Of a DNA stretch of 34,615 nt, positions 1 through 34,615 are shown one piece after another. Where the stretch lies: positions 1-34,615 of the forward strand of contig QHRD01000012.1 of the NCBI GenBank assembly GCA_003220005.1. Direction: 5' to 3'. Position 1 is the stretch's first letter. The number at the start of each line of letters is the position of its first letter. The stretch is from Verrucomicrobiota bacterium (lineage in GTDB: Bacteria > Verrucomicrobiota > Verrucomicrobiia > Chthoniobacterales > UBA10450). A model generated the notes under the pieces. It had not been told where the DNA came from, searched no databases, and saw only the letters and a list, made by a program, of their open reading frames with translations. The position numbers and the translations under genes are program-made.

Positions 1-377
1 GCCATGGCCAGCCACGCTTCCTGCTCAACCGGCTTGAGTCCGGCCGGCGCTATCAGGTTTTCCTCCCACGCCGTCCCCGCCTGGCGCGCACTGAATCCGT
101 CGATTTCTTGGCCGGCAACAGATTGACGTGTCGCCGAAAATTCCACGCGCGCGGATTTCTGCGCGTGTATCCCGTTTGGAGCAATGGAGGACTCTGACAC
201 AGATGCGAGGCCATGCGCACTCTGGAGAGCTACACCTGCGCCAGCCGGCTTCTGCTCCTGTTGGTGTCGCGTAGGCACGCTGGCAAGTGTCAGCAACGCA
301 GCAAGCGAGATGAGTGTAATCGAGAATGCGATCAGAAGCGCCGAAGCGAGCAGAGAACTATTTTGCGTCGGTTTCAT
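1..377 (-). CDS. Partial ORF at left edge (C-terminus outside window); N-terminal hydrophobic segment, probable exported or membrane-anchored hypothetical protein
   Basis: Manual reverse-strand translation from ATG at 377: MKPTQNSSLLASALLIAFSITLISLAALLTLASVPTRHQQEQKPAGAG...; open for 125 codons to the window edge. Absent from the ORF track because no stop lies in the window. Confidence 0.6.
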   Translation of the reverse strand, partial: MKPTQNSSLLASALLIAFSITLISLAALLTLASVPTRHQQEQKPAGAGVALQSAHGLASVSESSIAPNGIHAQKSARVEFSATRQSVAGQEIDGFSARQAGTAWEENLIAPAGLKPVEQEAWLAM

Positions 378-779
378 GGGAAGTTGGGCCGAAGTTTGGC
401 ACATTTCGATCAACGCACAAGAAGCCAGCGTGCGGCTGGCAGTGAGCGCTGGTCTTGGATGTTCTTAGGTTTGGTTGTGTGGACGAGCCCTTCGCTCACG
501 GTTAACCTTGCAGGAGGGTCAGGCGGAACTCTTGGGAAGACGCCCAACCGACTTAGCGCGATGCGACATTGCGGAACTTGCCCGGACGTTGTCAAGACTT
601 TTTTTCTGAGAAAACGTGCTTTTTTCGCGCTCCACACTGCAATGACAAAAGCTATTCCAATATCGATCCACGTTTACGAAGTCCGGCCCCGCAAAGACAA
701 ACGCGGCGTTGACCTAATTTCCGATGCGCTGCCATTCGGTCGGCTGTGGTACACTGGTCCGGAAGCCGTTGCGAATGCG

Positions 780-835
780 ATGGGCCAGAGATAGCGCAGT
801 TGGCGGATGCCGAGTTGATAAAGAAGTGGCTTTGT
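780..835 (+). repeat. Inverted-repeat copy 1 (~55 bp), partner at 5784-5840
   Basis: atgggccagagatagcgcagttggcgga (28 nt) is identical to the reverse complement of 5813..5840; similarity continues through ttgataaagaagtggctttgttg vs ttgaatagagaagtggcttaattg. Confidence 0.8.
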
Positions 836-919
836 TGTTCCGCTACTGCGGGAACCTAAGTCGATCCTGCTATCGGCGTTTCGCGCATGATCATGAATCC
901 ATTGCACTAAGAGTCTGGA

Positions 920-2395
920 TTACTGACAATTCGTGATAACCGGCGCGAAACAACCGGCTGGGTTAGTAAGTGTAACCGTGTGTTGCCCGAGCGGCTCGTT
1001 GTTAATCTGAAGTTGGGCCTTGTTGCCATTGATTGTCACCTGATTGGGATTGCCATCGACCGTTATGGTGACCTGCTGGCCCGAGTGGCTCATATTCCTG
1101 AGCCTAAGACTAGCCTGCAATATGTCGCCATTGACAGTGTGTTTGCAGCGTACCTGGAAAGAAAGCAAGTCTCCGCACGGGATACCTCCAGGCGTAGGCG
1201 TTGGGGTCGGAGTGAATGTGGCAGTTGCTGTCGCGGTGGCAGTAGCCGTTGCAGTAGCGGTCGGCGTTGGTGTCGGAGTGCGAGTAGCCGTCGGCGTTGG
1301 GGTTGGCGTCACGGTCGGTGTAGGTGTAGGCGTGCCCCCGCCGCTGGTGGCAGTGACACAAACGTCATCCAGGTAAAAGTAAGTGGGCGGATTGAAGAAT
1401 ATGAAATGCAGGTCAGCGTTGGCTCCGGGTACGACATTTTTAAAAGTAAATAGCGTATACCCAAAGACGTTCTGAGTGGCCTCCGGTACGAGAGTTACAT
1501 CACCAAAAGAAGCCCCAAAACGATTGTTTCCGGAGTCGTCGTCATTCTCGAGCCAGAAGCTCACGTCATACTTTTGCCCCGCTACCGTCGGGAGGAATTG
1601 ATCAATAAAGCCGTCGCTGGTAAACGGACCACTTTGTAATGAGAATGTTCCGGAGTGCGGGTTGCTGTTATTGATACTGGTAAAGCTGGTGTCTCCGGTG
1701 TTTGCCCAAGGTGGTAAGCTACCGGTTTCGAAATCACCGTTAACAACAATGCAGCTGCCGGGTGTCGGGGTTGGCGTCGCGGTCGGTGTAGGTGTAGGCG
1801 TGCCCCCGCCGCTGGTAGCAGTGACACAAACGGCATCCAGGTAAAAGTAAGTGGACGGATTGAAGAATATGAAATGCAGGTCAGCGTTGGCTCCGGGTAC
1901 GACATTTCGAAAAGTAAATAGCGTATACCCAAAGACGTTCTGAGTGGCCTCCGGTACGAGAGTTACATCACCAAAAGAAGCCCCAAAACGATTGTTTCCG
2001 GAGTCGTCGTCATTCTCAAGCCAGAAGCTCACGTCATACCCTTGCCCCGCTACCGTCGGGAGGGATTGATCAATAAAGCCGTCGCTGGTAAACGGACCAC
2101 TTTGTAATGAGAATGTTCCGGAGTGCGGGTTGCTGTTATTGACACTGGTAAAGCTGGTATCTCCGGTGTTTGCCCAAGGTGGTAAGCTACCGGTTTCGAA
2201 ATCACCGTTAACAACAATGCAGCTGCCGGGTGCTTGAGAGTGAACGCCCGACAGCATTGTTCCCTGAGCCGCTCCGCCCGCAGAATCTCGATCCGCCAAC
2301 GCGAATGTGATGGCGCAGTCGGCAAGAAGGAGAAATAGATAAAGGGCGCCTCGAAGAAAATGCGCTTGAACGGGGTGAGTGGATTGCTTTTTCAT
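920..2395 (-). CDS. Secreted protein with two near-identical tandem ~156-aa domains (beta-sandwich/carbohydrate-binding-like), Thr-Pro/Thr-Ala linkers and a short C-terminal domain
   Basis: ORF 920..2458; signal peptide and upstream context favour the internal ATG at 2395 (MKKQSTHPVQAHFLRGALYLFLLLADCAITFA). Domain CIVVNGDFETGSLPPWANTGDTSF... occurs twice. Confidence 0.8.
   Translation of the reverse strand: MKKQSTHPVQAHFLRGALYLFLLLADCAITFALADRDSAGGAAQGTMLSGVHSQAPGSCIVVNGDFETGSLPPWANTGDTSFTSVNNSNPHSGTFSLQSGPFTSDGFIDQSLPTVAGQGYDVSFWLENDDDSGNNRFGASFGDVTLVPEATQNVFGYTLFTFRNVVPGANADLHFIFFNPSTYFYLDAVCVTATSGGGTPTPTPTATPTPTPGSCIVVNGDFETGSLPPWANTGDTSFTSINNSNPHSGTFSLQSGPFTSDGFIDQFLPTVAGQKYDVSFWLENDDDSGNNRFGASFGDVTLVPEATQNVFGYTLFTFKNVVPGANADLHFIFFNPPTYFYLDDVCVTATSGGGTPTPTPTVTPTPTPTATRTPTPTPTATATATATATATATFTPTPTPTPGGIPCGDLLSFQVRCKHTVNGDILQASLRLRNMSHSGQQVTITVDGNPNQVTINGNKAQLQINNEPLGQHTVTLTNPAGCFAPVITNCQ
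1190..1337 (-). repeat. Low-complexity linker array encoding (TP)n/(TA)n
   Basis: Translation TPTPTPTVTPTPTPTATRTPTPTPTATATATATATATATFTPTPTPTP; degenerate hexamer-type DNA repeat. Confidence 0.85.
1297..2232 (-). repeat. Tandem duplication, period 468 bp, 2 copies
   Basis: cgtgcccccgccgctgg at 1331 recurs at 1799; gcagctgccg at 1751 recurs at 2219; both offsets are 468 bp. About a dozen mismatches by hand. Confidence 0.93.
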
Positions 2396-2476
2396 ATCGG
2401 GGTCTGGATATCGTATTTGTGAACGTCCGAGTATATTGGTATCGACCTTGGAGCGCAATTCGCATTCGGCCGACGG

Positions 2477-3565
2477 CTACGGACCAAATTTCAGGTCAAA
2501 GGGCGACGATCCTACACCAGTAATTGTGTGAGAAACCGTCAGCGACGGAATATCGATAACCGATACAGTCGTGTCGCCGCCGTTGCACACGTACAGTTCC
2601 ATATCGTCTGGGCTTCCCAGCAGAGTCCAAGGACGGTGCCCGACGTGGATCGTTGCGATGACCGTATGCGTGGCGGTGTCAATGGCCGAAACAGTGTCGG
2701 AAAATCCATTTTGTACGAAGGCCTTCGTTCCATCACCCGTAATTACCACTCTCTGAGGACGGATTCCGGTAGGGATTGTCGCGATCACAGTCAATGCGGT
2801 CGTATCGATGACAGAGACTGTCCCATCCTGCGCGTTGGTCACGTAAACCTCCTCGCCATTGGGGGTAACGGCATTTCCCAGCGGTCTTCGTCCAACAGGA
2901 ATGGTCGCGATCACTTGTTGCGTCGCCGTGTTGATGACGGATAGGGAGTTGTTCCCGTTGTTGCTGACGTAGACGCGGTCACCCGAGGGAGAGATGCAAA
3001 GACGACGGGCGAAACCTGGGGTGGGAATACTCGTTAGTTGGTAGGTGGTGGTATCGATCACGTCCACTTCGCCAGCGCTAGGGTTCGCGACATATGCGAA
3101 GCGTCCGTCCAGCGTGAACAAGATGTCTTTGTCCCCTTGCCCGGGGATAAGGACAGTGTTGATGAGTTGATTGGTTGCCGTATCAATGACGGCGACGGGG
3201 GAGTGCAAAGGATCACCATCGAGGTGAGCTTGATGCACGACCCAAAGACGTCCACCATCCGGCGTGACCTCGAGCTCTCCGGGTTTCCTGTACACCCGGA
3301 TGGTGGCAATGTTCGTGCGTGCCACCGTGTCTAGAACCGAGATGGTTCCGGAGAGCTCGTCGGCAACGAAGGCCTTGAGCAGATCCGGCGTCGTCGCAAT
3401 ACGAATCGGGGTATCGCCCACGGGGATTTGGGTGACTACCTGGTTGGTCGAGGTGTCGATCACAGCAACCTCATTGGAGTATCTCGCGGGGCAAAAAAGG
3501 GATTGGGCCAAAGCCGAGGATGCAAAGGCGAAACTAATCAATAGCAAAGGGATATATTTTTTCAT
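2477..3565 (-). CDS. YVTN-family beta-propeller repeat protein, secreted
   Basis: Signal peptide MKKYIPLLLISFAFASSALAQ (ATG at 3565); about 8 units such as VSVIDTTALTVIATIPTGIRPQRVVITGDGTKAFV. Confidence 0.88.
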   Translation of the reverse strand: MKKYIPLLLISFAFASSALAQSLFCPARYSNEVAVIDTSTNQVVTQIPVGDTPIRIATTPDLLKAFVADELSGTISVLDTVARTNIATIRVYRKPGELEVTPDGGRLWVVHQAHLDGDPLHSPVAVIDTATNQLINTVLIPGQGDKDILFTLDGRFAYVANPSAGEVDVIDTTTYQLTSIPTPGFARRLCISPSGDRVYVSNNGNNSLSVINTATQQVIATIPVGRRPLGNAVTPNGEEVYVTNAQDGTVSVIDTTALTVIATIPTGIRPQRVVITGDGTKAFVQNGFSDTVSAIDTATHTVIATIHVGHRPWTLLGSPDDMELYVCNGGDTTVSVIDIPSLTVSHTITGVGSSPFDLKFGP

Positions 3566-3593
3566 ATTCCAGGATACTGGATTAAGGCCGGTG

Positions 3594-3622
3594 TTATATA
3601 ATCCATCGCGAACCTCTATCAA
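3594..3622 (-). promoter_or_regulatory. Possible sigma70-type promoter for the YVTN gene
   Basis: Minus strand TTGATA-16 nt-TATATAA lies between the ORF-track start (3622) and the signal-peptide ATG (3565). Confidence 0.3.
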
Positions 3623-3730
3623 GCGTAATCTTTTTAGCTCGGTGTGGATTTCGTCTGCTGTTGCTCTTCCGCCTCGCGATATTCTTTGAGAAACCTATTG
3701 GCAAATGTCAGCATTCACTGTCTCATAGCG

Positions 3731-4012
3731 GCGATTCGTATTCGGCAGGCGGCTACGAAACCAACTACCACCTCAAAGGGCGCCGACCCTACATCGGCAA
3801 TTGTGTCAGAGACGGTTAGCGACGGAATATCGATAACCGTTACAGTCGTGTCGCTGGCGTTGGCCACATACAGTGTCCTAGCGTTTGGGCTGATCAGCAT
3901 CTCGAAAGGATTGTGTCCGGTGGGTAGCGTTGCGATGACCGTATGCGTGGCGGTGTTAATCGCCAATTCCCTCCGGTCCTTGTCCAACAAAAATAGTCGC
4001 GATCAACTGTTG
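3731..4012 (-). pseudogene. Decayed YVTN beta-propeller paralogue of 2477..3565
   Basis: NTATHTVIATLPTGHNPFEMLISPNARTLYVANASDTTVTVIDIPSLTVSDTIADVGSAPFEV matches the C-terminus of the intact gene. Upstream QQLIATIFVGQGPEGIGD* lies in another frame with a stop. The terminal stop is lost through a 1-nt indel (GGTCCGTAG vs GGTTTCGTAG). Confidence 0.8.
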
Positions 4013-4063
4013 ACAATTCCGGAAAGTCTTCGAAAACTTTAGTCAGAAAATCCCGTATAAAGA

Positions 4064-5776
4064 TTGATGAAAGAAAGCATCCGTGAAATCGATAGCGAAA
4101 TCACTTTGGGGAGCGGTCGGCAGAACAAAAATCTCATGAAAAGTTCCACTCCAGTAAGAAGCAGGATTCAAACAATCACAGTTTGGCGCAGGCGAGGCTC
4201 GTTGCAGGACGCTCTTGGCCCTCTGGTGAGAATGCTCCGCGGACGCCTGGGGGCACCATTGTTTTTCGCATGCGCGGCGGTGTTGGTCCAACCGTGTGCC
4301 GCTCAATGGGAGTTTACCGGGAGCCTTAAAACTGCGCGGGAGTTATACACTGCGACGCTGTTGCCCGATGGTGAGGTTCTCGCCGCAGGCGGTGGGACGA
4401 ATGGTTCGCAGAGTTATCCAAATCCGTATATAAAGAGCGCGGAACTTTACGCTCCGGCGACGGGAGCTTGGAGGATCACAGGCAGCCTCAATTATGTTCG
4501 GTCCCTCCACACGGCGACGCTGCTGCCCAGCGGCAAGGTGCTAGTCGCGGGAGGCTGGCCCGAGGCTACCTCGACTGGGACCGCGGAACTGTATGATCCG
4601 GCCACGAGAAGTTGGACGTTGACCGGCAACTTCAATGCTAGACACGCCGCCCATACTGCAACACTGCTCTTCGATGGGAAGGTGTTGGTTGCAGGCGGGT
4701 CACACGCCCCTAGCAGCGCGGAACTGTACGATCCGGCTACGGGAACTTGGAGTCTCACCGGCAACCTTACTACTCCCCGTTACGGTTACCACACGGCGAC
4801 GTTGCTCTTCGACGGCAGGGTGCTGGTGGCAGGCGGGACGTACAACCTCGCGAGCGCGGAACTGTACAATCCGGCCACGGGAACTTGGACTTCTACCGGC
4901 AGTCTTCATACCGGGCGGTCGAATCACACGGCGACGTTGCTACTCAACGGCAAGGTGCTGGTAGCTGGAGGGATGAATCAGAGTTTTACTTTTGGAGCAC
5001 TGACAAGCACGGAACTCTACGACCCGGCCACGGGAACTTGGACGGTCACAGGCGACCTCAATGTTCCCCGCTTGAACCATACCGCAACGATGCTTCCGGA
5101 TGGTAAGGTGTTGGTCGCAGGTGGCCAGGGCGAGAGCACTTTTTTAGCCGCCGCGGAAATTTACGACCCGGCCACGGGAACTTGGACGGTCACAGGCAGT
5201 CTCAATAATGCTCGGGGCAACCACACGGCGACGTTGCTCTCCAATGGCATCGTGCTCGTCGCAGGTGGCCGAAACACCGAGGGTGTCATTATCGCGAGCG
5301 CGGAAACGTTCAATTCCACTATTACGCCAACCCCGACGCCAACCGCAACGGCGACTGCGACTGCAACTGCAACTCCGACTGCAACTGCAACGGCGACCGC
5401 AACGGCTACCGCGACCGCAACGGCAACGGCAACTGCAACTCCGACTGCAACTGCAACTCCGACTGCAACTGCAACGGCAACGGCGACTCCGACTGCAACG
5501 GCAACCGCGACCGCAACGCCGACACCTCGACCGATTCAGCTCACTGGCGACGGGAGAAGGGTCGGGGGAATAAATACATCGCGTCTCAAATGGAGAGGGG
5601 CGACCTCGACCAACGTCGATGTTTACCGCGACGGGAATGTGATTGCGACAGTACCGAACAATGGTTTGTATGACGACTCCACCGGCACCACCGGCCAGGC
5701 TAGTTTCATATATCAGGTGTGTGAAGCTGGAACGCAGACGTGCTCTAACACTGTGACTGTGAATTTCGGGCCGTAA
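4064..5776 (+). CDS. Secreted Kelch-like propeller (7 units) with a Thr-Ala/Pro linker and C-terminal FnIII-like domain
   Basis: Seven units of the form NHTATLLPDGKVLVAGG...SAELYDPATGTW; candidate signal region MLRGRLGAPLFFACAAVLVQPCAAQ; the true start may be an internal ATG (e.g. 4136). Confidence 0.85.
   Translation: MMKESIREIDSEITLGSGRQNKNLMKSSTPVRSRIQTITVWRRRGSLQDALGPLVRMLRGRLGAPLFFACAAVLVQPCAAQWEFTGSLKTARELYTATLLPDGEVLAAGGGTNGSQSYPNPYIKSAELYAPATGAWRITGSLNYVRSLHTATLLPSGKVLVAGGWPEATSTGTAELYDPATRSWTLTGNFNARHAAHTATLLFDGKVLVAGGSHAPSSAELYDPATGTWSLTGNLTTPRYGYHTATLLFDGRVLVAGGTYNLASAELYNPATGTWTSTGSLHTGRSNHTATLLLNGKVLVAGGMNQSFTFGALTSTELYDPATGTWTVTGDLNVPRLNHTATMLPDGKVLVAGGQGESTFLAAAEIYDPATGTWTVTGSLNNARGNHTATLLSNGIVLVAGGRNTEGVIIASAETFNSTITPTPTPTATATATATATPTATATATATATATATATATATPTATATPTATATATATPTATATATATPTPRPIQLTGDGRRVGGINTSRLKWRGATSTNVDVYRDGNVIATVPNNGLYDDSTGTTGQASFIYQVCEAGTQTCSNTVTVNFGP
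5324..5532 (+). repeat. Low-complexity array encoding (TA)n/(TP)n linker
   Basis: Runs of actgcaactgcaactccgactgcaacggcgaccgca; translation TPTPTPTATATATATATPTATATATATATATATATATATPTATATPT... Confidence 0.9.
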
Positions 5777-5783
5777 GGCGACA

Positions 5784-5840
5784 ATTAAGCCACTTCTCTA
5801 TTCAACGCGGTGTCCGCCAACTGCGCTATCTCTGGCCCAT
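5784..5840 (-). repeat. Inverted-repeat copy 2 (~55 bp), partner at 780-835
   Basis: Reverse complement of 5813..5840 equals 780..807 exactly; the flank is similar. Confidence 0.8.
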
Positions 5841-6057
5841 TCGCGCGGATGAAAAGACGACGGTGTTTATCGAACTGGAAAAGGCGATTCGTCGCTGGGA
5901 AATGTTTCGGTGGGTCTTCGTGCCAAATCTTCCATTCTTATCGTCCACTTCGACCGCGTGGAACTTAACGCCACAGCGCCAAACAACCGATTTAGAACCT
6001 TTCGACCCCTAATCGCACTTAACACGGCAAGAGACGACCGCTATCTCCCAAAAAATG

Positions 6058-6666
6058 TTAAGCACGGCGTTCAGCGACCGGAGCTTCACTAAGGGTGAAT
6101 CTATTCCGCGAGTTCAGTCTTGCTTTCCATAGCACAAGAATGATTGCCGTGATTGCACCGCAGGTTAGTAGTTCATAAGTGCACGACCAAATGTTGTCGA
6201 GGCTAAATAACGCGGCAAAAGTTTTGTGACGGACACCAAACGTTAATATCAACGGCGAACTGAACTCTTTAGACCACGGCCAAAACAGCGGCATACCAAA
6301 TCCAGTATGAGTCCACCCGATCTTGGTCCCGGTAAAAAAATCGATCAACAGATGTGAACTGTACGCCGTGAAGTAAAGAAGGGTACTTCGCCAGAAACCT
6401 GGCGCGATCCGCCACGCGGAGCTCAAAATCAGCGATACCAAGATAGCGAATATCAGGCTGTGCGTGAAACTATGATGCAGATTCTTCGCGCTTCCATTGA
6501 AGAGGACTGGGAGAAAATCGAGATCAGGCAAATTTGCAACCAACATCAGCACGCCAAGTCGCGGAAGCCATTGGCGCCACTGTGCAGCGAGCCGAGTCTT
6601 CAACTGCGCTGCCAGGATGAGAAAGGTCCAGAACCCCCCAAAAGTGTGTGCTATTGGCGAAGCCAC
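6058..6666 (-). CDS. Membrane-bound metal-dependent hydrolase-like protein (YdjM/DUF457-like)
   Basis: GTG start at 6666: VASPIAHTFGGFWTFLILAAQ...NLPDLDFLPVLFNGSAKNLHHSFTHSLIFAIL...YSSHLLIDFFTG. The longer ORF to 6855 overlaps the neighbouring gene and is unlikely. Confidence 0.7.
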   Translation of the reverse strand: MASPIAHTFGGFWTFLILAAQLKTRLAAQWRQWLPRLGVLMLVANLPDLDFLPVLFNGSAKNLHHSFTHSLIFAILVSLILSSAWRIAPGFWRSTLLYFTAYSSHLLIDFFTGTKIGWTHTGFGMPLFWPWSKEFSSPLILTFGVRHKTFAALFSLDNIWSCTYELLTCGAITAIILVLWKARLNSRNRFTLSEAPVAERRA

Positions 6667-6679
6667 GTGACGAGGTCTG

Positions 6680-7954
6680 TCAGCCTTTCGGCGCGGCGGG
6701 CGCGGCGATTTCAGTTTGCGTGCGGGTGGACTCTGACGCCTCCAAAAGCCTGTCGTAAATGCGCTCAATCTTCGCGCAAATGTGCCGCCAGTCGAAGTTG
6801 GCCAGAACTGTGGCTCGCGCGTTGGCGCCCAAGTCGGCCGCGAGTCTTCGATCATTCAGCAGAGTGACAATTCCGCGGCCCAAGGCTTCGCAATCACGAT
6901 TAGGAACGACGAAAGCGTCGTGCAGATGGCGGACACCCTTGGCACCGCCAGCGAAGGAAACGATGGGTTTTCCAGCTAGCATGTAGTTCAATAATTTTAT
7001 CGGATGACCGGGACACTCGGGCCGGGGCACCACGCAAACATCAGCGAGCGCGAGATAACTCGGGAGATCTTTCAATGTGTGCGGTGATATCCAGATGATC
7101 GAGCGCGAGATTCCCAGTTCGGCTGCCAACTGCCGATGTTCCTTCTCGTGTGCTGCCGATACCACTGCGCTAACGATCAACAGAAGTGCGTCCGGCTTTT
7201 CTCGCAACGCGACCGCGAACGCCCGCAGCAGATAATCGATTCTTTGATAGGCGTCCAGGACTCCGGTGTACATGACTACCTGGTGACCATTCAGCTGATA
7301 TCTCTGTCGAAACTTTTCCGGTTCGGGATGATCAAACAGTTCCGGTTCGATACCGGCTGGCACCAAGTCTACCTTGGCGGCGGGAACGCCTTGATCGATC
7401 AACCAGGTCTGAAGTTCAGGTGACACAGCAGTGATATGATTCGGAAAAATCGGCGTGAACCAATCGAGGCCGCGCGCGAGTCCGTGAGCCAGCCATGCGG
7501 GCCGGATGAAGCGATAACCGGCTAACTCATCAGCCATGAGATTGACCGCATTATAAAGAAGCGGCCGTCGGGTCAGCCACTTGGCCATGATTCCGATAAG
7601 CGCGCCTTCATAGTTATGCGCGTGAATGATATCTATGTGCTCGCGGCGGATCACTCGGCAAAGGAGCCAGAGTAACTGAAAATCGCGCAGGAACTTCTCC
7701 GATGACGGCCCGACCTTGGCATTCCTCTCCTGCCGAAAAGGGGCGGTCCGATGAACTTTGGCGCGGCGAACGCGGATTTCTTCCTGACCGGTCGGGTAAG
7801 TTACGATGTGAACGTTGTGCCCCATGTCCGAAAGCGTGTCGGACATCTCCCGAATGCTAGCAGCGGAGCCGAAATTGCCGGGGAAAGGACAGGCCGCTAC
7901 CATGGCGATCGAGTAACCGGCTCTTTTCCTCCTACGTAGCGCAGCCGTTCTCAT
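6680..7954 (-). CDS. Glycosyltransferase family 4
   Basis: N-terminal CPFPGNFGSAASIREMSDTLSDMGHNVHIVT, IDIIHAHNYEGALIG, and C-terminal KLLNYMLAGKPIVSFAGGAKGVRHLHDAFVVPNRDCEALGRGI. Confidence 0.88.
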   Translation of the reverse strand: MRTAALRRRKRAGYSIAMVAACPFPGNFGSAASIREMSDTLSDMGHNVHIVTYPTGQEEIRVRRAKVHRTAPFRQERNAKVGPSSEKFLRDFQLLWLLCRVIRREHIDIIHAHNYEGALIGIMAKWLTRRPLLYNAVNLMADELAGYRFIRPAWLAHGLARGLDWFTPIFPNHITAVSPELQTWLIDQGVPAAKVDLVPAGIEPELFDHPEPEKFRQRYQLNGHQVVMYTGVLDAYQRIDYLLRAFAVALREKPDALLLIVSAVVSAAHEKEHRQLAAELGISRSIIWISPHTLKDLPSYLALADVCVVPRPECPGHPIKLLNYMLAGKPIVSFAGGAKGVRHLHDAFVVPNRDCEALGRGIVTLLNDRRLAADLGANARATVLANFDWRHICAKIERIYDRLLEASESTRTQTEIAAPAAPKG

Positions 7955-8532
7955 GTCGTCGTAACTGGAGATTTGAGATATGGGCTAACAGGGTGGCGCG
8001 AAATAACACGAGCTGGCACGCCGAGCACGGTGCAGTTACTCGGAACATCAGTGATAACGAGAGAGTTTGCGCTGACGACGACATTATCACCTATGGTTAC
8101 GCCGCCCATCACCTTGCATCCGGCACCGAGATAAACGTTATTGCCAATGGTTGGCCAACCAGTCCCGCGGACGCTAGCAACGCTCACCCCCTGATTAACT
8201 GAGCAGCTATGGCCAATTCGCGTAGCTAGAACAAAGATGCAACTGCAATTGTGGACAACCAACCCCGGTCCGATGTCGCTTTTCCGCTGGATGTGGATGC
8301 CAGTGAGCATGAGGCAAATCGTGTTAATGACCAGATAAATCCCGATCATCACCTGACGGATTACCGGAATCTTGATACCGTAAACGCAGCGACCGAACCG
8401 GTACACAATCACTGCCCATGTTCCAAGTTCGAGCAAAGGCGTGATGCGTTGACGAAAAAAGGTTTGGTCTTCGGGCCGCACTCCGTATCCGCGCATTTTC
8501 CGGGCTATGTCCTCACGAATGTTTTCGAACAC
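7951..8532 (-). CDS. Serine acetyltransferase-like left-handed beta-helix acyltransferase
   Basis: LTGIHIQRKSDIGPGLVVHNCSCIFVLATRIGHSCSVNQGVSVASVRGTGWPTIGNNVYLGAGCKVMGGVTIGDNVVVSANSLVITDVPSNCTVLGVPARVI; 4-nt overlap with the downstream gene. Confidence 0.85.
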   Translation of the reverse strand: MFENIREDIARKMRGYGVRPEDQTFFRQRITPLLELGTWAVIVYRFGRCVYGIKIPVIRQVMIGIYLVINTICLMLTGIHIQRKSDIGPGLVVHNCSCIFVLATRIGHSCSVNQGVSVASVRGTGWPTIGNNVYLGAGCKVMGGVTIGDNVVVSANSLVITDVPSNCTVLGVPARVISRHPVSPYLKSPVTTT

Positions 8533-8556
8533 GGTGAATAATCTCCTCGAGTGCGA

Positions 8557-10272
8557 TTACTCGACGTAGCCGAGAGCCTGGAGGCGTTCCTCGACTTTGG
8601 CAGCCTCTTCATCGGTGTAACCACTTGGTCGGTCCGTCGCGGACGTGCCGGAGGCAGCCCCAGATCGAATTGGCCGCGCAGCGAGGAAGTCCAGCTGATA
8701 GGCGTCGGCCAGCACTTTGCCGTCCATGTCTTCCGGCACAGGTACATCGAGCAAATGCAGAATCGTTGGCGCAATATCGATGAGTCGTGCGTTCGCGATC
8801 TCGGCGCCACTTCTAAAGGCCGGTCCACCGGCGATCACGATCCCATAGAGTCGGTGTGTACCACCCCATTCGGATTTTTCCGATGGGCGATGTTCCCGAA
8901 TGACGAGCGCCGGCTTATTTGTATCTTCGGGGAAGCTAGGCTGAGCCGAAAAAAGACTATCCTCACTCCACCAGTCGAGTACAAGGTCAGCACCTTCATG
9001 GGCAAACGGACCGTGAAAGATTTCGTTGCGGCGGTAGACTCGCTTAATGACTGGTTTACCTGTGCGCGGATCCTTTAGCTCGGCTAGTTTCCCGATGATA
9101 AATTCGATAAGAGCGTTGTATTCTGCTGGATCTACGATGCCTTGCGGCTTTATTCCTTTAAGATTGATCCAGATGCTCGGAGGCGAAGCGAGCACCTCGC
9201 TGCAGTAAGCCTTGGTTCGACTCCAGTCGATGCTCGTAAAGGACGAATAAGCCATTTCACTCTTCTGCCGAACCTTGGGAAAGAGCAGAGCGAGGCGGCT
9301 TTTCTGACGCGAAGTAAGAGTGCTGCGGAGCAGGGAGAACCCGAGGCGCAGGATCTTTTTGCCTAACTTGCGCACGCCAGACGTCGTCTTCGCGTGGTAA
9401 TGCAGTAGGCCGAGCTGGGCCAGGTACCGGTTAAGGAAAATCGTCCGGTCGACGACCGGGCCGCCGCCATGGTCTGAGACAACGAAGACAGTGGTCTCGG
9501 GCGGAAGACGATCGATGATTTGGCCGGCGGCAAAGTCGAGTCGCTCGTAGACCTTGCGGACTGTGTCCCCAAACTTCGGCGCCAGGTTTGGATCGTGAAT
9601 GAAATGATCCTTGTCCATATGGTGCCAGAAGTAATGCTGGACGGTGTCGATCGACATGAAAACAAACATCATCACGTCTTGCGGGTGATTCTCCAGCAAA
9701 TAGAGAGCGGCCTTAGTCCACTGATCGTCCATCTCTTTCATCTCCGCGATGACTTGCTTGCGCCGTTCATCGGTCGACATTGCGCCGAGGAACCGCAGAT
9801 CGAGTTGGATTCCGCCGAGATGCTTGACCAGTTCCTCCCGCAACTCGGGAGGATGAATGAAAGGACTGGTCACGGAAGGGGTGTCCATTCCGGAAATCTG
9901 GAATCCATTCAGAGGTTCGGGCGGATAAGTGAATGGGATGTTCATCGTGCCGACCGAGTAGCCGGCATCGTTCAAAAGCTTCCAGACCGTCGGAGAACGG
10001 CGCGACGTCGCGTTGGCATAATTCATCGCATACCCGCCATGTTCCGTTTCGACGAAATGAAAGATGCCGTGCTTACCCGGATTCTTGCCGGTCATAAATG
10101 AAGTCCAGGCGGGTGGAGTGATCGGAGGGAGAATGGACTCGAGCGGGCCTGACACGCCGGCTTTCATCAGTTTCGCCAGGTTCGGCATTTTGCCTTCCGC
10201 CACCAAGGGCCGGATGACTGTCCAAGTTGCGGCGTCCAAGCCGATGATGACTACTTTCGGAAGCTTTTTCAT
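8557..10272 (-). CDS. Alkaline phosphatase superfamily protein (COG3379-like predicted phosphohydrolase/phosphomutase)
   Basis: KVVIIGLDAATWTVIRPLVAEGKMPNLAKLMKAGVSGPLESILPPITPPAWTSFMTGKNPGKHGIFHF; VFVVSDHGGGP; C-terminus EERLQALGYVE. Confidence 0.85.
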   Translation of the reverse strand: MKKLPKVVIIGLDAATWTVIRPLVAEGKMPNLAKLMKAGVSGPLESILPPITPPAWTSFMTGKNPGKHGIFHFVETEHGGYAMNYANATSRRSPTVWKLLNDAGYSVGTMNIPFTYPPEPLNGFQISGMDTPSVTSPFIHPPELREELVKHLGGIQLDLRFLGAMSTDERRKQVIAEMKEMDDQWTKAALYLLENHPQDVMMFVFMSIDTVQHYFWHHMDKDHFIHDPNLAPKFGDTVRKVYERLDFAAGQIIDRLPPETTVFVVSDHGGGPVVDRTIFLNRYLAQLGLLHYHAKTTSGVRKLGKKILRLGFSLLRSTLTSRQKSRLALLFPKVRQKSEMAYSSFTSIDWSRTKAYCSEVLASPPSIWINLKGIKPQGIVDPAEYNALIEFIIGKLAELKDPRTGKPVIKRVYRRNEIFHGPFAHEGADLVLDWWSEDSLFSAQPSFPEDTNKPALVIREHRPSEKSEWGGTHRLYGIVIAGGPAFRSGAEIANARLIDIAPTILHLLDVPVPEDMDGKVLADAYQLDFLAARPIRSGAASGTSATDRPSGYTDEEAAKVEERLQALGYVE

Positions 10273-10339
10273 GTGATGATTACTTTAAACTTCACGCCGG
10301 CTTCCGTAAAGTTGCGCGGGCCAGACAGTCGCTCGACAT

Positions 10340-11395
10340 TCACTTGTAGACTCTCCAAGTCTGCATCCCGATTGGGTCGAATCGAAAATCGGTCACTGAA
10401 CTTCCCAGTGCGCTCAGACGCTCCCGAACGATATGCCGTTTATCAAACGGGCAGTAGAGTAAAAGGTGGCCACCTCCCCCAGCCCCGGTGATCTTGCCAC
10501 CGATCGCCCCGGCTTTTCGCGCTTCGTCGTAGAGCTCGTCAATGCGGGGAGTGGAAATGCCCTTGGCCATCTTCTTCTTCTGTAACCAGTTTTCATGCAG
10601 CATGTCACCAAAGCGGTCGAGATCGCCCGCGAGCAATGCCTTTTTCATTTCAATCGCGATCGCCTTCACTTGATCCATCGCCGCGAGCGGTTCCGCTTCA
10701 TGCTTTTTCGCGCTCTCTATCTGACTGTCGATGATCGGCTGGGATTCGCGGCTTCCCGTGAAACAGAGGATGAGATTGTATTCGAGTTCGTTAATTAAGA
10801 ACTCGCTGATTCGCAGGGGTGTAACCACTACCTCTTCGCCATTGAACTCCATAAAATTGAAGCCGCCGAAGGCCGCGGCATACTGATCCTGACGACCGCC
10901 TTTGATTCCGACGTCGTTGCGTTCGATGTCGAAGGCCAAACCCGCCATGCCAGCAGAGGTGATTGGTAGGCCGAGCAACTCACGGAACAAACCAATCAAG
11001 GCGACAGTAAATGTCGAGGAGCTTCCGAGCCCGGAGCCCGGCGGCGCGTCGGCATGGACGAAGAGATCGAAACCCTCGGTGCGGAACTTGTCGAGTTCGA
11101 AGCGCTTCAGCACGCCTTTGACGAGATCCATCTGTCCGTCGAACTTGAAGTGTTCCTCCTGCGTCCAGTAAACGACCGTTCCATAATCGAACGAGCGAAA
11201 GCCGATCGAACGTTCCGACTTTGGTACCAATGTGCCATAAACATACCGCGAGATCGTGGCGTTGAGCACACAGCCGCCGCGCGTATCGGCGTAAGGTGAG
11301 ACATCAGTACCGCCCCCACCGAAGCTTAGCCGCAGGGGCGCACGTGCGCGCACCAGTCTTATTTGCTTCAGGAAATTACGAGGCTGCGCAGTCAT
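10340..11395 (-). CDS. GHMP kinase, D-glycero-D-manno-heptose-7-phosphate kinase (HddA)-like
   Basis: RARAPLRLSFGGGGTDVSPYADTRGGCVLNATISRYVYGTL, PPGSGLGSSSTFTVALIGLF, GGKITGAGGGGHLLLYCP; likely start MTAQPRNFLKQIR at 11395. Confidence 0.8.
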   Translation of the reverse strand: MTAQPRNFLKQIRLVRARAPLRLSFGGGGTDVSPYADTRGGCVLNATISRYVYGTLVPKSERSIGFRSFDYGTVVYWTQEEHFKFDGQMDLVKGVLKRFELDKFRTEGFDLFVHADAPPGSGLGSSSTFTVALIGLFRELLGLPITSAGMAGLAFDIERNDVGIKGGRQDQYAAAFGGFNFMEFNGEEVVVTPLRISEFLINELEYNLILCFTGSRESQPIIDSQIESAKKHEAEPLAAMDQVKAIAIEMKKALLAGDLDRFGDMLHENWLQKKKMAKGISTPRIDELYDEARKAGAIGGKITGAGGGGHLLLYCPFDKRHIVRERLSALGSSVTDFRFDPIGMQTWRVYK

Positions 11396-12803
11396 GATAA
11401 AGCGACGGAGCAAGTGGTCTCCCTTCCATATCTCCCGGAACAGGCAGGCCAAACAACTGCAAAATCATGGGGGCAATGTCGATTATACGAACACCCTCGA
11501 TTCGGCGTCCACCTGGCAGATTACAGTTAGCTGGGCGGAAAAGGAAAATACCGTTTTCAGCATGATTGGCCCCGTCTGGTCCCGTGTCATTTTCGAAAGT
11601 GTGTATTTTCTCGCCGCCAACCGTGCCAACGGATCGCCAGTAGAGACCGCCAAAATAAACTATTAAGTCTGGTGCCACACCACGAATTTCTTTGTACAAT
11701 TCCTCCGGTCGGAAAACTTGCGTGCCAATTGCGCGTCCGTTTTCATCGGGGATCGCTTTTAATCCGACGCTCAGTTCGTCGCGCACTTTTTCATAATCCG
11801 CTGGTGCGATGGTTCCGTTTGGCTCCCGCCCCGCGACGTTGAGAAAGACACGCGCGTAGTATCCGCCGTCTCCCCACGCCTTCGTTCTGGACCAATCAAC
11901 TTTGACTTTAGAGAGCGGCGTTGCTCGGGCAGGCTCCATCCGCTTGGCGCCGTGATCGGAGACTACCAGCACGGCCGTCGCGTCATCGGCAAACGCGAGT
12001 AAGTCGCCGATTTGCCGGTCGATTTCTCGGTAGTAGTCACGAATCGCGTTCTCGAATTGGTTGCCCGGCACGTAAAAGCGATGAGCTGGATCCATATTGT
12101 CCCACAACGCATGATGGATACGGTCTACGCCCATCTCAACCATTATGAAATAATCCCAATTTTCTTTCGCCAGGAGATGCCGCGCGAGCTGGAAGCGTTT
12201 CCGGGTCATCTCATAAATGTCAGCTAAAATCTTCTCCTTGTTGCCGGATCGAAAATCACGCACGTCCAAAATGTATTCGCCAACTACCCGTTCGATCTCT
12301 TGTTTGAGTTCAGGCGGATGGGTGTACTCGCAGGTCGTGTCTGGAGTCAGGAAGTCGGTCACCATCAACCCATTCAAGCGGCGTGGCGGGTAGGTTCCCG
12401 GAACGCCTATCACGATGCAGCGTTTTCCGCTGCGCGAGAGGATATCCCAGAGCCGGTCTTCTTTGATCGCAAGCGAGTTGGCGATGGAATACCGATCATA
12501 GGAATAATCCGCACGGTTTCGAAACCCGTAAACTCCAAGCCGGCCAGGACTTTTCGAGGACATCATCACCGACCACGCCGGTACTGTAATGGGTGGATCG
12601 CACGAGCGAAGCGGTCCGTACAGCCCGCTCCGGCAGATCGACTTCAAGTTTGGCAAATCATTAAGCCAACGATCGAAGATCAACTCAGGCGCTGCGCAGT
12701 CCAGTCCAATCACCATGACTCGCCTCCGCGGTTTTTCCGGGCCGGTCCCTAAGGTCCGTTTGAGGACATCGCGCGAGGATTGATCTGAAAATATGTTTTC
12801 CAA
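11376..12803 (-). CDS. Second alkaline phosphatase superfamily protein (COG3379-like)
   Basis: RRVMVIGLDCAAPELIFDRWLNDLPNLKSICRSGLYGPLRSCDPPITVPAWSVMMSSKSPGRLGVYGFRNR; VLVVSDHGAKRM. Confidence 0.85.
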   Translation of the reverse strand: MENIFSDQSSRDVLKRTLGTGPEKPRRRVMVIGLDCAAPELIFDRWLNDLPNLKSICRSGLYGPLRSCDPPITVPAWSVMMSSKSPGRLGVYGFRNRADYSYDRYSIANSLAIKEDRLWDILSRSGKRCIVIGVPGTYPPRRLNGLMVTDFLTPDTTCEYTHPPELKQEIERVVGEYILDVRDFRSGNKEKILADIYEMTRKRFQLARHLLAKENWDYFIMVEMGVDRIHHALWDNMDPAHRFYVPGNQFENAIRDYYREIDRQIGDLLAFADDATAVLVVSDHGAKRMEPARATPLSKVKVDWSRTKAWGDGGYYARVFLNVAGREPNGTIAPADYEKVRDELSVGLKAIPDENGRAIGTQVFRPEELYKEIRGVAPDLIVYFGGLYWRSVGTVGGEKIHTFENDTGPDGANHAENGIFLFRPANCNLPGGRRIEGVRIIDIAPMILQLFGLPVPGDMEGRPLAPSLYHDCAAS

Positions 12804-12901
12804 AATTATGCTCTCTAGTGCGTCGCTGCCGTCGACGCGCAGATGTGCGTGTCGCCGACAAGAATCTCAAAACAATGCGCTTTTGATTCTCAATCCATGA
12901 T

Positions 12902-14287
12902 TCAGCGAACTGCCACCTGCACTGACGGCGAATCCGCGGGCACTACAATTGCTATTTGCGTGGACTGTCCGAATCGACTCGTAGCCCAGATCTCAGCAAG
13001 GCGGACGAAAAAGTATGCAAATATGACAGGCCAGAGTACCAGCAGGGTGATGTCTCGGCCGAGGTTGAAAGTAAGACTGGCGCTAACCATGAACAACGCC
13101 ATGCGCAACAGCGATTTTCTTTGCTCCCACCAGCGAACGAGCAGTCCAGCCCAAATCGCCATCAGGATGCCGGCGGCCACTGGGCCAAGGATTTGTCCAA
13201 AGTTCAAAACGCCGCCGCCGATCATTCCGGTGGCAACGGTCGTGCTCACACCCAGGTCCCCTTCGTCACTCTCGAAACCGCGCCACATTGCGTAGTCAAT
13301 TCCGAGCAATGGCTTCGAGGGCCAGATCACGCGCGGGATGAAATTGAGCAGCTCATTCAAATATCTTGCGCCATACGCGGGAGACGCCTCACCGGAATCC
13401 AAGTAAGCGTTCACAAAGCACAGCTCCTCAATCATGTTCAGCCCGACTTGGGGCAAAGGTTCATCGACGAGCTCGTATGGATTTTTAGCAGCCAGCAAAT
13501 CTCTGAAGCCAGTGTTGCGAAACGCCGTCACAAACCTGAAACCTTGATCCAAGCAGACGAACGCCACGGCCAGAACGGCGAGTCTTATAACCAGAGAACG
13601 CCGGCCATATAATAGATAGGTGATGATGAACGGCAGAATGGCCGCAAGGAAGGCGCTGCGCGCTCCTTGCAAAAAGAAATAGGGGAGAGTAATAGCGAAC
13701 ATCGCGACACCGATTCGGCGCCAGAAGGTGGTCCGTTGAAAAAATATCAAAACGCCGAGAGACGCTGTTACGGCGTTAAAGACATATGCTGCTGACGCGA
13801 TAAGGAATCCAGTCGCCGAACTTTCCACTGCTCCACGCGCCCACATCGTCACGCCTGCGCGGGAATCCACCGGAAACATCGCGCCGATCACATCACCACC
13901 CATCCGGGCGATACCAATCGCAAAGAGTAGAAACCAAATGGTCCCGGCGGCAATTAAGATCCGTTCAGGGGTCAAGCGCTGCATGGCAGCAAGAACGCCA
14001 GTACTTGGTCGGCTCAGAACCCAACGCGCTGCCGCAGGCATGACAACGCGGAACCCGATCAAAAACAATAGTACCTGTCCATAACTTTGGCCTAACAAGA
14101 AGGGAGGAAGGTAACCATATTCTTCCGGATTAAGAAAAGGATCGACGAAATACCATGCGAAAACGGTTACGTAGATGACAATCTCGATACCAAAGCTGTC
14201 TCGCTTCAGCAGCCTCACGCAACTCTCCACCGTCAAGATCAGCAACGCGGCGGCAGCAAGATAGAATGTCAACTCATTCGTAACCAT
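12902..14287 (-). CDS. Wzy-like O-antigen/oligosaccharide repeat-unit polymerase (multi-pass membrane protein)
   Basis: Many hydrophobic segments; GARYLNELLNFIPRVIWPSKPLLGIDYAMWRGFESDEGDLGVSTTVATGMIGGGVLNFGQILGPVAAGIL resembles the large loop and C-terminal half of polymerase families. Confidence 0.65.
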   Translation of the reverse strand: MVTNELTFYLAAAALLILTVESCVRLLKRDSFGIEIVIYVTVFAWYFVDPFLNPEEYGYLPPFLLGQSYGQVLLFLIGFRVVMPAAARWVLSRPSTGVLAAMQRLTPERILIAAGTIWFLLFAIGIARMGGDVIGAMFPVDSRAGVTMWARGAVESSATGFLIASAAYVFNAVTASLGVLIFFQRTTFWRRIGVAMFAITLPYFFLQGARSAFLAAILPFIITYLLYGRRSLVIRLAVLAVAFVCLDQGFRFVTAFRNTGFRDLLAAKNPYELVDEPLPQVGLNMIEELCFVNAYLDSGEASPAYGARYLNELLNFIPRVIWPSKPLLGIDYAMWRGFESDEGDLGVSTTVATGMIGGGVLNFGQILGPVAAGILMAIWAGLLVRWWEQRKSLLRMALFMVSASLTFNLGRDITLLVLWPVIFAYFFVRLAEIWATSRFGQSTQIAIVVPADSPSVQVAVR

Positions 14288-14469
14288 GGAGCAGAAACCG
14301 AGGCGCTAATTATAATGCATAAGAACTAAAATTTAAAAGCCTTATCGAATCGCTACAGCACCGTACCGGTCTTTGCAGCCGCTCAGCAAACGCCGGGGTT
14401 GTGAATTCGTCACGCAAAACCGCAGGGACTTCTGACTCTTGATCTCCGAAATCCGACTCGCAGACTTCG

Positions 14470-16575
14470 CTAATTGTTGGCGAAGCACTTTAGCGCCTCC
14501 ACCAGCCGTTCGCCGTAACGCACCCAGATGTAATCGAGCGCCCGTTTGCGCGCCGCACGCGACAGGCGCTCGCGTTTTTGCCGATCTTCGACGAGTTCGG
14601 CAATCGCGTTTGCCACTGCTTCAGCATTCCGGGATGGCACGATCCGGCCCTCAATGCCATCGCGCACAATGGACCCCGCCTCTCGTGTCGTTACAACTGG
14701 AACTCCGCAGGCGAGCGCTTCATACGTTGCTTCCGCCGAGCCTTCTGCCAGCGACGGCAGCACAAATAGATCGGCGGACGCGAACTCGCGGGTCATTCCC
14801 GACCGAGGCACCCGGCCGAGAAACGTCAGGTAACGACACTGTCTCTGGTTCGCGACCGATTGCTCTACATGGCCAGCAACCCGGAACTCATAATGCAACC
14901 CGTGCTCGACAAGTTTTTCCGCCGCCATTGCGAGATAATGGATGCCCTTCCGCAACTCCGCTGTCCCTGCAAAGAGAATCCGGCCATGCACTGGTTCATC
15001 AGGTACAGAAAGCATTTCCGGATTTACGCCGTAAGGCACGATCGCCGCGTGTTCGATTGGGAATCCAAAGTTGCGGACCAGATCATCGCGCACCCATTCC
15101 GAAGGGCAGATCGCAAAATCTGCGTCCGCACGCGGCCCGCCCGAGGAGTCAAACCCGCGGCAGACGGCGGCGTAATCAGGTACGTTTTCTTCCCAGCCCG
15201 GGAACTCCTTTCTCTCCTCCGTAAGAATGCGCTCAGTGCTGAGCGCGAGATAAATCTCTGATATCACGATGAGCCCGCGCCGTTTTCCTTCTGCAAACAG
15301 TGGCCCGCATTCCCCCAGCATCGAGTACATATGAGTGGCATTGCCAAAGCCGCGCCGCGCCATCGCCCTGCCGAGCGCATCGGAAAAACGGACATCCTCG
15401 CGACACGCCGCAGCCGGATCGCGCGCGATGATTACTCGGCGAAATACATGGGGCAGCGTGATCGCGGGAAACGTCGTTGTCTTCGCTCGAATGTCGAAGG
15501 GCAAACGCCGCCCGACCAACCGACGCGCGGATTCGCCAACAAGTGGCAACACCCAGGCAGCGGAAAAAACGGCGCTAGGACCAATATTACCCGCGACGTC
15601 AGTATAGAAACGCTCAAGCATCCCTGCTTTTTGCAGAATAACCGGAACGGCATAACCGCGTCTCGCGCCGACCTGAGCAACGATAAATTTCATCAAAAAG
15701 CTCGTACGAAAGACGGCGGGCTGAAAGCCGAAAACGGGCGTCTGCGTGATTTCAAGACAAGCGAAGCCAACGTTTGTAAGACAATACGGAACCCCAGCCA
15801 ACGCCTGCCACCACCAGCCAGGTTCCCGAATTACCCAGGACCAACCCCGTTTGCACGCGTAGCGAAACTGCGAGGAGACACGCCAAATCACGATGCCGAT
15901 AGCAAATGGTAGAGGACATCGCAAAAGGGTGCTCCACAATTCGTTGCGAGCGTGGCGATGATGGTTCCGCATCTCGCTGCGCGCTTTGCCGGAATAGTGA
16001 TGACGGATCGTGATAACGGGCGAAAAAAGCACGTCATACCCCGCCGCTACACATTGCAGGGCGTAGTCCGGCTCTTCATACATGTGGAAAAATAGCGGCT
16101 CAAACCCGGGCAACTGTAGATAAGTGGATCGGCGCAGCACCGCGCCGGAGTTAGCAAACGAGCGCGTCAAATGTTCCGCGCCGAATTCTGTCTGCGAAAG
16201 CGTTGCGGGATATTCATCGCTTCGCTGTGGAAAGTGAAGAACAGCCAGTTTTGGTTTTTCCTCAAAGAACCGACTGACCAGGGCGAAACAATCCAACTGT
16301 TCCGGGTAGCTGTCGTCATCCAAGGCAAACACAAGATCGGCGCTCGCCTGCTGCATCATAACATCCCGACAAGCAACAGACCCGCGCGCGCTTTTGTTTA
16401 TGATCACCGTTGCATGCGGCACGTGCTTCCGGATGACGTTCATCGTGTCATCTGCACAACCGTCGGCTGTGATCAATACTTCAGCAGGCGGAGGATTGAG
16501 CGCGGCAATTCTCTCACAGGTGCGCTCTAATGCCTCAGCGCGATTGCGCGTTGTGATCATGATTGAGCTAGTCAA
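14470..16575 (-). CDS. Two-domain glycosyltransferase: N-terminal GT2, C-terminal GT4
   Basis: N-term SSIMITTRNRAEALERTCERIAALNPPPAEVLITADGCADDT...FALDDDSYPE; C-term VNPEMLSVPDEPVHGRILFAGTAELRKGIHYLAMAAEKL...VLPSLAEGSAEATYEALACGVPVVTTREAGSIVRDGIEGRIV. Confidence 0.85.
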   Translation of the reverse strand: MTSSIMITTRNRAEALERTCERIAALNPPPAEVLITADGCADDTMNVIRKHVPHATVIINKSARGSVACRDVMMQQASADLVFALDDDSYPEQLDCFALVSRFFEEKPKLAVLHFPQRSDEYPATLSQTEFGAEHLTRSFANSGAVLRRSTYLQLPGFEPLFFHMYEEPDYALQCVAAGYDVLFSPVITIRHHYSGKARSEMRNHHRHARNELWSTLLRCPLPFAIGIVIWRVSSQFRYACKRGWSWVIREPGWWWQALAGVPYCLTNVGFACLEITQTPVFGFQPAVFRTSFLMKFIVAQVGARRGYAVPVILQKAGMLERFYTDVAGNIGPSAVFSAAWVLPLVGESARRLVGRRLPFDIRAKTTTFPAITLPHVFRRVIIARDPAAACREDVRFSDALGRAMARRGFGNATHMYSMLGECGPLFAEGKRRGLIVISEIYLALSTERILTEERKEFPGWEENVPDYAAVCRGFDSSGGPRADADFAICPSEWVRDDLVRNFGFPIEHAAIVPYGVNPEMLSVPDEPVHGRILFAGTAELRKGIHYLAMAAEKLVEHGLHYEFRVAGHVEQSVANQRQCRYLTFLGRVPRSGMTREFASADLFVLPSLAEGSAEATYEALACGVPVVTTREAGSIVRDGIEGRIVPSRNAEAVANAIAELVEDRQKRERLSRAARKRALDYIWVRYGERLVEALKCFANN

Positions 16576-16584
16576 TTGCCCGCT

Positions 16585-17304
16585 TCAATTTTGTTGGGCT
16601 GTTACCAACGACTCCTTTAAGGCGAACGTGTCTTGATCGCTCTCGATCCACCAGTACCCCCTGGTGTTCAACAACTGACGTGATGCCAGGCGTTCCGCCT
16701 TGCTCAGATGCAGCGACTCGAAGTTGAGCACCTCAGGCTCCACACCCGCATCAAAAAACCACTTCAGTATCTGATAATCCATGCCTTCCGTGTCCACCTG
16801 AAGGATATGGGGGCGCTCACCATGAAACATCTTCACCAGGGAACCGACGGAAACAGAATCTACTTCGATCTCGCGAACGTCCTTCGCATCGGAGCCAAAT
16901 CGGCGGTGGTGTTGAGCTACAAGGCTCGCCGTCGGCGAGGCGTCCGAACCGGGCACGTAAAGTTTTACCACGCCATCGCGCTCTGCCACCGCAGCATTGA
17001 TTAGAGAGACTCTTGGATTAGTTCCATAATGCGCTACCAAACGCTCGTACGGAATTTTTTGCGGTTCCACCAAGATCGCAGAAACGTTTTCGTTTTGAAG
17101 AATCTCCAAAAGTGGATCACAAGCGTGTCCGTCAAATGCCCCAATTTGGAGGACATGAATTGTCCCGTTTCGCCTTGCCCGTAAGAGAGCGAATCCCAAA
17201 ACGAGAAGATTCCCGTGGACCTGTGGCCAGCGGTAGTCGCGCGCTAGTTTGTAGCCGCTCTTTCGAAGCAAGCATCCAAGTTGATACCGCAGGTTAATGA
17301 ACAT
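16585..17304 (-). CDS. FkbM family methyltransferase
   Basis: IHVLQIGAFDGHACDPLLEILQNENVSAILVEPQKIPYERLVAHYG...PHILQVDTEGMDYQILKWFFDAGVEPEVLNFESLHL. Confidence 0.8.
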   Translation of the reverse strand: MFINLRYQLGCLLRKSGYKLARDYRWPQVHGNLLVLGFALLRARRNGTIHVLQIGAFDGHACDPLLEILQNENVSAILVEPQKIPYERLVAHYGTNPRVSLINAAVAERDGVVKLYVPGSDASPTASLVAQHHRRFGSDAKDVREIEVDSVSVGSLVKMFHGERPHILQVDTEGMDYQILKWFFDAGVEPEVLNFESLHLSKAERLASRQLLNTRGYWWIESDQDTFALKESLVTAQQN

Positions 17305-18136
17305 TTTGGTCTCTTAATTTGGCACTCACTATCTCATGGAGCTTTGCAAACACTTTTAGATCATCAGTATCGGCCAAAATTCCGGACTCAAGCCATGCAT
17401 CGTTAATGGAGCGGAACTTCGTTTGGTCCTGATCCAGGGCAAATTCTATAGTGCGGCGCGACGAAAACCCGAACTCACCAGGATCGATCCATCTGGCACC
17501 AGAAAGAATCCCGTTTTTTACGGTGGCATGGGCATGATATATGGGGATGCATCCTGCTCGCACGGCGTTGACGAATTTTTCAGTAAAGTAGTTGGGTTCG
17601 GTGCAGTTCTCCAGACATACAGCAACCTTGTAGCTGGACAAAAGCCGGATGTTCTCTTCGCTGTAGACATCAGTGCTGGGAGACGCTTTCCCCGCATAGT
17701 TATCTGGCGGCCTTTGAATCCAGAGCTTCGGAAAATGGCGGAAGCTCGCCCAGGCGTCGGGCTTGCCGAATAGCTCGACGTGTCGATCTAATATCATCCT
17801 GTTCCGGAGCCGGAAGTGAGGCTTGAGGAACCAGAGGCGTCCACCGAAATTGTTGACAGTAGCAATTGCGGCTTGTTTCACCGAAGGCACTCGTGGCCGC
17901 GACAAACTACCGCTGTGTGTTGGATGCGGAACGCGATGAGTTGCGTCCGGATGCGCGTAATAAACCCGTTCCGACGCGTCGAGCTCTCGAACAAGCCGCC
18001 TCCCTACAGGGTGCGAGCGGAAATGGGGATGCCACGAAGGTTCCATCGTGAACCAGAGCTTCGGGCCGTCGAACCTGAGCAGTTCGTCGCTTGGATCGTA
18101 CAACACAAGTAAAGCGTCGGCTTCCGCAAGGGGCAC
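17294..18136 (-). CDS. GT10 (fucosyltransferase)-like glycosyltransferase; 5' end uncertain
   Basis: YKVAVCLENCTEPNYFTEKFVNAVRAGCIPIYHAHATVKNGIL resembles the conserved GT10 C-terminal motif. Called start is GTG at 18136; the reading frame is open and protein-like further upstream. Confidence 0.65.
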   Translation of the reverse strand: MPLAEADALLVLYDPSDELLRFDGPKLWFTMEPSWHPHFRSHPVGRRLVRELDASERVYYAHPDATHRVPHPTHSGSLSRPRVPSVKQAAIATVNNFGGRLWFLKPHFRLRNRMILDRHVELFGKPDAWASFRHFPKLWIQRPPDNYAGKASPSTDVYSEENIRLLSSYKVAVCLENCTEPNYFTEKFVNAVRAGCIPIYHAHATVKNGILSGARWIDPGEFGFSSRRTIEFALDQDQTKFRSINDAWLESGILADTDDLKVFAKLHEIVSAKLRDQNVH

Positions 18137-18303
18137 GCGCGGGGAATAAAGGATGCCGGCGAGTCGAAAATCTTCCCATGAATCGGTCTTGAACTGCTGC
18201 GAGACAATTCTACAACTGTATTCCGTCTTCGTGTTCAGGATCGCGCCCCCTCCATGTCGACGAGTTTGTTTTTACTCTCCATGGGGCTCCATTACCAACA
18301 ATG

Positions 18304-19071
18304 TCAACCGCCCAACGGCAGCACGTCGGGCTTGACCCACATTACGTCGGTAAACGCCGCTCGCCCCAACTCATCTTTCGTACACGGATAGATGTCGAAC
18401 AAGGTGAAACCCAGCTCCTCCACCATCGTTTGATTCAGTTCGCACAAGCTGGTCTGATTTTCATATTGAGGGAGGATACAAATCTCCGTATAAAACGCCG
18501 CCACCCGCTGCGCGAAAGTCTTCTTTCCGCCCGCCACCAGAAGGCTCTCGGCGCCTTGGATGTCAGCTTTGATCAGCAGCAGCCCATTGGGCTCGAACTC
18601 GTCTGCCCAATCGTCGAGGGTCATCGCTTGCACCTGCACCTGAGACAGATGCCGCTGCACCGGATCGTATGGCGATTGGCCGGAAGAAAGATTGTCCAGC
18701 AGAGAATTAGTCTGCTCGCCGACGTTCAGATGAAAGCCGACGATCCCGGTCGTGTCACCAAGTGCTATTTCATGCACCTGGACGTTTGGCCGTCTCTTCA
18801 TTCTGCGGCGCAGCACCGCAGCGCTGTCCGGTGTAGGCTCGAAGGCATGAATCTTTGCTCCCGGCACGTAATCCGACAGCTTATCCACGGTGTAGCCATG
18901 ATGCGCGCCGATATCCAGAATCGCCGCAGGCTTAATTTTTCGATAGATCTGGCCCATGGAAAAGTAACCATCGGGCATATTGACGAGGTTCTTGACACGG
19001 CGGACGATATGCCGCTGAATGCGGCTGGAGATGCGATTGCGGGACAGAATGTGGTGGAGCAGGCGAAGCAT
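18304..19071 (-). CDS. FkbM family methyltransferase
   Basis: KPAAILDIGAHHGYTVDKLSDYVPGAKIHAFEPTPDSAAVLRRRM...LLLIKADIQGAESLLVAGGKKTF. Confidence 0.85.
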   Translation of the reverse strand: MLRLLHHILSRNRISSRIQRHIVRRVKNLVNMPDGYFSMGQIYRKIKPAAILDIGAHHGYTVDKLSDYVPGAKIHAFEPTPDSAAVLRRRMKRRPNVQVHEIALGDTTGIVGFHLNVGEQTNSLLDNLSSGQSPYDPVQRHLSQVQVQAMTLDDWADEFEPNGLLLIKADIQGAESLLVAGGKKTFAQRVAAFYTEICILPQYENQTSLCELNQTMVEELGFTLFDIYPCTKDELGRAAFTDVMWVKPDVLPLGG

Positions 19072-19079
19072 CGCGGCGG

Positions 19080-19110
19080 ATTATATTAATGTCCCATCCG
19101 AGAGCGTCAA
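19080..19110 (-). promoter_or_regulatory. Candidate sigma70-like promoter for the minus-strand operon
   Basis: Minus strand TTGACG-19 nt-TATAAT (or TTGACG-16-TAATAT); TATAAT ends 8 nt before the ATG at 19071. Confidence 0.4.
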
Positions 19111-19116
19111 AGTGAT

Positions 19117-21162
19117 GTGAGGGGAGGCTTCGCGGCTGGCCTAGTGGATAAAGGAATGGCTCTTTTCAACCCGCTCGATCACCCAATTTGTTTCTCCCGC
19201 CCTCTACGAGTGGCTTCTACAGCGAGTGCGCGCTTCTGGATGGAGCACATTACTTTTGGGATGTTTCTTGTGGATGTGCTGCGGCCCAGAGTGCTCGTGG
19301 AATTGGGTACCTTCTCGGGCGTGTCTTTCTGCGCCTTCTGCCAAGCAGTGAAGGAACTGGGTGCCGGCACACGCTGCTACGCGGTTGATACCTGGAAGGG
19401 CGACCCACACAACGGCTACTACGGCCCTGAGGTATTAAGCGATCTCAAGAGCCACCACGACCCTCTTTATGGCGGTTTTTCCCGGCTCATCCAGTCGACC
19501 TTCGATGAGGCAGTGTCTCACTTCGCGGATGGCTCTATCGATTTGTTGCATATCGACGGCTTCCACGTCTATGAGGCGGTCAGGCACGATTTCGAAACCT
19601 GGCTGCCGAAGGTGAGCGACCGGGGCGTGGTACTCTTCCACGACATTAACGTCCACGAAATCGATTTCGGCGTGTGGAAATTGTGGGAAGAACTCAAGCA
19701 GCGTTATCCTCATTTCGAGGCCATGTGGGGTCAGGGCCTCGGCGTTCTCGCTGTGGGTAAGCAACAACCTGATCTGCTAAGATCCTTGTGCAACTCCTCT
19801 GACGGCGAGCTAACGGCAGTGCGCGACTTCTTCCGCCAACTGGGGCTGCGGCTGGAGCTGGCCCGCGAACGTGACGAGTTGACTGTCAGACTCCAGGAAC
19901 GGTCGGATGTCATTGGCAGCTTCAAACAGAGCGTGCCTATGCGCTTTTTCTATGTCTGGACGCGTGAAGGCTTAGGAGGTGTCGCGCGTCGTGCCATTGG
20001 CAAGTTATCAGCTATCAGACGTCAGCTATCCTTTGGCAGACATCGCCGCAGTGGACGTGCTAACAGACGAATGAACGTTCGACCGATAGCGTTTTACCTC
20101 CCGCAATTCCATCCTATCCCCGAAAACGATAGTTGGTGGGGCGAAGGATTCACCGAGTGGACCAACGTATCCAGATCCACACCCCTCTTCTCAGGGCATT
20201 ACCAGCCACACGTCCCTGCCGAGCTTGGTTTCTATGACTTACGCCTGGCCGAAATGCGACAGGCCCAGGCAGACCTGGCACGGGAGTATGGCATCTATGG
20301 CTTTTGTTACTACAGCTACTGGTTTAACGGCAAGCGCCTTCTGAGTCGTCCTTTCGATGAAGTGCTGGCCTCTGGAAAACCCGATTTCCCTTTCTGTCTC
20401 TGCTGGGCGAACGAGAATTGGACGCGGGTCTGGAATGGATTGGAAAAGGGTATCCTTATCGAGCAAAGCTACTCTGAAGAGGACGACAGACAACACATAC
20501 GCTGGCTCGCCAATGCTTTTCGAGACAAGAGATATATCAAGGTGGGCGACAGACCGCTGTTCCTCGTTTATCGGGCCAGTAGCATCCCTGACCCTGTGAA
20601 GACTACCTCTATCTGGCGGGACGAAGCCCGTAAGCTGGGCTTTAAGGAACTATACTTGTGCCGCGTGGAGAGCTTCGCCCAGGAACGCGAACCCCCGGCC
20701 TGCCTTGGCTTCGATGCGTCGGTGGAGTTTCAACCCGACTGGTCATCCCTCCCAACATTAACTAAGCCATTGCGCCGGGGCAGAGTGTGGCAGCGCCTAA
20801 TCCGGTCGGGTCTTTTGAGCAAGGCTTACCAGCAGAACGATGTTTACAGCTATAAGCACGTGGCAAATCTGATGCGTCACAGAGACGAGCCGCCTTATAA
20901 GAGGTTTCCCTGTGTCACCCCAGGCTGGGACAATACTCCACGACGCAAGCACGGAGCTATCGTCCTACGGGGATCCACTCCGAAGCTTTACCAACGCTGG
21001 TTGGAGGCGACTCTTGCGAGGTTCGAGCCATACGGCCCTGGCGAGGACCTGGTGTTCATCAACGCGTGGAATGAGTGGGGAGAAGGAAATCATCTTGAAC
21101 CTGATAAGCGATGGGGCCGGGCATATTTGGAAGCCACTCGCAGGGCGCTATGTGGCAAGTGA
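19117..21162 (+). CDS. Fusion: N-terminal class I SAM methyltransferase-like domain plus C-terminal WbsX/GH99-like glycan enzyme
   Basis: N-term VLVELGTFSGVSFCAFCQAVKELGAGTRCYAVDTWKGD...DLLHIDGFHVYEAVRHDFETW; C-term VRPIAFYLPQFHPIPENDSWWGEGFTEWTNVSRSTPLFSGHYQPHVPAELGFYDLR. Start may be internal ATG 19156. Confidence 0.85.
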   Translation: MRGGFAAGLVDKGMALFNPLDHPICFSRPLRVASTASARFWMEHITFGMFLVDVLRPRVLVELGTFSGVSFCAFCQAVKELGAGTRCYAVDTWKGDPHNGYYGPEVLSDLKSHHDPLYGGFSRLIQSTFDEAVSHFADGSIDLLHIDGFHVYEAVRHDFETWLPKVSDRGVVLFHDINVHEIDFGVWKLWEELKQRYPHFEAMWGQGLGVLAVGKQQPDLLRSLCNSSDGELTAVRDFFRQLGLRLELARERDELTVRLQERSDVIGSFKQSVPMRFFYVWTREGLGGVARRAIGKLSAIRRQLSFGRHRRSGRANRRMNVRPIAFYLPQFHPIPENDSWWGEGFTEWTNVSRSTPLFSGHYQPHVPAELGFYDLRLAEMRQAQADLAREYGIYGFCYYSYWFNGKRLLSRPFDEVLASGKPDFPFCLCWANENWTRVWNGLEKGILIEQSYSEEDDRQHIRWLANAFRDKRYIKVGDRPLFLVYRASSIPDPVKTTSIWRDEARKLGFKELYLCRVESFAQEREPPACLGFDASVEFQPDWSSLPTLTKPLRRGRVWQRLIRSGLLSKAYQQNDVYSYKHVANLMRHRDEPPYKRFPCVTPGWDNTPRRKHGAIVLRGSTPKLYQRWLEATLARFEPYGPGEDLVFINAWNEWGEGNHLEPDKRWGRAYLEATRRALCGK

Positions 21163-21244
21163 GACAAAGAGACGGATTCACCAAGATATTAGGGTTCTCG
21201 CGCTTTAAGTTTTACATTTCAAGATAACATAGGGATTACAAAGC

Positions 21245-22078
21245 ATGGAGAAACTGGAAGATTCACGGCACCTCTACTTGGATTTGATGAAGCGCTGCCT
21301 TGTGAACATGATTTATCCACAGGCAGAGGAAGTGCCGTTGCCTGCTACCGCAACCGGTTTCCGCGATAGATTGGCTCGTGTGCTGCTGAAAGATGAAGGA
21401 GGATCAGGGCGAATCTCAGCCACCCAATCGGGCGATCATTTAGGACGAATGGAGGGCCGCATCTGGCCTGTTGTTGCGCACACAATGATCGGTCTGAAGC
21501 GCCTCGATAACCTGGAATTCTGTGTCGAGCAGGTAATCGCCAAAGAAGTCTCTGGAGACCTCATCGAGACAGGGGTATGGCGCGGAGGAACTACCATCTT
21601 CATGCGCGCTGTGCTCAAGGCCTATGGCGTGACCGACCGCCGCGTATGGGTCGCTGACTCATTCGAGGGTCTGCCTCCACCTGACACAGCTAAATACCCG
21701 CGTGACGCGGACAGCGACTTGCACAAAGCGAGAGAGCTTGCCGTTTCACTTGAAGAGGTGAAGACCAACTTCGACAGATACGGTTTGCTGGACGACCAGG
21801 TGCGTTTTCTCAAGGGCTGGTTCCGCGATACTCTGCCCATTGCACCGGTAGAGCGCCTGGCAGTGCTGCGATTGGACGGCGACATGTACGGATCGACCAT
21901 GGACACGTTGGTCAATCTCTACCCGAAACTGTCAAAGGGAGGCTACGTCATCGTTGATGACTACGGCGCCATCCCAGCCTGCCGCCAGGCAGTTAATGAC
22001 TACCGTTCGGCCAATGGAATCAGTGAAGAGATATGCGAGATAGACTGGACCGGCATTTTCTGGCAGAAGGGGAATTAG
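21245..22078 (+). CDS. TylF/MycF family O-methyltransferase
   Basis: GDLIETGVWRGGTTIFMRAVLKAYGVTDRRVWVADSFEGLPPPD...LRLDGDMYGSTMDTLVNLYPKLSKGGYVIVDDYGAIPACRQAVNDYR. Confidence 0.9.
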   Translation: MEKLEDSRHLYLDLMKRCLVNMIYPQAEEVPLPATATGFRDRLARVLLKDEGGSGRISATQSGDHLGRMEGRIWPVVAHTMIGLKRLDNLEFCVEQVIAKEVSGDLIETGVWRGGTTIFMRAVLKAYGVTDRRVWVADSFEGLPPPDTAKYPRDADSDLHKARELAVSLEEVKTNFDRYGLLDDQVRFLKGWFRDTLPIAPVERLAVLRLDGDMYGSTMDTLVNLYPKLSKGGYVIVDDYGAIPACRQAVNDYRSANGISEEICEIDWTGIFWQKGN

Positions 22079-22146
22079 CTATCAATATCGCGAGCGCAGA
22101 TTACTCGCTTGGTCCGCGTTGTGATCATTTGCGAACCCTCATGCAA

Positions 22147-22890
22147 TCATGGCTTCGCTAAACAAAAAAAGTCCGTTTCCATTTCCTCCACTTTATAGCC
22201 GGCAAGCTCCATCATGATTTTCGAAGCCTGGCGATCCTGGGCGGTTAAATGCTTCTGTTCAAAGAGCACGACACGCGGGCGAAGAGTGCTGAAATCGAAT
22301 TGGCGTAGAATGACGTAGTCAAATCCTTCACAATCGATGTGCAAGAGATCAACCTTTTGGACATTATTGCGCGACAGTAACGCATCCACGGTTAAGCACT
22401 CCACCGAAGCCTCCTTCACGGCCGAATGCATCTCAGGACTAAGATGTTTGATTACGTGAAGCTTGTCCAAGCTGGCAACGCTTCGCAGCCAATCCGAATT
22501 GGCAATTTCGATCCCGTTTAAAGCGTTTTCGTCCACGTAATACATGTTTGCCGTACCCGAAGACGCAGCTACTGCAGCCTGCTCGATCGCAAAACGGCCG
22601 CACTTTCCAAAATTTGCCCTAAGCATTGCGGCGTACATCGGAATGGGCTCGACCAAAAGTCCATGATATCGTGCATCAGCAACCAGGAGCGTAGCAAGCG
22701 GGTCATTTGTTATGCCGTCATTGGCGCCAATTTTCAGCACAAATATGTCTTCATAGTCTTTGAAGGCAGCTTCCGTTTGGAACCGGATGCCCGGGCGAAA
22801 GACACAGTACGTCCTTCTGGCAATCTTGTGAAAACGAGGAAATCGTTCGGTAACTTTGGATATTCTCAGAATAAGCGCAGCGAAATCCAC
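22147..22890 (-). CDS. FkbM family methyltransferase
   Basis: FVLKIGANDGITNDPLATLLVADARYHGLLVEPIPMYAAML...KVDLLHIDCEGFDYVILRQFDFSTLRPRVVLFEQKHL. Confidence 0.82.
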   Translation of the reverse strand: MDFAALILRISKVTERFPRFHKIARRTYCVFRPGIRFQTEAAFKDYEDIFVLKIGANDGITNDPLATLLVADARYHGLLVEPIPMYAAMLRANFGKCGRFAIEQAAVAASSGTANMYYVDENALNGIEIANSDWLRSVASLDKLHVIKHLSPEMHSAVKEASVECLTVDALLSRNNVQKVDLLHIDCEGFDYVILRQFDFSTLRPRVVLFEQKHLTAQDRQASKIMMELAGYKVEEMETDFFCLAKP

Positions 22891-22898
22891 GATAACTC

Positions 22899-23906
22899 CT
22901 ATTGCGCCATTTGATCAAAGTAACGCGAGAAGCGGCCTTTCGCTTTGCGCAGGAGAACTCGTGCCTCCTCATTCATAACAGCCAGCCAAGCTCCCAGATT
23001 AGAGCGCTGACGACGATGATGCTCCAGGCGAGCGATCGTAAAAGGGCGCGACAAAGCTTTCGGGTCAGAGAGAAGAGGCTTGCGTCCGCAGAAATGAGCC
23101 ACGCGCGGGCGGCGAATTTTTGTCGGGAAATGCCAGCCTGCGCCGAGACAGTCGCGCATTAGCTCTCCCTTTCCGTGATGACTCCAGATATGCTGCAAGT
23201 CGGAAATACCAAACGTGATTTCTCCACGTTGTGACATTGCGTGGACGAAATAATTTAGAAGCGGCTGCTCAGAAAAGTCACCAAACAGTCCCGGTGTCTC
23301 CTTCCCCCACAACTCCGCTGCCAGCCACTTTTCGAACGGGATAACATTCCGTTTGCAAGCAAAAGCGCCGGACGAAAAATACGCGTTCCCACGCCACTCA
23401 AACTCAGCATCAAAGCGCCTGAGTTTTTGCGGATCAAAATAAAAGTGCGCCAGCCAACCTGGGATCTCCAGGGCATCTGGCGGGATGGAAATCTCACTCC
23501 AGAAAATCTGAAAATCGACGTCACTGCGGACTTGTGAAGTAAAATCTCCCCAGACAATCGCGTCCGAATCCAGCCACACGTAATATTCAAACGGGCCTTC
23601 CCACATCGCGGCGAGCTTGGCGCGACCGTTCCCGCCCAGGAGATTCCGCATCTCTTTAGAAGGCAGTTCCGAAACACGTAACACGATTAAATCGTATTCC
23701 TTTTGTAAATCAACAACGCTAAAGTGGCCATCCACAACGAGGCACACGGGAACATCGGGACAGTAATGCTTCATGCTTGCCAGCGTGCCCTGAACCATGA
23801 ACTTGTCTCCCGCATGGCAGCCAGTCACAAAACCAAACGGCGCTTGCACCTTCACAATACAAGAGCTGATTCTTTCGGCTCTGCATTCCCACGAGACAAA
23901 ACGCAC
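22899..23906 (-). CDS. Putative nucleotide-diphospho-sugar transferase (GT8-like)
   Basis: PFGFVTGCHAGDKFMVQGTLASMKHYCPDVPVCLVVDGHF...AAMWEGPFEYYVWLDSDAIVWGDF. Confidence 0.55.
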   Translation of the reverse strand: MRFVSWECRAERISSCIVKVQAPFGFVTGCHAGDKFMVQGTLASMKHYCPDVPVCLVVDGHFSVVDLQKEYDLIVLRVSELPSKEMRNLLGGNGRAKLAAMWEGPFEYYVWLDSDAIVWGDFTSQVRSDVDFQIFWSEISIPPDALEIPGWLAHFYFDPQKLRRFDAEFEWRGNAYFSSGAFACKRNVIPFEKWLAAELWGKETPGLFGDFSEQPLLNYFVHAMSQRGEITFGISDLQHIWSHHGKGELMRDCLGAGWHFPTKIRRPRVAHFCGRKPLLSDPKALSRPFTIARLEHHRRQRSNLGAWLAVMNEEARVLLRKAKGRFSRYFDQMAQ

Positions 23907-25078
23907 TCTCGATAGATTGCTTCGAATCTAGCTGAGAAAGAACTCAGGTGGTTACGAACGCGCACTATCTCACGACCAGTTGCCCCTAGCATCTCGCGCA
24001 GTTGCGGCGAATTTCGCAATTTCATGATCGCCTCGATCAGTGCCGCTCCATCCTGGGGCGCACATAGCATGGCTCCCTGTCCCTCAGGCGCAGCTTCTGG
24101 AATTCCACCCACTCGAAAGGCTACCACCGGTGTTCCGCAAGCCATCGCTTCAACCAAGGTTAACCCGTACGTTTCCATGAGTGACGCACTGACGAAAACG
24201 TCCGCCACGCCGAAAAATCTCGCGCGCTCCCGACGATCGGCAAGGTTGCCCACCAACCGGACATCGAAGCCATCTGGGACTGGCACGCTGCCCTCACCCG
24301 CCAGCACGACTGTCACACCTTTGAGATTCGGTAACTGCGAGAGCTGTTTCAGCAGCCATGGAATGTTCTTATTCGTGTCCGTTAACGACGCAGCGCCGAC
24401 AGCGATGACAAAAGCATCCGGCGGGATGGAATGCGCTGCCCGGCACTCCGCCATGTCCTGTGGTCCAAAAAAGGTCATGTCGATTCCAGGAGTAATTACC
24501 CGTGCGCCGCCGCAGACCCTGACAATCGGACTTTGCTGAGCCAGGTTCGCCAACCACTGGCTGTTCGCAACGAACCGGACTTGGCGACTTCGATATGCCC
24601 GCAACTTCCGCCGCTGCTCGTCCTTAGCAAGCAGGCGATTCAAAGGCGTTTTCAAGATCGGGCAGGGCGCGCAGATGTCACTGTAGAGATCGCAGCCGCG
24701 ATAAAGAAAGCAGCCGCCAGTAACATGCCACATGTCATGCAGACTTATAACAACGCCTGTAGATATTGGCAGGCTTTCCAACCATCCTGGAACATCAAAC
24801 CAGTCCGCTACGGTATGCAGATGTATAACATCGACGTCTACCAATTCTTCAGGACCAGGCGGTAACAGCAGTCGACGGGTCCCGTGCCACGGCTCGCGAG
24901 ATAACGACACTGATGCCCGGCGAATCAACCGATTCAGAAAAAATCTGGCGCCTTTAGCCGACGCATTTTTGCAAATCACACGGCTGTCAATTCCTCGCTC
25001 TGCTAATGCGATGGAAAGAAGCGCCGCATACTCGTAACTGCCGCCGGAAGGATCAGTGTTGAGATGCAGTACTCTCAT
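23852..25078 (-). CDS. Glycosyltransferase family 4
   Basis: VLHLNTDPSGGSYEYAALLSIALAERGIDSRVI...FFGVADVFVSASLMETYGLTLVEAMACGTPVVAFRVGGIPEAAPEGQGAM. Confidence 0.92.
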   Translation of the reverse strand: MRVLHLNTDPSGGSYEYAALLSIALAERGIDSRVICKNASAKGARFFLNRLIRRASVSLSREPWHGTRRLLLPPGPEELVDVDVIHLHTVADWFDVPGWLESLPISTGVVISLHDMWHVTGGCFLYRGCDLYSDICAPCPILKTPLNRLLAKDEQRRKLRAYRSRQVRFVANSQWLANLAQQSPIVRVCGGARVITPGIDMTFFGPQDMAECRAAHSIPPDAFVIAVGAASLTDTNKNIPWLLKQLSQLPNLKGVTVVLAGEGSVPVPDGFDVRLVGNLADRRERARFFGVADVFVSASLMETYGLTLVEAMACGTPVVAFRVGGIPEAAPEGQGAMLCAPQDGAALIEAIMKLRNSPQLREMLGATGREIVRVRNHLSSFSARFEAIYRECVLSRGNAEPKESALVL

Positions 25079-26142
25079 GTTGCGGACCTACAAGCGGACA
25101 ATTTGAACCTCATACCTTGAATTTCCCGAGCGCGCCTGTGATGAAGCCGACGCCGACGCGGCGCATTGAGAATATAATAAAACCAATACCACGCCGCTTT
25201 CCGATATCCCGCACATTTTTCTTTTTGTCCCGCGATTTTGTAGAACAACGATAACACCGGAAAAGCAAGCGCCCGAACAGGTGCAAGCACATTGCGAAAG
25301 AATTGTTGGCGCCGCGATTGTTTGAAAGCCGCTATTTGCCGATTCACAGGCGCACCCGCATCCGCGGCAAATCGTTCAAACAATACCTGGGCCGGGCCCG
25401 GCATTCCACCAAGCCACGGTACCGAACGCGTGTAGTGAAGCACGCAGTCTAAATCGTTGTCGTCCTGCTCATCAAAGCGCCACGCGGCTCGATTCCAATG
25501 CTCGGGCAACTCTGCGATTCGGCCGTGAAGAAGAAAATTAATCGCCGACTGATCCCAAAAGCGATAGTGTCCCTTCCAGTCCCTGAAAAATTCGAGGGAC
25601 CGCTTGGTGAAATTCTGTTTCCTTAGTTCGTCCAGGTTTAAGAGCACTACGCCCGCGTTAAAGTAGTGCCCATCGGCTGGCAGACCCATGGCGGCTGCGA
25701 TCGCACGCGAATCGTCCTCAAGCGTCGGCGTCTCGGAGTCGGGAACTGCGGCGAGAACTTTGCCGGGAGGCAATTCAAGATCAAAAAGCTTGGCGAGATC
25801 GCGGAACACCAGCACATCGCAGTCAAGGTAAATCAAACGCGGCACATTCAAAACCTGTGGCAGCAATGTGCGGCAATAAGTCATGTGCGACTTCCCGGGG
25901 CCGAGTGTCGCCTTGCTAAAAACCGATGGATCGACCGTTACAACCTCCAGCCGGCATTCGCCAAACTTTTCAATCAATCGCGAGAGAGCGCTCCTTGATT
26001 CTGGGGAAAGACCGCCATCGAGCACCTTGAAGTCCACTTCTCTCGTTGAGTCCAAGTGGCTTAGTGCGCTCACCACCGCGCAACAGAGTCCGGGAAAATA
26101 AGGTTCGTTACTGGCTAAAGCAATGACAACTGGTTCCATCAA
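25075..26142 (-). CDS. Glycosyltransferase family 8
   Basis: VVIALASNEPYFPGLCCAVVSALSHLDSTREVDFKVLDGGLS...MTYCRTLLPQVLNVPRLIYLDCDVLVFRDLAKLFDLEL...YFNAGVVLLNLDELRKQNF. Confidence 0.9.
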   Translation of the reverse strand: MMEPVVIALASNEPYFPGLCCAVVSALSHLDSTREVDFKVLDGGLSPESRSALSRLIEKFGECRLEVVTVDPSVFSKATLGPGKSHMTYCRTLLPQVLNVPRLIYLDCDVLVFRDLAKLFDLELPPGKVLAAVPDSETPTLEDDSRAIAAAMGLPADGHYFNAGVVLLNLDELRKQNFTKRSLEFFRDWKGHYRFWDQSAINFLLHGRIAELPEHWNRAAWRFDEQDDNDLDCVLHYTRSVPWLGGMPGPAQVLFERFAADAGAPVNRQIAAFKQSRRQQFFRNVLAPVRALAFPVLSLFYKIAGQKEKCAGYRKAAWYWFYYILNAPRRRRLHHRRAREIQGMRFKLSACRSAT

Positions 26143-26265
26143 ATTCGCGTTTAAGATGAGCCGCCAATATGAGGTTGAAGCCGACTGTGTTCGAAGTGAC
26201 GCGACAGCGGTATTGCACGTCGAGTCTTTACACCACGTCGAACGACTCTGTTACAAACGTGTTCT

Positions 26266-27303
26266 TCACACACGCTGCATTCCCTTTGTTGCCGCTAAGC
26301 GAAAGTTGTCGAGCCATAGCTCAACCAGCTCGAGTTCCGCGGATGGAAAAATTCCTGCAGCTATTAAGACCTCATAGCAGCGGTGGAGATTGTCGCCAAT
26401 TTGCGCTTCACCGCTTTCCAGTTGTAGCCGCGAAAGGACATTGGCAATTTCTTTGTTTCGCGTGTAGCCCGGCACTTCGTCTGCAAAATCTCGGTCAAGA
26501 TCGTGCTGGTTGCGATCCTGAAATACTTCGGGCGCATGGAATGTAATTCCGTATCCGAGCTCCCAAAGGCACCGCTGGGCGATAAAACTTTTCCAGATGT
26601 CGCACGTCCGAAACGAGCAGTAACTTGGAAGATATAACAATGGATATGCCAGGCGCCACCACCACGTGCTCTGGGTGTTGAACGAGCACCAGTTTCCAGC
26701 CTCCAGCACCACCGGTACGCCATCGCTGAACGCGAAATTGCGATCTAAGATCAGTCGCCACACCGCATCCACATCTGGCGAACCGTTGGCAAGTCCCTGT
26801 TGGATCGGACTACGAGTCGCGCCGACCATTTTCGTTTCAGGCGCCTCCGAGCGAACTTCGGACAACGGAAAGCCGCGCGGCCAAATCAGCTCTTTACTGA
26901 AGTATCGGTATGCATTCACCCATCGTGCACTTGTCGGACCGACAGAGCGAACAGCGGCCACGGACTCGGAACGAAGCTGCCATGAATCAAGCGGGGCGTT
27001 GTCGTCGTCAGTTTCATAAAGGAAATCTGCCCCGGCAGCAATCGCGTGAAGATACGCAACATTTTTGCGACTGTAAGAGCCAACCGGCAATTTCCTGGCT
27101 AAGTCAAACTGGCTCGCCTGCTGGTCCGCCAGTGTTAAAAAATCAATTCGACAGCCTTCAGCGAAATACTGGCTTCGGAAATGCGCCGGGCCTGGTTTAT
27201 CACCGGCTACGACGAGTAAGCCGCCACATTCCGTCAGCTTCCTAACAAGCCTAACAACTTCGCGTGTCGGTTCCTGAATTGTGGTGATTACAGCGGCAAA
27301 CAT
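26266..27303 (-). CDS. STELLO/DUF288-like putative glycosyltransferase
   Basis: FAAVITTIQEPTREVVRLVRKLTECGGLLVVAGDKPGP...YSRKNVAYLHAIAAGADFLYETDDDNAPLDSW; RCLWELGYGITFHAPEVFQDRNQHDLDRDFADEVPGY. Confidence 0.6.
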   Translation of the reverse strand: MFAAVITTIQEPTREVVRLVRKLTECGGLLVVAGDKPGPAHFRSQYFAEGCRIDFLTLADQQASQFDLARKLPVGSYSRKNVAYLHAIAAGADFLYETDDDNAPLDSWQLRSESVAAVRSVGPTSARWVNAYRYFSKELIWPRGFPLSEVRSEAPETKMVGATRSPIQQGLANGSPDVDAVWRLILDRNFAFSDGVPVVLEAGNWCSFNTQSTWWWRLAYPLLYLPSYCSFRTCDIWKSFIAQRCLWELGYGITFHAPEVFQDRNQHDLDRDFADEVPGYTRNKEIANVLSRLQLESGEAQIGDNLHRCYEVLIAAGIFPSAELELVELWLDNFRLAATKGMQRV

Positions 27304-27313
27304 TTCGCAACAC

Positions 27314-27591
27314 TAGTGTTGTGCAACCGGTATGGCTTGCCAATCGCCGCAAGGAGTTTGGGCGAATTTCAAGAAGCGAGCGAAGCGCCTGTATCCTTTG
27401 CGATACTGGCCGAGCGAGCGACGCAGAAATTCGCTCAAAGAACTGCGGCCCGCAGGGTTGAGTTGAAAATGGCCTGGCGCCTGCGTTGCATCTCGGTCGC
27501 AGGTCGCAAAGGACATGCTCCCTCGCCGCGCCTTGGCGGCGAGCCATTTTGAACTCAACGATTGGCAAGTCATACCGGTCACACAACACTA
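27314..27591. mobile_element. 278-bp palindrome-ended element, copy 1 (MITE-like or structured repeat; non-coding)
   Basis: Ends TAGTGTTGTGCAACCGGTATGGCTTGCCAATCG / CGATTGGCAAGTCATACCGGTCACACAACACTA (about 30/33 inverted match); same length as copy 2, about 18 mismatches. Confidence 0.88.
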
Positions 27592-28719
27592 AATAACCGA
27601 ATTTAACGCTTCCATGAATTGCTGTTGCAAACCGACTGGCGAAAATTCTGTCTCATACGCGCGTCGCATTCGCGCACCGAGTTCCTGTTGCAAAGCTCTA
27701 TCTCTTTTTAAATCCGCAAGCGCAGCCAGCAACATGCGCGCATCGGGGTCGGTTACGCAGAGGGCAGCCTCACTTTTTCTTGCCCACTGCACCACGGCAG
27801 ATGATTCCGGCGCCCAGATAACAACGGGCCGGCTGGCTCGCGAGTAATCGACAAGCTTCGTTGCGAAACATGTCTCCGTACGTCGCCGCTGTGCTGCGTC
27901 AAAAAACATTACGACCAAGTAGGCGTCGAACGAACCCAGCCAGTGGTCAAAGCCTGATCCGGGTTCGAAATTATGCAGTAGATGACGATCTCTCATTTCA
28001 TGCATCAGCGCTTGCGGCCATCGCGGGCGTCCTCGGAATTCGATCCGAATGTCCGTCTGTTTTACCGCTAACTGAGCCAGCTCAGCCAGCATATCACTGT
28101 AATCAAACATGTTGCCAGTGTACCCAACCCGAAACTCGCGAGCCGCACCGTTACAATTTGATGACCTGATTGGCTCTGCATCTGGAATGGGCAATATAAC
28201 GCGTGCGTTACGATGCGGGCCCAATGCGTTGAGCATTCCTTCACTAATGCCCAGGCTCAGATCCGCAGATCGATAAAGCTCGAGAAAACGCCGCTCCAGT
28301 TGCTTGCGTAGTAGGGTATGAACCCAGGCAATGTCGGGCCACCAGTCGTCGAATCTCACAACCAGTGGCAATCCGTGGCGCTTCGCATAGCGTTGCGCTA
28401 CCCAGCAGCCGCTGCCGTATGCGAGCGTTAAAACAACTGTCCGCGCCCGGGCAGGCGGTGCGGCCAGGTGCTTTTCTAACGGCAATGTAGTGTGCATCAG
28501 GTAATCGACGTCACCTGCCCATCGTCGTGCCGGCGTTCGCATGAGCCGTGGGATAATCTTGGAGTAAAAAGGGCCGTGGACAATCTCGTGATGCTCAGCC
28601 GGCAGAATCTGCAGTCGAATGCCGCGCCGGTTGACCAGATGTCGATGCAGTGTCACCGCAGCAGCCGTACTTTTCTCGGGCCGGACCGAGGAAATGGCAA
28701 TCACGTTAATGTCGTCCAT
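27589..28719 (-). CDS. Glycosyltransferase (GT4-like), paralogue of 28706..29887
   Basis: DDINVIAISSVRPEKSTAAAVTLHRHLVNRRG...FRVGYTGNMFDYSDMLAELAQLAVKQTDIRIEFRGRPRWPQ; stop TAG is formed by the end of the 278-bp element. Confidence 0.75.
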   Translation of the reverse strand: MDDINVIAISSVRPEKSTAAAVTLHRHLVNRRGIRLQILPAEHHEIVHGPFYSKIIPRLMRTPARRWAGDVDYLMHTTLPLEKHLAAPPARARTVVLTLAYGSGCWVAQRYAKRHGLPLVVRFDDWWPDIAWVHTLLRKQLERRFLELYRSADLSLGISEGMLNALGPHRNARVILPIPDAEPIRSSNCNGAAREFRVGYTGNMFDYSDMLAELAQLAVKQTDIRIEFRGRPRWPQALMHEMRDRHLLHNFEPGSGFDHWLGSFDAYLVVMFFDAAQRRRTETCFATKLVDYSRASRPVVIWAPESSAVVQWARKSEAALCVTDPDARMLLAALADLKRDRALQQELGARMRRAYETEFSPVGLQQQFMEALNSVI

Positions 28720-29887
28720 CGACCAAGTCGGTTATTTTCCGGACGAAGATATCCTGCAAGCGATCGGGATTGAACACGGTTTGATGCAGTTGCAACGCCT
28801 CATTTGAGAGCTTTTCACTTAGCGCTGAATCTGCGGCAATTTGCCGGCAAAGGGAAACTACTGCGTCGGCGTCACTGCTGGAGACGACAGATGCTCCGCC
28901 ATGCTTTCGAGCGACACGGACTGGCGTGCAGTACTCTGGCCCCCATAGGATCACAGGTTTTCCAAATGCGACGTAGTCCAGAAATTTTGTGGTGAAGCTC
29001 GTGCGCATGAACAGTTCATGTTCCTTCTCGAAGCTCATCACAACCAGTAGCGCGTCGGCGCTGGCTAGCACTTCCGCGGCTTCTTCTGGTGGCTTGAAGC
29101 CGAGATAGGCGCCGCTTGCCTGCGCGCGCTCGAGAGTTTGCCTGGGCCAGTCTGCACTCGGTCCGATCACGATGATTTCCAAGTCGTTCGTCGCTTCGAT
29201 TTTTTCAATGAGCGAGCAGAGCATCCGGCCATAGAAATTTTTCACTGCACCAACATAGACCAGCCGAAATTTCCCATTGGGTCGCGGCCACGTGTTTTCC
29301 ACAGGCACGCGATATTTTCCCGGCATGGGATAAATGACATGGCTGTTCGGATGCGAGCCTAGCATCTCCTGCATGCCATCGCTGGTGCAAAAAGCGAGAT
29401 CACATGCCGCATAAAGCTCTCGGTACCGGCGGCTCAAGATTCCTCGCGTCCATTTGTGACCGTAGTGGCCTTTCGTCACGGGAAACCAGTCGAGGAAAAG
29501 CCCGGCCAGCGGCAACCCATGCCGTTGCGCGGTTTTTCGAGCGATCTCACTCAAACCGCATTCTGCCAGAGTAAGGATTACGTCCGGTTCGAATTGTTGT
29601 ACCGCGTCTTCCAACGCTTCGTTGGCTGTCAGCGGCCAGATGAAATTTTCGTAGTCTGTGGTCCACGCAGCCGACCGTGGACCGAATCGGCTCTTTCGCA
29701 ATCGATGAATCAGGTACGGCAGCCGTAGAGGAGTATGGACCAGAAGGCCGTCCTCAAAATCAGCGTTACTGGCCACGTGCAGTTTGAATGGATTTCCCTC
29801 CACTAGATGCCGGTGCATGACGATGCGCACGCCACAATCGTTCTTTGGCGGAACAATGCTTACGAGAAGCAGCCTCAGCTTTTCCAT
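28706..29887 (-). CDS. Glycosyltransferase (GT4-like), paralogue of 27589..28719
   Basis: EKLRLLLVSIVPPKNDCGVRIVMHRHLVEGNPF...KFRLVYVGAVKNFYGRMLCSLIEKIEATNDLEIIVIGPSADWPRQTLERA. Confidence 0.8.
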   Translation of the reverse strand: MEKLRLLLVSIVPPKNDCGVRIVMHRHLVEGNPFKLHVASNADFEDGLLVHTPLRLPYLIHRLRKSRFGPRSAAWTTDYENFIWPLTANEALEDAVQQFEPDVILTLAECGLSEIARKTAQRHGLPLAGLFLDWFPVTKGHYGHKWTRGILSRRYRELYAACDLAFCTSDGMQEMLGSHPNSHVIYPMPGKYRVPVENTWPRPNGKFRLVYVGAVKNFYGRMLCSLIEKIEATNDLEIIVIGPSADWPRQTLERAQASGAYLGFKPPEEAAEVLASADALLVVMSFEKEHELFMRTSFTTKFLDYVAFGKPVILWGPEYCTPVRVARKHGGASVVSSSDADAVVSLCRQIAADSALSEKLSNEALQLHQTVFNPDRLQDIFVRKITDLVDGRH

Positions 29888-29888
29888 T

Positions 29889-30166
29889 TAGTGTTGTGTA
29901 ACTGGTATGGCTTGCCAATCGCCGCAAGGAGTTTGGGCGAATTTCAAGAAGCAAGCGAAGCGCCTGTATCCGCTGCGATACCGACCGAGCGAGCGACGCA
30001 GAAATTCGCCCAAAGAAACGCGGCCCGAAGGGTTGAATTGAAAATGGCCTGGCGCCTGCGTTGCATCTCGGTCGCAGGTCGCAGAAGACATGCTCCCTCG
30101 CCGCGCCTTGGCGGCGGGCCATTTTGAACTCAACGATTGGCAAGCCATATCGGTTACACAACACTA
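29889..30166. mobile_element. 278-bp palindrome-ended element, copy 2
   Basis: Ends TAGTGTTGTGTAACTGGTATGGCTTGCCAATCG / CGATTGGCAAGCCATATCGGTTACACAACACTA (31/33 inverted match; both mismatches become G:U on the + strand RNA). Confidence 0.9.
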
Positions 30167-31111
30167 GCGAGTACGCCGAAACCAGAAGCTGCCAGCCGAC
30201 ACGCCGGGCTTGTACGAAGGAAATGCGTTCATGAGCAACTCCGGGTATTTGATCTGCATCCACTGACCGGCCCAGAGCACTTCAAATGTCGTATTGAAGC
30301 TTAGGAAGGCCTGCAAGAGGTACTGCTCATTCCAGAAACGATGCCAATCCAACACCCACTGTTTCGGATATTCCAGGGGAATAAAGATGTCGTGCACGTG
30401 CACAACGACGCCCGGCTGGATGTGCGGCAAAACCTCCAGAAACAAAAATTGCATGTCGCTGCCGATTTTACACACATGCGAGGAATCGATGAACAGAATG
30501 TCGTTTTCGCGGAGCGATTCAAACTCACTAAGCGAAACGTCTTGGACAGGTACCCGTCGCAGCTCAACGCCTGATGGAAGCTTGCGTTCCAGTTCCGCAG
30601 ACCCGAACGGGTCAATGGCAACGAAACGGCACGGACATCCATCCATGCCGTTGCGACGTAACGCATCGGCCGCAAGGAGTGTCGAGAAACCGGACCCGAT
30701 TTCGTACATGCGCCGCGGTTTCAAGAGACGGATTATCCCAAAGAGCATTTCCGCGTCCACCGCCTCGAAAGCAACGTTTCCCAGGTAAAACTGAAACTCT
30801 GCCGTCGAAGCGCCTTTCGGGATGACTATGTACTCGCCCTTAAATTTTGTAACGATCTCTGAGAGCAGTTGCTTTTGCGCCTCTTCGCGCATATCCATGC
30901 CCGGCAAATCGCTAACGCGGTCCCAAAGCGAAGGGGCCAAAACGCGCGTATCAGGAATTGGCTGGTAGTTGTCAGACGGCAAAACATGAAAACCATGACC
31001 TTGCCACAGCTCAAAGTATTTTGGATCTGGCGCCAGTCTCCGTAGCAGTGGTGCTATCACACGCGCTGTAACATCGCGTGCAAACTGCTTCGCTTTACTC
31101 AGCACAGCCAT
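30164..31111 (-). CDS. Class I SAM-dependent methyltransferase (Methyltransf_24-like)
   Basis: RRMYEIGSGFSTLLAADALRRNGMDGCPCRFVAIDPFGSAELERKLPSGVELRRVPVQDVSLSEFESLRENDILFIDSSHV...VVHVHDIFIPLEYP. Confidence 0.8.
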   Translation of the reverse strand: MAVLSKAKQFARDVTARVIAPLLRRLAPDPKYFELWQGHGFHVLPSDNYQPIPDTRVLAPSLWDRVSDLPGMDMREEAQKQLLSEIVTKFKGEYIVIPKGASTAEFQFYLGNVAFEAVDAEMLFGIIRLLKPRRMYEIGSGFSTLLAADALRRNGMDGCPCRFVAIDPFGSAELERKLPSGVELRRVPVQDVSLSEFESLRENDILFIDSSHVCKIGSDMQFLFLEVLPHIQPGVVVHVHDIFIPLEYPKQWVLDWHRFWNEQYLLQAFLSFNTTFEVLWAGQWMQIKYPELLMNAFPSYKPGVSAGSFWFRRTR

Positions 31112-31116
31112 ACTTG

Positions 31117-32079
31117 TTATAAGGCCACCGAAAAAGAATGAAAGCGTAATCTAAGTGCGTCACGGTAAAGCACGTGCCGCATCCAGTGGACGTAGTGCCG
31201 CGAGTAATAGCCCTCATCGCTCATGTTGCGGGAGCGAAATTTAAATACGTCATCAAACTCAACGAGACTTAGTTTCTTCGGGAATAGGTCGCCGCCGATT
31301 TTCACGGCGCTCGCAATGATGGTTTGCTCGCATGAGCTGTCCTGAGGAAAAGGCAACGCTTCCTGCGCCATGCTGCGCAGGACATCGGGCGGCATAAGCT
31401 CGCCATGCAAAGCCACGATCCCGCTATTTACAAAAGGCGGCTCCAACACCTGCGCGCAATGCCGCAGCGCCATCTCCCGCCGCTGATGGCAGTTGCCCTC
31501 ATGCAAACCGCGAGGTTTCGTCCACGATGCAGGTTCGCCTAAAAGCAGCAGCGGATCTCCGAACCAAAGAATGTCGGCATCCACGAATAGCACCGGCTGT
31601 TTCCTCGCCTCAACCACAATCGCGGCGACTTTAAGACCGTAGGGGCTTTCGCGGGCGTAGTCGGCCAACTCCGGAAGATCAGCAGCCGAAGCAGCCTCGC
31701 AGATTTGTTGTCGCGTCAAGACAGTGATAGGCGCAGGCCACCAGCCAAAGACATCTGCGAACTCACTCGCCGTCCAAGTGCCGTCCGATACGGCGGTAAT
31801 TTCCGGCAAGAAAGTCCATGAACGGAGCAGCGAAAACAAGCTTTCCCTCCACATCAGCCAGTGCGCGCGATCACACATGGTGAGATAGCGGAAGTTCGCG
31901 ATTGGTTTGGCTGGCTGCGGAGGAATCGACCAGCGCGAAAGGATATTGTGCGCAATCTCGCCCAAGCGCACCGAGACATTCATCCCGCTGAATGGTCGCA
32001 GAAGACCAAGCGCGAATTTTCGCGCGAGCGCTTTTCGCTGCGCACTCGTGCTCTTAGATTTAGAAACCCTGCTATACAT
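31117..32079 (-). CDS. Putative nucleotide-diphospho-sugar transferase-like protein
   Basis: FRYLTMCDRAHWLMWRESLFSLLRSWTFLPEITAVSDG...LKVAAIVVEARKQPVLFVDADILWFGDPLLLLGEPASWTKPRG; start placed at internal ATG 32079 because the track's N-terminus (MFRFAQHDN) is repeat-derived. Confidence 0.6.
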   Translation of the reverse strand: MYSRVSKSKSTSAQRKALARKFALGLLRPFSGMNVSVRLGEIAHNILSRWSIPPQPAKPIANFRYLTMCDRAHWLMWRESLFSLLRSWTFLPEITAVSDGTWTASEFADVFGWWPAPITVLTRQQICEAASAADLPELADYARESPYGLKVAAIVVEARKQPVLFVDADILWFGDPLLLLGEPASWTKPRGLHEGNCHQRREMALRHCAQVLEPPFVNSGIVALHGELMPPDVLRSMAQEALPFPQDSSCEQTIIASAVKIGGDLFPKKLSLVEFDDVFKFRSRNMSDEGYYSRHYVHWMRHVLYRDALRLRFHSFSVAL

Positions 32080-32087
32080 AGGAGCAT

Positions 32088-32181
32088 TGTCATGTTGAGC
32101 GAAGCGAAACATCTCTGTCTATTGCGCTGTGCTGGATCGGTCGGGAATCATCAGAGATTCTTCGCTTCGCTCAGAACGACA
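32088..32181. repeat. Short palindrome-ended repeat of the 'gagcgaagcgaa' type
   Basis: TGTCATGTTGAGCGAAGCGAAACATCTC ... GAGATTCTTCGCTTCGCTCAGAACGACA; inverted ends match at about 23/28. Confidence 0.8.
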
Positions 32182-32196
32182 TTTATGAGATAGGAC

Positions 32197-33267
32197 CTAG
32201 GCAGGTCGAATTCGTCTGCGAAATTCGCGCATCCCAGCTATGGCACGTTCACCCAGTGCGCGGTGAAGACGCACCTTCGCTTCTAACCGCAGCCGACGAA
32301 AACGATGCTCGCCCCGATTCCATAAGTCTTTAGCAGCGTGCAACTGGCTTGTGCACGCAGCAACATCATTATTCGAGAAAAAGTACTGAGCCAGCGCCAG
32401 TGCGATGCCCGCCCAATAGCGACGGCCCTGCTCTTCCAATTGTGTTCTGGAACTCGCGGGCAAGTAATCTTTCCAGATTTCGATCGCGCGCGCCATGTCT
32501 TGCATGTTTGCGCCGGTCCGCTCGTCCAACACAGATTGATTGTCACCATGCCGCCGGAAGACGGCTAAAATTTGCGGTTCGTAAAAGACTGGGACATTTG
32601 CGGCAATCCTGATCCACATCTCGATATCGAGCACGGAGATCAAATCCGTTCTGAAACCGCCCAGTCGCTCGTAAGTCGCCCGCTTAACCACCACCGCGGG
32701 ACATTGAACGCGACAGTCCGTGGCCACGCGTTCCAACCAGCTATCCAACACGCCTGCGGTCGAGCTTTCGAGTGGCCCAAACTCCTTCCAGTGGCCATTC
32801 GCATCACTAATTGCAAATCGGCAAAAGGCCATGCCCACATTCGGATTGCAGCTAATGCCGTGATAAAGATGATCATAAAAACCGGGCAATACAACGTCGT
32901 CCTGGTGCAGGATGTGCACCCATTTTCCACGGGCCCGTTCGATGCACCGGTTCCAAATGCCCGCCAAACCATTGTTCACAGGCTCGTGATGCATGGCCAC
33001 CCGATCACCAGCAACCCGGCGAACCAGCTCCACAAGCGCACCATCGGGCGAACAATCGTCCACCATTTCGATCTGCATCTGTGCTGGCCCGGGATCTTGT
33101 TGCAGGACGCTCTTTAATGTCTCCTCCAGATAATCGGGTCGCGCTTTGTAGGTGGGAATCATGACGGACCAGAAGGGTTGGGTCGCGTCGGGAAGCAACG
33201 GATGAATTACTTGAATCTTCTCAGTGAGAACGGCGCCATAGTTTTCGCAAGAGTCGCGGTGGAGCAA
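32197..33267 (-). CDS. Glycosyltransferase family 2
   Basis: FWSVMIPTYKARPDYLEETLKSVLQQDPGPAQMQIEMVDDCSPDGALVELVRRVAGDRVAMHHEPVNNGLAGIWNRCIERARGKWVHILHQDDVVLPGFYDHL; start uncertain (47-bp overlap with upstream gene). Confidence 0.92.
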   Translation of the reverse strand: MLHRDSCENYGAVLTEKIQVIHPLLPDATQPFWSVMIPTYKARPDYLEETLKSVLQQDPGPAQMQIEMVDDCSPDGALVELVRRVAGDRVAMHHEPVNNGLAGIWNRCIERARGKWVHILHQDDVVLPGFYDHLYHGISCNPNVGMAFCRFAISDANGHWKEFGPLESSTAGVLDSWLERVATDCRVQCPAVVVKRATYERLGGFRTDLISVLDIEMWIRIAANVPVFYEPQILAVFRRHGDNQSVLDERTGANMQDMARAIEIWKDYLPASSRTQLEEQGRRYWAGIALALAQYFFSNNDVAACTSQLHAAKDLWNRGEHRFRRLRLEAKVRLHRALGERAIAGMREFRRRIRPA

Positions 33268-34120
33268 GCAATGCGCGCCCTAAACGATAAGAATACGAAG
33301 TTTCGACTATTCGAAGTTGCCCTCTTAGACGCTGCACTTCTTCATCTGTCTCGCGGACCCATTTGTAAAAGGCCATTTCGGGATGACTGAAAATGTAGTC
33401 TATTAATTTTGCGAGACGCGGACTGGCCTCCACCAGATTCAAGTCCTCTCTGGCCACGCGACCATCAAACCCGATCGTCCTCGCGATTAGAGAATCCGCT
33501 CGCACACGGTACTCGAATCCAATCTCAGGAAGATGGAAAAAGCTACCACCGTGGCAGGCTACCCGTAGCCAAAAATCCCAATCCTCCAATCCCATCCATG
33601 GCATTTGCTCATCATAACCGCCGACCTGCTCCCAGAGCGCCTTACGATAAAGCGCACAGGCGTCGATGAAGTTCTTTCGAATCAATGACAACAGATCAAA
33701 TTCCTGCACGTGCCATCGGCCAGTCTTTTCGCCGAAGTACTCGGCGTCCGCGTAAATGACTCCGATACCTGGATTGTCCTTTAGTAGCTTCACCCCTTCT
33801 TTTAAGTAAACGTCTCGAAGACGATTGTCGTTATCCAAAGGCAAAATGAATTCGCCGTTAGCTAATCGGATCCCAGTGTTCCGGGCCGCGCTCACACGCA
33901 GATTGGGTTGAGACACAACCTTGTAGCCCGCGTCTGTGACTTCCTTAAGAATCCGAATGGTTTCGGCGTCGGACGAGCCGTCATCGACAATGATCACTTC
34001 GAGGAGGTTTTCGTTGCGGACCTCTTCCACGCTGGCAAGCGCTTCGCGCAGCATCACCCCATGATTGTGGCACGGGATAACGATTGACACTTTACCTTCG
34101 CCAATCGGGGTCGTCGTCAT
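33221..34120 (-). CDS. Glycosyltransferase family 2
   Basis: KVSIVIPCHNHGVMLREALASVEEVRNENLLEVIIVDDGSSDAETIRILKEVTDAGYKVVSQPNLRVSAARNTGIRLANGEFILPLDNDNRL...WMGLEDWDFWLRVACHGG. Confidence 0.93.
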   Translation of the reverse strand: MTTTPIGEGKVSIVIPCHNHGVMLREALASVEEVRNENLLEVIIVDDGSSDAETIRILKEVTDAGYKVVSQPNLRVSAARNTGIRLANGEFILPLDNDNRLRDVYLKEGVKLLKDNPGIGVIYADAEYFGEKTGRWHVQEFDLLSLIRKNFIDACALYRKALWEQVGGYDEQMPWMGLEDWDFWLRVACHGGSFFHLPEIGFEYRVRADSLIARTIGFDGRVAREDLNLVEASPRLAKLIDYIFSHPEMAFYKWVRETDEEVQRLRGQLRIVETSYSYRLGRALLAPPRLLRKLWRRSH

Positions 34121-34132
34121 TTGCGCGCCTGG

Positions 34133-34207
34133 CTGTAGCCACGCCCCTGTGGGGCGTTTGGCATCGAGTCCATCCGGCGAGGACGGCGCACAGCACCATG
34201 GCTACAG
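34133..34207. repeat. 75-bp palindrome-ended intergenic repeat with internal hairpin
   Basis: CTGTAGCCA (34133-34141) and TGGCTACAG (34199-34207) are perfect inverted 9-mers; internal ACGCCCC-TGT-GGGGCGT hairpin at 34141-34157. Confidence 0.65.
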
Positions 34208-34276
34208 AGCGCCGGGACATTTATGAAATGACTTTTAGTCACTACGCGGCATTAACGGAGGAATGGAAGCATCTTC

Positions 34277-34615
34277 TCAATGAAAAAAACGCCACAGTTT
34301 CTGCAACAATCGCGCCGGGGCAAGTAATGCGTGCCCTAAACGATAGCTGCGAAGGCGTTTTATGTCTCGCACTAAATCTTCCGTGCTTCGGATTCGCGTC
34401 CGCAAAATTTGGGCCTGTTCGTCCATTTCACGAATCAACCTGTAACAAGCCATTTCGGGCTTGCCAAAAATATAGTTGAAGAGATCCAAACGATGTTCAT
34501 TAGCCTGGAGACTTAAAGAATCGTTTCGCACCCGCTGATCGAATCCAACCTTGGCAAGGTGAACAAAGGTGCCCTGATGATAAGCCACCCGTAGCCAAAA
34601 ATCCCAGTCCTCCCA
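34277..34615 (-). CDS. Partial GT2 (N-terminus outside window), tandem paralogue of 33221..34120
   Basis: Frame is open to the edge: WEDWDFWLRVAYHQGTFVHLAKVGFDQRVRNDSLSL...SYRLGHALLAPARLLQKLWRFFH, parallel to LEDWDFWLRVACHGGSFFHLPEIGFEYRVRADSLIA...SYRLGRALLAPPRLLRKLWRRSH. Confidence 0.85.
   Translation of the reverse strand, partial: WEDWDFWLRVAYHQGTFVHLAKVGFDQRVRNDSLSLQANEHRLDLFNYIFGKPEMACYRLIREMDEQAQILRTRIRSTEDLVRDIKRLRSYRLGHALLAPARLLQKLWRFFH

Follow-up and report, generated by a model that had tools for sequence, protein, structure and literature searches.

A 278-bp repeat of Verrucomicrobiota bounded by terminal inverted repeats, probably mobilised by an IS630-type transposase and carrying a conserved hairpin pair

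The window, the 34,615-nt stretch of soil Verrucomicrobiota DNA analysed here, contains two copies of a 278-bp element that is very probably a MITE, moved in trans by a transposase of the IS630/Tc1-mariner type and carrying a conserved, separable pair of hairpins as cargo. Sequence comparison supplies the defined ends, the TA target, the empty sites, the copies elsewhere and the IS630-family elements with similar ends; actual mobilisation of the element we infer from these.

Structure of the two copies

Both copies are exactly 278 bp long and agree at 260 of 278 positions (93.5%), which bears out the equal length and the ~93-94% identity reported in the sequence-only reading. The 33-nt terminal inverted repeats (TIRs) described there are present on both copies, with complementarities of 91% and 94%, and start with TAGTGTTGTG. 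The four genes adjoining the copies, part of a polysaccharide-type cluster, all lie on the minus strand, and the copies occupy the intergenic gaps between them. The arrangement is as follows:

26266..27303, minus strand: gene left of copy 1 with a glycosyltransferase domain of STELLO type; 10 nt separate its start codon from the element
27314..27591, plus strand: element copy 1, 278 bp with the TA at both ends included; site empty in genomes G018 and G026
27314..27346, plus strand: left TIR of copy 1, reading TAGTGTTGTGCAACCGGTATGGCTTGCCAATCG (inverted-repeat pair I5)
27559..27591, minus strand: right TIR of copy 1 (inverted-repeat pair I5)
27589..28719, minus strand: gene between the copies without a Pfam match, its TAG stop codon overlapping the last bases of copy 1
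28706..29887, minus strand: gene between the copies, glycosyltransferase group 1, ATG 1 nt from copy 2
29889..30166, plus strand: element copy 2, 278 bp, orientation as copy 1; site empty in G018
29889..29921, plus strand: left TIR of copy 2 (inverted-repeat pair I4)
30134..30166, minus strand: right TIR of copy 2 (inverted-repeat pair I4)
30164..31111, minus strand: gene right of copy 2 with a Methyltransf_24 domain, the final bases of copy 2 supplying its TAG stop codon

Four overlapping small ORFs tested within the copies matched no Pfam family, and the corresponding frames hold stops in most sister copies; the ORFs are therefore by-products of the repeat, as had been proposed together with the absence of a transposase inside. 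At 278 bp and without a transposase gene, the element falls within the short (<600 bp) class of MITEs. The unit recurs at 88–95% identity at unrelated places in three sister genomes, which makes it a repeat far beyond chance.

Copy number and distribution

Counting copies and aligning their boundaries in the source and related genomes, the check proposed with the sequence-only reading, yielded multi-copy relatives. Searching the element's own draft genome (2.53 Mb, 82% complete) by sequence returned two full copies and one 50-bp remnant at contig C166:1040-1089 (locus L007 of genome G000). This remnant consists of TIR joined to TIR in a CTAG context and resembles the zero-arm elements (46–69 bp) of a relative, G040. 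Within the genus, four genomes together carry ten full copies, of which two are those of the window; all are at least 88% identical to copy 1, and the TIRs are the exact limit of homology among copies at different places. For G040 we counted 104 TIR ends, many of them at contig ends, corresponding to about 50 related elements. The earlier suggestion that the repeat may be abundant in its host thus applies to this relative but not to the element's own genome. Repeats of this kind break genome assemblies.

A pattern scan of GTDB genomes gave clear elements of this kind only in Verrucomicrobiota, namely in the soil MAGs AV34, AV72 and AV94, in three CP_ MAGs and in Chthoniobacterales and Spartobacteria bins. 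No DNA similar to the element was found in the plasmid and phage records searched. Two pattern matches in viral contigs were not elements on inspection, and a second pattern matched none.

At 93.5%, the window's two copies resemble each other more closely than either resembles its orthologue on G034:C229 (90.6% and 91.4%), a hint that gene conversion may have taken place between them.

Empty sites and target choice

Related genomes differ in the occupancy of the two sites. G018 has the same genes with neither element present, G026 has an empty site at the position of copy 1 and a filled site for copy 2 as far as the contig end, and both sites are filled in G034. The empty site reads CAACAC-TA-GATAACC and the filled site CAACAC-TA-(GTGTTGTG...CACAACAC)-TA-(A/G)ATAACC, a comparison that fits a TA target duplication and supports a clean insertion of the element.

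Among 40 elements of the TAGTGT type, 38 lie in a YTAR target (CTAG 27, CTAA 7, TTAG 4). A 4-bp duplication of CTAG instead of TA was ruled out: the left TA is followed by G in nearly every copy, the right TA by a variable base, and the G hence belongs to the element.

IS630-family transposons with similar ends

For the IS630-family element ISY100, it is established that insertion takes place at TA and duplicates this dinucleotide (PMC2170065), and a CTAG preference of IS630 is cited in the reference list of the same paper. The YTAR and CTAG frequencies given above match the target preference reported for IS630. IS630-family transposons of 1.1–1.2 kb occur in the same order, with DDE_3 genes flanked by TAGTG(T)..TGT ends:

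L215, same order: DDE_3 transposase element, TIR TAGTGTAGTGTCTC
L217, same order: DDE_3 transposase element, TIR TAGTGTAGTGTCCAA
L224, same order: DDE_3 transposase element, TIR TAGTGTCCTGTCAG
L223, same order: DDE_3 transposase element, TIR TAGTGTGCTGTCAG
L211, own genus: DDE_3 transposase element, TIR TAGTGCAGTGTATC

The ends of the MITEs (TAGTGTCCTGTCCC, TAGTGTACCGTCTC, TAGTGTGCTGTCATCC and, in the window, TAGTGTTGTGTAAC) resemble these TIRs. Together with the YTAR/CTAG targets, this resemblance makes mobilisation by an IS630-type enzyme likely. That the element is a MITE or another non-autonomous repeat, as first proposed, is well supported by homology stopping at the TIRs, the empty TA sites, the multi-copy relatives and the similar-ended transposons.

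The proposed search for a transposase gene with matching TIRs gave IS630-family transposons with similar ends in the order and genus, but none with the exact TIR of the window. No IS630 transposase with an exact TAGTGTTGTGTAACCGG end was found, the nearest matches agreeing at ~11 of 14–15 end positions. A family-wide scan for the exact window TIR yielded no transposon. It did yield one more element of the kind described here, in G209, and a MITE family of another kind, in G211. The own draft genome, 82% complete, gave no match to a DDE_3 (IS630) transposase. In G040, no transposase was found between unpaired ends, many of which lie at contig ends, and its IS630 on contig C91 was rejected as a partner, its end reading TAGTACTTGTATC.

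In the mechanism proposed, an IS630/Tc1-mariner-type transposase would bind the TIRs in trans, cut the element out and insert it into a TA within YTAR, mostly CTAG, duplicating the TA. The partner transposase may be gone from the own genome or missing in the draft.

A conserved pair of inverted hairpins

The element as a whole is predicted to fold into an outer TIR stem and two long arms, with z = -12.2 and -10.5 as RNA for the two strands of copy 1 and -9.3 as DNA for copy 2. The two arms, A and B, share homology and represent one hairpin type on opposite strands. They were delimited as follows, with matches to our covariance model R1:

27347..27448, plus strand: hairpin arm A of copy 1, R1 match 27355-27440 on the plus strand, 71.1 bits
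27449..27457, no strand: linker between the arms of copy 1, CCCGCAGGG, of a CCC..AGGG type that recurs in relatives
27457..27558, minus strand: hairpin arm B of copy 1, R1 match 27467-27550 on the minus strand, 81.1 bits
29922..30023, plus strand: hairpin arm A of copy 2, R1 match 29930-30015, 66.4 bits
30024..30032, no strand: linker sequence between the arms of copy 2
30033..30133, minus strand: hairpin arm B of copy 2, R1 match 30042-30125, 82.9 bits

In the basal stem, 14 of 16 pairs have changed on both sides among 20 diverse arms, giving 94 two-sided cells compared with 32.5 (sd 4.4) in shuffles and 24–32 in slid controls. Higher up, the sequence hardly varies and can be read as tandem mismatches arranged in a ladder; the counts that follow come from related copies and are not independent events. 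In 44 type A arms the ladder is G.A (40), A.G (43), G-C (42), C-G (41), G.A (41) and A.G (40). The 47 type B arms begin with G.A (33), A.G (37) and either G-C (29) or C-G (14), and continue with G.A (44), A.G (43), G-C (40), G-C (38) and G.A (42). Judged by sequence complementarity, the upper arm would contain non-canonical G.A pairs, and the swap from G-C to C-G between the mismatches is in favour of a stacked helix.

The number of arms per element varies from none (46–69 bp) through one (181 bp) and two (264–284 bp) to three (409 bp). A search of the elements against Rfam 15 gave no credible match; the only overlaps were with one plant and one animal microRNA family at E-values of 0.25–0.46, far below their gathering scores. 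Our searches of the open-licence literature returned no report of this hairpin. In some arms, at L107, L117, L127, L165 and L185, an extra small palindrome, GGTCCGAGCCGGACTGGCG, replaces the GCGAG segment and is possibly a nested mini-repeat.

The same arm within different terminal inverted repeats

We searched 388 sampled Verrucomicrobiota genomes with R1 and obtained arm matches in 30 of them, from 24 genera; with 11 candidates scored per genome, strong matches may be missed and the weakest may be due to chance. TAGTGT-type TIRs enclose several of the matches (L250, L256, L258), and others are enclosed by clearly different TIRs: AGAACCTGTTTGGATAAAA (G425), CTAGGGTGTGTTTTAAAA (G398), GAGACTGTCYAATAA (G495) and AGGGTCTGTTCCCGTTTC (G415). 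The G495 ends were counted 109 times, compared with 4 in the control. In all 19 G495 pairs compared from the list in which TNA stands at both ends, the two middle bases are identical, so the duplication is TNA. Such a duplication typifies the IS1031 group within the IS5 family, and the G495 type appears IS5/IS1031-like. No transposase with ends of this type was found in G495.

G211, from another genus of the same family, provides the reverse case, a different MITE family (L356-L360) with TAGTGTTCTGTAAC ends around unrelated inner hairpins. Ends and cargo are therefore separable both ways. Since the same arm type occurs inside the TIRs of other transposon types across the phylum, its behaviour is that of a separable module and not of IS630 sequence in decay.

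The only plausible-looking candidate outside Verrucomicrobiota was a single arm-like hairpin on a Paceibacterota contig (L104:2220-2321, E = 0.004).

Possible role of the hairpins

The conserved cargo inside the TIRs is a single hairpin type present twice, in opposite orientations. For tandem G.A mismatches to matter, a single strand must fold back on itself; the arms may therefore act as folded single strands, with RNA or single-stranded/cruciform DNA as their probable working form. Because the arms are inverted, insertion in either orientation would provide a transcript with one arm carrying the G.A strand. In our reading, the arm pair is a cargo that would act as a folded single strand and be packaged by different transposases.

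MITEs are usually viewed as shrunken copies of one transposon, and here one conserved hairpin pair recurs across a phylum, enclosed by the ends of several types of transposon. These several types, the covarying stems and the fixed non-canonical pairs suggest that the interior of the element, and not the ends alone, is under selection, which turns the question whether MITE interiors matter into a testable one. Instead of selection, the frequent transfer of young elements could also account for part of the arm conservation. The R1 model can be used for finding and masking such repeats.

Alternative explanations

Two alternatives concern the locus itself. The equal orientation of the copies, 2.3 kb apart, might recall a segmental duplication of a 278-bp stretch within the cluster, but the clean empty sites, and the occurrence of copies with the same ends at unrelated loci of other genomes, already refute it, and we give it practically no chance; the outcome named beforehand as decisive, only two copies with homology running into the flanks, was not what we found. 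It is also unlikely that the element is retained for cis-regulation of the polysaccharide operon, as an intergenic RNA hairpin affecting processing, termination or stability. Its strong RNA fold, the position of both copies exactly between stop and start codons of co-directional genes, and the presence of both in the window genome and G034 agree with such a role. In G018, however, the genes keep their order with both elements absent, and copy 1 is missing from G026; the element is thus dispensable to the operon, and precise intergenic placement is also what survives selection against gene disruption.

The other alternatives concern the interior of the MITE. We hold only tentatively that the paired G.A hairpin is an independent selected module, widespread in Verrucomicrobiota and repeatedly packaged in the ends of unrelated DDE transposons (IS630-type with TA, IS5/IS1031-like with TNA), where it would act as folded RNA or single-stranded DNA for its own spread or for the host. 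A possible though doubtful alternative is an ordinary IS630-derived MITE whose inner hairpins are palindromic filler without a role, their similarity reflecting the spread of recent copies. MITEs commonly fold into stable stems (PMC10969869, PMC2229807), and zero-arm and one-arm elements exist; yet basal stems vary by paired substitutions while the arm sequence and the G.A ladder persist, and a common IS630 origin does not account for the occurrence of one arm type in differing TIRs. With its two inverted hairpins and their conserved unpaired motif, the element also resembles a REP pair, but a REP/REPIN-like element, mobilised through recognition of the inverted pair by a tyrosine (RAYT) transposase, is very improbable: the TIRs and their TA or TNA duplications indicate DDE transposases, zero-arm elements have the same ends, and no GTAG or CGTC tag was noted in the alignments of the ~100-nt arms.

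Comparison with known small repeats

In layout, the nearest relatives of the MITE are BOX (modular), RUP (IS630 ends) and CIR (two arms) (PMC3049150, PMC2229807). RUP, the repeat unit of pneumococcus, is mobilised by IS630-Spn1 (PMC2229807, PMC3049150) and is likewise a small non-autonomous repeat with IS630-like TIRs inserted at TA. It is, however, a simple 107-bp element, and the portions of PMC2229807 and PMC3049150 drawn on here describe no conserved hairpin pair across TIR types. BOX of Streptococcus pneumoniae shares fixed ends, a variable number of inner modules and a stem with a side arm (PMC3049150), and S. suis BOX modules occur between different end modules (PMC3049150). BOX differs in sequence and phylum and has tandem boxB inside, whereas the elements here have 0–3 arms, usually two in opposite directions; the likeness is one of modular layout alone and we do not claim BOX membership.

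CIR of Caulobacter and relatives also has two hairpin arms with a linker and is conserved between species, but it is ~110 bp long, exposes GANTC and is described without an end-to-end stem, unlike the window element, in which the TIRs form an outer stem (PMC2229807). Correia/NEMIS of Neisseria are TIR-bounded intergenic MITEs with TA termini as well (PMC2229807); they are shorter, and the portion of that paper used here describes no inverted pair of conserved G.A hairpins. REP/BIME/REPIN sequences share inverted hairpin pairs with a conserved unpaired motif (PMC3733652). REPs are palindromes of 20–40 bp with GTAG or CGTC tags (PMC3733652), a definition that the arms, ~100 nt long and inside DDE-type TIRs, do not fit.

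Other repeats in the window

No tRNA gene was found in the window. At 32002-32187 lies what looks like another small intergenic palindromic repeat, with a weak Rfam match to AaHKsRNA41 (29.6 bits; gathering score 97) over the inverted repeat TGTCATGTTGAGCGAAGCG...CGCTTCGCTCAGAACGACA. Inverted repeats of 39 nt at 780-818 and 5802-5840, 92% complementary, bound ~5 kb and could be the ends of an insertion; a second, imperfect inverted pair (818-854 and 5765-5801) adjoins them. One predicted protein, encoded on the minus strand at 920-2458, contains a 300-bp direct repeat (1293-1592 and 1761-2060, 96% identical) and spacers rich in proline and threonine. Six Kelch-like repeats of ~118–150 bp occupy 4438-5269 in the ORF 4064-5776 and are followed by a long threonine-rich repeat tail.
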